A DNA stretch of 64,000 nucleotides, taken from contig JANQJD010000008.1 of assembly GCA_028281845.1 (NCBI GenBank), forward strand, positions 186,001 through 250,000, in the 5' to 3' direction. The stretch is from Rhodospirillales bacterium. Its GTDB lineage: Bacteria > Pseudomonadota > Alphaproteobacteria > Rhodospirillales > Rhodospirillaceae. The notes beneath the pieces are model-generated. The model saw nothing but the letters and a program-made list of their open reading frames with translations. It made no database searches and was not told the DNA's origin. The position numbers were made by a program, and so were the translations under genes. How positions within the stretch are numbered: position 1 is the first letter of the stretch; the number at the start of each line of letters is the position of its first letter. Shown piece after piece: positions 1-64,000 of this stretch.

Positions 1-1685
1 CAACAACTGGCGCACAGCGTCATATCACCTATACAGAGTTAAGGGATCTTGTCGCACGCTGCGCAGGTGCGTTAGTGGCTGAGGGTGTGACAAGGGGGGA
101 TAGGGTTATCCTGTACATGCCCATGATTCCGGAAGCACTGATTGCTATGCTGGCTTGTGCTCGAATCGGGGCCATTCATTCAGTGGTCTTTGGTGGGTTT
201 GCCCCGAACGAACTTGCGGTGCGCATTAACGATGCGAAGCCAAAAGTAATTTTTTCCGCTTCCTGTGGAATCGATGGTAGCAAGGTCATTCCATACCAGC
301 CTTTGCTGCACAAGGCCATTGCGCTGTCGACTCACAAACCTGATAGGCTGATCGTAGTCCGCCGGCCTCAGGCGGAGGTCTCTTTCTCTTCTCGTAGAGA
401 CCTCGATTACGATTCAGCAATAGCCGCTGCTCGAGCGGTTGATTGCGTCCCTCTGCTCGCGACAGACCCGTTGTATATTCTCTATACGTCAGGGACGACT
501 GGCGACCCCAAAGGAGTCGTTCGTGACAATGGTGGCCATGCCGTCGCTCTCAAGTGGACAATGGATGCCATATACGACGTCAGACAGGGGGAAGTATTCT
601 GGGCTGCTTCTGACGTGGGGTGGGTAGTCGGCCATTCCTATATCGTCTACGCTCCCCTTCTACATGGTTGTACAACCGTTGTCTATGAGGGCAAACCGAT
701 TGGCACACCGGACCCTGGGGCTTTCTGGCGCGTCATTACGGAGCATAGAATCAGCACCCTCTTTACCGCGCCTACCGCATTCCGCGCTATTAAGCGTGAA
801 GATCCAAACGCAGATTACCTCAAAAAATATGATGTGAGAGGCGCAGGCTTTCGTGCTCTTTTTCTGGCCGGCGAGCGTTCCGACACTCAGACGATCCAGT
901 GGGCTGAGCATCATCTCAAAGTTCCTGTGGTTGATCACTGGTGGCAGACAGAAACAGGCTGGGCGATCGCAGCTAATTGTTTGGGGTTGCATAGATACCC
1001 AGTCCGTTACGGCTCCCCAACGAGGCCGGTGCCAGGATGGGACGTGAGAGTTATGAGTGAAGATGGCCGTCTCGCCCCCATTGGCCAGAGCGGTCCGCTT
1101 GTGTGCCGGTTACCCCTCCCGCCAGGGAGTCTGGTGATGTTGTGGCAGCGTGAGGAGCGCTACCGCACATCGTATCTTCATGCCTATCCTGGCTATTATC
1201 AGTCTGGAGACGCTGGTTACATTGATGAGGACGGCTATATCTACGTCATGGCGCGAACGGATGACATCATAAATGTGGCTGGCCATCGCTTATCCACAGG
1301 TGCCATGGAGGAAGTCCTCTCGGCCCATCCTGATGTCGCCGAATGTGCTGTTGTTGGTGTCGCAGATACCCTGAAAGGGCAGATTCCTATTGGATTTGTC
1401 TGTCTGAAAGCCGGTGTAGACCGGTCTGAGACTCAGATCATCCCTGAACTGGTCTCCATGGTGCGCGAGAGAGTCGGTGCCGTTGCTGCCTTCAAGACGA
1501 TCGCCATTGTGCAGCGGCTGCCCAAGACACGTTCTGGCAAAATCTTGCGTGGTACAATCCAGAAAATCGCCGATGATCAACCCTATAAAGTGCCGGCTAC
1601 GATAGACGATCCAGAGATTCTGAATGAAATCAAAGAAAGCCTGTACGCACTAGGATACGCTAGGGGAGTCAGAGACTCATTGTGA
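1..1685 (+). CDS. prpE: propionyl-CoA synthetase (acyl-CoA ligase), 5' truncated by window edge
   Basis: ANL-superfamily AMP-forming acyl-CoA synthetase that activates propionate (or acetate) to the CoA thioester. The frame is open from base 3, so the N-terminus lies outside the window; about 560 residues of an expected 630 are visible. The ATP-binding loop YTSGTTGDPKG is encoded near base 485, the A5 motif WWQTETGW near base 940, and the hinge/A8 region SGDAGYIDEDGY...INVAGHRLSTGAMEE near 1205-1315. The A10 motif LPKTRSGKILR, with the catalytic lysine, is near 1525. The segment WAASDVGWVVGHSYIVYAPLLHG and the general run fit PrpE/ACSS3-like enzymes better than classical Acs, but substrate preference cannot be fixed from sequence. 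It ends with TGA and no clear terminator follows. No prp neighbours are visible. Confidence 0.88.
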   Translation, partial: TTGAQRHITYTELRDLVARCAGALVAEGVTRGDRVILYMPMIPEALIAMLACARIGAIHSVVFGGFAPNELAVRINDAKPKVIFSASCGIDGSKVIPYQPLLHKAIALSTHKPDRLIVVRRPQAEVSFSSRRDLDYDSAIAAARAVDCVPLLATDPLYILYTSGTTGDPKGVVRDNGGHAVALKWTMDAIYDVRQGEVFWAASDVGWVVGHSYIVYAPLLHGCTTVVYEGKPIGTPDPGAFWRVITEHRISTLFTAPTAFRAIKREDPNADYLKKYDVRGAGFRALFLAGERSDTQTIQWAEHHLKVPVVDHWWQTETGWAIAANCLGLHRYPVRYGSPTRPVPGWDVRVMSEDGRLAPIGQSGPLVCRLPLPPGSLVMLWQREERYRTSYLHAYPGYYQSGDAGYIDEDGYIYVMARTDDIINVAGHRLSTGAMEEVLSAHPDVAECAVVGVADTLKGQIPIGFVCLKAGVDRSETQIIPELVSMVRERVGAVAAFKTIAIVQRLPKTRSGKILRGTIQKIADDQPYKVPATIDDPEILNEIKESLYALGYARGVRDSL

Positions 1686-2005
1686 AGAGAGTGCACGCGT
1701 GCCTTTCGGTTGTTAGAGGATTTTAATTAACTTTTCTAATTGTGATAATATTAATTGTGGTAATATTAATGTAGTCTATGTGAAGAGAGTCTTGCTCTGC
1801 TCGCAGGTGCCCTCCGTACGGAGCCGCTCCGTCACAGAGCATGCGTGGGTAGGTCGCGCGAGCGAAAGATGGGTTCACTAGCATGCTTGGCGGAGGCTAT
1901 GACTGGCAGAAGAAAAAAGTTTCTTGCTCGTAATGCTGTTTTCTCAGAGCAACTAAAAAAATATGATTTCCGATTATTCATATAAAGATTGATAGTTATT
2001 AAGTT
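1686..2005. other. gene-poor spacer with short duplications
   Basis: No convincing gene. It holds an adjacent pair of 15-bp repeats (1739-1768). The 12-mer TGTGAAGAGAGT occurs at 1681-1692, at the stop of the upstream gene, and again at 1779-1790. The right end (about 1967-2005) probably contains the decayed start of the DUF1285 gene. Confidence 0.5.
1739..1768. repeat. tandem 15-bp direct repeat, two copies
   Basis: ATTGTGATAATATTA (1739-1753) is followed directly by ATTGTGGTAATATTA (1754-1768), with one mismatch. It looks like a slippage duplication in an AT-rich spacer and no function is evident. Confidence 0.85.
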
Positions 2006-2374
2006 TTGCACTACCGTGGATATAAAATTCATCGCCAAGAACTGGTATGTTTGTTTGCCTCTTTGCTCACCCGGCAGGCAGATGGCTCCTACTGGCTCAT
2101 CACGCCTGAGGAGGCATGCGAGATCGACGTCGAAGATGTGCCATTCATCGCGGTCGAGATGTTCTTGGCAGGTCAGGGCCGGAAACAGTGTGTCAGTCTG
2201 CGGACCAATGTGGATGAAATCGTCACGGTGGATCGCCTGCACCCGTTGCGTATGACCACAAATCCTTCTCTGGGAGAGGGGGCTGTTCCCTACGTGACTG
2301 TTCGCGAAGGGTTGGAAGCCCGCCTCTCTCGGGCCGTATTCTATGAAATTGTATCGGGTAGAGGAGAAGTGTGA
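2006..2374 (+). CDS. DUF1285 family protein, 5' end degraded
   Basis: Conserved protein of unknown function, 122 residues from a TTG. The recognisable family core is present: HYRGYKIHRQELVCLFASLL, then YWLITPEEACEIDVEDVPFIAVEM, RTNVDEIVTVDRLHPLR and the C-terminal PYVTVREGLEARLSRAVFYEIV. Family members normally begin some 25-40 residues earlier with a strand resembling DIRIxRDGTWxYxG. Here the same frame has a TAA at 2000-2002, immediately before the TTG. The codons before that stop read HIKIDSY, which resembles the missing strand, and another in-frame stop lies at 1964-1966. I see no good ribosome-binding site before 2006. Either translation starts at this TTG and gives a shortened protein, or the gene is a recent pseudogene. 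In other Rhodospirillales this gene commonly accompanies a Nudix gene and cca, as here. Confidence 0.6.
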   Translation: MHYRGYKIHRQELVCLFASLLTRQADGSYWLITPEEACEIDVEDVPFIAVEMFLAGQGRKQCVSLRTNVDEIVTVDRLHPLRMTTNPSLGEGAVPYVTVREGLEARLSRAVFYEIVSGRGEV

Positions 2375-2439
2375 TTCGGGCGCACTGTTCGGAATCTGGA
2401 GCAGTGAAACTTTCTTTCCCTTAGGCAGAGGCGCGGCGT

Positions 2440-3051
2440 ATGAACCAACAACAGACTGAGATGCTCTCACGGTTGGTCGTAGCGACTCGGCGGCCTCCAA
2501 TGTATCCTCAGAGTGTCTCTGGGACAGGTATTTTATCTGCGGTCCTAGTACCCCTAGTGGCGCATCCCGAGCACCTGTCCATTCTCTTGACCCGGCGTAC
2601 GGACCATCTGGCTAGTCATAGAGGTCAGGTGTGCTTTCCAGGCGGGCGGGCAGAAGATGCTGACCACGGACCAGTCGATACGGCATTGCGTGAGGCGTGG
2701 GAGGAAGTGGGCATCGTCGCCGATTCTGTAACTGTTATTGGTTGTCTGGACGATTATGAAACGCTGACTGGGTTCGTTGTCACGCCAGTTGTGGGGTTGA
2801 TCCGCCCACCCCTGATTTTGCGAATGGCGTTAGAGGAAGTCGCCGATGTCTTTGAAATGCCACTGGCCTTTCTTCTCAACCCCTCTCACCACAGGCGTCT
2901 TACACCAGCGCATTCGCAGTTTGTGCGAACTACCTATGCTCTTCCCTACAACGGCCATTATATATGGGGAGCGACTGCTGCCATTCTCATGACTCTCTAT
3001 CAGATTGTCGCCGCAGAATCTGGTTTCTGCATGCAGCGGTTTGATTGCTAG
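2440..3051 (+). CDS. CoA pyrophosphatase (Nudix hydrolase)
   Basis: Nudix hydrolase of the CoA-pyrophosphatase (NudL/YeaB) subgroup, 203 residues, predicted to cleave CoA or acyl-CoA to phosphopantetheine and 3',5'-ADP. The family signature LLTRRTDHLASHRGQVCFPGGR is present and runs directly into the Nudix box (GGRAED...ALREAWEEVGI), which carries the metal-binding REAWEE glutamates. The length matches the family. It starts at ATG 2440, 65 bp after the DUF1285 gene, and lies upstream of cca on the same strand, so the three may be co-transcribed. The call at family level is secure; the exact nucleotide substrate is inferred from the signature. Confidence 0.9.
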   Translation: MNQQQTEMLSRLVVATRRPPMYPQSVSGTGILSAVLVPLVAHPEHLSILLTRRTDHLASHRGQVCFPGGRAEDADHGPVDTALREAWEEVGIVADSVTVIGCLDDYETLTGFVVTPVVGLIRPPLILRMALEEVADVFEMPLAFLLNPSHHRRLTPAHSQFVRTTYALPYNGHYIWGATAAILMTLYQIVAAESGFCMQRFDC

Positions 3052-3192
3052 TCTCTCTCATCGTTCTGCAACACCCTCTCGATTCTGCGGCGTGAGGACA
3101 CGCTGCGCCATCCGCTCTTGACCCTTCTCTTGTCCTGTCTGCGGCTATAGTATCCAGTGGACAGAGAGCACCGCACCTTGGAAGGATGGGAC

Positions 3193-4509
3193 ATGATGAG
3201 AGCGGCCGCATTCTCTCCTATAAGACACTTTTTACAAACGCTTCAACAAACTACACAACTAATTATTAATTCTTTGACAGCAGAGGGCGCCTCTGTCCGA
3301 TTCGTAGGGGGGTGTGTGCGGGACATTCTGCTACAGCGGCCGTTTCGGGATATCGATCTTGCCACACCTGAGCCGCCAGAACGCGTGCAGTGGTTGCTGG
3401 AAAGGGCCGGTGTCCGCACGGTGCCTATTGGGCATGGGACGGTCACGGCTCTGGTAGAGGGGGGAGAAACATTTGAGATTACTTCCTTGCGCCGTGATAT
3501 CGTCTGCAATGGCCGCCACGCCGTGATAGCCTACACGGAAGACTGGACAGAGGATGCAGCACGTCGTGACTTTACCATTAACGCTCTCTCTGCAGATCAA
3601 TATGGCGTTATTTATGATCCTTTCGGCGGCCTTTCTGATCTTTACAGTGGTCATGTCCGTTTTGTCGGCTCACCCATGGCACGGATAGAGGAGGATGTCC
3701 TGCGACTTTTACGTTATTTTCGTTTTCATGCTTTGTATGGGCGCTCCTCTCCCAACGAGTCCGCTCTGGCGGCTTGCCGTGCGCTTGCCCCACGGTTGGC
3801 GTCTCTGTCAGGGGAGCGGATTCGGGATGAGCTGTGGAAAATTCTTCTGGCTCCGGATCCCGCCAGCATATTGCTTCTTATGAGAAAGCTTGGTGTCTTG
3901 CAATACGTGCTCCCTGAAGCCAGTCATTTCGAACGTCTGCGTGTGCTGGCATGGCTTGAGAAGCAGCGCAGATTCCCTCTTGAAGGAATAGTGTCTGATC
4001 CGCTCCGTCGTCTTGCCGCCGTCTTGGCTGTCGGAGAAAGAACCGTTGAATCCGTGGCCACGCGCCTGCGTTTACCTCTCGCGGAGAGTCGCCGTTTGCG
4101 CAGCCTGCTAGAAGAGCTCCCAACGGCACTCACCCCTGCGCCTGGTATGACGGAAGGGGCTCTACGCATGGCTCTACAAACACTGGGAGCTGTGCGGTTC
4201 AGGGACGTGACAATGCTGCAGTGGGCGGCACGGCAAGCTGCAATCGGCGACACGGCTATAGATGACAATATATTGTGGATACACATATTGAGAACTACCA
4301 ATAAGTGGAAAAACATCCCGTTCCCCGTGAGAGGGAAGGATGTGTTAGCACTGGGATTGGAACCAGGGCCAAATGTTGGCATGTTGCTGCGTGCCTTGCG
4401 CGAGTGGTGGGAAGAGACGGGTTATCAGGCTAACAGGACTGTTCTACTGGCCCGGTTGGCGGAACTTGTCAGAAAGACGGCACGAGAGAGTGGAAAGGAA
4501 GGTGCATGA
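3193..4509 (+). CDS. cca: CCA tRNA nucleotidyltransferase
   Basis: Adds or repairs the 3'-CCA of tRNAs; 438 residues from ATG 3193. I chose this start over an in-frame GTG at 3157 because GGAAGGA lies 7-8 bases upstream and homology begins just after it. The class II nucleotidyltransferase head is clear: FVGGCVRDILLQRPFRDIDLAT holds the GGxVRD motif and catalytic DxD, followed by the RRDFTINALS motif and the neck region (RIEEDVLRLLRYFRFHA). The C-terminal half is a helical tRNA-binding tail. The stop overlaps the yjbQ start (ATGA), which indicates an operon. At least one tRNA gene in this window (tRNA-Gln) does not encode CCA, so the enzyme is needed for synthesis as well as repair. Confidence 0.93.
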   Translation: MMRAAAFSPIRHFLQTLQQTTQLIINSLTAEGASVRFVGGCVRDILLQRPFRDIDLATPEPPERVQWLLERAGVRTVPIGHGTVTALVEGGETFEITSLRRDIVCNGRHAVIAYTEDWTEDAARRDFTINALSADQYGVIYDPFGGLSDLYSGHVRFVGSPMARIEEDVLRLLRYFRFHALYGRSSPNESALAACRALAPRLASLSGERIRDELWKILLAPDPASILLLMRKLGVLQYVLPEASHFERLRVLAWLEKQRRFPLEGIVSDPLRRLAAVLAVGERTVESVATRLRLPLAESRRLRSLLEELPTALTPAPGMTEGALRMALQTLGAVRFRDVTMLQWAARQAAIGDTAIDDNILWIHILRTTNKWKNIPFPVRGKDVLALGLEPGPNVGMLLRALREWWEETGYQANRTVLLARLAELVRKTARESGKEGA

Positions 4510-4928
4510 TGAAACAGGCACAGGAGACTCTGACAGTCCTGACAACAGGTGAAGGATTTTTTGATATGACTCGTGACGTCACCGCCTGGGTGAAAAGGCA
4601 GGAGATCTGTACGGGCTTGCTCATATTGTTCAGTCAGCACACTTCGGCTGGTCTTATCATTCAGGAAAATGCAGATCCAGATGTCACCCATGATCTCAGC
4701 ACTTTTCTCAGACGTCTCGTCCCAGAAAAGCGGCAGCTCTACCATCATACGATCGAAGGGCCAGATGATATGCCGTCTCATATCAGAACCATGCTGACAG
4801 GACTCTGCCTCTCCATTCCCGTCAGAGAGAGTCACCTTGTTCTAGGGACGTGGCAGGGAATTTACCTTGCTGAACACCGCCAATCCCCCCACACACGCCG
4901 TGTTGTCATGCACCTTTTGGGGCTGTGA
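4506..4928 (+). CDS. yjbQ: YjbQ / UPF0047 family protein (secondary thiamine-phosphate synthase-like)
   Basis: Small conserved protein of 140 residues (139 from the alternative ATG at 4509) matching the YjbQ family end to end. The diagnostic block HTSAGLIIQENADPDVTHDL is present, as are the later conserved segment PDDMPSHIRTMLTG and the QGIYLAEHR strand near the C-terminus. YjbQ proteins form trimers and have weak thiamine-phosphate synthase activity in vitro; their physiological role remains uncertain. The start overlaps the cca stop by four bases, so translation is probably coupled. About 500 bp without a gene follow. Confidence 0.9.
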   Translation: MMKQAQETLTVLTTGEGFFDMTRDVTAWVKRQEICTGLLILFSQHTSAGLIIQENADPDVTHDLSTFLRRLVPEKRQLYHHTIEGPDDMPSHIRTMLTGLCLSIPVRESHLVLGTWQGIYLAEHRQSPHTRRVVMHLLGL

Positions 4929-5427
4929 ACGCGCAGAACTGAATGCTCTAGAACGCAAGGCATGAGCAGCATAATCCTCAAGAAAAGTCTCGTCTCAGCG
5001 CGCCTCCCCCACCACCAAAGAGAAAAAAAGCTCCAGCTCTTATCATATCAGTGTGAGGGCACTGCCCTCTTGCAGCCTGCGAGGAAGGCTTTTCTGAGAG
5101 GATTCACTCGTTCACTTCACGTGACGATCCAATCAGGTATGCCAGGATGCATCCTATCGTGTGAGCTTGTGTCCGGCGTTTGCGAGGGACCCGGAGTCGA
5201 GACATGGCGATGGTCTGTGTTCCCCGCTTGCTGTCTTTCCTATTGCAATGATAGAATTCTGCGGTCATTCTGACTACCACAGACTACAGACTATGGGACC
5301 CATGCTTCCCCGGCGGGGATGCAGGCAGCTGCAGCTAAAGGGGCTCTCTGCAGGATTGCCTCGCGCACGAGATATGGTGATCTACAGCAGCTGCCTTTGG
5401 AAGGGCCTTGTCAGCAAGGGGGCAACC
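4929..5427 (+). other. 500-bp spacer without a recognisable gene
   Basis: Open frames exist here, for example 4962-5273 and an upstream extension of the CBS frame, but their translations look like random sequence (cysteine-rich, no domain) and they lack good ribosome-binding sites. I see no tRNA or clear hairpin. Confidence 0.45.
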
Positions 5428-5865
5428 GTGAGCGTTGAGAGAATCCTCGCTAAAAAAGGGCGTAACGTTATTACCATTCTGCCAGAACACATGGTAAGCG
5501 ATGCAGCCCGATTGTTGACTGAGCACAAGATCGGCGTGATGGTCGCCTGTGACCCAAAGGGAAAACTGGAAGGAGTCTTATCCGAACGTGATCTCGTCAA
5601 GGGAATAGCTCAATACGGGGCCGCGGCCTTGACGATGCCTGTGCGGAATCTCATGACGACAACCGTCATAACGTGCAAGCCAACGGATGACGTCAAGGAT
5701 TTGATGCAAATCATGACTCAGCGCCGTATTCGCCATCTACCTGTATTAGAGGATGGCCGTCTCGTTGGTATCGTTAGTATTGGTGATGTAGTGCACATTA
5801 GGTTGCAAGAAACCCAGATAGAAATGGGAGTGCTGCGTGATTATGCTATCACTCGCACCCCGTAA
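5428..5865 (+). CDS. CBS-domain pair protein
   Basis: Stand-alone protein of two CBS domains, 145 residues, which typically binds adenine nucleotides and acts as an energy or redox sensor. The start is set at GTG 5428 because AAGGGGG lies just upstream (about 5416-5422) and the family N-terminus (xVExILxxKGRxVxTIxP) begins there. The same frame is open for 89 codons further upstream, but that extension has no homology. CBS1 spans roughly residues 10-65 (DAARLLTEHKIGVMVACD...GVLSERDLV). CBS2 spans about 75-130 (NLMTTTVITCKPTDDVKDLMQIM...HLPVLEDGRLVGIVSIGDVV). The downstream neighbour is nadA, 90 bp away; no functional link is known. Confidence 0.85.
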   Translation: MSVERILAKKGRNVITILPEHMVSDAARLLTEHKIGVMVACDPKGKLEGVLSERDLVKGIAQYGAAALTMPVRNLMTTTVITCKPTDDVKDLMQIMTQRRIRHLPVLEDGRLVGIVSIGDVVHIRLQETQIEMGVLRDYAITRTP

Positions 5866-5955
5866 GAATCGTCGGGCGTGGTGAATCTTCATCAATGAAG
5901 TAGAAACGCGTTTCCGTAAAAAAGCGGCCAGATAACCAGCCCGGAGTACTAGCCT

Positions 5956-6948
5956 GTGATAACACAATCCGACCTCTTGTCTGTCCCTGACATGCCTGAC
6001 GTGCGTGCGGAAATAGATCGGTTGCGATGGCAGAAGAATGCCGTTGTTTTGGCGCATTATTATCAAAACGGTCTCCTCCAGGATATTGCTGATTTCGTCG
6101 GTGATTCTCTTGATTTGTCGCGTCGTGCTGCCGAAACAAGGGCAGACGTCATCGTTTTCTGTGGCGTCCGGTTTATGGGTGAAGTGGCGAAGATTCTGAA
6201 TCCTGACCGATTGGTTCTGCTGCCTGACAATACTGCAGGTTGTTCTCTTGAGGAATCCTGCAATCCTTCAAGTTTTAAAAAATTTCGTGAGAAACACCCG
6301 AATCATTTAGCGGTCAGCTATATCAACTGTTCAGCGGCGGTGAAAGCCCTTTCCGATGTTATCGTGACGTCGTCTAATGCTGAGGGGATCCTCAAGCAGA
6401 TTCCAGTTGAGCAGCCCATTCTCTTTGCACCTGACTACCATCTCGGTCACTTTCTCAAACGGCGCACTGGCCGCGAGAACATGGTCTTATGGCCAGGCGC
6501 TTGCGTCATCCACGAGCAGTTCTCTGCGCTTGAACTGCGCAAGCTGAAGGTTCTTTACCCAGATGCCAGGGTTGTGGCGCATCCAGAGTGCCAAGACAGC
6601 CTTCTCCTCTGTGCAGATTATGTTGGGTCTACCCACGGCATGCTGCAGTACGTGACGGAATCGACGGAGAGGACTTTCATCATTGCCACGGAGCCGCATC
6701 TCCTTCACCAGATGGTCAAGGTTGCGCCACATAAGCGTTTTCTCCCAGCCCCCGGCTCCGATGGCAGTTGCAACTGTGCGATCTGTCCACATATGGCCAG
6801 GAACACCTTGACTAAGGTGTATTTATGTCTCGCAAATGAGAGTCCACGCATAGAGATTGCAGAAGACATGCGCCTACGCGCCCTCCAGCCACTACAACGG
6901 ATGCTAGATATGTCATTAGGTATTAGAGCAGGCTATGCAGCAGAATGA
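5956..6948 (+). CDS. nadA: quinolinate synthase A
   Basis: Condenses iminoaspartate with dihydroxyacetone phosphate to quinolinate in de novo NAD synthesis; 330 residues from GTG 5956. The fold signatures VLAHYYQNGLLQDIADFVGDSLDLSR and FCGVRFMGEVAKIL are present. The three [4Fe-4S] ligand cysteines are recognisable in YINCSAAVK, AHPECQDS and the C-terminal CNCAICPHM. The 3' end overlaps the nadC start by 14 bp, and nadB follows, giving a nadA-nadC-nadB operon for the whole aspartate to nicotinate-mononucleotide route. The iron-sulphur cluster makes the enzyme oxygen-sensitive. Confidence 0.96.
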   Translation: MITQSDLLSVPDMPDVRAEIDRLRWQKNAVVLAHYYQNGLLQDIADFVGDSLDLSRRAAETRADVIVFCGVRFMGEVAKILNPDRLVLLPDNTAGCSLEESCNPSSFKKFREKHPNHLAVSYINCSAAVKALSDVIVTSSNAEGILKQIPVEQPILFAPDYHLGHFLKRRTGRENMVLWPGACVIHEQFSALELRKLKVLYPDARVVAHPECQDSLLLCADYVGSTHGMLQYVTESTERTFIIATEPHLLHQMVKVAPHKRFLPAPGSDGSCNCAICPHMARNTLTKVYLCLANESPRIEIAEDMRLRALQPLQRMLDMSLGIRAGYAAE

Positions 6949-7822
6949 CTCCGTTGAGCCTCTGTCTTTGCTGACAGACGCAGAAACAGCGGCGGCGCGG
7001 CAGGTCATTGCGGTGGCCTTAGCAGAAGACGTTGGAACGGGTGATATCACGTCACAAGCTGTGATTCCTATTGGCCTGCACTTCCACGGTAGACTCATGG
7101 CCCGCCATGGCATGGTAGTGGCTGGGCTGCCAATCGCGGCCCAGGTGTTCCAAACAGTCGCGCCAGAGGCTCTTTTTACAGCCACTGTTATGGAAGGCAA
7201 GAGTGTCCCCGCTGGCACAATCCTGGCTGAAATCAAGGGCCCTGCGCAAAAGCTTTTGGCAGCAGAGCGGACGGCACTGAATCTCCTGCAGCATCTGTCC
7301 GGTGTTGCGACGGAGACAAGGGCTTATGTGGAGCGTCTCAGCGGCACGGGGGTCGCTCTGCTCGACACAAGAAAGACTCTCCCTGGTTTGCGACGATTGG
7401 CAAAATATGCCACCCGTATTGGGGGGGCAAGAAATCATAGGTTTGGTTTGTACGATGGTGTGATGATCAAAGATAATCATATTGCGATTTGCGGAGGTAT
7501 TCAAAAAGCTGTACATTTAATTAAATATAAACTTAATAGTAAAATAATAGAGGTAGAGTGTGATTCCATAGAGCAGGTACGTGAGGCGATAGCGTCTGAG
7601 GCGGATGTCATCTTGCTAGATAATATGTCTCTGGAGACTCTGCGTCTGGCTGTCTTCCTCGTCGCCGGTCGGGCCAAAACAGAAGCTTCTGGCAGCATAA
7701 CCCTCGATTCAATACGGGCCATTGCAGAAACAGGCGTTGATTGCATTTCTGTTGGGAGAATCACACATTCCGCTGCCGCTGTGGATATTGGTTTGGACTG
7801 GCACGCTGTCGTCTCTGCCTGA
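6935..7822 (+). CDS. nadC: nicotinate-nucleotide pyrophosphorylase (carboxylating)
   Basis: Quinolinate phosphoribosyltransferase, 295 residues: converts quinolinate and PRPP to nicotinate mononucleotide, CO2 and PPi. Visible family blocks are EDVGTGDITSQAV near the N-terminus, ERTALNLLQHLSGVAT, and the substrate-binding stretch LLDTRKTLPGLRRLAKYA. GGARNHRFGLYDGVMIKDNHI and the late VECDSIEQ and DVILLDNMS strands follow. ATG 6935 lies inside the end of nadA, which indicates translational coupling. A 60-bp gap separates it from nadB. About 40 bases around 7505-7550 are conspicuously AT-rich (HLIKYKLNSKII); the frame is intact. Confidence 0.96.
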   Translation: MQQNDSVEPLSLLTDAETAAARQVIAVALAEDVGTGDITSQAVIPIGLHFHGRLMARHGMVVAGLPIAAQVFQTVAPEALFTATVMEGKSVPAGTILAEIKGPAQKLLAAERTALNLLQHLSGVATETRAYVERLSGTGVALLDTRKTLPGLRRLAKYATRIGGARNHRFGLYDGVMIKDNHIAICGGIQKAVHLIKYKLNSKIIEVECDSIEQVREAIASEADVILLDNMSLETLRLAVFLVAGRAKTEASGSITLDSIRAIAETGVDCISVGRITHSAAAVDIGLDWHAVVSA

Positions 7823-7882
7823 TGGCTCAAAAGGGCCCCGTTCTTCACAGGCACTGTAAAGTGAATGGAAAAGTGAAGGGAG

Positions 7883-9520
7883 TTGAGCATTTTCTCCTCA
7901 GCCTTTTATCATGACGTGCTGATCGTAGGAAGCGGGGCTGCCGGGTTAACCATGGCGCTGCATTTAGTGCCGCGGGTACGGGTGGCCATTGTCTCTAAAA
8001 ACGCCCTAGCTGATGGCAGTACGTTCTATGCCCAGGGAGGCATTGCTGCTGTCCTGGACGATTCTGACAGCGTTGATGGGCACGTGGCTGACACGCTTTC
8101 TGCAGGTGCCGGCTTGTGCGACCCGAAAGTGGTCCGTTTTGTCGCTGAACATGCGCCTGTCGCTATCCGCATGCTCGTTGATTACGGTGTCTCTTTTACC
8201 ACTGCTCTTACCTCTAAAGGTGAGACAATCTTGCATCTCACCCGCGAAGGAGGACACAGTCACCGCCGTATTGTTCACGTTGCTGATGCGACCGGTGTCG
8301 CCGTGCAGACCACTCTAATCGAGAGAATCAGAAGGGCTCAGAATGTCGTTCTGTTAGAGCACCACATTATCATTGACCTCCTGCGTGAGTCCTTGAGCAG
8401 GGGAAGACTCGGTCGCTGTGTCGGCGTTTACGCTCTGGACCGTCAGAGTGGCCAGGTGAGGCTTATACTAGCAAGAGTGGTTGTGCTAGCCACTGGCGGT
8501 GCGAGCAAGGTCTATTTGTATACCTCGAATCCAGACAGCAGTACAGGAGACGGGATTGCTATGGCCTGGCGGGCCGGCTGCAGGGTAGCAAATCTGGAGT
8601 TCTGCCAATTTCATCCTACATGTCTCTATCATCCGCAAGCCAAATCATTCCTGATTACCGAGGCTGTGCGTGGCGAAGGCGGTTCCTTGCGGCTCCCGAA
8701 CGGTCAGGTCTTCATGGACTCCTACCACCCTCGAGCGGAGCTGGCTCCCCGCGACATTGTTGCCCGGGCTATTGATAATGAAATGAAGAAAGCAGGCCTA
8801 GATTGTGTTTATCTCGACATCAGTCATAAGCCAGCCGATTTTGTCATGAGTCATTTTCCCACAATCCATGCAAAGTGTCTGGAATTTGGCCTCGACATGA
8901 CACAGCAGCAGATTCCCGTCGTTCCAGCGGCCCACTACACTTGTGGTGGAATCATTACAAACCTCGCTGGCCGGACCGACGTCCAAAATTTGTACGCCAT
9001 CGGCGAGTGCGCTTTCACGGGGTTACACGGCGCTAACAGGATGGCCTCTAACTCTCTCCTAGAATGCTTTGTATTCGGTGCAGCCGCTGCCGCGGATGTT
9101 CTTTCTCAGCTGCCCAAGATCCCCGTGCCACCCACATTGCCATCTTGGGATGAAAGCTGTGTCACAGATTCCGATGAGGAAGTTGTCGTCTCCCACAACT
9201 GGGATGAACTAAGACGCTTTATGTGGGATTATGTCGGTATCGTCCGTTCCACGAAACGCTTGGAACGCGCTCAGCGTCGTTGCAAATTATTATCAACAGA
9301 AATCAATGAATACTACCGTAGTTTTCGCGTCACCGACGACCTCATAGAACTGCGCAACCTGACTCTAGTCGCGAAACTGATCATTCATTCTGCATTGAGA
9401 CGCAAGGAAAGCCGCGGCTTACATTATACCATTGACTTTCCAGTCCTCGATACCATTGCCGCCCCACAGAACACCGTCTTAGTGCCGGAGAACTTTTCTG
9501 CTGCCAGGCCGGTTCTATGA
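7883..9520 (+). CDS. nadB: L-aspartate oxidase
   Basis: FAD-dependent oxidase that converts L-aspartate to iminoaspartate for NadA; about 545 residues. The Rossmann dinucleotide motif DVLIVGSGAAGLTMAL starts at residue 12. STFYAQGGIAAVL, HSHRRIVHVADATG, CQFHPTCLYHP, RGEGGSLRLPNG and AELAPRDIVARAID follow the fumarate reductase/NadB flavoprotein pattern, as does the C-terminal GECAFTGLHGANRMASNSLLE. It can also use fumarate as acceptor, which fits an anaerobic lifestyle. The start is ambiguous: TTG 7883 directly abuts GAAGGGAG (7875-7882), whereas ATT 7889 has ideal spacing. An in-frame TGA at 7874-7876 excludes anything further upstream. Confidence 0.95.
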   Translation: MSIFSSAFYHDVLIVGSGAAGLTMALHLVPRVRVAIVSKNALADGSTFYAQGGIAAVLDDSDSVDGHVADTLSAGAGLCDPKVVRFVAEHAPVAIRMLVDYGVSFTTALTSKGETILHLTREGGHSHRRIVHVADATGVAVQTTLIERIRRAQNVVLLEHHIIIDLLRESLSRGRLGRCVGVYALDRQSGQVRLILARVVVLATGGASKVYLYTSNPDSSTGDGIAMAWRAGCRVANLEFCQFHPTCLYHPQAKSFLITEAVRGEGGSLRLPNGQVFMDSYHPRAELAPRDIVARAIDNEMKKAGLDCVYLDISHKPADFVMSHFPTIHAKCLEFGLDMTQQQIPVVPAAHYTCGGIITNLAGRTDVQNLYAIGECAFTGLHGANRMASNSLLECFVFGAAAAADVLSQLPKIPVPPTLPSWDESCVTDSDEEVVVSHNWDELRRFMWDYVGIVRSTKRLERAQRRCKLLSTEINEYYRSFRVTDDLIELRNLTLVAKLIIHSALRRKESRGLHYTIDFPVLDTIAAPQNTVLVPENFSAARPVL

Positions 9521-9614
9521 CACTAGAAACACTGGATTCCAGGATCCTCTCTCACTGCAGTATTGCAGTATCAGTATATCGTCCCATGAACTCTTGCTCA
9601 TGCTAACATGCTAA

Positions 9615-10238
9615 CTATTGCTCATGCTGATGAGGTGTTTTCATGAGTTGATTAAGTTGCTGTTGTATGGTCTCTATTTTGAAGAGTAATTCCTCTATAT
9701 TGGAGTCATGTGAAGAAAAACGTAGAGAATGTGAGGAACGTTGGGAGGTCTTCTCTTGTCTTTCTGCACACCGAAAGAAGGGAGTAAAAATTTTCATTGC
9801 GCTTTCGAAAAACGCTATGTTCTGCCTCCCCATTTCTTCAAATCGATGGAAAGGAAAAAGGCCATCAAGTGCGTTCTGCAGCAATGAACGCATCTGCTCC
9901 TCATGTTGGGCAAATGCTTGCATACTGTACTCAAGATAGCACGGCACTACTCCACTCAGAGAATCACCATAAAAACTGATCAACTGGCGCAGAAAACTGA
10001 TAGGCAGCAGATTCTGGCCCTTTGCTTCTTCCTCGACGATAATTTGAGTGAGGACGGAACGTGTGATGTCTTCGCCCGTCTTGGCATCGTGGACAACGAA
10101 GTTTGTGCCATCCCTGACCATCCGAGACAGATGATCCAGCGTGACGTAACTGCTAGCCGCTGTATTGTAAAGACGGCGGTTGGCATATTTCTTAATCATA
10201 ACCGGCTCTGTATCCGGCCCATCCCCTTCTCTTCTCAT
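9615..10238 (-). CDS. phaR: polyhydroxyalkanoate synthesis repressor PhaR
   Basis: DNA- and PHA-binding repressor of polyhydroxyalkanoate granule genes, 207 residues. The N-terminal PHB/PHA accumulation-regulator domain is clear: MIKKYANRRLYNTAASSYVT, then LSRMVRDGTNFVVHDAKTGEDITRSVLTQII (about residues 14-75). A second conserved block, FLRQLISFYGDSLSGVVPCYLEYSM, follows. The C-terminal quarter is Gln/His-rich and of low complexity, probably a coiled coil (IEELLFKIETIQQQLNQL). It converges with nadB across 94 bp and lies upstream of phaA on the opposite strand, the usual phaR/phaA neighbourhood. No PHA synthase or phaB is in the window. Confidence 0.93.
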   Translation of the reverse strand: MRREGDGPDTEPVMIKKYANRRLYNTAASSYVTLDHLSRMVRDGTNFVVHDAKTGEDITRSVLTQIIVEEEAKGQNLLPISFLRQLISFYGDSLSGVVPCYLEYSMQAFAQHEEQMRSLLQNALDGLFPFHRFEEMGRQNIAFFESAMKIFTPFFRCAERQEKTSQRSSHSLRFSSHDSNIEELLFKIETIQQQLNQLMKTPHQHEQ

Positions 10239-10770
10239 CAGGCAAGCGTCCGTGCGGCTACAGTAAATAGTGGAAATAGTGGTGTTGGTGTAAAATAGCG
10301 TAGATAATCAGCGTAGATCTCATAAGAGAGTTCACTCTTGCGCGCTTGTTGGGGGGTCTGCATCCTGAGTCTCTGAGAGAATCTTCTCTGAGAGAATCTC
10401 TAGAGGGTGGTTTTTCATGATATATTTCGCCGCGGCTTTCTATTGCACGTGCTGGCTAGTGGCTAGTATAGCCAAAAAGCGCCCATTCCTTTTGCACGTG
10501 GACATCTTTCCACGGCGTCTCTTTCTGGCAGTGGCAGCCCGTGTCTTCTGTGCCTGGCTGCTCTATACCCAGCGGAATGGTTTGAAATATACTCTCTGAG
10601 TGTTTGCCTTGCAATATACTCCTTTATTAGGGTATGGCCTGTCTGGAGGAGCCTGCAACAGGGCAGCGCCCGCTAGGCGGGAGAGATTTGTGTGTGAGAG
10701 TCATCAATCCTCTCCACCAGCTAGGGACCAGCTCGGAATTTCCCTGGAAGTCCAAGGAGGTATCAAAGAT
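10239..10770. other. 530-bp spacer between divergent phaR and phaA
   Basis: It presumably carries the promoters of both genes. There is a 15-bp tandem duplication at 10370-10399. Short frames at 10417-10599 and the upstream extension of the phaA frame (from 10600) lack homology; I do not call them genes. Confidence 0.5.
10370..10399. repeat. perfect 15-bp tandem duplication
   Basis: TCTCTGAGAGAATCT occurs twice without a gap (10370-10384 and 10385-10399), in the phaR-phaA spacer. Each unit is itself partly palindromic (TCTCTGAGAGA). Confidence 0.9.
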
Positions 10771-11943
10771 ATGACAGATATCGTAATTGCTGGAGGTGCA
10801 CGAACGCCTGTCGGGCGCTTCAATGGTGCGTTAAGTTCCCTGCCACCGACAAAGTTAGCGGAAGTGGCTGTTACAGAAGCCCTGAAACGCGCTAAAACAG
10901 AGGCAACAGAAGTAGACGAACTGATTCAAGGAATCGTGCTGCAAAGCAATGCTGGCGCGGGTCCTGCTCGTCAGGTTGCTATTCATTGTGGGCTGACTCA
11001 CGAGAGCACGGCTTATGCCGTTAACCAGTTATGTGCATCTGGCATGCGGGCGGTTGCCGAAGGTTACAAGTCCATCAAGATGGGTGACAGCAAGATCGTC
11101 GTGGCCGGTGGTATGGAGTCCATGAGTTGGGCCCCGCACGTCATCAATCTACGGGGTGGGGTGCGCATGGGAGAGGGCAAGTTGGTGGATAGCATGCTGC
11201 GCGATGGTCTTGTCGACCCTTTTGGGCAGTATCACATGGGGAATACTGCAGAAAACGTAGCGCAGCGGTGGCAGTTGACCCGTGAGGAGATTGATACATT
11301 TGCTTGCGCCTCACAGAACAAGGCTGAATCGGCACAAAAAGCAGGGAAATTTAAGGAAGAGATTATTCCCGTGACCATAAAGGGGTCGAAGGGAGAGACT
11401 GTGGTGGAGAGCGACGAACATCCAACCCATGGGACCACCATGGAGAAACTTGCTAAGCTGCGTCCGGCTTTTTCAAAGGACGGGCCTGTCACGGCTGGCA
11501 ACTCTTCTGGGATTAACGATGGCGCCGCTGCAGTAGTACTGATGACGGCTGATGAAGCTGCACGGCGTGGAATCACGCCTCTGTGCCGTATTGTTTCATG
11601 GGCAACGCATGGTGTTGACCCCGCGATTATGGGTATCGGTCCTGTGCCAGCTAGCCGGCTTGCTCTGCAGCGTGCTGGCTGGAAAGTCGATGACCTGGAG
11701 CTGATAGAGGCTAATGAAGCCTTTGGGGCACAGGCAGTAGCCGTCAACAAGGAGATGGGTTGGGATCTTTCACGAGTCAATGTCAATGGTGGCGCGATCG
11801 CCCTTGGCCATCCTATTGGAGCCTCTGGCTGTCGCATTCTCCTGACTCTCGTGTATGAAATGATGAAGCGTGGTGTTCAAAAGGGTCTTGCGACTGCCTG
11901 TGTTGGTGGTGGTATGGGTATTGCTATATGTGTAGAACGTTGA
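10771..11943 (+). CDS. phaA: acetyl-CoA C-acetyltransferase (beta-ketothiolase)
   Basis: Biosynthetic thiolase that condenses two acetyl-CoA to acetoacetyl-CoA, the first step of poly-3-hydroxybutyrate formation; it also runs in the degradative direction. It has 390 residues from ATG 10771, fixed by a perfect AGGAGG at 10755-10760. The catalytic cysteine sits in NQLCASGMRAV (about residue 88), the His in GGAIALGHPIGASGCR and the second Cys in ATACVGGGMG at the C-terminus, all intact. Length and N-terminus (MTDIVIAGGARTPVGRFNG) match PhaA/AtoB. The neighbouring phaR supports the PHB role. A hairpin follows the stop codon. Confidence 0.96.
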   Translation: MTDIVIAGGARTPVGRFNGALSSLPPTKLAEVAVTEALKRAKTEATEVDELIQGIVLQSNAGAGPARQVAIHCGLTHESTAYAVNQLCASGMRAVAEGYKSIKMGDSKIVVAGGMESMSWAPHVINLRGGVRMGEGKLVDSMLRDGLVDPFGQYHMGNTAENVAQRWQLTREEIDTFACASQNKAESAQKAGKFKEEIIPVTIKGSKGETVVESDEHPTHGTTMEKLAKLRPAFSKDGPVTAGNSSGINDGAAAVVLMTADEAARRGITPLCRIVSWATHGVDPAIMGIGPVPASRLALQRAGWKVDDLELIEANEAFGAQAVAVNKEMGWDLSRVNVNGGAIALGHPIGASGCRILLTLVYEMMKRGVQKGLATACVGGGMGIAICVER

Positions 11944-11954
11944 ATGATGGCAAG

Positions 11955-11987
11955 AGGACCGCTCCCTTCCCAGGGGCGGTCCTTTAT
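11955..11987 (+). terminator. probable rho-independent terminator of phaA
   Basis: The stem AGGACCGCTCC (11955-11965) pairs with GGGGCGGTCCT (11973-11983) with a single weak pair, over a 7-nt loop, and is followed by TTAT. It lies 12 nt after the phaA stop. The T-tract is short. Confidence 0.7.
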
Positions 11988-12101
11988 ACTACTATTAAAA
12001 ATTTTACTCTCTCTGCCGCAGTGGGAGAAGACTCTGCTGGCTCTTGGGTGGGGGGTATCTCTCACGTGTGGAGGAGTGGCACTGTTGCGGAGTCGGGGAT
12101 G

Positions 12102-12176
12102 TGGTAGCGGAGGAGGGATTTGAACCCCCGACAAAGGGATTATGATTCCCCTGCTCTACCGCTGAGCTACTCCGCC
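12102..12176 (-). tRNA. tRNA-Met (CAT), elongator type
   Basis: On the minus strand a full cloverleaf folds: acceptor GGCGGAG with CTCCGCT, D arm GCTC/GAGC with a short D loop, anticodon stem GGGGA/TCCCT enclosing ATCATAA (anticodon CAT), and T arm GGGGGTTCAAATCCCTC. The overall sequence closely resembles elongator tRNA-Met of alphaproteobacteria, not the initiator. The 3' CCA is encoded (TGG at 12102-12104 on the plus strand). An Ile2 (lysidine) reading is possible in principle but the body matches Met. Confidence 0.92.
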
Positions 12177-12549
12177 GCTGCCAGCAAAGGCGCCCCCCCA
12201 ATCTGACAGGTTTTTCTTAGGTAGCGATCGGAGAGGATTTCTACAGCCTCTGATGTGTTCTGTCAAGGATTTGTCGTGGCGGCTGTACCTCCTGCTGTCC
12301 CTCCTCATGTGTTTTTATTTTGTACTATATCTCGATCAGATAGAAACCGCATGAGAGAAACCGTATAATCTGTTCGTCAGCGATTCTCACTAGCGGGTCC
12401 ATTGCTCGGCTGGATGTTCTGCCATAAGGTGGCTCCATGAAGAGATCGCCCATGCGAACTGGGGTCCGTACTGAGTGAGAGTTGTCTAATGAGCGATTCA
12501 TTCAAGAGTCTCTGCATTGAGAATCTTGCTTCGGGGTAAGGGGGACGCC
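12177..12549. other. 370-bp spacer upstream of the DD-carboxypeptidase
   Basis: No gene or RNA recognised. It probably holds the promoters of tRNA-Met (leftward) and the carboxypeptidase (rightward). An in-frame TTG at 12517 could extend the downstream gene by 11 codons. Confidence 0.4.
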
Positions 12550-13962
12550 TTGAGCAGAGAAAGGTGGTTTAACGCGTGCCGTGCACGTACCTGCGCGCCC
12601 ATTCTGCTTCTGCTGGCTGGGCTCCGCTTGTTTTGGCCAGAGACAGTGCAAGCGGGGTATGCGTCTTTTGTCATGGAAGCCGATACTGGCCAAGTCCTAC
12701 ACGCCGATAGTGCTGACGATCTGAATCACCCAGCATCCCTGGCCAAGATGATGACGTTGTACGTGCTGTTTCAAGCCCTTGCCGAGGGACAGTTAACGTT
12801 GGGAACGCCCATGAATGTCTCCGCCGGAGCGGTGACTCAGTTACCTTCAAAGCTCAATCTGCCACTTGGGGCAACAATTTCTGCTAATAATGCTATCCTA
12901 GCCCTCGTGATAAAATCCGCCAATGATGTTGCCTACGTGGTCGCTGAAACGCTCGGAGGCAGAGAATCCGATTTCGCGGTGATGATGACCGCCACTGCCC
13001 GACAGTTGGGCATGCGTAACACAACCTTTAGGAACTCCTCTGGGTTACCTGATAAGGCGCAGATTACTACCGCACGGGATATGGCGATCTTGGGCCTCGC
13101 TCTCATCCGAGACTATCCTCAATATTATCATTATTTTTCCAGGCATCGATTCCAATACAACAAGCAGGATATCAAAACACATAATCAACTTTTACTAAAT
13201 TACAAGGGGGCAGATGGTATCAAAACTGGATATATAGCGGCGTCAGGATTCAACCTCGTAACATCTGCAAGACGGGGGGACAAGCGTCTTATTGGTGTTG
13301 TTCTTGGTGGTAAGACATCTCGATGGAGAGATGCTCACATGGCAGATTTATTTGATGCTGCGTTTGCCCGTCTCTCCGGCAAACCTATGACAACGATAAA
13401 ACGCGTTTCTCCTCCTAAACGGGTCAATAATGAATCACAAAAAAAATCTATCCGCGTGACAACGCAGGGAATCCAGAAGGCTCATCAAACGGAGGCAAGA
13501 AAATCGGCTCAGCATCCGCAGGTTCCGCTCGATACCATGGTACGCCGGAATATCCGGCATGTAGAAACGCGCAAAATAGTTTCACATGCAGTTCGGACCG
13601 CACAGCCAATCACAGCCCCTCAAACAGTCCAGGCCACACAATCGAGACTCTGGGGCATCCAGATTGGTTCTTTCCGTCAGATCCACACAGCACGCGCCGC
13701 CGTCATATCGGCTGTTGCCATTTTGAAAATGCCGCAACACAAGCCGTCTATCGCCATTATACCGGCAAAGATTGAAGGAAACACGCTCTATCACGCCCGT
13801 TTGATGGGGATGACGTCAACGGAGGCGGGAGCTGCCTGCACACGCGTGCTGGGGCGCGTGCCCGCTCAAACGTGTCGTGTGGTCCCTCTCTCTGGCAAAC
13901 AGGAGACGACGGGTTGGCATGAAAGAGCTGCTCTCCACTCCCAGGCCAAGGGGGAGACTTGA
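12550..13962 (+). CDS. D-alanyl-D-alanine carboxypeptidase with C-terminal SPOR domain
   Basis: Penicillin-binding protein 5/6-type serine peptidase that trims the terminal D-Ala of peptidoglycan stem peptides in the periplasm. From TTG 12550 (TAAGGGGGA just upstream) it has 470 residues; TTG 12517 is an alternative. A signal peptide is visible (PILLLLAGLRLFWPETVQA, about residues 17-35). Catalytic motifs: SLAK with Ser63 and Lys66, SAN at 123-125 and KTG at 225-227. After a basic linker, a SPOR peptidoglycan-binding domain occupies roughly residues 375-460 (WGIQIGSFRQIHTARAAVIS...YHARLMGM). SPOR domains bind denuded septal glycan, so this enzyme is probably recruited to division sites. This DacC-SPOR architecture is common in Rhodospirillales. 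Confidence 0.9.
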   Translation: MSRERWFNACRARTCAPILLLLAGLRLFWPETVQAGYASFVMEADTGQVLHADSADDLNHPASLAKMMTLYVLFQALAEGQLTLGTPMNVSAGAVTQLPSKLNLPLGATISANNAILALVIKSANDVAYVVAETLGGRESDFAVMMTATARQLGMRNTTFRNSSGLPDKAQITTARDMAILGLALIRDYPQYYHYFSRHRFQYNKQDIKTHNQLLLNYKGADGIKTGYIAASGFNLVTSARRGDKRLIGVVLGGKTSRWRDAHMADLFDAAFARLSGKPMTTIKRVSPPKRVNNESQKKSIRVTTQGIQKAHQTEARKSAQHPQVPLDTMVRRNIRHVETRKIVSHAVRTAQPITAPQTVQATQSRLWGIQIGSFRQIHTARAAVISAVAILKMPQHKPSIAIIPAKIEGNTLYHARLMGMTSTEAGAACTRVLGRVPAQTCRVVPLSGKQETTGWHERAALHSQAKGET

Positions 13963-14539
13963 CTGAAGGGATTTTCGGGGTGATGAGCAGTAAAAACTTT
14001 TACGGGAACCAGGCAAAAGAAGACTGGCTTGCTGGTCACAGGCAGTGTACAGAGCCCGTTCTTTCGCTCTGCTGCTGCGGATATGCGCACTTCTCTCTTG
14101 TATAGCTCTCTTGTATAGCAGGGGCCATAGCAGTGGCCCAGGAACTGGCCTGAATCGGCGTGATGCCTGCTGGATAGGGTGATAGGGTGGATAGGGGGCA
14201 ATGAGAGGCAACAGGGTGACAATTCTGCGCGTCAAGATACGACTCGTATGGTGGATCATATCGCGGCTATGCAGCAAAACCTTACCAGCCTTGATCGTAA
14301 CGTAACATGAATCGTGTGCATCACCATATCGCCGACATTCAGCACACGATGCGATGTCAGAGGATAAAAATGCGTATTGGATATTGGACAGCATGAGCAT
14401 GGGGATTATGAACGTCACGACGCAGCGCATGAGTGCCTATATAGGGCGGATGACCTATGCCTAGACTATACTACACAGTTTCTCCCCTAGAGGGTTATTG
14501 GGGCTTTCCGTAACGCGGAGCGTTTCCAGTCGAAAGTCC
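13963..14539. other. 577-bp spacer with short duplications, no gene recognised
   Basis: It lies between the convergent carboxypeptidase and shc genes. Long minus-strand frames run through it into the carboxypeptidase gene, but their translations show no domain. It contains the tandem duplication at 14093-14118 and a run of GATAGGG-like units at about 14173-14198. Possibly the remains of a lost gene; I cannot identify one. Confidence 0.45.
14093..14118. repeat. perfect 13-bp tandem duplication
   Basis: CTCTCTTGTATAG is present at 14093-14105 and again at 14106-14118. Confidence 0.9.
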
Positions 14540-16483
14540 CTATATTCCTAATCTAATAGATTTGGTTCTGAGAAAATGTAATCTACGATAGCGAGCAAGA
14601 GCCCACAGCGGAAAATAAGCGGAATAGCCATGGTAACGCAGATAGAATATGCGTGGAAACCCAACAGCCGTGAATAAGTGTTCCTGCCACTTTGCCCCAA
14701 TACGGGGAACAGATAGCAGGTAGCGGATTCCATGCTCGACGGCTTTGCTATGAACCTCACCTGCCGCCATCAGACCCAGCAGAGCCCATGCCGTTTGGGA
14801 TGGCGTGCTGCCCTTGACCTCCATCTTGCGATGTGCCCAGTAGCTTGCACAATCCTCACCCCATCCCCCGTCACAGCGCTGGCGGCTTTTAAGATAGGCA
14901 ACGGCCCGGCGGACATGTGGAGCGTCTTGATTCTCACCAGCAGCTGCAAAAGCACTTAACGCTGACCACGTCCCATAGATATAGTTTGTGCCCCAGCGGC
15001 CAAACCATGAACCATCCAACTCCTGCTGCTGGCGGAGCCAGTCGATTCCCCGTGCTCGCGCGGCGTGAGGGTCGTCCTCCAGCTCCAGCTGGCTCAACAT
15101 GCCCAAGCAGCGGGCGCTGACGTCGGCTGTTGGGGGATCCAGAAGGGCACCGTGGTCAGCAAACGGTATGTGATTGAGGTGATGGTGCTCGTTCTCAGCA
15201 TCAAATGCCGCCCAACCGCCATTAGAGCACTGCATACCAATAACCCACTCTCTACCGCGGGCGATGGAACGAGCATAGCTATCCCTTTCCGGCCCTGGTG
15301 GCAGGTCACGCCTGGCACGGTCCAACAGCATCACCGCCACGGCAGTATCGTCCACGTCCGGATAGTGCGGATTAGCATATTGAAAGGCCCAACCGCCAGG
15401 CTGCACGTGCGGCCTTTGCACAGCCCAATCGCCGGCCACGTCTAGCACCTGCCGCCCCTTGAGCCACCTCAGCGCCTGGATGATAACCTGTTCGCTCCCT
15501 TTTATACCAGTTTCCATCAAAGCGTGACAGGCTAGGGCGGTATCCCACACAGGAGATAAGCACGGCTGGCAGTAGGCTTGCTCCCCGTCTATTACTAATA
15601 ACTTGTCCAGCGACCGACGTGTGGCTGTACACCATGGATGGTCATGTGGGTACCCCAAAGCAGAGAAGGCCATCATCGCATTGGCCATAGCAGGAAAGAT
15701 TCCTCCTAAACCATCCTCACCATTCAGGCGTTCGACGACAAAATCGAGAGCCAGAGCAATAGCCTTCCGTTCAAGAAAACGAGGAAACAGGAATTCACAT
15801 CCCCTTGCAAGCTTATCCAGGCGTATGAGAATGTCACCGAGTCTCCTTCCTGTTGGATTGATATGATAGCAGCGGACCTGATCGGGCGGGATTGCAAAAA
15901 GTTCAGAGATCCCTATCCGCCGTGGATTATGCGCCTGCGGTTTCAGAGCATACAGAATGAAGAGGGGGACCATCACAGTCCGTGACCAGTAAGACACTTT
16001 GTCAATGTGAAACGGAAACCATCGTGGCAATAACATAGCTTCCACTCTCATCACGGGCACAGCTTTCCATGGAATTTGCTCAAAAATAGAAAGAGTAATA
16101 CGCGTAAAAACATTACAGCGACTAGCGCCGCCAAGAGCCAGTATTCTGGCACGCGCACGGCGCATGTGTAGGGCATGTGCAGAGTCCCCCACCAACTTCA
16201 GAGCGTAGTAGGCTTTGACAGAAGCGCTGAGATTGGCCTCGCCCCTCTGATAAAGAGGCCAACCACCATCTTCGCCCTGAATGCCGCGGAGGTAATTAGC
16301 AAGCTTGCGCTCAAGAGACTCGTTTGGCGTGCCTAGGTAGTGATTGAGCAGAATATATTCTGCTGGAATGGTCGCGTCTGCTTCAAGCTCAAAGACGAAG
16401 TGCCCATCTGTGCTCTGGTGGCGTGTTAACGCTGCCGCAGCCTCTTCAATCACTTGATCGAGTTCTGTACCAAATGGGTGCAT
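14540..16483 (-). CDS. shc: squalene-hopene cyclase
   Basis: Cyclises squalene to hopene/diplopterol, the entry to bacterial hopanoids; a monotopic membrane enzyme of 647 residues. The catalytic acid motif lies in YPDVDDTAVAVMLL (DxDD form). Several QW repeats are visible (GEDGGWPLY, NGGWAAFD, LDGSWFGRWGTNYIYGTW, CDGGWGED). Length and N-terminus (LTRHQSTDGHFVFELEADATIPAEYILL) match the family. No squalene-forming hpnCDE genes lie beside it; in many relatives they are clustered. The gene stands alone on the minus strand with 170 bp of spacer upstream. Hopanoids stiffen membranes and are made without oxygen. Confidence 0.95.
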   Translation of the reverse strand: MHPFGTELDQVIEEAAAALTRHQSTDGHFVFELEADATIPAEYILLNHYLGTPNESLERKLANYLRGIQGEDGGWPLYQRGEANLSASVKAYYALKLVGDSAHALHMRRARARILALGGASRCNVFTRITLSIFEQIPWKAVPVMRVEAMLLPRWFPFHIDKVSYWSRTVMVPLFILYALKPQAHNPRRIGISELFAIPPDQVRCYHINPTGRRLGDILIRLDKLARGCEFLFPRFLERKAIALALDFVVERLNGEDGLGGIFPAMANAMMAFSALGYPHDHPWCTATRRSLDKLLVIDGEQAYCQPCLSPVWDTALACHALMETGIKGSEQVIIQALRWLKGRQVLDVAGDWAVQRPHVQPGGWAFQYANPHYPDVDDTAVAVMLLDRARRDLPPGPERDSYARSIARGREWVIGMQCSNGGWAAFDAENEHHHLNHIPFADHGALLDPPTADVSARCLGMLSQLELEDDPHAARARGIDWLRQQQELDGSWFGRWGTNYIYGTWSALSAFAAAGENQDAPHVRRAVAYLKSRQRCDGGWGEDCASYWAHRKMEVKGSTPSQTAWALLGLMAAGEVHSKAVEHGIRYLLSVPRIGAKWQEHLFTAVGFPRIFYLRYHGYSAYFPLWALARYRRLHFLRTKSIRLGI

Positions 16484-16656
16484 GGCCGTTTCTGCTGTAA
16501 AAAAAAATAATAAGCCATAACAAGCAATAACAAGGCTCCTCTGTCAAGAGACAGGTCCTATTCTGAGATCCCTTTCAGCTACACTTGGAAGAAGAGTGGC
16601 TAATAGCCACCGTCCTTCTCTACCTCTTCCATGGTCTCTGCTCCTGGGCTCCTGAC

Positions 16657-17075
16657 ATGACAAGGTTGCTCTGTGGCGGACTCGCATCCATTATGTTTAG
16701 CTGTGCCGTCATCGCCGTTGGGAGTCCCGGCGTGGGAGGAAGCATGATCGCCGTAGCGCAGCGGGAATGTCAGAGGAGCGTCGAGAATCTGCAAATGACA
16801 AACTGGGGTTACAATTATTGAAAGAATATTTAGAGCACGAGTGAGCGTGGCGAGTCGGCTGATGCCGCACGGCTAGTGTGGTAAGTCCCCGGGGGGGGGA
16901 GAAAGTAGAAATGATGGATGTGACAAGAGGAACTGTTTCCCTGGTTGGGGTCGCGAAGAATGCAACAGCACCCAAACATGTTGTACGGAATCTGAAGAAC
17001 GTGAAACGCGTTGTCAGTTATGTTAGCTTCAAGGAAGACAGGGGTGCTGACCCGCTTGGTGGAGAAGCGTGCGAA
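16657..17075 (+). pseudogene. decayed BON-domain outer-membrane lipoprotein gene upstream of gshB
   Basis: Fragments of one protein appear in order but in different frames. From ATG 16657 a signal/lipobox-like N-terminus (MTRLLCGGLASIMFSC) runs to AVAQRE. Then, shifted, LGLQLLKEYLEHE ends at a stop near 16844. A further shifted stretch reads ADAARLVW and hits TAA near 16880. After a run of nine Gs (16891-16899), EKVEMMDVT continues into RGTVSLVGVAKNATAPKHV and LKNVKRVVSYVSFKED. The last two pieces match the end of a second BON domain (pattern GxVxLxGxAxx...xxxVxGVxRVVSYVxxKxD). Two-BON-domain lipoproteins beside gshB are known in Rhodospirillales. At least two frameshifts and internal stops mean it cannot encode the intact protein. 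The 78-codon frame from 16878 is the largest surviving piece. Confidence 0.65.
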
Positions 17076-17238
17076 GATGTCCTGAGCAGACAAGCCGTCC
17101 TCCGTGTGACGTGATGTTGAGAGGTGGCTTTGAAAGCTCTTGGGATCCAGCGAGGGGAGAGCGGGAGGGGGCAAGCAACGTCATATCCGCGGCATCGCAT
17201 CATCTGTCAATAGGAGAATAGAAAATAGGAATGCTATT

Positions 17239-18207
17239 ATGAATTTAGTCGTCGCTATCCAAATGGATCCTATCGAAAGGATTGATCTCAATACGGATAG
17301 CACTTTTGTGCTTGCCTTAGAAGCGCAACGGCGCCATCACATCCTATTTCACTATCTCCCGCGGCAGCTGTCTTTTCGCAATGGTCAGGTTCATGCGCGA
17401 GCGTGTCCCCTTGTCGTCCGTCGTGAACCGGGGAATTATTACACTCTAGGAGAACAAGTTGACCTGCATTTGGCGGCTGTTGATGTCATCCTGATGCGCC
17501 AGGATCCGCTGTTTGACATGGCCTATATCACCGCTACCCATTTCCTTGAGCACATCCATCCGCGCACGTTGGTCGTGAATGATCCTGTTCAAGTTCGCAA
17601 TGCACCAGAGAAGTTGTTCGTAACCCACTTTCCAGATTTGATCCCCCCGACTCTGGTGACTTCCAATCGAGAAGAAATCCACGATTTTCGTCGTGAACAT
17701 CTGGACATTATCCTTAAGCCCTTATTTGGAAGCGGTGGGGCTGGTGTGTTTCACATCACACCAGCAGATGAAAATCTGAATGCTCTGCTGGAAATGTTTA
17801 CACACTTATACCGTGAGCCTGTCATTGTGCAGAAATACCTTTCAGATGTCCGGATGGGGGATAAGCGAATTGTCCTGATTGACGGAGAACCTGGTGGCGC
17901 CGTGAATCGTGTCCCTCCTATAGGAGAGGCACGTTCCAATATGCATGTAGGTGGGCGTGCTATGCGAACGACCTTGAGTCGTCGTGACCGCGAAATCTGT
18001 GAAACAATCGGTCCCATCTTGAAAGCACGCGGCTTGGTATTTGTTGGCATCGATGTCATCGGGCCCTATCTGACAGAAATCAACGTGACCTCTCCTACAG
18101 GTCTGCAGGAAATAAACCGCTTTAACGGCACACGTCTCGAATCCCGTATCTGGGATGCTATTGAAAGTCGCCGTACGGCTCTCTCATTGCCCCCAGTAAC
18201 AGTCTAA
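17239..18207 (+). CDS. gshB: glutathione synthetase
   Basis: ATP-grasp ligase joining gamma-glutamylcysteine and glycine, 322 residues. ATG 17239 is chosen because the family N-terminus [30 protein letters not shown] starts there with ATAGGA eight bases upstream; the frame is open further left without homology. Visible blocks: [33 protein letters not shown], the ATP-grasp loop [34 protein letters not shown] and the C-terminal metal site ([11 protein letters not shown]-like, here [11 protein letters not shown]). gshA is not in the window. The upstream BON gene is decayed but this frame is intact. Confidence 0.96.
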
Positions 18208-18429
18208 CAACCGTGCAGCATTCCTCAGGGATCAGGCAGACGAAGGCATAGGACAGGCAACTGGGCATTGGGGCCACAGAGCGCGCCGCAACATGCAGTG
18301 CTTGCAATAATCCGTAATCCACATCCCTGCATTTCGATACTGGCAGTGTCACTGTGACACGCATAACATACTAACATACTCACGCCTAAATGCTAGCGCT
18401 GATGTCCAAGACGAGTGAGTGCAAAGCCT

Positions 18430-19758
18430 ATGTCACGATCTCTCGTGTCCAATCTCCCAGGTAGCGCGACCGATGCCATACTGGATCGGTTAGCAGCCTT
18501 GTACCCACAAGCCATTGACCTGTCCCTCGAGCGAGTGTGGCGACTTCTACAGGCTCTTGACCATCCAGAAACTGCCCTACCGCCTGTGATCCACATAGCT
18601 GGTACCAATGGGAAGGGCTCTGTGGTGGCCTACCTGAGGGCCTTTCTAGAAGCGGCAGGTCTGCTCGTGCATGCGTATACATCACCGCATCTCGTTCGCT
18701 TCAATGAACGCATTCGCGTTGCCGGGCGTCTGATAGACGATTCCGCCTTGCTGGCACTGCTTGAAGAAGTGGAACGGCTCAATGCGGGGAAGCCTGTTAC
18801 CCTTTTCGAGATTACGACCTGTGCGGCCTTTTTAGCCTTTGCGCGGAATCGTGCTGACGTGGTGCTGTTGGAGACAGGACTGGGTGGGAGACTCGATGCG
18901 ACTAATGTCCTCCAAAAACCAACTCTCACGGTACTGACACCCATTGCCATGGATCACGCGCAATATCTAGGTGGTCGGATAGAGGCGATTACCGCTGAGA
19001 AGTCTCACATTCTTAAGCCTGGTGTCGGTTGTATCAGCGCAAAGCAAGAGCGCAAAGTTGCCACCATCATAGAACTACGTTCTTTGGAATTAGGAGTGCC
19101 AGTGTGGCGTGAGGGGTGTGAATGGCATATCCGCACTTCCAAGGGCACAAGCATGATCTTTGAAGGGCGGCATGGCACGTCAAAGCTCCCTTTGCCAGCA
19201 CTCGCTGGTACTTTCCAAGTCCGTAATGCTGGCCTTGCCATCGCAGCTGTCGAACGACTACCATTTAGTGTTAATACAAAACATATCACTACCGGTCTTA
19301 AGATGGTAGAGTGGCCAGGTCGTCTCCAGAGACTGACCATGGGAGTGCTGGTGAAGAGTTTACCAACAGACTGGGAAATATGGGTCGATGGTGGTCACAA
19401 CCCTGCTGCCGCAGCGGCTCTCGCTCGGCATGCCCGCAACTGGCGGGACAGGCCACTGACACTGATTGTAGGTATGCTTGGCACAAAGGATGCTGCAGGA
19501 TTTTTTCGGCCATTGATTCCGCGCGTTACTCACATCCGCACCGTGCCCATTCCGCACAATCCGGCGACTCAGAGTGCTGAATCCCTCGCAGCGCTAGCGG
19601 TGGCTCAGGGCCACCCAGACGCTCAACCAGCAGAATCGGTGCCCACGGCTGTCGCCAGTATCGTTGCGCTTTATAGAGAGCAGCGCTGTCTCTCTGGGCG
19701 TATTCTCATAGCAGGCTCTCTTTATCTGATAGGTAGTATATTAGGAGAAAATTCATAA
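18430..19758 (+). CDS. folC: bifunctional folylpolyglutamate/dihydrofolate synthase
   Basis: Mur-ligase-fold enzyme that adds glutamate to dihydropteroate and to folates; about 442 residues from ATG 18430, with an in-frame GTG at 18415 as alternative. The P-loop IHIAGTNGKGSVVAYL, the YTSPHLVRFNERIRV block, TLFEITTCAAFLAF and ETGLGGRLDATNVL are all present. TPIAMDHAQYLGG, PGRLQRL and VDGGHNPAAA, the C-terminal-domain substrate motif, follow. The upstream spacer (18208-18429) holds an 8-bp tandem repeat TAACATAC at 18364-18379 and no gene. accD or trp genes, frequent neighbours elsewhere, are absent. Confidence 0.95.
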   Translation: MSRSLVSNLPGSATDAILDRLAALYPQAIDLSLERVWRLLQALDHPETALPPVIHIAGTNGKGSVVAYLRAFLEAAGLLVHAYTSPHLVRFNERIRVAGRLIDDSALLALLEEVERLNAGKPVTLFEITTCAAFLAFARNRADVVLLETGLGGRLDATNVLQKPTLTVLTPIAMDHAQYLGGRIEAITAEKSHILKPGVGCISAKQERKVATIIELRSLELGVPVWREGCEWHIRTSKGTSMIFEGRHGTSKLPLPALAGTFQVRNAGLAIAAVERLPFSVNTKHITTGLKMVEWPGRLQRLTMGVLVKSLPTDWEIWVDGGHNPAAAAALARHARNWRDRPLTLIVGMLGTKDAAGFFRPLIPRVTHIRTVPIPHNPATQSAESLAALAVAQGHPDAQPAESVPTAVASIVALYREQRCLSGRILIAGSLYLIGSILGENS

Positions 19759-19794
19759 TTGCAATTAAGACCGTCTCTCAGTCTAGCGATTGGG

Positions 19795-19865
19795 CTGGGG
19801 CGCCAGGATTCGAACCTGGGATCGCGGGACCAAAACCCGCTGCCTTACCACTTGGCTACGCCCCA
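19795..19865 (-). tRNA. tRNA-Gln (TTG), 3' CCA not encoded
   Basis: The minus strand folds as acceptor TGGGGCG/CGCCCCA, D arm, anticodon stem GCGGG/CCCGC with loop TTTTGGT (anticodon TTG, glutamine), and T arm CCAGGTTCGAATCCTGG. The discriminator is G, and the next three bases read CCC rather than CCA, so the mature end must come from the CCA-adding enzyme. The other two tRNA genes here encode CCA. Confidence 0.93.
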
Positions 19866-19924
19866 CTCTTCCGGAGTACTCGCATGCAGTCCCGCCCCCC
19901 CCATGGCCTGAAAGATTTCTTCTC

Positions 19925-20272
19925 TCAGATTCTCAACAACGCCACCACTGCAGTAATGGTGAGAGTCGCTGCTAGACCATAGACAACTAATGCAACTATA
20001 TTATCAAGACGCACTCCTAAATCGTGTACTGTGATGCGCGCTCTGTGCGCCGCGTGCCAAGCCGGCAAAGAGACGAACACAAACAAGATAAGCTTGCCCA
20101 ACCATGTGCCCGCAAAAGCCACAGCACGATGGTAGGATAAACTTTCAGGCGGTAGGATTCCTAAAGGGACTGCGACGCCAGTGACGAAAATCAGCACGGG
20201 CATGATCAAGGCAGCCAGTGTACCACCAGCAGCAAACGGGCCCCAGATAATGGGCTTATGTGATCGAGCCAT
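19925..20272 (-). CDS. frdD: fumarate reductase membrane anchor subunit D
   Basis: Hydrophobic anchor of quinol:fumarate reductase, 115 residues with three membrane segments (roughly 8-35, 48-78 and 90-113). The start MARSHKPIIWGPFAAGGTLAALIMPVLI is typical of FrdD (KPxxWxxFxAGG). WHAAHRARITVHDLGV matches the second-helix/loop region containing the conserved histidines. It is the last gene of the frdABCD operon, 3 bp after frdC. It is FrdD rather than SdhD by sequence pattern and by gene order. Confidence 0.9.
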   Translation of the reverse strand: MARSHKPIIWGPFAAGGTLAALIMPVLIFVTGVAVPLGILPPESLSYHRAVAFAGTWLGKLILFVFVSLPAWHAAHRARITVHDLGVRLDNIVALVVYGLAATLTITAVVALLRI

Positions 20273-20275
20273 CTG

Positions 20276-20674
20276 TCATGCCCCTACTACGAATAGAATA
20301 ACAAGCGATACTGCTGCCCACGCAGCGTAATGTACACGAATGATCAGGGAACCAGAGACGAAATCGTCTCCCTTCATCAAGGGCATAGCCTGTGGTGTCA
20401 CGTTGAACCACGTGGCGCTGTGATAAAAGGCAAAGGATAAGGCAAAAAGATGGAAGACGAGTGCTCCAGGAGTCCGCAAGGTAGCCATGAAAAGATCGAA
20501 CGATTCCTGGCCTTCCGAAAGATTGTACAATCCTAAAACGATAATTGCAGTATATATCCCTATAAATATACATGTGACCTCACGTAGCATATACCGCTTG
20601 TAACGGTCATGCTTCATGTACTTCATGTACCATGAGGTCTTTGGAACAGGGCGGATATATGGTTTACGGCTCAT
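20276..20674 (-). CDS. frdC: fumarate reductase membrane anchor subunit C
   Basis: Membrane subunit carrying much of the quinol site; 132 residues, three membrane segments. The FrdC hallmarks are kept: RKPYIRPVPKTSWY at the N-terminus; YMLREVT, aligning with the E. coli YMLREGT segment whose Arg-Glu pair lies at the quinol site; and FYHSATWFNVTPQAMPL, aligning with the HTKTWFELAPKA segment. The start overlaps the frdB stop by four bases. Because quinol-site residues are retained, the complex should accept a low-potential quinol; a nearby rquA suggests rhodoquinol. Confidence 0.92.
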   Translation of the reverse strand: MSRKPYIRPVPKTSWYMKYMKHDRYKRYMLREVTCIFIGIYTAIIVLGLYNLSEGQESFDLFMATLRTPGALVFHLFALSFAFYHSATWFNVTPQAMPLMKGDDFVSGSLIIRVHYAAWAAVSLVILFVVGA

Positions 20675-21411
20675 CTCTTCCCTCCCAAGAACCTAAGGAA
20701 ATAGTCCTTGGTGCTGGTGATTTTCATCTGCTGCACTGCAGAGGCAGGATCCACATGCTTAGGACAAACCTCTGAGCAAGCCCCGACGAAAGAACATTCC
20801 CAAACACCTTCAGGCGAGGCAACAATCTCCTGGCGCATGGCATAACCCTCGTCACGACTATCAAGATTATAGCGATGAGCTAACGCCAGGGCAGATGGCC
20901 CGATAAAATTGGTGTTCAGAGCATATTGTGGGCACGCTGCATAACACAGCAAACAATTGATACATAGCGTGTACTGCTTAAATCTCTTGAGCTGAGCGTG
21001 AGTCTGCAGATGAGTCCCTTCTTCAACCGGCTTTTCCGTCTTGCGGATGATGTAAGGCTTGAGACTTTTCAAGTTCTCAAGAAAATCATCTATGACAACA
21101 ACCAGGTCTCGCTCTATTGGAAAGTTTAAGAGCGGCTCTACCCGCACTGTGTCACCCATCTCACGCAAAAATGTTTTGCACGCGAGCATGGGTTCGCCGT
21201 TGACCATCACACCACAGCTGCCACACACCGCCATGTGGCAGGACCAACGATAGGAAAGACTCGAGTCTATGTTATTTTTGATGTAATCCAATGCGTCCAG
21301 GACAACCCACTCCTGAGGACACGGGACCCTGTAGCTTTGCAAGACAGGGGATGAATCAATCTCAGGACGATAACGCAGAATTTCTATTTTTATAGTACGT
21401 GTTTCACTCAT
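20671..21411 (-). CDS. frdB: fumarate reductase iron-sulphur subunit
   Basis: Electron-transfer subunit, 246 residues, carrying three clusters. The [2Fe-2S] ligands lie in [22 protein letters not shown]. The [4Fe-4S] ligands are in [12 protein letters not shown] and the [3Fe-4S] ligands in [17 protein letters not shown]. Length and motif order match E. coli FrdB; SdhB proteins of alphaproteobacteria are longer and differ in these loops. The gene overlaps both frdA and frdC by four bases (ATGA), so the operon is tightly coupled. It feeds electrons from quinol at FrdCD to the flavin of FrdA on the cytoplasmic face. Confidence 0.95.
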
Positions 21412-23177
21412 TTTTCTACTGCCCCCCCTGCCGCTTCACCGTAAACACGCTCAGCTGGTTGTGATTTTGTAATGATAACAGGAAGATAATCTATACGTGG
21501 TGGAGCGCTCCCGTTGTGATAAGCGACAGTATGCTTGAGAAAATTGACATCATCCCGCCCTTCGTAATCCAGACGCTGATGAGCACCACGGGATTCTGTG
21601 CGCAAGAGAGCGCCGTAGACAACGGTCTCGGCGATGTCAAGCATCGCGCCGAGTTCCAGTGTGTAGATCAAGTCCGTGTTAAAAATAGAAGATTTGTCCT
21701 TGATCTCTATATCGGCATAGCGTTCGCGCAGTTCACTAATTCTGCTACAGCTCGTCTTGAGCGATTCTTCTTCGCGATAAATCCCAGCACCCTCTTCAAG
21801 AGCTCTGGCCATACTCGTCCGCAGATCTGCCGCCCTTTCCTTGCCACCACTTCTCCGGAAAATGTCAGCAACACGTGCGTTGGCAGCAGCCGCTCTGTCG
21901 CGCGCTACATCACCATTAGCCTCGCGCCCCTCGCTCCTGGCATAGGCGGCGGCCTGACGACCGGCAATGGCGCCGAACACTAGCAACTCTCCCAGAGAAT
22001 TAGACCCTAAACGATTGGCGCCATTGATAGAAACACACGCGCACTCCCCCGCCGCCCATAAACCTTTTATGGGAGTCGCAGCATTAATGTCCGTATGAAT
22101 TCCACCCATCATATAGTGAATAACAGGGCGTACTGGTACTGGGTCCGTGACCGGATCGACGTTGATGTAACTCTTTGCGAGATCTCGTATAAAGGGGAGA
22201 CGTTCATCGATCTTTTTCTCTCCGAGGTGGCGCATGTCGAGATAGACCATGTCCCCGTAAGGAGTCTTGACCGTGCGCCCCTTGCGCTGTTCATGCCAGA
22301 ATGCCTGTGACAGGCGATCACGCGGCCCAAGCTCCATGGCTTTCAGTCTTGGTTCGTGTGTGGCAGGGCCTAGGCCATAGTCCTGTAAATAACGGTAGCC
22401 ATCCTTGTTGAGAAGATAACCACCTTCCCCACGGCAGCCTTCCGTTAGGAGAATACCTGTCATTGGCAGGCCTGTTGGGTGGTATTGGACGAACTCCATA
22501 TCTTTGAGAGGCACGCCAACACGATAAGCCATAGCCATGCCATCACCTGTTTTGATCCCTCCGTTGGTCGTAAAAGGAAAAATGCGGCCACCACCCCCAG
22601 AACAAATGATCACTCCCTTACTCTGAAAGGCATGCATCTGACCAGTGCGCATTTCTATAGCGGTCACACCATGACAACGCCCATCGGCAACAAGAAGGTC
22701 TGTCGAGTAGAACTCATCAAACCGTTGAATTGATGGGTACTTGAGCGACGTCTGGAACAGTGTGTGTAGAATATGGAATCCTGTCTTGTCTGCGGCAAAC
22801 CAAGTTCGCTTGATCTTCATACCGCCGAAAGGGCGCACAGCCACCTTGCCGTCCAATTCGCGACTCCACGGACACCCCCAGTGTTCCAGCCGTGTCAGTT
22901 CTTTAGGAATCGTATTGACGAACAAGTCCACGGCATCCTGGTCAGTGAGCCAGTCCCCTCCAGACACGGTATCGTGAAAATGGTACTCCAAGCTGTCATT
23001 GTCTCTGGCCACAGCCGCCGCACCACCTTCCGCTGCCACCGTGTGGCTCCGCATCGGATAGACCTTAGAGATCAGAGCAATACGGAGTGACGGATCTGAT
23101 TCGGCAACAGCAATGGCCGCACGCAACCCAGCGCCCCCTGCGCCAATAATGGCAATATCTGTCTTAATCGTTTCCAT
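21408..23177 (-). CDS. frdA: fumarate reductase flavoprotein subunit
   Basis: Catalytic subunit reducing fumarate to succinate, 589 residues. N-terminal Rossmann motif [13 protein letters not shown]-like (here [18 protein letters not shown]). The covalent-FAD histidine lies in [14 protein letters not shown]. The catalytic region is clear: [63 protein letters not shown] and [17 protein letters not shown]. The match to E. coli FrdA is much closer than to alphaproteobacterial SdhA (for example GYRYLQDYG and [12 protein letters not shown]). It is first in frdABCD. The 478-bp upstream spacer contains a perfect 28-bp palindrome. Confidence 0.96.
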
Positions 23178-23655
23178 CTTTAAAAACTTCCCTCCCCCAA
23201 GGGTCGATCATACCTGGGTGCATAATCATTATCTTCGTTGTCAGAATCCCAACAGATCGAATGATAATACTAACAGCTTCATGGGCGCCTGTCCACACAG
23301 CTGGCGGTACGCCATTCCGTTTGAATGCACACGAGGACATGATTAACTCTGGACTGAATTCTCATCCTATATAGTGCTAGTGCTGACACGAATACGTATA
23401 AAGCAGTTGAAATTGAGTGAAAGAAGAAAACACTCTTCTTGTGCAATGCAATATTGCATTGCACAAAGAAAAACACACAGTCATCTCTGACTTGACAGGT
23501 GCTCAAGATATCGCGACAAAGAATTTCATGAAAGATACTTCAGAACCCGTCCTCTTACCAATGCAGTGACAGAAGTTACCAATGAAGAGATACGAACTCT
23601 CTCTCTTTAGAGAACATTTTCCTCGTGTGGGACATGATTCAGGGAAGGACAGCAC
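23178..23655. other. divergent regulatory spacer between frdA and the COQ10-like gene
   Basis: No gene is recognised. It must hold the promoters of the leftward frd operon and the rightward quinone genes. Its main landmark is the palindrome at 23439-23466. I see no clear FNR (TTGAT-N4-ATCAA) or Fur site. Confidence 0.5.
23439..23466. promoter_or_regulatory. perfect 28-bp palindrome, candidate operator or hairpin
   Basis: The arms TTGTGCAATGCAAT (23439-23452) and ATTGCATTGCACAA (23453-23466) are exact reverse complements with no spacer, and flanking TTC/GAA pairs extend it imperfectly. It lies about 260 bp upstream of frdA and 190 bp upstream of the COQ10-like gene. No T-tract follows directly on either side, which argues against a simple terminator. 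The symmetry suits a dimeric regulator. Confidence 0.55.
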
Positions 23656-24261
23656 ATGTCGATTCATGCTGTTGAGCGTTTCTTGCCATATACATCTGAG
23701 AAATTGTTCGATTTAGTTGCGGACGTTGAACGCTACCCAGATTTTGTGCCATTCTGGGTGGCAGTCAACGTGTGGAAAAGGCAGGATAATGTCTATTACA
23801 CTCGTCAGGTACTTGGCCTGACACTATTCCTGCAGCAGGAATTCCAGTCCAGAACTACCTTGAACAGGCCTGAGCACATCAATATTAGCTCTCTTGACAG
23901 ACCATTTAGGAAACTTGACATGAACTGGTACTTTGTACCAGCTGCTGAAGGGGGCACGCACGTTCGCTTACTGATTGACTTTCAATTACACGCCGATCGC
24001 TGTCACTTGTTAAGTCGCTTCCTCTCAGAGGAAGGGGTCCGCTATCTTGTGGATACTTTTGAAGGGCGTGCTTCACGACTTTTTAGTGGGCCTTCCTTAG
24101 GCAATATTTCTTGTGACAGACATGCTGACAAGCATGACGACGGCAAAAGGCGTGCTTTTACACCGCAACACCCGGTTCGGCCTCTGCCCACTCGTCGCAT
24201 CCGCCCCGCAGCGGGACGTCCTGGTATTCCCTCTGCTCTATGGCCTCCTATTGTGTGCTAG
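23656..24261 (+). CDS. COQ10/RatA-like START-domain protein
   Basis: Polyketide-cyclase/START-fold protein of the COQ10 (ubiquinone-binding) family, 201 residues. Diagnostic stretches are HAVERFLPYTSEKLFDLVADVERYPDFVPFW near the N-terminus, INISSLDRPFRKLDMNWYF in the middle and VRLLIDFQLHADRCHLLSRFLSE. In mitochondria and alphaproteobacteria COQ10 chaperones ubiquinone for respiration. The domain ends near residue 155; the last 45 or so residues are Arg/Pro-rich, have no counterpart in the family, and may be read-through into decayed sequence. It lies directly upstream of rquA on the same strand, which fits a quinone role. RatA toxin naming of the same fold is the alternative. Confidence 0.82.
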   Translation: MSIHAVERFLPYTSEKLFDLVADVERYPDFVPFWVAVNVWKRQDNVYYTRQVLGLTLFLQQEFQSRTTLNRPEHINISSLDRPFRKLDMNWYFVPAAEGGTHVRLLIDFQLHADRCHLLSRFLSEEGVRYLVDTFEGRASRLFSGPSLGNISCDRHADKHDDGKRRAFTPQHPVRPLPTRRIRPAAGRPGIPSALWPPIVC

Positions 24262-24416
24262 CCGTATGGTGTCTACTGGATTTCCTGCGCCTCTGATGCT
24301 TAGGGAATGCTGTTGTGAGATGATTGACGTGGAGGATCATTCTGACGGGAAAAAGGGCAAAGAATTCTGAGCGGCAGTCTTCCGGTTATTCCGGGAGAGG
24401 AGGAGGGGAACAGTTG

Positions 24417-25277
24417 ATGTACCCAGTCAAAGCTGCGGCCGTGCATCAGCAAAATCAGCCAAAAGAGAAAGAGCGCTTTATCGCGGAGTCTGTTGCCGCT
24501 GAGACCGGTGTCCTCCCTTTTGCGTCAGACTCTTCTGTGGGGATTCCAGACTATCTGCGGGATGTTTACCATTGGGCTTATCTGAGCAGTCTTGGCAGAG
24601 CGGTCTTCGACCATCCTCTAGTGGTCCATGCCATTCTGTGGGGGAACATGCACCGCCTCACAAGGGCTATGGTCACGGAGGTCAAGCCGGGACAGTCCGT
24701 ATTGCAACCTGCGTGTGTCTATGGGAATTTTTCTCTTGTTTTAGCAAAAGCTATTGGAACGGTAGGGCGGCTCGTTGTGACTGATATTGCACCTCTTCAA
24801 GTCACAAACGCGCGGCGCAAATTGGGGCACTTATCCCATGTGACCGTTCAACTCAGTGACGCTGCGAGACCGCCAGGCGGTCCCTATGATGTCGTGGCCT
24901 GTTTCTTCCTGCTACATGAGGTCCCAGAAGACTATAAACATCGAATCGTCGATGCATTGCTGAGTGTAGTCACGCCGGGTGGTAAAGTGGTGTTTATCGA
25001 TTATCACCAACCTTGGCCACTGCATCCGTTAAAACCTTTGATGAGTCTGGTCTTCAACACTCTGGAACCCTTCGCAGGGGCATTGTGGCAGCGAGAAATA
25101 AATAGCTATGGCTTTCTGACTAAACATTTCTCTTGGCACAAGGAGACATTCTTCGGTGGTCTCTATCAGAAGGTTGTTGCCCAACCTCGGGCTGAGGATG
25201 GCTGCTGTTCCGCTCATGGGCGGCAGATCGCAGATTCTGCTTACAGCAGCATGGGAGATAGTGGCTACTGGTCGTAA
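24417..25277 (+). CDS. rquA: rhodoquinone biosynthesis methyltransferase-like protein RquA
   Basis: RquA converts ubiquinone to rhodoquinone, replacing a ring methoxy group by an amino group with S-adenosylmethionine as amino donor. It has 286 residues from ATG 24417, set by GGAGGAGGGG about ten bases upstream. The class I methyltransferase core starts near residue 90. RquA-like stretches are IPDYLRDVYHWAYLSS, HAILWGNMHRL, LQPACVYGNFSLVLA, QVTNARRKLG and CFFLLHEVPEDYKHRI. The C-terminal block with FIDYHQPWPLHPLKPLM, VFNTLEPFAGALW and KETFFGGLYQKVV follows. The last pair of blocks separates RquA from UbiG/UbiE. The location beside a COQ10-like gene and frdABCD supports a rhodoquinol:fumarate system. 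The last 35 residues are not conserved. Confidence 0.85.
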   Translation: MYPVKAAAVHQQNQPKEKERFIAESVAAETGVLPFASDSSVGIPDYLRDVYHWAYLSSLGRAVFDHPLVVHAILWGNMHRLTRAMVTEVKPGQSVLQPACVYGNFSLVLAKAIGTVGRLVVTDIAPLQVTNARRKLGHLSHVTVQLSDAARPPGGPYDVVACFFLLHEVPEDYKHRIVDALLSVVTPGGKVVFIDYHQPWPLHPLKPLMSLVFNTLEPFAGALWQREINSYGFLTKHFSWHKETFFGGLYQKVVAQPRAEDGCCSAHGRQIADSAYSSMGDSGYWS

Positions 25278-25603
25278 TCGTAATACAATTTTTTGTGTGC
25301 TGTCCTGGCTAGGACAGGATAGGGCGCCACATTGGGCAGAGCAGAGACAGAAAAAATCTGTCGCGAAGAAAAAGGAAGACCTCTGCACAATTGGCGTGCA
25401 CCGGTCTAAGCTGGTCTGGCAGACTGTATGGCCGCGTGCCTTTGCAGAAGGTTCTGCGACTAAAGATACCCATGGACGCCCCCACAAGACGCCGGCCATG
25501 CATGTAGGGATTTTCTGCGACAGGTGACAGGTACGTCTCTCTACTGCAAGCCGGGGGAGAACACATCCTTGTCGCCAATCAAGTGGCTGTGCAGGTCATA
25601 TTC
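25278..25603 (+). other. 326-bp spacer before dnaE
   Basis: No gene recognised. An in-frame GTG at 25583 could extend dnaE by seven codons. Longer overlapping frames on both strands show no domain. Confidence 0.4.
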
Positions 25604-28600
25604 ATGGTATATTCATCTTTTGTTCATCTTCGTACTCATACGGCCTATTCCCTTTCAGAAGGCGCCATCACCATCAAGGAATTGATACAGCTCTGCAGGG
25701 CTATGACAATGCCCGCAGTGGCTATCACTGATACGAACAATCTCTTTGGGGCTATGGAATTCTCTTCCGCCTGCCTTGAGGCGGGTATTCAACCCATCAT
25801 AGGCTGCCAGCTTTCCTTCAAACACGAATACGAGGACAGAGCACGTCTGTCCCATGAGCAGGGCACGCTTGGATCAATCGTGCTGCTGGTACAAAACAGT
25901 ATCGGCTATGAAAACATGCTTAAAATAGTCAGTCAGTCTTATTTGCAACATAGTAATAATATTCACATATCATGTGATATTTTAAATGGTAAATCTGATG
26001 GATTATTACTATTGACTGGTGGTGCATACGGACCTATTGGCCGTCTACTCGCTACGAGCAGGCCAGACAAGGCCAGGGAAATGCTGGAACAGCTGACCTC
26101 TCTCTTCCCGGGTCGGACATATGTGGAAATCCAGCGTCATTGTTTGTCTGAAGAAGATCGGACTGAAAAATCTTTAATAGAATTATCATATGAGATGAAT
26201 ATACCATTAGTAGCAACAAATGAAGCATTTTTCGCAACACCTGAGATGTATGCAGCACATGATGTCCTGTTGTGTATCGCCAGCGGGGCGTACTTGGGAC
26301 AGGAAGACCGTCGTCGTCTGACGGCAGAACATCATTTCAAGACAGCAGAAGCAATGAGTGCTCTGTTTGCCGACCTCCCAGAAGCTTTCAACAACACCCT
26401 CACAGTGGCGCAACGCTGCTCCTTCGTGGTCGAAAAGCGCAAGCCACTCCTGCCACCCTTTCGAACAGATTCCGCTTGCAGTGAGGGAAGAGAACTGCGT
26501 GCCCGTGCCAGCGCCGGTTTAGAAAAACGCTTGAAGACTCTTGTTCTGGCGCCCAGAACGACGGAAGAGCCGTCTGCTCCTGTACAGAGCGCACAGTCCT
26601 ATTGGGAGAGGCTACAACATGAACTTTCAATTATTGAGAAAATGGGATTCCCAGGATATTTCTTAATAGTTGCTGATTTCATTCAGTGGGCTAAGGCCAA
26701 CGACGTGCCAGTAGGGCCAGGGCGTGGCTCAGGTGCTGGATCTCTAGTTGCATGGGCGCTGACTATCACAGATCTCGATCCCTTGCGTTTCGGACTCCTC
26801 TTCGAGCGCTTTCTCAATCCTGAGCGGGTCTCGATGCCTGACTTTGACATAGACTTCTGTCAGGAACGCAGGGATCGCGTGATCCGCTATGTTCAAGATC
26901 GGTATGGTTACATGAACGTCGCCCAGATCATCACTTTTGGCAAACTGCAAGCGCGTGCGGTGCTGCGCGATGTCGGTCGTGTGCTGCAGATTCCCTATGG
27001 GCAGGTTGATCGGATCTGCAAGCTCGTGCCCAACAACCCGGCTCATCCTACTCCGCTCAAAGAGGCCATAGAGCGGGAACCAAAACTGCGCGAGTTGCAG
27101 ATCTCTGAACCTGTCGTGGCAAAAATGCTCGATATAGGCGTGAAACTGGAGGGTCTGTACCGTCATGTCTCCACTCATGCTGCTGGTGTAGTCATCGGAG
27201 ACCGCAGACTGGATGCCTTAGTGCCGCTCTATCGGGACTCACGTTCTGACATGCCCGTGACTCAGTTTAACATGAAATGGGTGGAAAGCGCTGGTCTGGT
27301 GAAGTTTGATTTTCTTGGATTAAAGACATTAACAGTCATTTCACGTACAGTTGATTTTATAATAAAAAATAGAGGAATACGATTTGATCTTACGAAAATT
27401 CCATTTAATGATAAATTAACATTTAATCTCCTCTCAAATGGAGAAACTCTTGGAATTTTTCAGTTAGAAAGTGCTGGTATGCGAGACGTGCTGCGCAGCA
27501 TGAAACCGGACTCGCTGGAAGATATTATTGCCGTTGTTGCTCTGTACAGGCCTGGTCCTATTGATCACATTTCCTCCTATATCCGCCGCAAGCACGGTCA
27601 AGAAATCCCTGATTACCTCCACCCTGTCTTGGAACCCATCTTGCAGGAGACATATGGCATCGTGGTCTACCAGGAGCAGGTCATGCAGATTGCCCAGGCG
27701 CTAGCAGGCTACTCGTTGGGGGGCGCAGATCTCTTACGGCGTGCCATGGGGAAGAAGATTAAAGAGGCGATGGAAGCCCAGCGGAAGATCTTTGTGGAGG
27801 GCGCTGTGGCCAGGGGTGTAGCGCCAAACAAGGCTGCAGAGGTGTTCGACCTCGTCGCAAAGTTCGCCGAGTACGGGTTCAATAAATCGCATGCGGCAGC
27901 TTACGCTGTGATCGCCTATCAGACTGCCTACCTCAAGACAAACTATACGGTTGAGTTCATGGCTGCGACTATGACATTAGACATGCATAACACAGAAAAG
28001 TTGACTCTTTTCCGTCAAGAACTGAGAAGGTTGAACATCCCACTATTGCCTCCTGACATTAACCACTCAGAGGCGATGTTCACCGTTGAAGGTCCCGCGA
28101 TTCGCTACGCCTTAGGGGCCATCCGCAATGTTGGCGTTGGCACGATGGAATCTCTAGTGGAAGAGCGCGCCCGGAATGGCCTCTTTAACAACATCACAGA
28201 TTGCATTAATCGCCTTGATTCCCGGATACTGAATAAACGGCAGGTAGAGAATCTCGTCAAGGCCGGCGCCCTTGACACTCTGGAACGGAATCGCGCGCGT
28301 TTGTTTGATGGAGTCGAGAGACTTGTGCGCGCTGCCATGGCTATGGCTCAGGAGCGGATAGGCAGGCAGGTCAATCTGTTCGAGAGCACGGCACAAGCGG
28401 CACCCCCCATTACACTACAGAATCGTGTTCCTTGGTCGCCAATGGAAAGACTCGAACGTGAGCGTGAGGCGCTTGGTTTTTACCTGTCAGAACATCCCCT
28501 GGATGTCTACGGATCTATTATAGACAAACTGCAGGTACAATCTCTGGCAGAAGTCAGACGACAACTAGAGTGTGGTGAGAGTGGTGTGAGAAAGATGGCA

Positions 28601-29059
28601 GCTATTCTGATGGGCCGCAAGGAACGCGTGGGGAGGAATGGTGCACGCTATGCATTTTTGCATTTTTCAGATACAACTGGAAATTTTGAATGTACTTTGT
28701 TTGCAGAAGTCCTCGTAGCCGCACGGGATCTTCTCGATTCTGGCAAACCGCTGCTACTGACTGTCAATGCCCGACTGGATAACGGTCAAGTGAGGTTTGT
28801 GGTGCAGAGAGTTGAAGATCTGGAAAGCACAGCTGTTTTCGTCACAAACCGTTTAGAGGTGAATCTTGCAGAGAGTGGACCGCTCATGTCACTCAAGGCC
28901 ATCCTCGAACGCGAAAGGCGTGGGCATAGCACTGTTGTTCTCTACCCAGATGTCCCAGGATACACAGTGGAAATCATTTTGCCAGGCCGTTACGCGCTGA
29001 CAGCGCATTTTTTATCTGTTTTGCGAGAAGTCCCTGGAATAATTGTTACTATGAAATGA
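25604..29059 (+). CDS. dnaE: DNA polymerase III subunit alpha
   Basis: Replicative polymerase, 1151 residues. ATG 25604 is chosen because the family N-terminus (FVHLRTHTAYSLSEGAI) follows at once. The PHP domain occupies about residues 5-280. The polymerase palm contains GPGRGSGAGSLVAWAL and the catalytic aspartates in PDFDIDFCQERR (about residue 410). RHVSTHAAGVVI, VALYRPGPIDHI, GIVVYQEQVMQIAQ, RRAMGKK and EYGFNKSHAAAYAVIAYQTAYLK are intact. A helix-hairpin-helix and OB-fold region follow (AAILMGRKERVGRNGARYAFLHFSD). Short AT-rich patches with rare-looking codons occur near 25940-26000, 26170-26220 and 27350-27460 but do not break the frame. Confidence 0.97.
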   Translation: MVYSSFVHLRTHTAYSLSEGAITIKELIQLCRAMTMPAVAITDTNNLFGAMEFSSACLEAGIQPIIGCQLSFKHEYEDRARLSHEQGTLGSIVLLVQNSIGYENMLKIVSQSYLQHSNNIHISCDILNGKSDGLLLLTGGAYGPIGRLLATSRPDKAREMLEQLTSLFPGRTYVEIQRHCLSEEDRTEKSLIELSYEMNIPLVATNEAFFATPEMYAAHDVLLCIASGAYLGQEDRRRLTAEHHFKTAEAMSALFADLPEAFNNTLTVAQRCSFVVEKRKPLLPPFRTDSACSEGRELRARASAGLEKRLKTLVLAPRTTEEPSAPVQSAQSYWERLQHELSIIEKMGFPGYFLIVADFIQWAKANDVPVGPGRGSGAGSLVAWALTITDLDPLRFGLLFERFLNPERVSMPDFDIDFCQERRDRVIRYVQDRYGYMNVAQIITFGKLQARAVLRDVGRVLQIPYGQVDRICKLVPNNPAHPTPLKEAIEREPKLRELQISEPVVAKMLDIGVKLEGLYRHVSTHAAGVVIGDRRLDALVPLYRDSRSDMPVTQFNMKWVESAGLVKFDFLGLKTLTVISRTVDFIIKNRGIRFDLTKIPFNDKLTFNLLSNGETLGIFQLESAGMRDVLRSMKPDSLEDIIAVVALYRPGPIDHISSYIRRKHGQEIPDYLHPVLEPILQETYGIVVYQEQVMQIAQALAGYSLGGADLLRRAMGKKIKEAMEAQRKIFVEGAVARGVAPNKAAEVFDLVAKFAEYGFNKSHAAAYAVIAYQTAYLKTNYTVEFMAATMTLDMHNTEKLTLFRQELRRLNIPLLPPDINHSEAMFTVEGPAIRYALGAIRNVGVGTMESLVEERARNGLFNNITDCINRLDSRILNKRQVENLVKAGALDTLERNRARLFDGVERLVRAAMAMAQERIGRQVNLFESTAQAAPPITLQNRVPWSPMERLEREREALGFYLSEHPLDVYGSIIDKLQVQSLAEVRRQLECGESGVRKMAAILMGRKERVGRNGARYAFLHFSDTTGNFECTLFAEVLVAARDLLDSGKPLLLTVNARLDNGQVRFVVQRVEDLESTAVFVTNRLEVNLAESGPLMSLKAILERERRGHSTVVLYPDVPGYTVEIILPGRYALTAHFLSVLREVPGIIVTMK

Positions 29060-29096
29060 GTAATTTTATCCATGTTATTTTAAGAAGCGTTCTGAA

Positions 29097-30347
29097 TTAG
29101 AGTAATTCTCCTCGCAAAAGGCGAGGTAACTCACCTACAGTGCCCATCGCATGCCTCATAAAAAACGTCTTCAGCGGTGGCAAGTTGTTGACAAGAGCCA
29201 AGCCGGAATCCCGGATCAACCGCACTGGGCTAATGTCGTTTGAGAAAAGATTGTTAAGAACGTCAGTTAAAGCGAGCATCATCATGTTATCGAAACGTCG
29301 CCAGCGTTGGTAACAAGTGAGCCTGTTTGTATCACCGATATCGAGTCCAAGACGGATAGCGTTCACGATCACTTCAGCTAAAACAGCAACATCCCGGATG
29401 CCCATGTTCAGGCCCTGGCCAGCGAGCGGGTGCATACCATGGGCGGCGTCGCCAACTAAGGCCAGGCGCTGTGCTATATAGGACTCAGCAAACTGCAATG
29501 ACAGTGGGTAGGAAAAACGCGGACCAGTGACTCGTATTGCACCCAGGAAATCCCCGAAGCGAGACTGCAGCTCCGTGAGGAAAGCGTTCTCGTTCATGGC
29601 CATCAGGATTGGAGCAAATCGATCCCGTTCCACCCAGACGATAGATGATTGGTGGGGGTGCACGAGAGGCAGGATGGCAAAGGGACCAGCTGGTAAGAAA
29701 TGTTCGTACGCTACATTGTAGTGTGGTTCCTGATGGACGACGGTACAGACGATACCCGTTTGGCAATAGTTCCAGCATGTGAGGCTTATGCCAGCGGCAC
29801 TGCGCGTTGGGGAGGCACGGCCATCCGCTGCTATGGCTAAGCTAGCCTTTAGGGAGTGAGTATTATTAATGATGGCATCGACACAACCTATTTTACGATC
29901 GAGATGAGTCACAACGGCAGGAGCAAGCATAGTGACGGTTGGCAATGTCTGTAAACGCTGGAGTAGTGCCCGGCGTACGACCGTGTTCGCGACAATCCAA
30001 CCGAAAGGTTCATTGCCAACTTCAGTATGGTCATAGTGGAGAAAGAGGGGTGAATCCCCATCGACGACACGGATCTCAAGAATGGCTCCGGCGTGTTGGG
30101 CTATTTTTTTCCAAATACCAATTCCCGCTAGCAGACGTTGGCTTGATAGAGAAATCGCCGTGCCGCGACCATCTAGAGAGGGGGTTTGCAACGTTTCAAT
30201 ATTTTCTCTATCAATGAGAATAACGTTGACACTTGCTTGTCCCAAGGCACAGGCAAGCATGCTACCAATCAGACCGCCGCCGATGATCAAAACATCGGCG
30301 ACGATGGTGTCGCGTCCTGTCCTGGTGTCTTTCCTCTCTCTGTGCAT
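29097..30347 (-). CDS. FAD-dependent ubiquinone biosynthesis hydroxylase (UbiH/COQ6 family)
   Basis: Aromatic-ring monooxygenase of ubiquinone synthesis, 416 residues. The FAD-binding motif DVLIIGGGLIGSMLACALGQ begins at residue 18. DGRGTAISLSSQRLL, the family DG motif (IAADGRASPTRSAAGI) and RLALVGDAAHGMHPLAGQGLNMGIRDVAVLAE are all present. Which ring carbon (C1, C5 or C6) is hydroxylated cannot be told from sequence; UbiF, UbiH, UbiI and UbiL share these motifs. It converges with dnaE over 37 bp. The reaction needs oxygen, so ubiquinone, the precursor of rhodoquinone, would be made under at least microaerobic conditions unless an O2-independent route also exists. Confidence 0.9.
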   Translation of the reverse strand: MHRERKDTRTGRDTIVADVLIIGGGLIGSMLACALGQASVNVILIDRENIETLQTPSLDGRGTAISLSSQRLLAGIGIWKKIAQHAGAILEIRVVDGDSPLFLHYDHTEVGNEPFGWIVANTVVRRALLQRLQTLPTVTMLAPAVVTHLDRKIGCVDAIINNTHSLKASLAIAADGRASPTRSAAGISLTCWNYCQTGIVCTVVHQEPHYNVAYEHFLPAGPFAILPLVHPHQSSIVWVERDRFAPILMAMNENAFLTELQSRFGDFLGAIRVTGPRFSYPLSLQFAESYIAQRLALVGDAAHGMHPLAGQGLNMGIRDVAVLAEVIVNAIRLGLDIGDTNRLTCYQRWRRFDNMMMLALTDVLNNLFSNDISPVRLIRDSGLALVNNLPPLKTFFMRHAMGTVGELPRLLRGELL

Positions 30348-30638
30348 CGCTCAGCTCCCGTGCCCCATCCGGGGCTGTTCAGGAATGCCTTGTTGCACAT
30401 CATTTGTCCAGCAGTACTGCAATTTTTCCCCATCAATGGGAATTCTTTCCCCTTAATGGTAAGGGTATGGTACACGTGCGTGAGATTGGGAACATCCCTA
30501 ACCAGCCGGCATACGCGAGCAGGGCGCGGGAGCATGCCAGCTAAAAAATAAAAGGCATCCCAGACAAGGCCGCGCCCTCAGAGGACACGCGCGCCAGGTT
30601 ATGGTCTATTGGGGGGTTTTGGGAGTGTGTCGTGTCCC

Positions 30639-31214
30639 ATGAAGCTTGCCGACGTTGACATCCGCGCTGCTCTCGCGACTGGGCGCTTGCGCATAGATCC
30701 CCGACCTGCAGAACAGGAAATTGGGGCAGTGTCAGTGGACCTGCAGCTTGGCACAACCTTTCGGGTTTTGGTCCCTGGTCAGACGGTCGACCTCGCGCCC
30801 TCTGGTGGCCATTGGCAAGACAAGATGGAACAGTTGATGACTCTCGTCGAAATCAGACATGGAGAGGCCTTCTATTTGCATCCAGGCGCTTTTGCACTGG
30901 GTATTACGCGGCAGCGCATTACACTGCCAGATGACATGGCCGGCCGTTTGGATGGCCGGAGTAGTCTTGCCCGCGTCGGCCTCATGGTCCATGCCACAGC
31001 GCACACTATTGATCCAGGCTGGGACGGGCGAATTACACTTGAATTTTTCAACTGTGGAAAATGGCTGCTGGCCATGCGGGCCGGCATGCATATCTGCGCC
31101 CTGAGTTTTGAGCCCCTGTTGTCGCCGACATCAAAACCCTATGCCCGCCAATCAGGTGCGAAATACAGGGGACAAGATAGCCCATTGCCCAGCAGGCTTG
31201 GACGCCTTCTGTAA
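30639..31214 (+). CDS. dcd: dCTP deaminase
   Basis: Deaminates dCTP to dUTP for thymidylate synthesis; 191 residues, matching E. coli Dcd (193). ATG 30639 starts MKLADVDIRAALATGRLRIDP. IGAVSVDLQLGTTFRV, the PGxFALGIT region and the active-site block GRSSLARVGLMVHATAHTIDPGWDG, with the catalytic Glu in ITLEFFN, are present. The C-terminal KYRGQDSPLPSR lid is complete. The 290-bp upstream spacer (30348-30638) has a few imperfect short repeats (TTTCCCC..CAATGG / CTTTCCCC..TAATGG near 30425-30465) and no gene. Confidence 0.95.
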   Translation: MKLADVDIRAALATGRLRIDPRPAEQEIGAVSVDLQLGTTFRVLVPGQTVDLAPSGGHWQDKMEQLMTLVEIRHGEAFYLHPGAFALGITRQRITLPDDMAGRLDGRSSLARVGLMVHATAHTIDPGWDGRITLEFFNCGKWLLAMRAGMHICALSFEPLLSPTSKPYARQSGAKYRGQDSPLPSRLGRLL

Positions 31215-31944
31215 GCCATCTCCAACAGTCAGAATCCAGTCCGTGTTACGTGTCACAAAAAAGAGAGCGTTAGACGATTTCACATGGTTGAGTTATCCGT
31301 CCTGCCTACCTTCCTCTGAACAGGGTTTGTAGAGGGGGAAAGACTGCAAAATTCTCTCAACGTTATGGCGTTCTACCCCTAACACTGGCTTATCAGTGCG
31401 ACTGAATCAGCTAGTCGAAGGCGCAGGAACAGGAAGAGGAACGCGATTCTCAAAAGACACGCTGATCTCGCATCCATCACACGCCGAACGCAGCACGAAT
31501 CGCTGCTGCTGCGGTGCTTCCCTCGTTCGGCATGTCCCGCAACCGCAAATTCATTGCAGGCGCACGGTGTGCAGGGATCTGTTCGTCGAGTCGAAGGCGC
31601 TCTTTTGGTGTGCCAGTTGTGTGGCAGGTTTTTTCCGTCCCCGGATACCATCCACAAAGTGTCAACGGACTTTCTATATCTCTCGATGATCTTTCTGCGG
31701 CGTGTCATTATGTCGAGGGGACGAACGCGGAAGTAGTGTTCTCATGCAGGAATAGTGGGCTCTGCACAAGGGCGCACGATTGGATTGGGATGGGCTGACT
31801 GTACCTCATGGGTATCGGTGACTCGCGCTCTGAGTTTCAGGAGACGACTGGCAAGGGGGCAAGGGTGTCCCAGTAGCGGGTTATTTTGGTTGTGCAGACA
31901 GCGTGACGGGCTTGATATGGCAGCGCCATATGAAGGGGGACATG
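31215..31944. other. 730-bp spacer upstream of cbiMNQO
   Basis: It holds many short overlapping frames on both strands with no clear gene, and a possible zinc-finger relic at 31554-31760. I looked for a cobalamin or NiCo riboswitch and found only a partial B12-box-like stretch near 31838-31853 without the conserved core. Confidence 0.45.
31554..31760 (+). pseudogene. possible relic of a Ros/MucR-like zinc-finger gene
   Basis: One frame reads VRRVEGALLVCQLCGRFFPS. The next frame continues YHPQSVNGLSISLDDLSAACHYVEGTN, and the first frame's tail ends SRGRTR. Together they resemble the layout of Ros/MucR regulators: CxxC, aromatic core, two His, then GLSxxxYRxxYxLxRGT. The match needs a frameshift near 31640 and some key residues differ. 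Treat as a tentative reading only. Confidence 0.25.
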
Positions 31945-32577
31945 ATGCATATCATGGAAGGATATTTGCCTGTCAGCCATGCGATTTTGTGGACGACGGT
32001 GGCAGCGCCTTTTGTTGTCCATGGGATACGACATTTGCTCCATTTATTAGCGAATAGACCAAGCGATAAACTGACTCTAGCAGCCGTTGGTGCGTATACA
32101 CTTGTCCTCTCAGCTCTCAAGGTGCCATCAGTCACAGGCAGTTCCTCACATCCAACAGGAACAGGATTGGGCGCGCTGCTATTCGGGCCACCTGTGATGG
32201 CTGTGATGGGCACAATTGTGTTGATTTTCCAGGCCTTGTTATTGGCGCATGGTGGCTTGACGACCCTTGGTGCAAACATTTTCTCTATGGCTGTGGCAGG
32301 CCCTTGGGTCGCCTGGCTCATTTTTCGTTTGGGCCGGCGGCGAGTCCGGCGCGTGGCGCTTTTTCTTGCCGTGGTCATGGGGACGCTCGTGACCTATGGT
32401 GTCACGGCCGTTCAACTGGCTCTCGCCTTTCCCGATCCTCTCAGTGGGGTGACAGGTGCGATGGTGAAGTTTCTTACCGTGTTTGGTCCCACCCAGATTC
32501 CACTGGCCATCAGCGAGGGTTTGTTAACATTGGTGGTCATCAATATCTTCATCAAAAATGAAAAGCACGATACCTAA
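31945..32577 (+). CDS. cbiM: ECF-type cobalt/nickel transporter substrate-specific subunit CbiM
   Basis: Membrane S-component of the cobalt/nickel importer, 210 residues with about six membrane segments. ATG 31945 is preferred over ATG 31942 because the mature family begins Met-His, the second-position His being a metal ligand (here [16 protein letters not shown]), and because AAGGGGGA at 31933-31940 is well spaced. Conserved segments [27 protein letters not shown] and [20 protein letters not shown], with further metal-site His, are intact. The presence of CbiN favours cobalt, but Ni specificity cannot be excluded. It is first in cbiMNQO. Confidence 0.93.
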
Positions 32578-32624
32578 CCTCACAAGAGGGAACATAAAGT
32601 GAAAATTTGGGGGATAGAACTGTG

Positions 32625-32981
32625 ATGCAACGCTCTGTACTGATTCTAATCGTATGCAGCTTGGTGGGTATGCCGCTTCTCTGGTCAGTGCCTCGAGACC
32701 TCGGAGAGCCATTCGTCGGAACAGATAGCCAGGCTGTTGCCATAATCGCGACTCTTGCTCCGGATTATAAACCATGGATAGAGATACCATGGAATAAACA
32801 AGTAAAAATTGTAGAAAGTTTCTTATTTGCCCTACAGGCAGCCCTTGGTGCAGGGGTGGTAGGGTATTATCTGGGACGACGGGGACGGCGTCGTTGTCAC
32901 GGCGCTGTCCAGGACCGCAGGGGAGCCGCTCAGGGCACGACCTCTCCTTCTGACGAAGGCCATACGGATGTACCTGGTTGA
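32625..32981 (+). CDS. cbiN: cobalt transport protein CbiN
   Basis: Small two-helix component of the cobalt importer that helps load metal into CbiM; 118 residues from ATG 32625 (GGGGGA upstream; GTG 32622 is also possible). The periplasmic loop and second helix carry the family signature PDYKPWIEIPWNKQVKIVESFLFALQAALGAGVVGYYLG. The C-terminal 35 residues after RRGRRR are a polar tail not seen in most CbiN. The stop overlaps cbiQ by 14 bp. The 47-bp gap from cbiM is the only spacer in the operon. Confidence 0.9.
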   Translation: MQRSVLILIVCSLVGMPLLWSVPRDLGEPFVGTDSQAVAIIATLAPDYKPWIEIPWNKQVKIVESFLFALQAALGAGVVGYYLGRRGRRRCHGAVQDRRGAAQGTTSPSDEGHTDVPG

Positions 32982-33705
32982 CAGGCTCGCTTGTACTAAT
33001 CGCCTCACCGCTCGTCACCCCTTGGAAAAGGTCCTGTTGGCTGGGGGGCTGTTGGGAACAAATATTGTCGTCCCGCCATGGCCCGGGGCCTTGCTTGTAC
33101 TCGGCACTATAACAGCCGCTGCAATAGGTGTCGCGAGGTTGCCGCTTCGCGAATGGTTCCGAGTGTTGTCGTGGCCGATGGGTTTTTTATTAGCTGGGAG
33201 TAGCGTAATGGCGCTGGCAGTGGATCCGGCCAGCGCGGTGGTGTCAGTCCATCCGGAAGGGGTGCAGACGGCTGTTCTAACAAGTCTGCGAGCGTTAGCC
33301 GCTGTGTCATGCCTTGCCTTCCTTGCGCTGACTACCCCGATGGCTGACATGGGATGGTTGTTATCACGTGCTGGGATACCGCTTCCATTAATAGAAATTT
33401 CTTTTCTTACTTACCGTTTTGCGATATTATTGGTGGAGATGGCCCGTCACGGGGTGACAGCGCAGAAGGCGAGGCTCGGCTGGCATGGCCCGTGGCGAGC
33501 CGCACGGGCGGCGCATCTTTTAGCAGCAGCATTACTCCCGCGCGCTCTTGAACGGGCACGGCGTCTTGAAACAGGTCTAACGGCGCGGGGGTTCACCGGA
33601 GCGTTAGGCGTGCGGCAACGTGATCGCCTGCCGCCCTCTTCGGCGGGGATAGCCATGGTGCTTGGCACAGTGATGGCGGTCGCCACAGCGGGTGTCCTCT
33701 TGTGA
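32968..33705 (+). CDS. cbiQ: cobalt ECF transporter T component CbiQ
   Basis: Membrane coupling (T) subunit, 245 residues, about five membrane segments. N-terminal DRLACTNRLTARHPLEKVLLAG matches the CbiQ start. The cytoplasmic coupling helices carry the Ala-Arg-Gly type motifs that dock on the ATPase: MARHGVTAQKARLGWHG and then ERARRLETGLTARGFTG. It overlaps cbiN by 14 bp and cbiO by 4 bp. It works with CbiM, CbiN and CbiO as one complex in the inner membrane. Confidence 0.92.
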   Translation: MYLVDRLACTNRLTARHPLEKVLLAGGLLGTNIVVPPWPGALLVLGTITAAAIGVARLPLREWFRVLSWPMGFLLAGSSVMALAVDPASAVVSVHPEGVQTAVLTSLRALAAVSCLAFLALTTPMADMGWLLSRAGIPLPLIEISFLTYRFAILLVEMARHGVTAQKARLGWHGPWRAARAAHLLAAALLPRALERARRLETGLTARGFTGALGVRQRDRLPPSSAGIAMVLGTVMAVATAGVLL

Positions 33706-34586
33706 CAACGGTTGATCCCGTACTGGAGGCAGAGGGACTTTGGTATGCCTATTCTGGTGGCCCGTGGGCGTTGAACGGTCTCGCGCTGCGGATTCCCCGC
33801 GGGGGGAAAATCGCGATTCTCGGGGCAAACGGAACAGGCAAGACGACCTTACTTCTGCATTTGAATGGTACCTTGCGCCCGAACGCTGGCACAATTTGGC
33901 GCGATGGCGTTCCTGTTCGTTACGGAGCCCGTGCCCTACTGGCATGGCGGACGGCAGTGGGTTTAGTTTTGCAAGATCCTGACGATCAGCTTTTCGCTGC
34001 TACAGTGGCAGAGGACGTCTCGTTCGGACCGTTTAACCTTGGGCTGGAGGATAGTACTGTGCAGCAGCGGGTTGCCGCGGCGTTGGCCGCTATGCGCATT
34101 ACAGATCTCGCCAACTGCCCACCGCACTCTCTCAGCTTCGGACAGCGTAAACGGGTAGCAATCGCAGGACTTCTTGCTATGCATCCGCGTGTTCTCTTGC
34201 TAGACGAACCGACAACCGGGCTGGATGGATGGGGAGTGATTCATCTATTAGCCGCGCTTGATCGACTCGTCGTGAAGTACGGCACGACCATCGTTCTGAC
34301 CACGAATGACGTAGATCTAGCTTATGCCTGGGCCGATGAGGTGGTCCTCCTGCAGGGCGGTCGCACTCTGATTCAGGGGAAAGCGGTCGACGTGCTCTGT
34401 GACACGACATTGCTCCAAGCCGCTCGCCTGCGCCCGCCATGGATGGCGGTCTTAGGGCTGACGGCCAGACGGCTGGGCTTGCTGGGAGCAGATGAATCGT
34501 TACCACGCTCGCGGACTCAGGTGACAAATCTTCTTAAGATAGTCGCAGAATGGAAGGACTATCTATCGGAGAGAGAAGGCAGCTGA
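33702..34586 (+). CDS. cbiO: cobalt ECF transporter ATPase CbiO
   Basis: ABC ATPase powering the metal importer, 294 residues from GTG 33702, overlapping cbiQ by four bases. Walker A is GANGTGKTT (residues 41-49). The Q-loop lies in GLVLQDPDDQLFAATVAEDVSFGP, which is typical of ECF ATPases. The signature is LSFGQRKRVAIAG (Ser-Phe-Gly-Gln form) and Walker B is RVLLLDEPTTGLD. Only one ATPase gene is present, so the complex should contain a CbiO homodimer. The last 60 residues are an unremarkable C-terminal extension of the kind seen in CbiO. Confidence 0.95.
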   Translation: MTTVDPVLEAEGLWYAYSGGPWALNGLALRIPRGGKIAILGANGTGKTTLLLHLNGTLRPNAGTIWRDGVPVRYGARALLAWRTAVGLVLQDPDDQLFAATVAEDVSFGPFNLGLEDSTVQQRVAAALAAMRITDLANCPPHSLSFGQRKRVAIAGLLAMHPRVLLLDEPTTGLDGWGVIHLLAALDRLVVKYGTTIVLTTNDVDLAYAWADEVVLLQGGRTLIQGKAVDVLCDTTLLQAARLRPPWMAVLGLTARRLGLLGADESLPRSRTQVTNLLKIVAEWKDYLSEREGS

Positions 34587-34870
34587 AGATCTCTGAAGAA
34601 TTTCATCTACATCACATAAGGAGTAATATCAGTTAAAATAATTTTTAAAAAAAATATTATAATAAGATGAGATTATTAAAGTTGAAAATTTATTTTTCGA
34701 CTCTCTGGAGAGGAAAAGTTGCTGCGATCCCTGTATCTGTCTTGCAATCTGCGAGATCTTTATGGTAGCTCATAATATGGGGGTGGAGCACGAGCTGTCG
34801 TGGTGGCCGCTTCTGCAGAGGAGTACGGTACTCCGCCTCAGAGAAAGCGCAGTTTCGGAGAACCGGAGAA
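34587..34870 (+). other. AT-rich leader upstream of the F1-ATPase operon
   Basis: No gene. The stretch 34620-34700 is strongly AT-rich compared with its surroundings. It contains TATAAT at 34658-34663 with a weak TTAAAA at 34633-34638 (19-bp spacing), so it may hold the atp promoter about 200 bp ahead of atpH. This is a by-eye suggestion. Confidence 0.35.
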
Positions 34871-35434
34871 TTGGCATCCGAAAAAGCAGGTGTTGCCGGG
34901 ATTGCGGAGCGTTATGCGACGGCCCTATTTGAATTGGCCAATGAAGAAGGATGTCTCGAGCAGGTCGAGGCTGACCTTGGGTCGTGGCGCGCACTCCTCT
35001 CTGCCAGCGCAGACTTGCAGCGTTTTGTGGCCAGTCCGGTGCTCTCAAGAGAGGAGCAGATACAAGGCATAGCCGCTGTGAGTAGCGCTGCTGGACTGTC
35101 GTCTTTGACAAAGCGCTTCCTACAGGTGGTCGCAGCAAAGCGCCGGCTCTTCGCTTTACCCAGAGTGATCACAGTCCTATCCGCTAGGATAGCTGAGTGC
35201 AGGGGGGAGCGCCGCGCTGAGGTGCGTGTGGCGCAGCCCTTATCTAGCGACCAAGAGTCTGCTATAGCAGCGGCGTTGTCCGCTGCTGCGACGGGTGGAC
35301 AGGTTGTCTTAGAGATTCAGGTCGATATGACGTTACTCGGTGGTCTAGTGATCAAGATGGGGTCGCAGATCATCGATAGTTCTCTCCGTACAAAACTGCA
35401 ACGCCTACAGCTCGCTATGAAAGGGATCGGATGA
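34871..35434 (+). CDS. atpH: ATP synthase F1 subunit delta
   Basis: Stator subunit linking the F1 head to the peripheral stalk, 187 residues from TTG 34871 (GGAGAA upstream). N-terminal helical domain: [28 protein letters not shown]. The C-terminal domain contains [29 protein letters not shown], the characteristic OSCP/delta end. Its stop overlaps the atpA start. The operon atpHAGDC, with F0 genes located elsewhere, is the standard alphaproteobacterial arrangement. Confidence 0.95.
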
Positions 35435-36978
35435 TGAAAATCCGCGCCTCTGAAATCTCCGCGATTCTCAAGCAGCAGATCAGCGACTTCGGCATGGAAA
35501 CAGTGACCACTGAGGTGGGACGTGTGTTGTCTGTTAGTGATGGCATCGTGCACGTCCACGGACTGGACAATATCCAGGCTGGCGAGATGGTAGAGTTTCC
35601 AGGTGGGATCAAGGGGATGGCTCTGAATCTTGAGGCTGACAATGTAGGTGTCGTCATCTTTGGTGAAGATAGAGGGATTCGTGAAGGCGATGTAGCCAGC
35701 CGTACTAGTGCCATCTTTGATGTGCCTGTCGGCAAGAATATGCTGGGGAGAGTCGTCGATGCGCTCGGCAATCCTATTGACGGGAGGGGCGTGCTAGAAT
35801 CTAGCGAGCGGCGGCGTGCTGATGTCAAAGCGCCTGGGATTATCCCACGCCGGTCAGTGCATGAGCCTATGCAGACTGGCCTTAAAGCCATTGACAGTTT
35901 GATTCCCATCGGCCGCGGCCAGCGTGAACTCATCATAGGGGATCGCCAGACAGGCAAAACGGCGATTGTCCTCGACACTATCATCAATCAGAAGAAAATA
36001 AACGAAACAGCGGAAGGGGACCAGGATAGGCTGTTTTGCATCTATGTTGCCGTCGGACAAAAACGCTCGACTGTGGCCCAGGTTGTAAAGACTCTCGAAG
36101 ATTATGGTGCCATGGCCTACACTATCGTAGTGGCGGCAACTGCCTCAGAGCCAGCACCGCTGCAATTTATCGCTCCCTACACGGGCTGTACAATGGGAGA
36201 GTACTTCCGTGATAATGGAATGCACGCAGTGATATTCTATGATGACTTGTCTAAACAAGCAACAGCTTATCGCCAAATGTCACTGCTATTACGTCGCCCG
36301 CCGGGGCGTGAAGCGTATCCAGGAGATGTATTCTATTTGCATTCCCGTCTGCTGGAGCGGGCGGCGAAGCTGAACGAAAGAAACGGCTCTGGCTCTCTGA
36401 CGGCTCTGCCGGTTATAGAGACTCAGGCTAATGACGTTTCCGCCTACATCCCGACAAACGTCATCTCTATCACTGATGGTCAGATTTTCCTCGAGACAGA
36501 TCTCTTTTACAAGGGCATCAGGCCGGCTGTCAATGTGGGATTGTCTGTCAGCCGTGTCGGATCGGCCGCCCAGGTAAAAGCCATGAAACAGGTGGCCGGT
36601 AGTATCAAGCTAGAGCTGGCGCAGTATCGTGAAATGGTCGCTTTTTCCCAGTTCGCTTCAGATCTCGATCCCGCCACACAGAAACTCCTCAACCGTGGTG
36701 CGCGCCTGACAGAACTGTTAAAACAGCCGCAGTTTGCACCCATGTCTATCGAGAAGCAGGTAGTGGCGATCTTCGCTGGTGTCAGGGGGTATCTGGATGG
36801 AGTGAAAACAGCTGATGTAGAACAGTTTGAGAAGAGGATGCTTGAGGATCTCGAAGCCAACGCACCGGATATCTTAAACGCCATCCATCGTGACAAGGTG
36901 ATGTCCATGGAGACGGAGCGCAAACTTCTTGCGTTCCTTGACAGCTTTACGCGGGTCTTCGTCGTCTCATCACAGTGA
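35431..36978 (+). CDS. atpA: ATP synthase F1 subunit alpha
   Basis: Non-catalytic nucleotide-binding subunit, 515 residues from ATG 35431 (514 from ATG 35434). The P-loop [15 protein letters not shown] is near residue 170. The arginine finger is in [22 protein letters not shown], and [33 protein letters not shown] precedes it. The N-terminus [13 protein letters not shown] fits the delta-contact helix. It is 8 bp from atpG. No anomalies. Confidence 0.97.
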
Positions 36979-36985
36979 AATTCAG

Positions 36986-37888
36986 ATGCCAAGCCTCAAA
37001 GACTTCCGCCAACGGATCGCATCGGTGAAGTCAACAAAGAAAATCACCGCTGCGATGAAAGTGGTCTCTGCCTCTAAATTACGGAGGGCGCAGGATTCTG
37101 TTGCTGCAGCGCGTCCATATGCAGAACGTATGGAACGTGTTGTGAGCAATCTGACGACAGGACTCTCGCAAGAGGCGCGAGAGGTTCTACTTTTGACAGG
37201 TAATGGGCGTGCGGATCATCATCTGATCGTTCCCGTCACAGCGAATCGCGGCCTGTGTGGGGCCTTTAACAGTGCGGTGATCCGTGAGACTCGAGGGTTG
37301 ATCGCTGATCTTGTGGTGAGTGGAAAGCAGGTAAGTCTTTTTTGTATAGGTTATAAGGGTTGTGTGATTTTTCAAAAAGATTACTCAGAAAAAATTGTCT
37401 CTTTTGTAGAAGATCTTGGAAACAATGTAACCTTGAGTGTTGCTGAGACTATCGGAAGACGAATCGTCAGCCTGTTCGAGGCGGGCACATTTGACGTTTG
37501 TACGATGGTTTTTAATCGTTTTCAGTCTGCAATCAGTCAGGTCGTGACAAGAAAGCAACTTATTCCATTTCCGATGGTGAAATCTCTGGCTCACGAGGCT
37601 CACGAACTTTCTGGCACGGCCTCCATGGCACGGGCGCTCTATGAGTACGAACCGTCTGAGGAGGTCATTCTGGAGGCTCTTGTACCACGTAACGTCACTG
37701 TGCAAATCTTTCGGGCTTTATTAGAAAGTGTGGCGTCAGAGCACGGCGCACGTATGACAGCTATGGACAATGCGACGCGTAGTGCGAACGACATGATGAA
37801 CAACCTGACCCTCGCCTACAATCGCACGCGTCAAGCGTATATCACCAAAGAGTTGATAGAAATCATCTCTGGTGCTGAGGCCTTGTAG
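36986..37888 (+). CDS. atpG: ATP synthase F1 subunit gamma
   Basis: Rotor shaft subunit, 300 residues. ATG 36986 gives the family start MPSLKDFRQRIASVKSTKKITAAMKVVSASKLRRAQ; an upstream frame overlapping atpA is not conserved. VTANRGLCGAFNSAVIR and the C-terminal ENATRSANDMMNNL-like block (here DNATRSANDMMNNLTLAYNRTRQAYITKELIEIISGAEAL) are present. The stop codon region was duplicated: a 17-bp unit covering GAEAL and the stop is repeated (37871-37904), turning what would have been TAA into TAG at the junction without changing the protein. Confidence 0.96.
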   Translation: MPSLKDFRQRIASVKSTKKITAAMKVVSASKLRRAQDSVAAARPYAERMERVVSNLTTGLSQEAREVLLLTGNGRADHHLIVPVTANRGLCGAFNSAVIRETRGLIADLVVSGKQVSLFCIGYKGCVIFQKDYSEKIVSFVEDLGNNVTLSVAETIGRRIVSLFEAGTFDVCTMVFNRFQSAISQVVTRKQLIPFPMVKSLAHEAHELSGTASMARALYEYEPSEEVILEALVPRNVTVQIFRALLESVASEHGARMTAMDNATRSANDMMNNLTLAYNRTRQAYITKELIEIISGAEAL

Positions 37889-37904
37889 GTGCTGAGGCCT
37901 TGTA
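37871..37904. repeat. perfect 17-bp tandem duplication across the atpG stop codon
   Basis: GGTGCTGAGGCCTTGTA occurs at 37871-37887 and 37888-37904. The first copy encodes the last atpG codons; the second lies after the stop. Confidence 0.95.
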
Positions 37905-37929
37905 AAAGGCGGCCCGCATACGAATGTAG

Positions 37930-39363
<1,434 letters not shown>

Positions 39364-39377
39364 AAAGGAATGAGCCA

Positions 39378-39776
39378 ATGATGCTGCAGTTTGAGTTGGT
39401 CTCCCCGGAAAGGTTGCTTTTCTCAGAGCATGTAGAAATGGTGGTAGTTCCAGGCTGTGAAGGCGACTTTGGCGTGCTCTTCAACCACGCACCTATGATT
39501 TCTGCGCTGCGTCCTGGTGTGCTCTCTGTCTACCGCAACGGGAGGGTGGTGGAACGTCTTTTCGTGACGAGTGGTTTTGCGGAGGTCACAGGAACAACGC
39601 TGACAATCCTGGCTGAGGAGGCCTGCGTTGTCGATTGTTTGAATCGTGTGGAGATTGAACAGCAACTCGCTCGAGCCAAAGAGGCACTCCGTGTCGCAGA
39701 CACCCAGCAGACCCGTGCTGAAGCAGAAAGGCAAGTCTTTGTGACAGAAACCATGCTCACAGCCATACGGAATTGA
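39378..39776 (+). CDS. atpC: ATP synthase F1 subunit epsilon
   Basis: Regulatory rotor subunit, 132 residues from ATG 39378 (or ATG 39381). The N-terminal beta-sandwich reads FELVSPERLLFSEHVEMVVVPGCEGDFGVLFNHAPMISALRPG. The C-terminal helical hairpin follows (NRVEIEQQLARAKEALRV...RAEAERQVFVTETMLTAI). It is the last gene of atpHAGDC. The following 45 bp are rich in AATGCA/GGAA repeats before tRNA-Gly on the other strand. Confidence 0.94.
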   Translation: MMLQFELVSPERLLFSEHVEMVVVPGCEGDFGVLFNHAPMISALRPGVLSVYRNGRVVERLFVTSGFAEVTGTTLTILAEEACVVDCLNRVEIEQQLARAKEALRVADTQQTRAEAERQVFVTETMLTAIRN

Positions 39777-39819
39777 ATGCACCGGAACGGAATGGAATGC
39801 AATTGAATGCAACGCTTCT

Positions 39820-39894
39820 TGGAGCGGGCGATGGGATTCGAACCCACGACCCCAACCTTGGCAAGGTTGTGCTCTACCTCTGAGCTACACCCGC
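39820..39894 (-). tRNA. tRNA-Gly (GCC)
   Basis: The minus strand folds with acceptor GCGGGTG/CGCCCGC, D arm GCTC/GAGC, anticodon stem CAACC/GGTTG around TTGCCAA (anticodon GCC), T arm GTGGGTTCGAATCCCAT, discriminator T and encoded CCA (TGG at 39820-39822 on the plus strand). It converges with the atp operon. Confidence 0.95.
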
Positions 39895-39941
39895 ATCCTT
39901 CCTCAGCCTTCCTCTTGATCTCCTCCCTCAAGCCTAAACAT

Positions 39942-39969
39942 ATTGATCGCTGATTATTGATCGCTGATT
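39942..39969. repeat. perfect 14-bp tandem duplication
   Basis: ATTGATCGCTGATT occurs at 39942-39955 and 39956-39969, in the spacer between tRNA-Gly and the thioredoxin-TPR gene. Confidence 0.92.
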
Positions 39970-40116
39970 TCGGATATTATCCGTGGTATGAGGGCATGCA
40001 AGAGATTTTTTCAGGAGCCTGATCCGCGCCTTGCCAAGGCACATTGCGCAAGCAAGGGGCGCTAGGGACGTGCATGTCGTCACGTGAGTGTTAGGAACGT
40101 GTTAGGAAGAACAGGA

Positions 40117-41061
40117 ATGGGAACAATGGATTTCATCCGCAAGGGGGGTGCTGGCACTCAGGGCAGCAAGCGTGCCGGAGGGACGGTGCTAGCGGAGGAT
40201 TTTATAAAGGTTTCCGATACCGCTCACTTTGTTGCCGATGTCATAGAGGAATCGCGACGAGTGCCGGTTATTGTGGACTTATGGGCACCTTGGTGTGGTC
40301 CATGCCGAACTCTCGGGCCAATGCTAGAAAAACTTGTACGCCAGGCTGGCGGCACTGTTCGTATGGTGAAAATTAATGTCGACGAGAATAAAAAATTAGC
40401 TTCACAATTGGGAGTATCTTCTATTCCAGCTGCCTTTGCATTCAAAAATGGAGCTTTAATAGACGGTTTTGTCGGCGCCTTGCCAGAAAAGCAGCTCAAA
40501 GCCTTCCTTGCTCGAATCGCAGGGCGCGAGAGCAATATCGTCGATCAGATTCTGGAGAAAGCGAGAGTCTTGTTTGAGAAGGGGGATGTCAAGGGAGCTG
40601 AATCACTCTACAACCAGACTCTTGGGCAGGAGCCAAACCATCCAGTAGCCGTGGCTGGTGTTCTGGAGTGTCTCATGAGACGTGGGGAACACAGAGCAGC
40701 TCAGGATAGGTTGCATAAATTGCCGCAGAATATTCTTGAAAAAAGAGAAATAGTGACTATTCGGACTCGGCTAGAGTTAGCCAACGAAATATCGGCCGGC
40801 AGGGGGGTGCATATCCTACAAAAGGTCGTTGAAGACAATCCCAGCGATTATCAAGCTCGCTATGACCTGGCCATGGCCTATTATGCAGCTGGCGACCGTC
40901 AGAAGGCCGTAGAGGAGTTGCTGGGGATTGTACAACAGGATAGGGCGTGGAAAGATGGCAGTGCGCACAGACAACTTCTGAGGCTGTTCGAGGCTTTTGG
41001 TCCTAACGATTCTTTGACGATACAATCGCGGCGGCGATTGTCTGCGATCATGTTTTCATAA
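40117..41061 (+). CDS. thioredoxin-domain protein with TPR tail (CnoX/YbbN-like)
   Basis: Thioredoxin fused to tetratricopeptide repeats; E. coli CnoX (YbbN) is a chaperedoxin that protects proteins and works with GroEL and DnaK. It has 314 residues from ATG 40117 (AGGAAG seven bases upstream; ATG 40126 is also plausible). The thioredoxin domain spans about residues 30-140 with active site WAPWCGPC, so both cysteines are kept, unlike E. coli CnoX. The C-terminal half has TPR-type helices (EKGDVKGAESLYNQTLGQEPNHPVAVAGVLECL; YDLAMAYYAAGDRQKAVEELLGIV). It starts the run trx-TPR / LON / Trm112 / DUF971, with a 1-bp gap to the next gene. Confidence 0.88.
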   Translation: MGTMDFIRKGGAGTQGSKRAGGTVLAEDFIKVSDTAHFVADVIEESRRVPVIVDLWAPWCGPCRTLGPMLEKLVRQAGGTVRMVKINVDENKKLASQLGVSSIPAAFAFKNGALIDGFVGALPEKQLKAFLARIAGRESNIVDQILEKARVLFEKGDVKGAESLYNQTLGQEPNHPVAVAGVLECLMRRGEHRAAQDRLHKLPQNILEKREIVTIRTRLELANEISAGRGVHILQKVVEDNPSDYQARYDLAMAYYAAGDRQKAVEELLGIVQQDRAWKDGSAHRQLLRLFEAFGPNDSLTIQSRRRLSAIMFS

Positions 41062-41062
41062 C

Positions 41063-41767
41063 ATGAGGGTATCAGACACCATGCGGGAGGGTGTTTTTGA
41101 TTTACAATTTGCAATTTTACCTAAGAAAATTGCAATTTTTCCTCTTTCAGGAGTCTTACTCCTGCCAAGGGGAAGGTTGCCTCTGAACATCTTTGAACCC
41201 CGTTACATGGCGATGACCCTGGATGCACTGGGCAACAGGCGTATCCTTGGTATGGTGCAGCCCCGATTGCGAATCGGAATCGGCAAGCATGAGGGGGAGT
41301 CGATGGGATCCGCGCAGGTCTATCAGCATGGCTGTGCTGGTCGCATTGTCTCGTTCAACGAAACAGAGGATGGTCGCCTACTGATCACTCTGCTCGGTCT
41401 GTGCCGTTTTCGTATCCTGCGTGAGTTGAAATTGGCAGAGGGAGGTTATCGTCAGGTAGAGGTGGACTACCATTCATTTCACGCAGATATGGAAGAAGAG
41501 CCAGTTGGAGTGCCTGTTGTGGATCGCAAGCGGCTCTTAGCATGCCTGCGACCTTACTGCGCCCAGCACCACATCACGCTGAATTGGAAAGTGCTGGATA
41601 CTCTTTCGGAGCCTGCCCTGATCACAGCGGTTGCCATGTTGTGTCCGTTTGATACCCGGGAAAAACAAGCGTTATTAGAAATATATACGGTAGAAGAACG
41701 TGGAAAACTTCTCATTTCTCTTATTGAAATGAGTCTCCTTGAGGAGGGAAAAGGCGGGATTGCATAA
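41063..41767 (+). CDS. LON peptidase substrate-binding domain protein
   Basis: Stand-alone copy of the N-terminal (substrate-binding) domain of Lon, 234 residues, without ATPase or protease domains. Key stretches are IAIFPLSGVLLLPRGRLPLNIFEPRYMAM, RILGMVQP, GCAGRIVSFNETEDGRLLITLLGLCRF and the helical end CPFDTREKQALLEIYTVEERGKLLISLIE. Function is unknown; fusion-like linkage to a chaperedoxin suggests protein quality control. An internal ATG at 41081 gives a slightly shorter alternative start. Gene order with Trm112 is widespread in Rhodospirillales. Confidence 0.87.
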   Translation: MRVSDTMREGVFDLQFAILPKKIAIFPLSGVLLLPRGRLPLNIFEPRYMAMTLDALGNRRILGMVQPRLRIGIGKHEGESMGSAQVYQHGCAGRIVSFNETEDGRLLITLLGLCRFRILRELKLAEGGYRQVEVDYHSFHADMEEEPVGVPVVDRKRLLACLRPYCAQHHITLNWKVLDTLSEPALITAVAMLCPFDTREKQALLEIYTVEERGKLLISLIEMSLLEEGKGGIA

Positions 41768-41785
41768 TCCAGAGAGGATGTTCAG

Positions 41786-41992
41786 ATGGAGAAACCCAAT
41801 AAGAGTCTTGATCAACGAATTTTAGAATTTTTGGTCTGCCCTCAGATACGGACACCTGGTTCTTTGCGTTACGACTCCCTGACGCATGAGCTTATTAGCG
41901 ACCAGGCAGGACTCGCCTACCCGATTCGGGATGGGATTCCTATCATGCTGGTCTCTGAGGCCCGTCTTCTTACGGCAGAGAACTCTGACTGA
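41786..41992 (+). CDS. Trm112/UPF0434 family protein
   Basis: Small zinc-ribbon-type protein of 68 residues, homologous to Trm112, the activator of methyltransferases in eukaryotes; the bacterial role is undefined. The family pattern is clear: [13 protein letters not shown], then [27 protein letters not shown]. Only one cysteine of the usual pair region is present (VCPQ), so zinc binding may be lost, as in many alphaproteobacterial members. It lies 18 bp after the LON gene and 9 bp before the DUF971 gene. Confidence 0.88.
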
Positions 41993-42001
41993 GGTCCAGC
42001 C

Positions 42002-42394
42002 ATGACACTTCCCCCCTCACAATTTTGCACACGCCATTGGCCAATAGAAATCCGTCTGAAGAAGGCCGCCAAGATTCTGGAAATAGACTTCGATGATGGA
42101 TGTCGCTTTGCCCTGTCGGCTGAACTTCTTCGGGTAGAAAGTCCGTCCGCAGAAGTGCAGGGGCATAGCCTTGATGAGAAGAAGATCGTTGGCGGCTGTC
42201 GCCATGTTGGAATCACAGCTATCCAGCCCGTAGGGCATTATGCTGTTGCTATTTTGTTTGACGATATGCACGATACAGGAATCTATTCATGGGATTATCT
42301 TTACGAACTGGGACAGGATCAGGAACGTATCTGGCAGAGTTATATCGATAATTTGACACGTCTCGGCCTAAGCCGTGACAATATCACGACATGA
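42002..42394 (+). CDS. DUF971 (gamma-butyrobetaine hydroxylase N-terminal-like) protein
   Basis: Conserved protein of 130 residues from ATG 42002. Visible family pattern: WPIEIRLKKAAKILEIDFDDGCRFALSAELLRVESPSAEVQGH in the first half, then VGITAIQPVGHYAVAILFDDMHDTGIYSWDYLYELG. This domain occurs at the N-terminus of eukaryotic butyrobetaine hydroxylases and near iron-sulphur or quinone genes in bacteria; its biochemical role is not established. Last gene of the thioredoxin-TPR run. Confidence 0.88.
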   Translation: MTLPPSQFCTRHWPIEIRLKKAAKILEIDFDDGCRFALSAELLRVESPSAEVQGHSLDEKKIVGGCRHVGITAIQPVGHYAVAILFDDMHDTGIYSWDYLYELGQDQERIWQSYIDNLTRLGLSRDNITT

Positions 42395-42510
42395 TAATAA
42401 CATATAAAGAACATAATGCCACCGCATCATGTGACATCAATGGGAAATCCACTCGCCCGGTGAGGGGGGCTGTACCAGCTGCGAGCCCACCCAACCCCCT
42501 TGCGACTCTT

Positions 42511-42530
42511 CCTGAAAGCCATGTTTCAGG
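42511..42530. terminator. small hairpin between convergent genes, possible terminator
   Basis: CCTGAAA (42511-42517) pairs with TTTCAGG (42524-42530) across a 6-nt loop, between the DUF971 gene and rutE. There is no T-tract. Surrounding sequence (42450-42566) is rich in C and G runs. Confidence 0.3.
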
Positions 42531-42566
42531 TGATGGCCTCCCCCCGCCCACCGTGCCTGACAGGCG

Positions 42567-43160
42567 CTAGAGAATTTGACATTGTTCCTCAAACGATAAA
42601 CGCGGATTCCGTGGATACAAAGTGCTTGGGTCTCCATATCCCAGATTGCACAAAAAATTAGATTTTCTTGTGCTGCTTTTCATAAAGAAAATATCGTCCA
42701 CTCTTTCGTTGTGAAAACCACTTATTGGACCACAATCAAGACCAAGCGCCCGCGCCGCAATGATCAGATAGGCACCTTGCAATGTCCCATTGCGAAAAGC
42801 TGTTTCTCTAATCAGAATGTCATTGCCGATAAACCAAGAGCGTGCATCGACTTGCGGAAATGTACGCGGCAATTTCTCGTAGAAATCCAGATCATGTCCA
42901 ATGATAGCCGTGACTGGTGCTGTCATTGTCTGTTCGACGTTCTCTTGGAGCAATGCGTCTCGTAAGAGCGCTTTTGCAGCAGGCGATTTCACGAACAGAA
43001 GCCGCACCGGCTGACCATTAGCGCTGGTTGGCCCCAGGCACATCAGCGCATGAAGAGTGCGCAAAACATCATCGGGGATGGGTATGTTGCGCCAGTGCTT
43101 GTACGTGCGTGCCGTGCGGAATAGCAAGTCCAAGGCCTTGTCGTCAAGCGTATAGGGCAT
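42567..43160 (-). CDS. rutE: RutE-type malonic semialdehyde reductase / nitroreductase-family protein
   Basis: FMN-dependent nitroreductase-fold protein, 197 residues, matching the RutE/HadB branch. Blocks seen: LDLLFRTARTYKHWRNIPIPDDVLRTLHALMCLGPTSANGQPVRLLFV at the N-terminus, DLDFYEKLPRTFP, and FRNGTLQGAYLIIAARALGLDCGPISGFH. NFLCNLGYGDPSTLYPRNPRLSFEE lies near the end. In E. coli RutE reduces a toxic aldehyde in pyrimidine breakdown, but no other rut genes are here; the substrate is unknown. It follows ribA by 23 bp on the same strand, so the two are probably co-transcribed and the flavin link may be meaningful. Confidence 0.85.
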   Translation of the reverse strand: MPYTLDDKALDLLFRTARTYKHWRNIPIPDDVLRTLHALMCLGPTSANGQPVRLLFVKSPAAKALLRDALLQENVEQTMTAPVTAIIGHDLDFYEKLPRTFPQVDARSWFIGNDILIRETAFRNGTLQGAYLIIAARALGLDCGPISGFHNERVDDIFFMKSSTRKSNFLCNLGYGDPSTLYPRNPRLSFEEQCQIL

Positions 43161-43183
43161 GGTGTCGCTCCTTTAACGTGTTT

Positions 43184-44371
43184 CTAAAAGAGATGCTCTC
43201 CTTTCGTGGCTTTAGTGTGGAGATAAGATAAATTATGCGCATTAGGCGGGAAAATATGCGGAACTCTTTCTACTATATTAATGCCATGCTCACGAAGCCC
43301 TTCTACCTTGCGTGGATTATTAGTCATGAGGCGGATATGAAAAAAGCCAAGCTGACGCAGCATCTCAGCGGCTGGCAGATAGGTACGCTCATCGTCGTCA
43401 AAGCCGAGCTGACCATTAGCCTCTAAAGTATCAAAGCCACTATCTTGTAGTTGATAGGCCCTCAGTTTATTCACGAGGCCAATCCCCCGCCCTTCCTGAG
43501 CGAGATACAGTAGCACGCCGGCACCAGCCGCAGTCATCGCTGCGATAGCTCCGCGTAGCTGACTGCCACAGTCGCAACGCAGGGAATCCAGAAGATCACC
43601 AGTAAAACATTCCGAATGTAAACGCACTAGAACAGGTGTGGTATTCTCTGGCATGCCGACAATAATAGCGATGTGTTCAAGACCACCATCTCCCGGACGA
43701 AAGGCGATGAGACGGACATTTTCTGCTCCGGCCAAGGGTACCTGTGCTTCGCAGACCTGTCGCAGGGTACGGGCAATGCACAGATCGTATCTGTGAATAT
43801 CCTCTGCTTTCACAGTGATGCATATTGGGACTCTCTCTGAGATCATCTGATCGATAAAATATTTCTTATTTTTGTTGCAAAATATCTTTGCATTTCTGGC
43901 AATAATTACTGCTGGGAGAAGGCGTGCTAATTTGACAAGACGCACGGCAGCGCCTATAGCACTATCACAAGATACAAATGTCACGGATAGCTTATCAGGC
44001 TGGCTGATACACTCGGCCACCTTCTGTCCCGCGGCAGCTAGGGGGAGCACGCGTTCAGCCTCTAGGCCAGAAGGAATCTGCAAGAGGACCACATCTGTTG
44101 GATTCGGGCTGCCCGCAAGAGCACTTTCGACGAGGCCTAAGACAATGGCCCGCCGCATGGTGAGGGCAAGCGCAACAGGTTTTTCTGAAAGGCGGGCAAG
44201 AAGACAAAGACTCTGAGGCGTGACAGATTCTGCCGCTTGCAGCAGCACAAGACAATCATTCCCTGTAGTGGAGAGGGCGACGAACCCGCCACGGCGCAAC
44301 TCACTCACGGCATGATCGACAACAGCAAGCCCCCCTGAGGGAGAGAGAGGCAATGTCAGCACTTGAGTCAT
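43184..44371 (-). CDS. ribA: GTP cyclohydrolase II with non-catalytic N-terminal domain
   Basis: First committed step of riboflavin synthesis, 395 residues. The C-terminal GCH II domain (about 200-390) is complete: VLVRLHSECFTGDLLDSLRCDCGSQL holds the three zinc cysteines and SECFTGD pattern. YLAQEGRGIGLVNKLRAY contains the catalytic residues, and MTNNPRKVEGL follows. The N-terminal 195 residues (VDHAVSELRRGGFVALSTTGNDCLVLLQAAE) occupy the place of RibB in RibBA fusions but lack its DDExREnEGDL active-site motif, so butanone-phosphate synthase activity is unlikely. The same architecture is common in Rhodospirillales. The 265-bp upstream spacer contains short duplications (44416-44431, 44613-44634). 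Confidence 0.92.
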   Translation of the reverse strand: MTQVLTLPLSPSGGLAVVDHAVSELRRGGFVALSTTGNDCLVLLQAAESVTPQSLCLLARLSEKPVALALTMRRAIVLGLVESALAGSPNPTDVVLLQIPSGLEAERVLPLAAAGQKVAECISQPDKLSVTFVSCDSAIGAAVRLVKLARLLPAVIIARNAKIFCNKNKKYFIDQMISERVPICITVKAEDIHRYDLCIARTLRQVCEAQVPLAGAENVRLIAFRPGDGGLEHIAIIVGMPENTTPVLVRLHSECFTGDLLDSLRCDCGSQLRGAIAAMTAAGAGVLLYLAQEGRGIGLVNKLRAYQLQDSGFDTLEANGQLGFDDDERTYLPAAEMLRQLGFFHIRLMTNNPRKVEGLREHGINIVERVPHIFPPNAHNLSYLHTKATKGEHLF

Positions 44372-44612
44372 AGGCTATACTCCGACTGATGGGCAGCGCG
44401 ATAGTCTGTTGCGGAATCATGGCATCATGGCAAAAGTCTTGGCCCTCCACGCTGTCCGCTGGCAGGTCTCAGACACGTGGGGCTTCATCTTAATTTTACG
44501 AAGACTGCTCCAGAAATGAAGAATTTTCTCCGGAAATGAGACCATATCACGAGAAATCTCTCACATTCACAAACGCCATGTACTCTCCCGTACCAGTCGA
44601 GAAAAGAGAGCC

Positions 44613-44634
44613 TGGCTCACAAATGGCTCACAAA
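44613..44634. repeat. perfect 11-bp tandem duplication next to the hemW start
   Basis: TGGCTCACAAA occurs at 44613-44623 and 44624-44634, ending two bases before the hemW ATG at 44637. It occupies the position where a ribosome-binding site would be expected, and no good AGGA remains close by; the nearest purine run is AAAAGAGAG at about 44602-44610. Confidence 0.85.
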
Positions 44635-44636
44635 TC

Positions 44637-45815
44637 ATGACTCTCATGCACAGGACAGGACAAAGCGGCTTCGGCCTTTACATTCATTGGCCTTTCTGTG
44701 TACACAAGTGTCCATACTGCGATTTTAACTCGCGTGTTCCCACAGGAGTGAATCACGCCGATTGGCGACGTGTCTTCCTGTTAGCACTGGACTATGCAGT
44801 CCATGCAATCCCCACGGGGCGACATTTAAGCAGTGTCTTTTTTGGCGGCGGGACGCCATCCATGATGGAACCGGCGACTGTGGCAACAGTACTCGAACGG
44901 GCCGTCGTCTCCTGGCCCTTCGCGGCAGATGTCGAAGTGACTCTGGAAGCTAATCCTAGCGATCGCGACAGGCTGACCGACTTTCGTGTAGCAGGAGTCA
45001 ACAGGCTCTCCTTGGGAGTACAGGCTCTGGAGGACAGCGCCTTATGCTTGCTGGGGCGTCTCCACGATACGAGTCAGGCTCTATCAGCCATCGACATGGC
45101 TCGGCACATTTTTCCTAAGCTTTCATTGGATCTTATCTATGCCAGGCCAGGACAGACTCTGTGTGCGTGGCAGCGGGAGTTAGAATGGGCACTGACCCTG
45201 GCCGCTGACCATTTATCCCTTTACCAGCTCACTCTTGAACCCGGCACAGTCTTTTTTACCGCCCTTGCCAGTGGTGGTCTGGTTCTCCCGGACGAGGACA
45301 CCTCTGCAGATTTCTATCAAATGACACAGGAGATAACCACCAATGCAGGATTAGCGGCTTATGAGGTTTCGAACCACGCTCGACAGGGGGACGAGTGTCG
45401 CCACAACCTAGAGACATGGCAGGGCTGTGACATTGTTGGAATCGGACCAGGGGCACATGGCCGTTTGACTCTCAGTGACTGCCCCAAAGGGATGAACACA
45501 ATTGCGACACGCCAAAATCGTCTCCCAGAGGTGTGGAGGGCGCGAGTGGAGTCTGCCACACATCAGACGGTCTCATACCTGTCACGCGAAGAGAGAATCG
45601 AGGAGTTAGTGATGATGGGCTTACGCCTGACGGCTGGGATTGACCGCGCCCGTTTCCACAATCTGGTGGGTTGCTCACTGGAAAGTGTCATCAATGTCCA
45701 AGCTTTGGAGAGTCTCGCGGAATCGGGATTGGTCGTTCTGGATGCAGCTAGTTTGCGCGTAACGCCAGCAGGGAGGATTGTCCTCGACGAAATTTTGCGC
45801 CAGTTGCTCTCCTGA
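44637..45815 (+). CDS. hemW: radical SAM haem chaperone HemW
   Basis: HemN-like radical SAM protein that inserts haem into respiratory enzymes, 392 residues. The cluster-binding motif CVHKCPYC (Cys21, Cys25, Cys28) sits in LYIHWPFCVHKCPYCDFNSRV. FFGGGTPSMM, VTLEANPSDRDRLTDFRVAGVNRLSLGVQAL and LSLDLIYARPGQT are conserved. YEVSNHARQGDECRHNLETW closes the core. The additional Cys of true coproporphyrinogen oxidase HemN (CxxxCxxCxC) is replaced by Asp-Phe, supporting HemW. Haem delivery would serve the haem-copper enzyme at the right end. The start lies directly after a tandem duplication. Confidence 0.92.
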   Translation: MTLMHRTGQSGFGLYIHWPFCVHKCPYCDFNSRVPTGVNHADWRRVFLLALDYAVHAIPTGRHLSSVFFGGGTPSMMEPATVATVLERAVVSWPFAADVEVTLEANPSDRDRLTDFRVAGVNRLSLGVQALEDSALCLLGRLHDTSQALSAIDMARHIFPKLSLDLIYARPGQTLCAWQRELEWALTLAADHLSLYQLTLEPGTVFFTALASGGLVLPDEDTSADFYQMTQEITTNAGLAAYEVSNHARQGDECRHNLETWQGCDIVGIGPGAHGRLTLSDCPKGMNTIATRQNRLPEVWRARVESATHQTVSYLSREERIEELVMMGLRLTAGIDRARFHNLVGCSLESVINVQALESLAESGLVVLDAASLRVTPAGRIVLDEILRQLLS

Positions 45816-45894
45816 TACCCAGATACCCACTGATACCCAACACCCCTCTCATGCCCACAATGCCTGGACGGGCTCATGACGGCGAGTACACACT

Positions 45895-48570
45895 TCATGA
45901 TTTTTTTAGCAACCGCCTGAGCGTATACGGGAGGATGCCACCGTGACGGTAATACTCTAACTCATGTATTGTATCTATGCGACACAAAGCAGTGAACGGC
46001 GTAGTCTCATCCCCTGTCCTATAGATCATCACTGTCACGTCTTGCAGGGGAGTCAGGTCAGCAAGACCGAGGATAGCAAAGTGCTCACTACCATCGAGAC
46101 GTAAAGTCCTCCGATTTTCTCCATCTTGAAACTGCAATGGCAAGATTCCAACACCTATGAGATTAGAACGATGGATTCTCTCAAAGCTCTCGGCTATTAT
46201 GGCCTTGACGCCAAGCAGTGCTGGCCCTTTTGCCGCCCAGTCGCGGGATGAACCCGTCCCATATTCTTTACCAGCAATTATTAAGAGTTTCACATTGTCT
46301 CTTTTATACAGAATAGAGGCATCATAAATCGACATCAGACTACCGCTTGGTTCGTGGCGGGTCATTCCACCTTCAACATTGGGCACCATTTCATTAGAGA
46401 GGCGTATATTAGCAAAGGTTCCACGCATCATGATTTCATGGTTACCCCGGCGGGCTCCATAGGAATTGAAATTCTCTGAAGAAATACCACGAGCCTGTAA
46501 ATACAGGCCTGCCGGACTCGTTGCCCTGATAGAGCCAGCCGGTGAGATGTGGTCTGTGGTCACAGAGTCGCCTAGCAAGGCCAAGCAGCGAGCACCGATC
46601 ACATCGTCTATGGTGTTCTGTCGTGTTTGAAAATCCTGAAAATAGGGGGGGCGTCTAACGTAGGTAGAATGTGCCTCCCAGGCGTAGGTTACGCCTGTTG
46701 ATCTTTCAATGACTTGCCAATCAGTCGGTCCAGTAAAGACGTCAGCATACCGGGTACGAAACATCGCCGCCGTCAGCGCCTGCGCGAGAGTCTCTTGAAT
46801 TTCTGCCGTGCTTGGCCAAATGTCCTTAAGGAAGATGGGTACGCCATTGGTACCCGTACCCAGTGGATCCTTTGTGAGATCTAACATGATAGATCCGGAC
46901 AAAGCATAGGCAATTACTAAAGGTGGTGAGGCTAAGTAATTAGCACGAGTATATGGACTAATACGACCCTCAAAATTGCGATTTCCAGATAAAACCGCTA
47001 CTGTAACAAGATTTTTTGATTCTATTGCCTTGACGATGGAGTCAGCGAGTGGACCGGCGTTGCCGATACAGGTGGTACAGCCGTAGCCAACGACGTTGAA
47101 ACCAAGTTTATTCAAATAGAACTGTAGACCAGAAGCTGTGAGATAGTCGGTAATCACCTGACTGCCTGGGGCCAGAGAGGTCTTCACCCAGGGCTTGGTA
47201 GACAACCCCTGCTCAACTGCCTTGCGGGCTAACAGGCCAGCAGCGATCATGACGGACGGATTCGAGGTATTGGTACACGACGTGATAGCGGCGATCACGA
47301 CATCTCCGCAGCTCATTACATACTCTTTCCCTTCAAAAGATACCTTTACGCTTTTTTGCGCCTCTGCTGAGAAACTGGGCATGGCCTCGAGAAATTTCCG
47401 CCTGGCAGCTGACAGCGCTACCCTCTCTTGTGGCCGGCGAGGTCCTGCTAAGCTAGGCTCTATAGTGGAGAGATCCAGTTCAAGTATGTCTGTGAAGAGA
47501 GGCTCAGGACTTTCGAGTCCTCGCCACATTCCCTGAATCCTCGCATAAGATTCGACAAGTTTCACCTGATGCGGGTCGCGACCGGTTAAGGAGAGATAAT
47601 TGATGGTCTCGCGGTCAATCGGAAAGAAGCCGCATGTGGCCCCGTATTCAGGGGCCATGTTTGCAATCGTCGCACGATCAGGCAGGCTTAATGAATCGAG
47701 ACCAGACCCGCAGAATTCGACAAACTTGCCCACCACGCCTTTCTGACGGAGTCTCTCTGTGATGGCTAGCACCAGATCTGTTGCGGTCACACCTTCCGGC
47801 AGTGAACCCTGTAGCCGAACCCCCACAACTTCTGGGATCAGCATTGACACTGGTTGACCCAGCATAGCCGATTCTGCCTCAATACCACCAACGCCCCAGC
47901 CTAGAACGGCCAGGCCGTTTACCATAGTCGTATGGCTGTCTGTGCCGACTACAGTGTCAGGATAAGCTATTTTGAGAGTGTTACTCTTATTTGCGCACAC
48001 GCAAAGAGACAAGTGCTCGAGATTGACTTGATGGCAGATACCAGTCCCAGGAGGGACAACGCGAAAATTGTCGAAAGTTGTCTGCCCCCAGCGTAGAAAA
48101 GCATAGCGCTCTTCATTTCTTTGAAATTCCAGGGATATATTCTGAATATATGATTCTTTTTTGCCAAATGAATCGACAGTGACTGAGTGATCGATAACCA
48201 AATCTACTGGTATGAGTGGATTAATCTTTTTGGGATCCTCTCCAGCGTCCGCCATTGCCTCGCGCATTGCCGCGAGGTCAACAATGGCCGGGACGCCAGT
48301 GAAGTCCTGCATGAGAACACGGGCGGGATGATAAGCGATTTCACGCTTAGAACGGCGCGTTCTTGGCCAAGAGACAATGGCCATGATGTCGTCTGTCGTG
48401 ACAGTGTGCCCATCTTCAAACCGCAGCAGGTTCTCAAGTAACACCTTAAGTGAATAGGGTAACTGCCTAATATCACGGCTATATTCTTCAAGGGAGTAAT
48501 ATGTGTAGCGAATACCATCAACATAAAGGGTACGGCAAACATTCATGGGATCCTGATGACAGGAAGACAT
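45895..48570 (-). CDS. acnA: aconitate hydratase A
   Basis: Interconverts citrate and isocitrate; monomeric [4Fe-4S] dehydratase of 891 residues. GVPAIVDLAAMREAM, DLVIDHSVTVDSFG, VVGTDSHTTMVNGLAVLGWGVGGIEAE, the cluster cysteines in ITSCTNTSNPSVMI and GCTTCIGNAGPL, and the C-terminal swivel motif KEYGTGSSRDWAAKG are intact. It converges with hemW over 80 bp that contain repeated GATACCCA units. Together with fumarate reductase it belongs to a TCA pathway that could run as a branched, reductive/oxidative form. The 5' spacer is 48571-48951. Confidence 0.97.
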   Translation of the reverse strand: MSSCHQDPMNVCRTLYVDGIRYTYYSLEEYSRDIRQLPYSLKVLLENLLRFEDGHTVTTDDIMAIVSWPRTRRSKREIAYHPARVLMQDFTGVPAIVDLAAMREAMADAGEDPKKINPLIPVDLVIDHSVTVDSFGKKESYIQNISLEFQRNEERYAFLRWGQTTFDNFRVVPPGTGICHQVNLEHLSLCVCANKSNTLKIAYPDTVVGTDSHTTMVNGLAVLGWGVGGIEAESAMLGQPVSMLIPEVVGVRLQGSLPEGVTATDLVLAITERLRQKGVVGKFVEFCGSGLDSLSLPDRATIANMAPEYGATCGFFPIDRETINYLSLTGRDPHQVKLVESYARIQGMWRGLESPEPLFTDILELDLSTIEPSLAGPRRPQERVALSAARRKFLEAMPSFSAEAQKSVKVSFEGKEYVMSCGDVVIAAITSCTNTSNPSVMIAAGLLARKAVEQGLSTKPWVKTSLAPGSQVITDYLTASGLQFYLNKLGFNVVGYGCTTCIGNAGPLADSIVKAIESKNLVTVAVLSGNRNFEGRISPYTRANYLASPPLVIAYALSGSIMLDLTKDPLGTGTNGVPIFLKDIWPSTAEIQETLAQALTAAMFRTRYADVFTGPTDWQVIERSTGVTYAWEAHSTYVRRPPYFQDFQTRQNTIDDVIGARCLALLGDSVTTDHISPAGSIRATSPAGLYLQARGISSENFNSYGARRGNHEIMMRGTFANIRLSNEMVPNVEGGMTRHEPSGSLMSIYDASILYKRDNVKLLIIAGKEYGTGSSRDWAAKGPALLGVKAIIAESFERIHRSNLIGVGILPLQFQDGENRRTLRLDGSEHFAILGLADLTPLQDVTVMIYRTGDETTPFTALCRIDTIHELEYYRHGGILPYTLRRLLKKS

Positions 48571-48689
48571 AAGTCCACTCCAAAAGAGAAAATCTATAGA
48601 AAAATGGCAATCACCATCAACGCCCCTGACTCTGACTACTCAGATCTCTCTCTCACTCAGCAGAGGCTCCTCAAAAGAACGCCTGGCCC

Positions 48690-48723
48690 ATTGACCCCGA
48701 AGGGGGATTGACCCCGAAGGGGG
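48690..48723. repeat. perfect 17-bp tandem duplication
   Basis: ATTGACCCCGAAGGGGG is repeated at 48690-48706 and 48707-48723. A third, diverged CCCCGAATGGGG follows at 48724-48735. Each unit has CCCC...GGGG dyad symmetry and can form a small hairpin. Confidence 0.93.
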
Positions 48724-48896
48724 CCCCGAATGGGGCGATGAGCAGGCGCCACATCGAATCCCGAAAACGTCTAACAGGAAAAAACGCCTCCGTCAAAGAT
48801 CCATGCCCCGTCAGAGAGAATCTGACAACAGTCCCATGCATGAATAGAGAACACGTAGGATTAGGATTGCGCATGCGTACTTGTATGGATGGTGGG

Positions 48897-48924
48897 GCGG
48901 GTCAGGGAATCCATCCTGACCCGC
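48897..48924 (-). terminator. stem-loop downstream of htpG, candidate terminator
   Basis: GCGGGTCAGG (48897-48906) and CCTGACCCGC (48915-48924) form a perfect 10-bp GC-rich stem with an 8-nt loop, 27 bp past the htpG stop codon. No T-tract follows, so termination is inferred only from position and stability. Confidence 0.5.
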
Positions 48925-48951
48925 GCTGAATCTCCAGCGCCAAGAACATGG

Positions 48952-50826
48952 TCAGAGATTCAATCCTCGCTCCATGAGCACTGTCATACGGCGGGTGAAA
49001 GCCGTCGTGTCTGGCAGCGGCTCACCGTTCATAATGCGTGCCTGATCCAGAAGCAGTAAGGCGACATCCGTAAAATCGCTGCTCTCGCCGTCACGCTGAG
49101 CCATGTCGGCGATCCGCCTTATGAGGCTGTGCCGGGGGTTGATCTCCAGCACGCGAGGAACGGTGTGGTCTATTTGACGGTGCTGCCGCAGAAGCCTTTC
49201 CAAATGGAGACTCATGTCGTTCTGGTCGGCAACCAGGCAGACAGGGCTCTCTGTTAACCTATCGGAGAATCGGACATCCTTGATGATCGGGCCTAGGACT
49301 TTTTTGAGTGCACGTAATAAACTCTCGAGAGTGGCAGATATATCCTTGTGTTCATCTGCTGATTCGTGTACCTCTTGTGTGCCATTCGTTATCGTGCTCA
49401 AATCTGGAATCGCATGAGCTGCTGAAACGAATTTTTTTCCAGCAAATTCCCCAATGGTGGCAGGCCAAAACTCATCAATAGGATCGGTCAGTAGCAGTAC
49501 CTCGATTCCTTTTGCCCGGAAACCTTCCAAATGGGGACTGCGCATTAAAACATCTGCTGCATCTCCTGTGATGTAATAGATCGCCTCCTGCCCATCTTTC
49601 ATCCGCCCCACATATGTCTCCAGACTGACTAACTCCTCTGGAGAATCTGTTGTGTGGAATCGGCATAGTTCAATAATTTCAGTTTTACGCTCAAAATCCT
49701 CATACAGCCCTTCCTTCAAAACGGCGCCAAAGTTATTCCAAAACACGGAATAGTCTTCCTGTGTATTGCTCCTCTTCTTGAGATCTGTGAGAAAACGGCG
49801 CACCAAGCCGCCGCGGATTTTCGCCAGGAGGGGATTGTGCTGGAGCACCTCTCGGCTAATGTTGAGCGGTAAATCCTGACTGTCAACCACACCTTTCAGG
49901 AAACGCAGCCAAGCCGGCAACAGGTCTGGACAATCTTCCGTAACGAAAACTCTTCGTATGTACAGCTGAACGTGGTGTTTTCTATCCTGGTGGAACAGAT
50001 CGAACGGTCTCACAGAAGGAACAAATAAAAGTCCTGTGTACTCAATTGCACCTTCCCCCTTATAGTGGAGCGTGAGCCAGGGCTCATCCAATGAGTGCCC
50101 GACATTGCGATAGAATTCCCTATACTGATCTGTGTTGATCTCGCTACGGGGGCGAGTCCACAGGGCAGCGGCTTCGTTGACAGATTCTTCTTTATCCTCC
50201 TCCCGTAAGAGGACTGGGATGGCAATGTGGTCGGAATAGGTTTTCACGAGATGCCGCAATCGCGGAGATTCAAGGTACTCATGTTCATCCTGTTTGAGAT
50301 GCAGAATGATGTGGGTGCCGCGATTCTCCTTTGGCACCTCCTCCACAGTGAACGTGCCTTTCCCATCTGATACCCAACGCCACCCACTGTTAGTATCGGC
50401 CCTACGCGTAATAACCTCGACTGTGTGAGCCACCATGAAGGCTGAATAAAAGCCAACACCAAACTGACCAATCATATTGCAATCTTCTTTTTTTTCACTT
50501 TTTAAGTGTTCTATAAAAGCTACAGTGCCTGATCTGGCAATTGTTCCAATGTTCTCTACCAATTCGTTGCGATTCATCCCGATGCCGTTGTCGCTGATGG
50601 TCAGGCTCCCAGCCGCATTCTCTGGTGTAAGGACGATGCGGAAAACTGCATCATCGCCCAAGAGCCCGGGGTTGGTGAGAGCCAGGTAGCGCAGACGATC
50701 ACAAGCGTCCGCGGCGTTAGAAATCAACTCTCGTAGAAAGATCTGCTTGTTCGAATAGAGCGCATGTACCACGATATCCAGAAGTTTGGAAACATCGCTC
50801 TGAAAGGGAAATGTTTCAGTTGCCAT
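48952..50826 (-). CDS. htpG: molecular chaperone HtpG (Hsp90)
   Basis: Bacterial Hsp90, 624 residues. The start is at 50826, where the translated sequence begins MATETFPFQSDVSKLLDIVVHALYSNKQIFLRELISNAADACDRLRY; the frame is open for 67 more codons upstream but those are not conserved. The GHKL ATPase site is intact: ELISNAADA, ISDNGIGMNRNELVENIGTIARSGT and GQFGVGFYSAFMVA. The middle-domain segment (VKGVVDSQDLPLNISREVLQ; here LKGVVDSQDLPLNISREVLQ) and the C-terminal dimerisation region are complete. It is divergent from pcm with 180 bp between. Confidence 0.96.
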   Translation of the reverse strand: MATETFPFQSDVSKLLDIVVHALYSNKQIFLRELISNAADACDRLRYLALTNPGLLGDDAVFRIVLTPENAAGSLTISDNGIGMNRNELVENIGTIARSGTVAFIEHLKSEKKEDCNMIGQFGVGFYSAFMVAHTVEVITRRADTNSGWRWVSDGKGTFTVEEVPKENRGTHIILHLKQDEHEYLESPRLRHLVKTYSDHIAIPVLLREEDKEESVNEAAALWTRPRSEINTDQYREFYRNVGHSLDEPWLTLHYKGEGAIEYTGLLFVPSVRPFDLFHQDRKHHVQLYIRRVFVTEDCPDLLPAWLRFLKGVVDSQDLPLNISREVLQHNPLLAKIRGGLVRRFLTDLKKRSNTQEDYSVFWNNFGAVLKEGLYEDFERKTEIIELCRFHTTDSPEELVSLETYVGRMKDGQEAIYYITGDAADVLMRSPHLEGFRAKGIEVLLLTDPIDEFWPATIGEFAGKKFVSAAHAIPDLSTITNGTQEVHESADEHKDISATLESLLRALKKVLGPIIKDVRFSDRLTESPVCLVADQNDMSLHLERLLRQHRQIDHTVPRVLEINPRHSLIRRIADMAQRDGESSDFTDVALLLLDQARIMNGEPLPDTTAFTRRMTVLMERGLNL

Positions 50827-51006
50827 TATCGCCTCTGTTTTGCCTGAACCCCGTCGCCCGTTTTGGCTGCCCTTTGGGGCGACCTTCTGATATGTAATGG
50901 GGAGTCCGGGAACGCAAGAGGCGTGCCGCAGCACCAGAGCATCAGAGCATATGCAAAGGGATCGCCGCCATCCTGATGCAGAATAGGAGAGGAGAGACAG
51001 TCGGCC

Positions 51007-51675
51007 ATGGAAGCCCGGTGGGCGCATCTTTTACAGGAAATCACCGCTAATGCACGGGAAACGGCAGCTTATACTGGGAGGCCTGTGCTCTCAGAGAGAG
51101 TCATGGCGGCTATGGCAAAAGTACCGCGGATCGCCTTTGTCCCAGATGATATACGCGCAGATGCGTATCTCAATCAACCGCTGCCCATAGGGTACGGGCA
51201 GACAATATCTCAGCCGTTCATAGTCGCTCTTATGACTGATCTTCTGGATCTGACTCCGACAGACAAGGTACTGGAGATTGGCAGCGGTAGCGGTTATCAA
51301 AGTGCTATTCTTGCAGAACTTGTCGATAAGGTCCATTCAGTGGAACTGGTAGCAGATTTAGCAAAAAGTGCCGCAAGACGTTTGGCAAAGCTAGGCTACA
51401 GGACGGTTCACATCCATCATGGTCAGGGCCGGCGCGGCTGGCTGCAGGACGCTCCCTACGCGGCTATTCTTGTTGCTGCTGCTAGTCCTGACATTCCGCC
51501 GCATCTCATAGAACAACTATCGATTGATGGACGCATGGTTATTCCTGTGGAAGTCAGCTGCAGTAATTCCGGGACACATCAACAGTTACTGAGGATAGTC
51601 AAACAGAGAGATAACACATTGAAGCAGCAACACTGCCTCTCAGTGGCCTTCGTCCCGCTGGTCGGGCGGGATTGA
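51007..51675 (+). CDS. pcm: protein-L-isoaspartate O-methyltransferase
   Basis: Repairs isoaspartyl damage in ageing proteins by SAM-dependent methylation; 222 residues from ATG 51007 with GGAGAGGAGAG just upstream. Conserved: VLSERVMAAMAKVPRIAFVP, YLNQPLPIGYGQTISQPFIVALMTDLL (typical PCMT block), the SAM-binding VLEIGSGSGYQSAILAEL, and APYAAILVAAASPDIPPHLIEQL. The last segment normally reads PYDAIxVxAAAxxIP; here Asp is Ala (PYAAILVAAAS), a mild departure. The gene converges with the epimerase gene with a 7-bp gap. In many alphaproteobacteria pcm precedes tolC; that gene is not here. Confidence 0.93.
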   Translation: MEARWAHLLQEITANARETAAYTGRPVLSERVMAAMAKVPRIAFVPDDIRADAYLNQPLPIGYGQTISQPFIVALMTDLLDLTPTDKVLEIGSGSGYQSAILAELVDKVHSVELVADLAKSAARRLAKLGYRTVHIHHGQGRRGWLQDAPYAAILVAAASPDIPPHLIEQLSIDGRMVIPVEVSCSNSGTHQQLLRIVKQRDNTLKQQHCLSVAFVPLVGRD

Positions 51676-51682
51676 GCGTATT

Positions 51683-52663
51683 TTACACACCATGATATGC
51701 GCGATACCAGGAGACGAATTTTGGTACGCCGACATCAAGAGACGTCCTCGGGGCGTAGTTCACATCCCGGGCAATGGCTGTCATATCAGCAGAGGTTTCT
51801 TGCAGATCACCAGGCTGCATGGGCAGGTACTCTATGACCGCCCGGCGGCCCAGCGCCTTTTCGAGTAAGGCGATGCAACGGAGGAGTGGTTCGGCCTTAT
51901 TGTTGCCAATATTGTAAACCCGCTGCGGTGGATTGAGACTATCCCCACTGGGTGGCCGGGCAAGGCAGTCCAGTACGCCCGTAACAATGTCATCGATGTA
52001 GGTAAAATCTCTTTTCATGTCACCGTTATTGAAGACAGAGATGGGTTCTCCTGCAAAAATGCGGGATGTAAAGAGATACAGTGCCATATCTGGTCTCCCC
52101 CAAGGACCATAAACTGTAAAAAAACGTAAGCCTGTGGTAGGTATCCGATACAGATGGCTGTAGCAGTGACTCATCAACTCGCAGGATTTCTTTGTGGCAG
52201 CATAAAGTGAGAGGGGCGTGTCGACTCGATCTTCAATGGAGAACGGCAGTTTACGGTTGGCACCATAAACAGACGATGAACTCGCGTAGACGAGATGCCG
52301 GCAGTGTTGCAGAGAGCGGCAGAATTCCAGCACAACGAGGTGTCCCTCCACATTAGCGCGACTGTAGGCGAAGGGGCAGACCAGAGAATGGCGCACACCG
52401 ACCTGAGCAGCGAGATGAATCACACGATCTATCGTTGGGTAGCATTTGGCTAAAGAGAGCATTGGTGCACGTTCCGCAATATCGAGTGTATGAAAGAAAA
52501 ATTTTTTATTCGTGAGGAGTTGTGCGAGTCGTGCTCTTTTTATCGACGGATCGTAATAGTCACTCAGGTTATCTACCCCTATCACGTGCTCTCCACGCCT
52601 CAGCAGTTCCTTACATGTATGATAGCCGATGAAACCAGCAACACCAGTGATGAGAATAGCCAT
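51683..52663 (-). CDS. NAD-dependent epimerase, UDP-glucuronate 4-epimerase type
   Basis: Extended short-chain dehydrogenase, 326 residues. The start at 52663 (AAGGAAAG just upstream) gives MAILITGVAGFIGYHTCKELLRRGEHVIGVDNLSDYYDPSIKRARLAQL, the classical UDP-GlcA epimerase opening with GxxGFIG. Catalytic YxxxK is SLYAATKKSCELM. RFFTVYGPWGRPDMALYLFTSRIFAGEPISVFNNGDMKRDFTYIDDIV is near-diagnostic for this group. It should supply UDP-galacturonate for LPS or capsule. No glycosyltransferases adjoin it. A 620-bp spacer lies upstream. Confidence 0.9.
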   Translation of the reverse strand: MAILITGVAGFIGYHTCKELLRRGEHVIGVDNLSDYYDPSIKRARLAQLLTNKKFFFHTLDIAERAPMLSLAKCYPTIDRVIHLAAQVGVRHSLVCPFAYSRANVEGHLVVLEFCRSLQHCRHLVYASSSSVYGANRKLPFSIEDRVDTPLSLYAATKKSCELMSHCYSHLYRIPTTGLRFFTVYGPWGRPDMALYLFTSRIFAGEPISVFNNGDMKRDFTYIDDIVTGVLDCLARPPSGDSLNPPQRVYNIGNNKAEPLLRCIALLEKALGRRAVIEYLPMQPGDLQETSADMTAIARDVNYAPRTSLDVGVPKFVSWYRAYHGV

Positions 52664-53282
52664 AATCTTTCCTTTCCTTCTTCTGTGTTCCCCGCGAACC
52701 CCCTGGGGGTACACGAGGGCGGTTTTCGCGTAACGGCGGCTCCTCAGGGCGTGATGGCAGGCAGGTGGAGACGGACGGAGGCAAGGGACGCCCATACTCT
52801 GTTTTCTCTTGATCCGCTGCCTGAAAGCCTCCCTTTTCTGTACAGATTCTGTACATCTTCGGTAAAGTTCTCTGGCCAGCAGACAGATCAGATCATACTA
52901 AATATTGCCATTTTGTTCCGAATGCCTCATAGGCTAAGCTGACCGCTCGCTCATTTGCTGATAACGCTGGTGGTACTGCTGTGTCCGTCGGCGGCGCAGT
53001 CAGCAAAAAATTTTTGGAGGGATAGTGTGATTTGCAAGAGACACGCATTTGCATTTTGGTTCTTGACCCCAGAAGATCATGCAAGTGAATTGCATATGCG
53101 CAGTATCATCTTAAGAGTCTGCTGGTGGCGATTCTGATGCATGATACTCGACGGGATGGATCCAAATGGATACATACAATGGATACAAACGAATCTGGCT
53201 GTTATGTATGTGTGTCGCCCTGAAGGCGACCAATCTGGTGTGTCTGGCCTTCTAGTTCAGGCATGTGGGAGGAGCGTGAACG
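52664..53282. other. 620-bp spacer, possible small secreted-protein relic
   Basis: No supported gene. Around 52955-53137 a plus-strand frame without an ATG reads like a signal peptide (LLITLVVLLCPSAAQSAKNFW) but then loses any pattern; it may be the stump of a lost exported protein. Near 53164-53191, ATGGATACA is repeated. The feoA promoter should lie at the right end; I could not place a convincing Fur or FNR site. Confidence 0.4.
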
Positions 53283-53516
53283 ATGAGAGGACTCATACGT
53301 GATTTGCATCCTGGCGACAGAGGACGAATCACCGGATTCGTGGCGGGCGATCGCGACTATCGACGCCGTCTGTTGGCAATGGGGCTGACACCAGGAGTCG
53401 AATTTGAACTGGCTCGTGTGGCTCCTTTGGGCGATCCAGTGGAGATCCGTGTCCGTGGCACGGGGGTAAGCTTGCGCAAGGTCGAGGCCGACATGCTGAC
53501 CATCGAGAGGTGCTGA
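53283..53516 (+). CDS. feoA: ferrous iron transport protein A
   Basis: SH3-like cytosolic partner of FeoB, 77 residues from ATG 53283 with GGGAGGAGCG just upstream. Pattern MRGLIRDLHPGDRGRITGFVAGDRDYRRRLLAMGLTPGVEFELARVAPLGDPVEIRVRGTGVSLRKVEADMLTIE is typical of FeoA along its whole length (LLAMGLTPG and GDPVEIRVRGT in particular). First gene of feoABC, one base before feoB. Confidence 0.95.
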   Translation: MRGLIRDLHPGDRGRITGFVAGDRDYRRRLLAMGLTPGVEFELARVAPLGDPVEIRVRGTGVSLRKVEADMLTIERC

Positions 53517-53517
53517 G

Positions 53518-55890
53518 ATGGGAACGAACGGTGATTCCTCCATGAAAGTCACTTTCGGCATAGTTGGTAACCCGAACTGTGGCAAGACGACTCTCTTCAA
53601 TGCCCTCACAGGCGCCCGCCAAGAAGTGGGCAATTGGCCGGGTGTGACAGTCGAGAGGAAGGTTGGAATCTGCAGGCACGGCAACGAAACATGGCGAGTG
53701 GTCGATCTGCCAGGTATTTACGCGCTCGATGGGGGGCGCTCGTCAGAAGATGAACGTGTTGCTCGTGATTACATTCTATCCGGCGATTCTGCTGTGATAG
53801 TCAACATCGTCGATGCCGCAAATTTAGAACGGAATCTGTATCTGACAAGCCAGCTCCTCGAGATGAAAGTGCCGATTGTTGTCGCGGTGAACATGATGGA
53901 TATTGCCCGGAGGCGTCGTCTCGATGTGGATGTGGAAGAACTGCAGCAGGCATTAGGCTGCTCTGTCGTTGCGCTTGTTGCCAGCCGTCGGCAGGGTCTC
54001 GACAGTTTGAAGGAGGCTGTACGACAAACGGCCAAGGTGGGCCGTGAAGGTCTAGCAGCCGTTCATCAGCCGACATATGAACCTGCCATCGAATCCGCTG
54101 TCGCTGCTCTCATACAACAGTTGGGAGACGGAGTTGAGACGAGTCATCGTCTTGATACTCGCTGGCTGGCCATCCGGCTTCTGGAAGGGGATCCGCAAGC
54201 GGCCGCGCTTCTGTCCGAGCCTGTCGTTCTCCGTGATGTCACGGTCCGCACGGCTGCTCTAGCCACGGCCATTGGAGAGGATACAGACATTCTCATCGCA
54301 GATGGTCGCTACGCTTTCGTCAGCCGGATAGTCGAATCGTGTGTCCATCGCAGTGGCGTGATCTCCCGTACAGCCTCAGACAGGATTGATCAGATCGTGC
54401 TGAATCGCTTCCTAGGGATCCCTATTTTCTTGGCCACGATCTATATCATGTTCACAGTCACCATCAATATTGGCGGCGCGTTCATTAGCTTGTTTGAGCA
54501 GATCGTAGGAACGGTCCTGGTAGATAGCGTGAGCATGCTGCTTCGCCAGGTGGCTGCACACGAAGCGGTGGCTGTGATTCTGGCCGATGGCATCGGTGGC
54601 GGCATTCGGACTGTGGCAACATTTATTCCAATAGTAGGATTTTTATACGTTTTTCTCTCCTTCTTAGAGGATTCTGGTTACATGGCACGGGCCGCCTTTG
54701 TGATGGATCGTGGCATGCGTGCCCTCGGCTTGCCTGGCAAGGCTTTTGTCCCACTGATTGTTGGTTTTGGCTGTAACGTGCCGGCCATTATGGCGACACG
54801 TACCATTGAACCCCGTCGGGATCGCATCTTGACCATGATGATGGCGCCGTTCATGTCTTGTGGGGCACGCTTGCCAGTCTATGCCCTGTTTGCCGCCATT
54901 TTCTTTCCCGCAAGTGGTCAGAATGTCGTGTTCGTTCTGTATCTGATCGGTATCATCTGCGCCGTAGGAACGGGCTTTGTGCTGAAGCGAACGCTGCTGG
55001 CAGGAGAAACGGCCCCCTTTGTGATGGAGTTACCGCCTTATCATTGGCCGACTCTTGCCAGTGTGTGGTTGCGGGCGTGGCACCGCCTAAAAGATTTTGT
55101 CCTGCGGGCTGGTCTCGTGATTGTCCCTATGGTCATGGTGCTCTCGATCCTAGGAACACTTGGGCCTGACGGTAGCTTTAGCAATCGCAACAGCGACCGC
55201 TCGATCCTGGCTAAGGCCAGTCAGAGTCTGATGCCAGCATTCGCGCCGATGGGCCTGAGCGGAGAAAACTGGCCAGCAGCTGTGGGGTTGATCAGTGGGG
55301 TCCTTGCGAAGGAGGCTGTCGTCGGAACCCTCAATGCCCTTTATACGAATATTGCCGCCAGCGAATCTGGGATGACACAGACATTAAGTAGTAGTATCAA
55401 TAAAAAGTTCGATCCTGGTGCGAAATTGTGGTCTGCTTTCCTGAGCTTTCCTAGCAATCTCGCAAGCGGCTTCAGCAAGCTGATAGATCCCATGAACATC
55501 GATCCCATGAACATCAAGGGTGGCGCCGATACGAGCGGCACAGCCATTGAAGTGGAGAGTGGCGTGTTTGGAGCGATGGCAGCCCGATTTGATGACACGG
55601 CCAGTGCGTTTGCCTACCTCCTTTTTGTTCTTTTCTATGCGCCGTGTGTGGCGGCTCTTGGTGCCATAAGCCACGAGGCTGGCTGGCGTTGGGCCGTCTT
55701 CAGCGCGGCGTGGGGCACAGGAATAGGCTATACTGTTGCTGTGGTCTTCTACCAGGCTATGACATTTGAACGTTATCCTCTCGCGGCTGGGCTGTGGATC
55801 GCTGGTGGCGTGTTGCTGTTGGGGCTCGTACTCATGATAACCCGTGGACCCCGCGCAGAGTCTGCTCGCTTTAAGGGAGAGAGAATATGA
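53518..55890 (+). CDS. feoB: ferrous iron transporter B
   Basis: Inner-membrane Fe(II) transporter with N-terminal G domain, 790 residues. G1 GNPNCGKTTLFNALTG, G2/G3 region NWPGVTVERK and VVDLPGIYALDG, and G4 VAVNMMDIA are intact. About residues 300-780 hold the membrane core with both Gate motifs: LPGKAFVPLIVGFGCNVPAIMATRTIE and FMSCGARLPVYALFAAIFF. An internal 15-bp tandem duplication (55486-55515) repeats the pentapeptide DPMNI in a soluble loop and does not shift the frame. Ferrous iron uptake points to reduced-oxygen conditions. The stop overlaps the next gene by four bases. Confidence 0.96.
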   Translation: MGTNGDSSMKVTFGIVGNPNCGKTTLFNALTGARQEVGNWPGVTVERKVGICRHGNETWRVVDLPGIYALDGGRSSEDERVARDYILSGDSAVIVNIVDAANLERNLYLTSQLLEMKVPIVVAVNMMDIARRRRLDVDVEELQQALGCSVVALVASRRQGLDSLKEAVRQTAKVGREGLAAVHQPTYEPAIESAVAALIQQLGDGVETSHRLDTRWLAIRLLEGDPQAAALLSEPVVLRDVTVRTAALATAIGEDTDILIADGRYAFVSRIVESCVHRSGVISRTASDRIDQIVLNRFLGIPIFLATIYIMFTVTINIGGAFISLFEQIVGTVLVDSVSMLLRQVAAHEAVAVILADGIGGGIRTVATFIPIVGFLYVFLSFLEDSGYMARAAFVMDRGMRALGLPGKAFVPLIVGFGCNVPAIMATRTIEPRRDRILTMMMAPFMSCGARLPVYALFAAIFFPASGQNVVFVLYLIGIICAVGTGFVLKRTLLAGETAPFVMELPPYHWPTLASVWLRAWHRLKDFVLRAGLVIVPMVMVLSILGTLGPDGSFSNRNSDRSILAKASQSLMPAFAPMGLSGENWPAAVGLISGVLAKEAVVGTLNALYTNIAASESGMTQTLSSSINKKFDPGAKLWSAFLSFPSNLASGFSKLIDPMNIDPMNIKGGADTSGTAIEVESGVFGAMAARFDDTASAFAYLLFVLFYAPCVAALGAISHEAGWRWAVFSAAWGTGIGYTVAVVFYQAMTFERYPLAAGLWIAGGVLLLGLVLMITRGPRAESARFKGERI
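55486..55515. repeat. perfect 15-bp in-frame tandem duplication inside feoB
   Basis: GATCCCATGAACATC occurs at 55486-55500 and 55501-55515, encoding DPMNI twice. Confidence 0.95.
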
Positions 55891-56162
55891 CATTGCGTGA
55901 ATTAAAGGTGTATTTGTCGGCCCGTGGCAGGGCAAGCGTTGCTGAAATGGCCGTACACTTTGGTGCCTCGCCAGATGTGGTACGCGCCATGGTCGACAAG
56001 TGGCGCAGTCGGGACTGCATCCGGCTGGTGAGGCACTGCGGACTCTGTAGTGGCGGCGCCTATTGTGGCAATCGCGCGGCGACTGAAGTGTATGAATGGG
56101 TCAGCAGGGCCGTCGAGACAACGAGGAACGGGGAGGAACAAAGGCTCGTTCCGCATGCCTGA
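55887..56162 (+). CDS. feoC: FeoC-like winged-helix protein
   Basis: Small winged-helix protein of 91 residues, overlapping feoB by four bases. MTLRELKVYLSARGRASVAEMAVHFGASPDVVRAMVDKWRSRDCIRLV gives the helix-turn-helix/wing of FeoC. The cysteines in RHCGLCSGGAYCG form the cluster- or metal-binding patch expected in the wing. FeoC regulates or stabilises FeoB in enterobacteria; the role here is inferred from position and fold. The following 160 bp carry no gene. Confidence 0.85.
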   Translation: MTLRELKVYLSARGRASVAEMAVHFGASPDVVRAMVDKWRSRDCIRLVRHCGLCSGGAYCGNRAATEVYEWVSRAVETTRNGEEQRLVPHA

Positions 56163-56323
56163 TCAGAAAATCGGCGTGTTGGCTGGGGAGTGTGGCGGCA
56201 ACAGCATGTGTATATGTGTATTGGCTTGTTGTTCTAAGAGTCTGGAAGGAAGAGTCTGGAATGATATGTGATGAGCGCGAGTCTTGATTTAGCGCAACTA
56301 ATATTGTTGTACTGCGCTTTCAT

Positions 56324-57313
56324 ATGATTATCGTCACAGGCGGTGCCGGATTCATCGGCTCCAACATGCTAGCCGCTCTGGAGGCACGAGGAATCTTTGA
56401 CATTGTCGTGGTAGATCGGCTTCGGAACGGGATTAAGTGGCGTAATATCGCCAGGCGTGAACTACTCTCTTTGGTAGATCCTGATGATATTTTTTCTTTT
56501 TTAAGAAAAAATAGCTCTCAAATAGAAATAATAGTTCATATGGGCGCCGTCTCCTCTACTAACGAAGTAGATGCAGATAAGGTCCTGGTCAATAATTTCA
56601 GTTTGTCGTTGGCTTTGTGGGAGTGGTGTGCAGAGAACTGTGTCAGGTTGATCTATGCGTCGTCAGCCGCTACCTATGGAGATGGTCGCGCAGGTTTTGA
56701 CGACGATTTTAGTAGCGCGCACGCCCTGTCTCTGTTGCAGCCACTCAGTGTCTACGGCTGGAGCAAGCATGTGTTCGACCGCTGGGTCTGGCGCCGCCTG
56801 GCCAAGGGGGGGAAAAGGCCCCCACAGTGGGTAGGCCTTAAGTTTTTCAATGTCTATGGGCCGAATGAATACCACAAAGGTAGTCAGGCAAGCATGGTCA
56901 CGCAGATTTTTCCTTTCATAGTGAGAGGGGAGCCGTGTTTTTTGTTCCGCTCGCATGATCCGAGGTATCCTGATGGTGGCCAAATGCGGGATTTTGTTTA
57001 TGTCGATGACTGCACGGACGTCATGTCGTGGCTGATGGACAACCCTCGGATCAGTGGCCTGTTCAACGTTGGAACAGGGCGAGCGCGTACTTTCCATGAT
57101 TTAGCGCTTACAATCTATCGGGTGCTAGACCGAGAACCCTGCATCCAGTTCATCGACACGCCTTTAGAAATCCGCGCGCGGTACCAGTATTTCACACAGG
57201 CGCGGACGGACCGTCTCCGTGCTGTCGGCTACGTGAAGCCATTCACGGGGCTCGAAGAAGGTATCAGCCGTTACATTCGGACCTATCTGATGGCGGCTGA
57301 GCGTTACCGCTAG
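56324..57313 (+). CDS. hldD: ADP-L-glycero-D-manno-heptose-6-epimerase
   Basis: Last step of ADP-heptose synthesis for the LPS inner core, 329 residues. MIIVTGGAGFIGSNMLAALEARG carries the nucleotide-binding motif. Catalytic YxxxK is SVYGWSKHVFD. Further HldD signatures are GLKFFNVYGPNEYHKGSQASMV, GGQMRDFVYVDDCTDVM and the C-terminal IRARYQYFTQA. It indicates a Gram-negative outer membrane with heptose-containing LPS. No other hld genes lie in the window. A short AT-rich patch around 56485-56535 (FSFLRKNSSQIEIIV) leaves the frame intact. Confidence 0.95.
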   Translation: MIIVTGGAGFIGSNMLAALEARGIFDIVVVDRLRNGIKWRNIARRELLSLVDPDDIFSFLRKNSSQIEIIVHMGAVSSTNEVDADKVLVNNFSLSLALWEWCAENCVRLIYASSAATYGDGRAGFDDDFSSAHALSLLQPLSVYGWSKHVFDRWVWRRLAKGGKRPPQWVGLKFFNVYGPNEYHKGSQASMVTQIFPFIVRGEPCFLFRSHDPRYPDGGQMRDFVYVDDCTDVMSWLMDNPRISGLFNVGTGRARTFHDLALTIYRVLDREPCIQFIDTPLEIRARYQYFTQARTDRLRAVGYVKPFTGLEEGISRYIRTYLMAAERYR

Positions 57314-57361
57314 ACTGGACATGCTAGACGTGCATACAAGGAGAACATTGCGCTGACTTTG

Positions 57362-58174
57362 ATGTTTCCTGACTTCAATCCACTAGCGCTTACTATTGGC
57401 CCCATTTCTATTCGTTGGTACGCTTTATCCTATCTTTTTGGTATTTGCGGTAGCTGGTGGTATGTCTCTTTCATGACGCGGCAGCCGGCCGGGATGCCGC
57501 TGATCAGCAAGCGCCAAGTGGAAGATCTCGTTGTCTGGGTCACCTTAGGAATCGTTCTCGGTGGACGGCTCGGCTACGTGCTTTTCTATAAGCCGCTTTA
57601 CTTTCTGGCATGTCCGCTGGAAATCCTGTTCCTATGGCAAGGTGGGATGTCCTTTCATGGCGGATTGCTGGGAGTGATTGTAGCCTCTGTGTTGTTCGCA
57701 CGCCGCCACACCCTCTCTGTTTTGAGCTTAGGGGACATTTTGGGCTGTGCCGCTCCGTTTGGGCTCCTGTCTGGGCGCATAGGCAATTTCATCAATGGTG
57801 AGTTATATGGTCGGCAAGCTTCCTCTGATCTGCCATGGGGAATGATTTTCCCTTCAGCAGGAGAAGCGCCCCGCCATCCCAGTCAAATTTATGAAGCGCT
57901 TCTGGAAGGGGCTTTCTTGCTCCTGTTGCTCCACATGGCCTGGAGAATCAGGTCAGTGCGTGCCCGGCGTGGAGGACTGTTTGGGCTCTTCCTGATAGGG
58001 TATGGTGTGCTGCGTGTTTTTGCGGAATCCTTTCGTGAGCCAGACGCACATCTGGGATTCCTGTTAGGGGGAGCGACGATGGGGCAATGGTTATCTGTGC
58101 CGATGATTGTCGGGGGTGTCCTGTTGCTTGGGTGGGCACTACACAAAGGTGGCCATGGGCCATGTGGTGCATGA
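57362..58174 (+). CDS. lgt: prolipoprotein diacylglyceryl transferase
   Basis: Inner-membrane enzyme that attaches diacylglycerol to the lipobox cysteine of lipoproteins; 270 residues from ATG 57362 (TTG 57359 adjacent), about seven membrane helices. Conserved: FNPLALTIGPISIRWYALSYLFG at the N-terminus, LGGRLGYVLFY, QGGMSFHGGLLG, the Lgt signature SGRIGNFINGELYGR, and RHPSQIYEALLEG plus RVFAESFREPDAHLGF. AAGGAG lies about 18 bases upstream, further than usual. The stop overlaps the next gene (ATGA). Confidence 0.94.
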   Translation: MFPDFNPLALTIGPISIRWYALSYLFGICGSWWYVSFMTRQPAGMPLISKRQVEDLVVWVTLGIVLGGRLGYVLFYKPLYFLACPLEILFLWQGGMSFHGGLLGVIVASVLFARRHTLSVLSLGDILGCAAPFGLLSGRIGNFINGELYGRQASSDLPWGMIFPSAGEAPRHPSQIYEALLEGAFLLLLLHMAWRIRSVRARRGGLFGLFLIGYGVLRVFAESFREPDAHLGFLLGGATMGQWLSVPMIVGGVLLLGWALHKGGHGPCGA

Positions 58175-59262
58175 GTGCAAGCAATGTGGCGGCTCGCCTG
58201 AGAGACCGCATCCGCGCCAGAGGTCCGGTAACAGTGGCAAAATTTATGGAAGAATCCGCCACCGCCTACTATGCCAAAGCAGAGCCTTTCGGCGTCACTG
58301 GGGACTTTATCACTGCACCAGAGGTGAGTCAAGTGTTTGGGGAACTCCTTGGCTTGTGGGCCGCTGTCGTCTGGCAAGACATGGGCGCACCAGCGGTCGT
58401 CCACATGGTGGAATTGGGCCCAGGCCGGGGCACGTTGATGAACGATCTTCTACGAGCGACGCGGGTCGTACCTCCCTTTGCAAAAGCACTAAAGATCCAT
58501 CTCGTGGAGAAGAGTCCACGCCTGACTGCTCTGCAGCGTCAGCGACTCTGTTGCACTGGATTCCCAATCGCTTGGCACGCTCGTTTCGAAGAGGTCCCTT
58601 ATGGACCGTTGCTGGTTGTGGCAAACGAGTTTCTCGATTCCCTCCCGATTCGTCAATTCGAACGGACAGCTTATGGTTGGCGAGAAAGGCTAGTGGGTCT
58701 CGCCGCTGACGGCAAGACGTTTTGCTTCGTCCCAGGTCTCATAAACTCTATGCCACCGTTACCGGCGAGTGTGCGCACTGAAGCGCCAGTTGGAGCCATC
58801 GCAGAGGGGGCAACAGCTGTACAAAACTGCATCACAGCCGTGGCAGCACGCCTCGTCTCTTATGGGGGAGCGGCTCTTTTTATAGATTATGGGACTGCCG
58901 TCAGTGCCGTAGGTGACTCTCTGCAGGCTGTGCGACACCATGCATATCATCCTCTCCTGGACGCGCCAGGGGAAACGGATATGACTGCTCATGTCGACTT
59001 TTCTGCAGCCATCGCTACAGCCAGCCAAGCTGGGACACGAATCTACGGTCCAGTCTCTCAGGGAAATTGGCTGTGCCGACTCGGCATTCGGACACGCGCT
59101 GAGTGTTTGCTGGCACAGGCCAGATCAAGGCAGCAGGCCAACATTGTTGCAGCGGGTGTACACCGTCTGATAGACGATACCGCCATGGGTAGTTTGTTCA
59201 AGGTGCTAGGGTTGACCCACCCAAACTTATCATCCCTACCAGGTTTAGACAGGACAGGATGA
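58171..59262 (+). CDS. MidA/NDUFAF7-type class I SAM-dependent methyltransferase
   Basis: Protein arginine methyltransferase-like enzyme, 363 residues. The human and Dictyostelium homologues methylate a complex I subunit during assembly. ATG 58171 overlaps the lgt stop by four bases. Diagnostic stretches are VAKFMEESATAYYAKAEPFGVTGDFITAPEVSQVFGELLGLW, the SAM-binding VELGPGRGTLMNDLLRA, VVANEFLDSLPIRQF, ALFIDYGT and DMTAHVDFSA. The C-terminal VLLGLTH-like end is present. Typically followed by a polyphenol oxidase-family gene (yfiH/pgeF) in alphaproteobacteria; here the 206-bp spacer to thrS (59263-59468) holds none. Confidence 0.9.
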   Translation: MSASNVAARLRDRIRARGPVTVAKFMEESATAYYAKAEPFGVTGDFITAPEVSQVFGELLGLWAAVVWQDMGAPAVVHMVELGPGRGTLMNDLLRATRVVPPFAKALKIHLVEKSPRLTALQRQRLCCTGFPIAWHARFEEVPYGPLLVVANEFLDSLPIRQFERTAYGWRERLVGLAADGKTFCFVPGLINSMPPLPASVRTEAPVGAIAEGATAVQNCITAVAARLVSYGGAALFIDYGTAVSAVGDSLQAVRHHAYHPLLDAPGETDMTAHVDFSAAIATASQAGTRIYGPVSQGNWLCRLGIRTRAECLLAQARSRQQANIVAAGVHRLIDDTAMGSLFKVLGLTHPNLSSLPGLDRTG

Positions 59263-59468
59263 GACTCACGCGATTCCCTCTTGTTGTCATGGAATGAGAT
59301 GTGTAAGAAGCCGGCGCCTTTGTTCTGGGCTCTGGCTGAGTTCCCTGCTGCACATGTCTCATGGTCTTGACAGCACGCGCGAAATGTTCATTTCTTACCC
59401 TCGCCTCTGCAAGCGGCAAGAGACGCAGTGGGAGCATGTGCAGCATTTTTGCATCGGGGTTTTTCCCT

Positions 59469-61388
59469 ATGATTTCCATTCTGCTGCCGGATGGACGCAG
59501 CTGTTCCTACAGTGGTCCTGTATCAGGGAGTGACATCGCCAGGGATATGGGCCTTGCGAGGGCTGCTCTAGCCATGCGCGTTGATGGTGCGCTGCAAGAC
59601 CTGACCACAGTGATTGACCGCGATGCCGCGGTTGCCATCATCACTGCCAGAGATCCAGACGCACTAGCCTTGCTGCGGCACGATGCTGCTCATGTGATGG
59701 CAGAGGCTGTGAAAGAGCTGTATCCTGAGACACAAGTGACTTTTGGACCGGCCACTGAAACAGGATTCTATTATGATTTCGCGCGGTCTATTCCATTTAC
59801 GCCTGACGATCTAGGAAGAATCGAAAGCCGCATGCAGGAAATCGTTGACAGAGACGAGCCCATTTGCCGTGAAGTGTGGAGCAGGGAACGGGCTGTGACG
59901 TATTTCACAGAGAGGGGTGAAAAATATAAAGCGGAATGGGTCGCCAAACTCCCGGAAGGAGAGGCGATCTCCATTTATAGGCAAGGGACATGGCTGGATT
60001 TGTGCCGAGGGCCGCACCTGCCATCCACTGGCAGACTAGGCAAGGCCTTCAAATTAACGAAAATCGCCGGCGCCTACTGGCGAGGAGACGCCCGTAACGA
60101 AATGTTACAGCGCATGTATGGGACATGCTGGCCAGATGAGCAACAGCTTGCAAGGTATCTGTCGGCTCTTGAGGAAGCGGAACGCCGTAATCATCGCCGA
60201 CTCGGTCGAGAGATGGAATTGTTCCATATGCAAGAAGAAGCCGCCGGCAGTGTGTTCTGGCATCCCAAGGGGTGGGAGCTATATCGTACCATCGAAGGCT
60301 ACATACGCCGACGGCTTTTTGCGAGCGGCTATGTGGAAGTGAAAACCCCCCAGCTTGTAGGGAGATCTCTATGGGAATCATCTGGCCACTGGGAAAAGTT
60401 CCACGAGAATATGTTCACTGTCAAGGGTGCCAATCTTGACCAAGAGGAAGTTCTCGCCCTTAAGCCGATGAATTGCCCGTGTCACGTGCAGATTTTCCGC
60501 CAGGGCATCCGTAGCTATCGGGACTTGCCCCTACGTATGGCTGAGTTTGGTGTTTGCCACCGCTCTGAGCCATCCGGCGCCCTACATGGGCTCATGCGGG
60601 TGCGAGCTTTCACTCAGGATGATGCCCACATTTTCTGCACTGAGGAACAAATCCTCTCTGAGACTCGGGATTTTTGTCATCTGCTTCTCGGAATCTATCG
60701 TGATTTTGGTTTTACAGACGTGCGCGTCAAATTCTCAGACAGACCGATGAGACGGGTGGGATCGGACGGACTCTGGGACAAGGCAGAGGGCGCTTTGCTA
60801 GAGGCGAGCCGGGCAGCTGCTCTAGAGCTTACATGGAGCCCAGGAGAAGGGGCCTTCTACGGCCCAAAACTTGAATTCGTGCTGCGAGATGCTCTCGGGC
60901 GGGACTGGCAGTGTGGCACCTTGCAGGTAGATTTCGTGCTGCCAGAGCAACTCAACGCGTCTTACGTGGGCAGAGACGGTCATAAGTACAGACCTGTCAT
61001 GCTGCACCGTGCAATACTAGGATCTTTTGAACGTTTTATAGGGATTCTTTTAGAACATTACGCTGGTAAGCTGCCTTTTTGGTTAACACCTGTTCAAGTG
61101 GTTGTCGCCACTATCGTCAGCGAGGCTGATGCCTACGCTGCAGAGATCGTCCATGTCTTGCAGATGGCTGGTCTACGATGCGTGATGGATAGGCGGAACG
61201 AAAAGATCAATCTCAAAATACGGGAGCACAGCCTCGCAAAAGTGCCAATTATGCTTGTGGTTGGCAAAAGAGAAACTGAAGCACGCACTGTGGCGATTCG
61301 GCGCTTGAGTATCAAGGCACAAGAATGTTTTGCACTTGATGTGGCTGTCTCTTTGCTGAAACGTGAAGCCGTCGTGCCTAGCGAATGA
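59469..61388 (+). CDS. thrS: threonyl-tRNA synthetase
   Basis: Class II aminoacyl-tRNA synthetase, 639 residues. ATG 59469 starts the N-terminal TGS domain ([28 protein letters not shown]); the frame is open further left without homology. The editing domain has [16 protein letters not shown] and its second half RGPHLPSTG. The catalytic core is intact: [10 protein letters not shown] (zinc Cys), [31 protein letters not shown] (motif 2) and [25 protein letters not shown] (motif 3). The anticodon-binding domain ends the protein. infC follows on the same strand 75 bp downstream, a classical arrangement. Confidence 0.96.
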
Positions 61389-61450
61389 CGTGAGGGACGG
61401 ACACCGCACCGCAACAGTCGGGATGGGTACAGTCGGGCTTCGATAGACAC

Positions 61451-61466
61451 AGGAGATATCGCAATA
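61451..61466 (+). promoter_or_regulatory. ribosome-binding site and rare AUA initiation codon of infC
   Basis: AGGAG (61451-61455), an 8-nt spacer and ATA (61464-61466). This decides the infC start and is the likely site of IF-3 feedback control on its own translation. Confidence 0.65.
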
Positions 61467-62000
61467 GCTAGGTCATCCACGACGACGCTACCAACCCGTG
61501 AGGGAAGGCGTGTCAATGAGGAGATTGATACCCGTGTGGTAAGGCTGATCGCCTCCGATGGCGAAAACGTAGGAATTGTTTCTTTTCGTGATGCCTTGGA
61601 GCGGGCTTACAGTGCTGGTTTGGATTTAGTGGAAATCTCACCCAATGCTAGTCCTCCAGTATGTAAGATACTGGACTACGGAAAGTTCAAGTACGAAAAC
61701 CAAAAAAAACGCAATGAAGCAAGAAAGAAACAACGAGTTATTGATGTCAAAGAGATCAAGCTCCGCCCAAATATTAATGACCACGATTACGACGTTAAGA
61801 TGCGTAGCATGCGTCGTTTCCTCGATGGGGGAGATAAAGTCAAGGTGACTCTCAGGTTTCGAGGGCGTGAAATGGCTCACCAAGATCTGGGGGTCGTTGT
61901 GCTGGAGCGAATGCGCAACGAGCTGTCCGATACGGGTAAAGTGGAGCAGTTGCCGAAAATGGAAGGACGGCAGATGATCATGGTCATCGCCCCCAAATAG
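61464..62000 (+). CDS. infC: translation initiation factor IF-3, probable AUA start
   Basis: Binds the 30S subunit and enforces start-codon fidelity; about 178 residues. Homology ([26 protein letters not shown]) runs well upstream of the first GTG (61536), and no ATG, GTG or TTG exists in frame between the TGA at 61386-61388 and 61534. AGGAG at 61451-61455 is eight bases before ATA 61464 (ATA-GCT-AGG, giving (M)ARSS) and only two before ATC 61458. A non-canonical start fits IF-3 autoregulation known from AUU in E. coli. [39 protein letters not shown] and [13 protein letters not shown] are intact. Confidence 0.9.
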
Positions 62001-62029
62001 GACATGGCTCTGGAGGGCGTGGTATCTAA

Positions 62030-62060
62030 TCTACTTTACTTATCTACTCTACTTTACTTA
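62030..62060. repeat. tandem repeat, 18-bp period, 1.7 copies
   Basis: TCTACTTTACTTA occurs at 62030-62042 and 62048-62060 with TCTAC between. It lies in the spacer between infC and the oxidase subunit II stop codon. Confidence 0.8.
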
Positions 62061-62588
62061 CTTGACCAAAACCCACCCCTTCATACGGCTGTGCTCCAGA
62101 CCGCAGTACTCGCTACACTGCAGGGCGTAACGTCCACTCGCGCCTGGAGTCAGATTCAGCACAGCAGCTGAACCTGGCACGAGCAGCAAATCAGCCTGTG
62201 CCAGAGGAAAGGTGAAACCATGGACGCTGTCTGTCGTCGCCAGGTGCAGGCGGTAAGTGCCCCCAATTTCTAATTCTAGTACAGGGAAGAATCGGAATCG
62301 TTGTGCCGCTAAATAAACATCTCCTGGTGGTGGATGGACCACTGGGGTCTCCTCTATGAACTCTCCTGTCGAATAAGTAGCACTCATAGAGTCAAGCTGG
62401 GTCAAGAAAGATTCAGCTGTGATCTTGTATGTCACCGGGCGCGGCTCAGGACTCCACACCCACTGCCAGGCCGGCATTACAGAGACAAGAGTCAGAGTGG
62501 CCGTTACCAGGATGATGACGCCCCACCATGAATCAGAGACAGATTTCCGTAAGCGGACACTTTCGACACTTTCCCTCAGGACTCTCAT
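62058..62588 (-). CDS. cytochrome c oxidase subunit II-like CuA protein
   Basis: Electron-entry subunit of a haem-copper oxidoreductase, 176 residues. One N-terminal membrane helix (about residues 20-40) is followed by a periplasmic cupredoxin domain. The binuclear CuA site is complete: His123 in SVHGFTF, then Cys158, Glu160, Cys162, His166 and Met169 in QCSEYCGLEHSRM. The single-helix layout resembles the ba3-type (B-family) subunit II more than the two-helix aa3 type. The start overlaps the subunit I stop by four bases. Electrons would come from a soluble cytochrome c or similar carrier. Confidence 0.88.
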   Translation of the reverse strand: MRVLRESVESVRLRKSVSDSWWGVIILVTATLTLVSVMPAWQWVWSPEPRPVTYKITAESFLTQLDSMSATYSTGEFIEETPVVHPPPGDVYLAAQRFRFFPVLELEIGGTYRLHLATTDSVHGFTFPLAQADLLLVPGSAAVLNLTPGASGRYALQCSEYCGLEHSRMKGWVLVK

Positions 62589-63979
62589 CTATAGCCGCCT
62601 ATACGACGCGAGAGAAGACATTTTAGTGTCATAAAAACAAAGTAAATGCCACCTATTATAGCAATAAAACCGCCAGCTCCATAAACAACCATATAAAAAT
62701 ATTTGACGGCAGTATCGAGATTCTGTTCTAGACCAGCAGTCTTCCGTGGAACTCCCGCAATACCGGCAGCGAACATGCCGACAGAAAGTACAAGCTGTCC
62801 GCCCCCGTAAAGAAGTAGAGACAAGCGTACCGCCTGTGGCGTTGGACATGGCCTTTGCAGCAATGGCAGAAAAAGCGTGAATGTCATACCCATCACTGCC
62901 AGGTTCACGCCGCTAATGACAGCATGGTAATGTGCCGGTATGCGGGTATCACTGACACCCAGAAAATAGCCAAGGATCCCACCCACTGCAAAGAGCAATA
63001 AGGAGAGAGATAATGACAATGCAGAGATATCAGCCCATAACGGACGTACCATAGCCAAACGCATCGCTATGGTAAAAGATAACATTAAGGGTGCAATAGG
63101 TAAACCAAATTTTAAAAGTTGTGTAAACGATACCCTGTGCTCGAGACTGATAACGTCAAATGCCACATAAAAAAGTACCCCTGACAGAGCAACAACCGCC
63201 AAGCTCCACAGCGCACCGATAAACAAGCGGGGTGGGATACCCCACGCTGTGGCCTGTTCAGTCAAGACCCACCAGATCACCAGCATGAGCATCGTATTAA
63301 CAAACTGCAATATATGGCCGCCACCCCAGAAGAGACGCTCATTCGCTAATGCCGGCTCTATCCAAGCCGGCAGGGCTCTCCACGCAAGAAAAAAACAAAC
63401 AAGAGCGATCAGAAATGTCGTGCCGGTAGCAGCGACGCCATGCTCGAAGGGACCAACGGTATTGTTGACGAGATTGCGCAGTAATCTCAGGACAACTCCT
63501 GATATACCCATGGCCAGTCCTCCAAGCCCGGCATAAAACAGAGGATGAGTCAGGACTGGCACGTAATTATTCAGTGACGCTTCTCCTAAATTAAATACTA
63601 CTGATATGAGCATAAGGAATGAACTTATGACAATTAATATAAGAGAAATTCTCCCTAAAATATTCCACTTTGGATTACCTTCAGTAGAACGGGCAGTTGC
63701 GAGCAGAGCTAACGCCCCAAGAATGCTGAGAAACCAGAGGACGATAGAAAAATCAACGTGAGTAATGACAACCTTTGGGAAAAAATCCTGCCAAGGCCAT
63801 GGGAAGAGTTCCCGCAATACAGGTGTGCGAACGATGACAGCCACCAGTGCTAAGAGACCTGCCACAGCCAGGGCGGCCACGGCAAGTCCCACCCAGCCAT
63901 GCAGCTCCCTTGCTAACGCATGGCTCAGCACTTCAGCGGTGCTATCAGAAAAGGCCTTAGACGATCTTTTGTGCTGCAT
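62585..63979 (-). CDS. haem-copper oxidoreductase subunit I, divergent (ba3-like or NO-reductase-like)
   Basis: Membrane catalytic subunit, 464 residues, about 12 helices. Likely haem ligands are His74 (ITHVDFSIVLWF, low-spin haem), and His350 and His352 in IPAHYHAVISG (high-spin and low-spin haem). His222 in WGGGHILQFVN should be the helix-VI ligand of the second metal. In O2 reductases helix VII supplies a His-His pair and helix VI reads HPEV or HPxVY; here the corresponding place seems to be Glu280-His281 (ISLEHRVSF), and the Tyr after His222 is missing. It is therefore clearly in the superfamily, but whether it reduces O2 or NO is open. The operon continues into the CuA subunit. 21 bases remain to the window edge. 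Confidence 0.82.
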   Translation of the reverse strand: MQHKRSSKAFSDSTAEVLSHALARELHGWVGLAVAALAVAGLLALVAVIVRTPVLRELFPWPWQDFFPKVVITHVDFSIVLWFLSILGALALLATARSTEGNPKWNILGRISLILIVISSFLMLISVVFNLGEASLNNYVPVLTHPLFYAGLGGLAMGISGVVLRLLRNLVNNTVGPFEHGVAATGTTFLIALVCFFLAWRALPAWIEPALANERLFWGGGHILQFVNTMLMLVIWWVLTEQATAWGIPPRLFIGALWSLAVVALSGVLFYVAFDVISLEHRVSFTQLLKFGLPIAPLMLSFTIAMRLAMVRPLWADISALSLSLSLLLFAVGGILGYFLGVSDTRIPAHYHAVISGVNLAVMGMTFTLFLPLLQRPCPTPQAVRLSLLLYGGGQLVLSVGMFAAGIAGVPRKTAGLEQNLDTAVKYFYMVVYGAGGFIAIIGGIYFVFMTLKCLLSRRIGGYR

Positions 63980-64000
63980 TGGACATGCGCTACCGCGTCG

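Follow-up and report, generated by a model that had tools for sequence, protein, structure and literature searches.

A CuB-less relative of the haem-copper oxidases, with a CuA subunit, linked to genes of haem-A oxidase assembly

A haem-CuB site is the defining feature of the haem-copper superfamily, and in the NO reductases (NORs) FeB is bound by three His plus a Glu. A 2024 PNAS study is said to name eNOR, sNOR, gNOR and nNOR. NO reductases related to the B family are listed in PMC11388526 as eNOR, gNOR, nNOR and bNOR. Tyr-less 'degenerate B family' oxidases (ba3-a1) are described in the accessible part of PMC6431628, where the account given of them makes no mention of a loss of CuB ligands. 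As for oxidase assembly, S. aureus and B. subtilis need CtaM (DUF420) for their aa3-type oxidases to be active (PMC9145763); proposals for its action are CuB assembly or copper export (PMC9145763; PMC13344008). The literature searched holds no report of a COX1-like partner for CtaM, nor any description of a CuB-less, CtaM-linked haem-copper branch; that search covered work other than the 2024 study of eNOR, sNOR, gNOR and nNOR, and the family described below may overlap with nNOR or gNOR.

The gene pair, its fold and its descent

The window (the whole stretch of DNA that was analysed, 64,000 nucleotides) carries a pair of genes for a subunit I and a subunit II of haem-copper type, whose features are collected in Table 1. 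The start of subunit II overlaps the stop of subunit I by 4 bases. Subunit I matches Pfam COX1 (E=4e-12) and subunit II matches COX2 (E=9e-7). Against NCBIfam, subunit I of the window found no matching model, even at E=1, and its relatives found none close to its cut-off. A PDB search with a single sequence gave no match, whereas a family-profile search succeeded; a plasmid search gave no match, no 16S gene turned up in the window genome, and a genome scan found one named relative, the MAG 'Rhodospirillales bacterium isolate PL23a_bin.50', 91% identical. Besides this pair, the window genome (1.33 Mb, 18 contigs, 97% complete) encodes a single COX1-family protein, the subunit I of an A-type oxidase, and it also carries A-type COX2 and COX3, Cox11, CtaA and CtaB. 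Directly upstream of the pair, outside the window, lies a DUF420 gene (CtaM family, E=7e-37; contig C17, 250001-250459), followed further upstream on the same strand by surE, serS, tatC and a TatA/B gene.

Table 1. Features of the gene pair (positions in the window).
Feature	Position	Strand	Basis and conservation
Subunit-I-like protein, 464 aa ('pseudo-COX1'), ba3-like fold, without CuB ligands	62585..63979	(-)	ORF, Pfam COX1, AlphaFold2, Foldseek
His74, helix II, predicted low-spin haem ligand	63758..63760	(-)	61/61; aligned with ba3 helix II His
His222, helix VI, sole survivor of the CuB ligand set	63314..63316	(-)	61/61; aligned with ba3 His233
Gln225, invariant neighbour of His222	63305..63307	(-)	61/61; GHxxQ common to NorY-like clade
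Phe270-Tyr271, positions of the CuB His-His pair in ba3 and NorY-like enzymes	63167..63172	(-)	alignments
Glu280-His281, start of the next helix, not conserved	63137..63142	(-)	Glu 25/61, His 16/61; model helix limits
His350, helix X, predicted proximal ligand of second haem	62930..62932	(-)	invariant, 61/61
His352, helix X, predicted low-spin haem ligand	62924..62926	(-)	invariant, 61/61
CuA-bearing subunit II, 176 aa	62058..62588	(-)	ORF, Pfam COX2
Subunit II His123, the first His of the CuA set	62220..62222	(-)	sequence; kept in six relatives
CuA loop C158-S-E-Y-C162-G-L-E-H166-S-R-M169 of subunit II	62082..62117	(-)	sequence; kept in six relatives

Compared with a sister genome, dN/dS was ~0.24 for subunit I (0.045/0.19) and ~0.18 for subunit II (0.048/0.26). 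Both genes are intact and under purifying selection, and look functional; the pair has been retained in this way in a genome of 1.33 Mb. Two intact genes under purifying selection rule out a chance pattern. Active-site loss and the small genome would suit a decaying pseudogene or a functionless relic of a ba3 oxidase, yet this explanation was rejected on the dN/dS values and is scarcely credible given that haem ligands and neighbours are conserved throughout the family. Elsewhere in the family, single in-frame stop codons were seen in the match region of four otherwise conserved members (L008, on G018:C32; G342:C7; G368:C94; and L128, on G425:C94), for which mistakes in the assembly, artefacts of the start region or decay could be responsible.

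An AlphaFold2 model of subunit I, built on a 29-row alignment, reached a pLDDT of 91 and a pTM of 0.92. Its best Foldseek matches were the T. thermophilus ba3 oxidases (TMq 0.77-0.79); aa3 and cbb3 oxidases scored lower (mostly 0.65-0.75), as did NORs (0.60-0.64), so that the predicted fold is ba3-like. The Pfam COX1 match, the model, the Foldseek results and the presence of H74, H350 and H352 in 61/61 family members all place the protein in the haem-copper superfamily. A quick maximum-likelihood tree (77 rows) gathers the family into a single clade (SH-aLRT 100); next to it stands a NorY-like clade (96), and ba3 (one row) falls outside (90). Since the tree is of a quick kind and its outgroup branches are long, the order of branching beyond the family is provisional; on this reading the nearest relatives would be the B-family NorY-like (sNOR-type) clade, suggesting descent from the B family. 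Close grouping with proven O2 reductases was not found in this tree, the NorY-like clade intervening between the family and ba3. The label 'NorY-like' rests on gene order and on the account in PMC6431628 of a sister clade of B oxidases that lacks the Tyr; these rows read GHxSQQIN in helix VI. At two loci (L176:6034-16381 and L177:7144-16754) NorY-like enzymes, which keep CuB and lack the Tyr, share a cluster with genes for SCO, CtaB and a CuA subunit II, the first cluster including CtaA too, and in both cases the contig also holds a CuB-less gene at a distance of ~5-6 kb.

The first-pass annotation had credited subunit II with all CuA ligands, and H123, C158, E160, C162, H166 and M169 are indeed present. 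A CuA subunit II, placed beside subunit I as expected of an sNOR (NorSY), directly follows it in 7 of the 30 closest loci (the window and six relatives) and is not adjacent in the other 23; wherever it is adjacent, the motif H...CxxxCxxxHxxM is intact (7/7). Outside its own family, the window subunit II is nearest to B-family/NorY-type subunits II (31-39% identity). That seven genomes conserve the CuA subunit points to genuine electron flow; this is easier to reconcile with an enzyme than with a protein acting purely as a chaperone, and counts against the maturation role proposed below.

Loss of the CuB ligands in subunit I

The first-pass annotation had listed His74, His222, His350 and His352 as kept in subunit I. 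All four proved invariant, and they are exactly the His residues that are invariant among the 61 aligned family members. Three of them are haem ligands by homology (two for the low-spin haem, one for the second haem). With four invariant His only, three of which serve haems, at most one CuB His can remain, and this holds without any need of a helix-VII alignment. A conserved three-His CuB site thus appears excluded for the family as a whole, and the three CuB His kept in sNOR (NorSY) are not found in it. Also borne out was the reported absence of the His-Tyr pair after His222: the window reads GHILQF in place of H-x3-Y, and the fourth position after H222, F in the window, is F in 55, V in 3 and Y in 3 of the 61 members.

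A third claim, that the helix-VII His pair of O2 reductases appears here as Glu280-His281, had the wrong register. The HH of T. thermophilus ba3 (family profile alignment) and that of 13 NorY-like B-family rows (joint alignment) both fall opposite residues 270-271. Counted from the helix-VI His, the pair stands at 49/50 in ba3; the distances in the window protein are 48/49 to residues 270/271 and 58/59 to 280/281. In the AlphaFold2 model helix VII spans 250-273 and the next helix 279-292. Glu280-His281 as a CuB replacement was accordingly discarded, the register being wrong and the positions unconserved. The alignments and the model indicate that both helix-VII His are missing, rather than one of them exchanged for Glu: across the family the pair reads FY, LY, IH, TM and similar, not HH.

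Some of these positions vary within the family. Position 271 is Tyr in 31/61 and His in 17/61 members, the remainder having other residues, and position 228 is Asn in 31/61 and His in 24/61. The His variants at both positions fall in beta/gamma-type rows, and the surroundings of H222 may differ between parts of the family. Many beta/gamma-type members (e.g. L119-L123, L126-L127 and L133) have His at both 228 and 271 in window numbering, and a different three-His cluster with H222 is possible in those members. The combination is absent from the window's own order.

No Cys, Met, Asp or Glu is invariant across the 61 rows, and the region of helices VI-VII holds no invariant acidic residue. A metal site made of three His, of two His or of His plus an acid is not conserved among the 61 members, and an FeB site of cNOR/qNOR type was not found either, the region having neither a conserved second or third His nor an invariant Glu. 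An ordinary ba3-type O2 reductase that builds its CuB site from other residues could account for the Pfam COX1 match and the ba3 fold. Such an enzyme is a very remote prospect in a family with four invariant His, in which the Tyr after H222 is missing in 58/61 members and Cys, Met, Asp and Glu are never invariant. With the CuB site and the redox Tyr lost, standard reduction of O2 or NO is not expected. The fallback offered by the first-pass annotation, a degenerate or novel oxidase, suits a protein that derives from the B family, has a CuA subunit and departs from the standard active site.

Neighbours and co-occurrence

Within the same family and order, 45 of 61 genomes yielded relatives. G051, one of the 45, carries a B-family enzyme only and was left out, giving 44 genomes with the CuB-less gene and 17 without. 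Additional members were drawn from class and phylum samples. Among the 30 closest loci, DUF420 adjoins the gene in all 30, CtaB lies within 1.5 kb in 24, and an A-type COX2, COX1 or COX3 lies within 1.5 kb in 19. CtaA was found inside the 1.5-kb flanks of 9/28 phylum-sample loci (other proteobacteria, with flanks often cut) and of one locus in the class sample (L085). At L179 a SCO-COX2-COX1-CtaB region is found upstream of the gene, whose ORF shares 4 bases with the CtaA ORF that follows.

Co-occurrence across the 61 genomes follows the same partners. CtaA is present in 44/44 genomes with the gene vs 5/17 without (Fisher p = 3.6e-9, shared ancestry ignored), and DUF420 in 40/44 vs 2/17 (p = 6e-9, shared ancestry ignored). 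Within one genus, G008 has both the gene and CtaA, and G027 has neither. Association is not strict: G015 and G032 have A-type COX1, CtaA and DUF420 with no CuB-less gene, and G016, G039 and G043 are CtaA-positive and also lack it. Assembly of aa3 is therefore possible without the gene, which is not strictly needed. At L186 (G015:C2, 8506-11042), DUF420-CtaB-CtaA adjoin an A-type cox operon and are otherwise in place, but the CuB-less gene is missing from between them, a natural deletion. Cox11 is absent from some gene-bearing genomes and present in others, a distribution that rules out a simple replacement of Cox11. In one DUF420 protein (L034:10002-10460(-)), several His look conserved across relatives (PH, AH, YH, SH, RH, YH), which suggests haem or copper binding.

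The distribution of NirK bears on the main proposal of the first-pass annotation, a CuA-type NO reductase, for which it had advised a search for nirK. We found no NirK match in the window genome, and NirK does not track the family (2/44 genomes with the gene vs 1/17 without, p = 1), so that a NirK link was dropped. B-family descent, the CuA subunit and the NorY-like nearest clade speak for that proposal, but as ancestry only; neither a conserved metal site nor a link with NirK was found. A reductase of the sNOR/eNOR/gNOR kind, with an altered active site and still converting NO to N2O, would be in keeping with a nearest clade of a kind proposed as NO reductases, with the GHxxQ that this clade and the family have in common after the helix-VI His, and with the CuA subunit in seven genomes. 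We nevertheless consider it improbable: beyond H222 there is no conserved second metal ligand and no invariant acid in helices VI-VII, it is CtaA and DUF420 rather than NirK that associate with the gene, and most members have no adjacent electron-entry subunit.

A possible role in building haem-A oxidases

The explanation that we favour, at a rough probability of 45%, is that the pair is a CuB-less, B-family-derived relative of the haem-copper oxidases working in the making of the ordinary aa3 oxidase. We infer its haem content, electron flow and maturation role from homology, linkage and co-occurrence, the last two being distinct from function. By homology, H74 and H352 would hold a low-spin haem and H350 a second haem, with no CuB. 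Electrons would enter from cytochrome c via CuA in the window lineage (most relatives have no linked CuA subunit) and reach the low-spin haem and the second haem, on whose open side H222 and Q225 presumably lie. Linkage and co-occurrence suggest that this redox-active, haem-holding pseudo-COX1 would partner DUF420/CtaM, CtaB and CtaA and hand on electrons, or haem O/A, in the course of making the haem-A oxidase. It might supply electrons, deliver haem or assist the insertion of CuB. As a tentative and rather doubtful extension, the widespread CuB-less family, CtaM and the haem O/A synthases could form a dedicated maturation complex for haem-A oxidases, in which the protein might act, for example, as electron donor of CtaA or as a carrier handing haem to COX1.

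The same evidence touches on two further explanations. The pair could be a non-catalytic two-haem electron carrier, linked to cytochrome c or quinol, that reduces for instance haem A synthase or serves a copper-handling step. Both haem ligand sets are invariant, CuA is intact in seven genomes, CtaA and CtaB rank with the most frequent neighbours, and we know of no identified electron donor of bacterial CtaA; yet many bacteria run CtaA without the gene, as do five CtaA-positive relatives, and this explanation, unlikely in our estimation, overlaps with the maturation role. The predicted open haem with an invariant distal His and Gln has a globin-like composition, as one might expect of a sensor or regulator that detects O2 or NO at a haem and tunes oxidase expression, with H222/Q225 as its distal pocket. 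No signalling domain, fused or adjacent, was seen at the locus of the window genome, and the CuA subunit of some lineages would be left unexplained, which makes a sensor quite improbable.

Should such a maturation complex exist, an oxidase-derived enzyme would have been recruited for building another oxidase. A conserved branch (44/61 related genomes plus sampled other proteobacteria) that keeps both haem sites and has dropped CuB would be a natural experiment on what the haem-copper fold can do in its absence, and its tie to CtaM, CtaB and CtaA makes the function of CtaM and the partners of haem A synthase testable. Genes of this kind, caught by COX1 models or loose NOR models, are not to be counted as oxidases or NO reductases.

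Among known systems, the NorY-like B-family enzymes (sNOR type) come nearest, with the same GHxxQ instead of GHxxxY in helix VI, a CuA subunit II as in the window lineage and, in L176 and L177, CtaB and SCO neighbours; they differ in keeping the helix-VII His pair, which the window family has lost, and in being ~100 aa longer. eNOR, gNOR, nNOR and bNOR (formerly CuANOR) are, like the window family, derived from the B family. T. thermophilus ba3 has the same fold (TMq up to 0.79), the same haem-ligand His positions and a CuA subunit, but the window subunit I is only ~19% identical to it and lacks the CuB ligands except H222, as well as the cross-linked Tyr. cNOR and qNOR have the same superfamily fold, with a weaker match (TMq 0.60-0.64), and likewise no redox Tyr in helix VI; unlike them, the window protein has a single His at the metal site, and CuA instead of a cytochrome c or quinol subunit. 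The oxidase assembly factor CtaM (DUF420), like CtaA and CtaB of the haem A pathway, belongs to an unrelated protein family, and their likeness to this system is one of conserved neighbourhood and co-occurrence.
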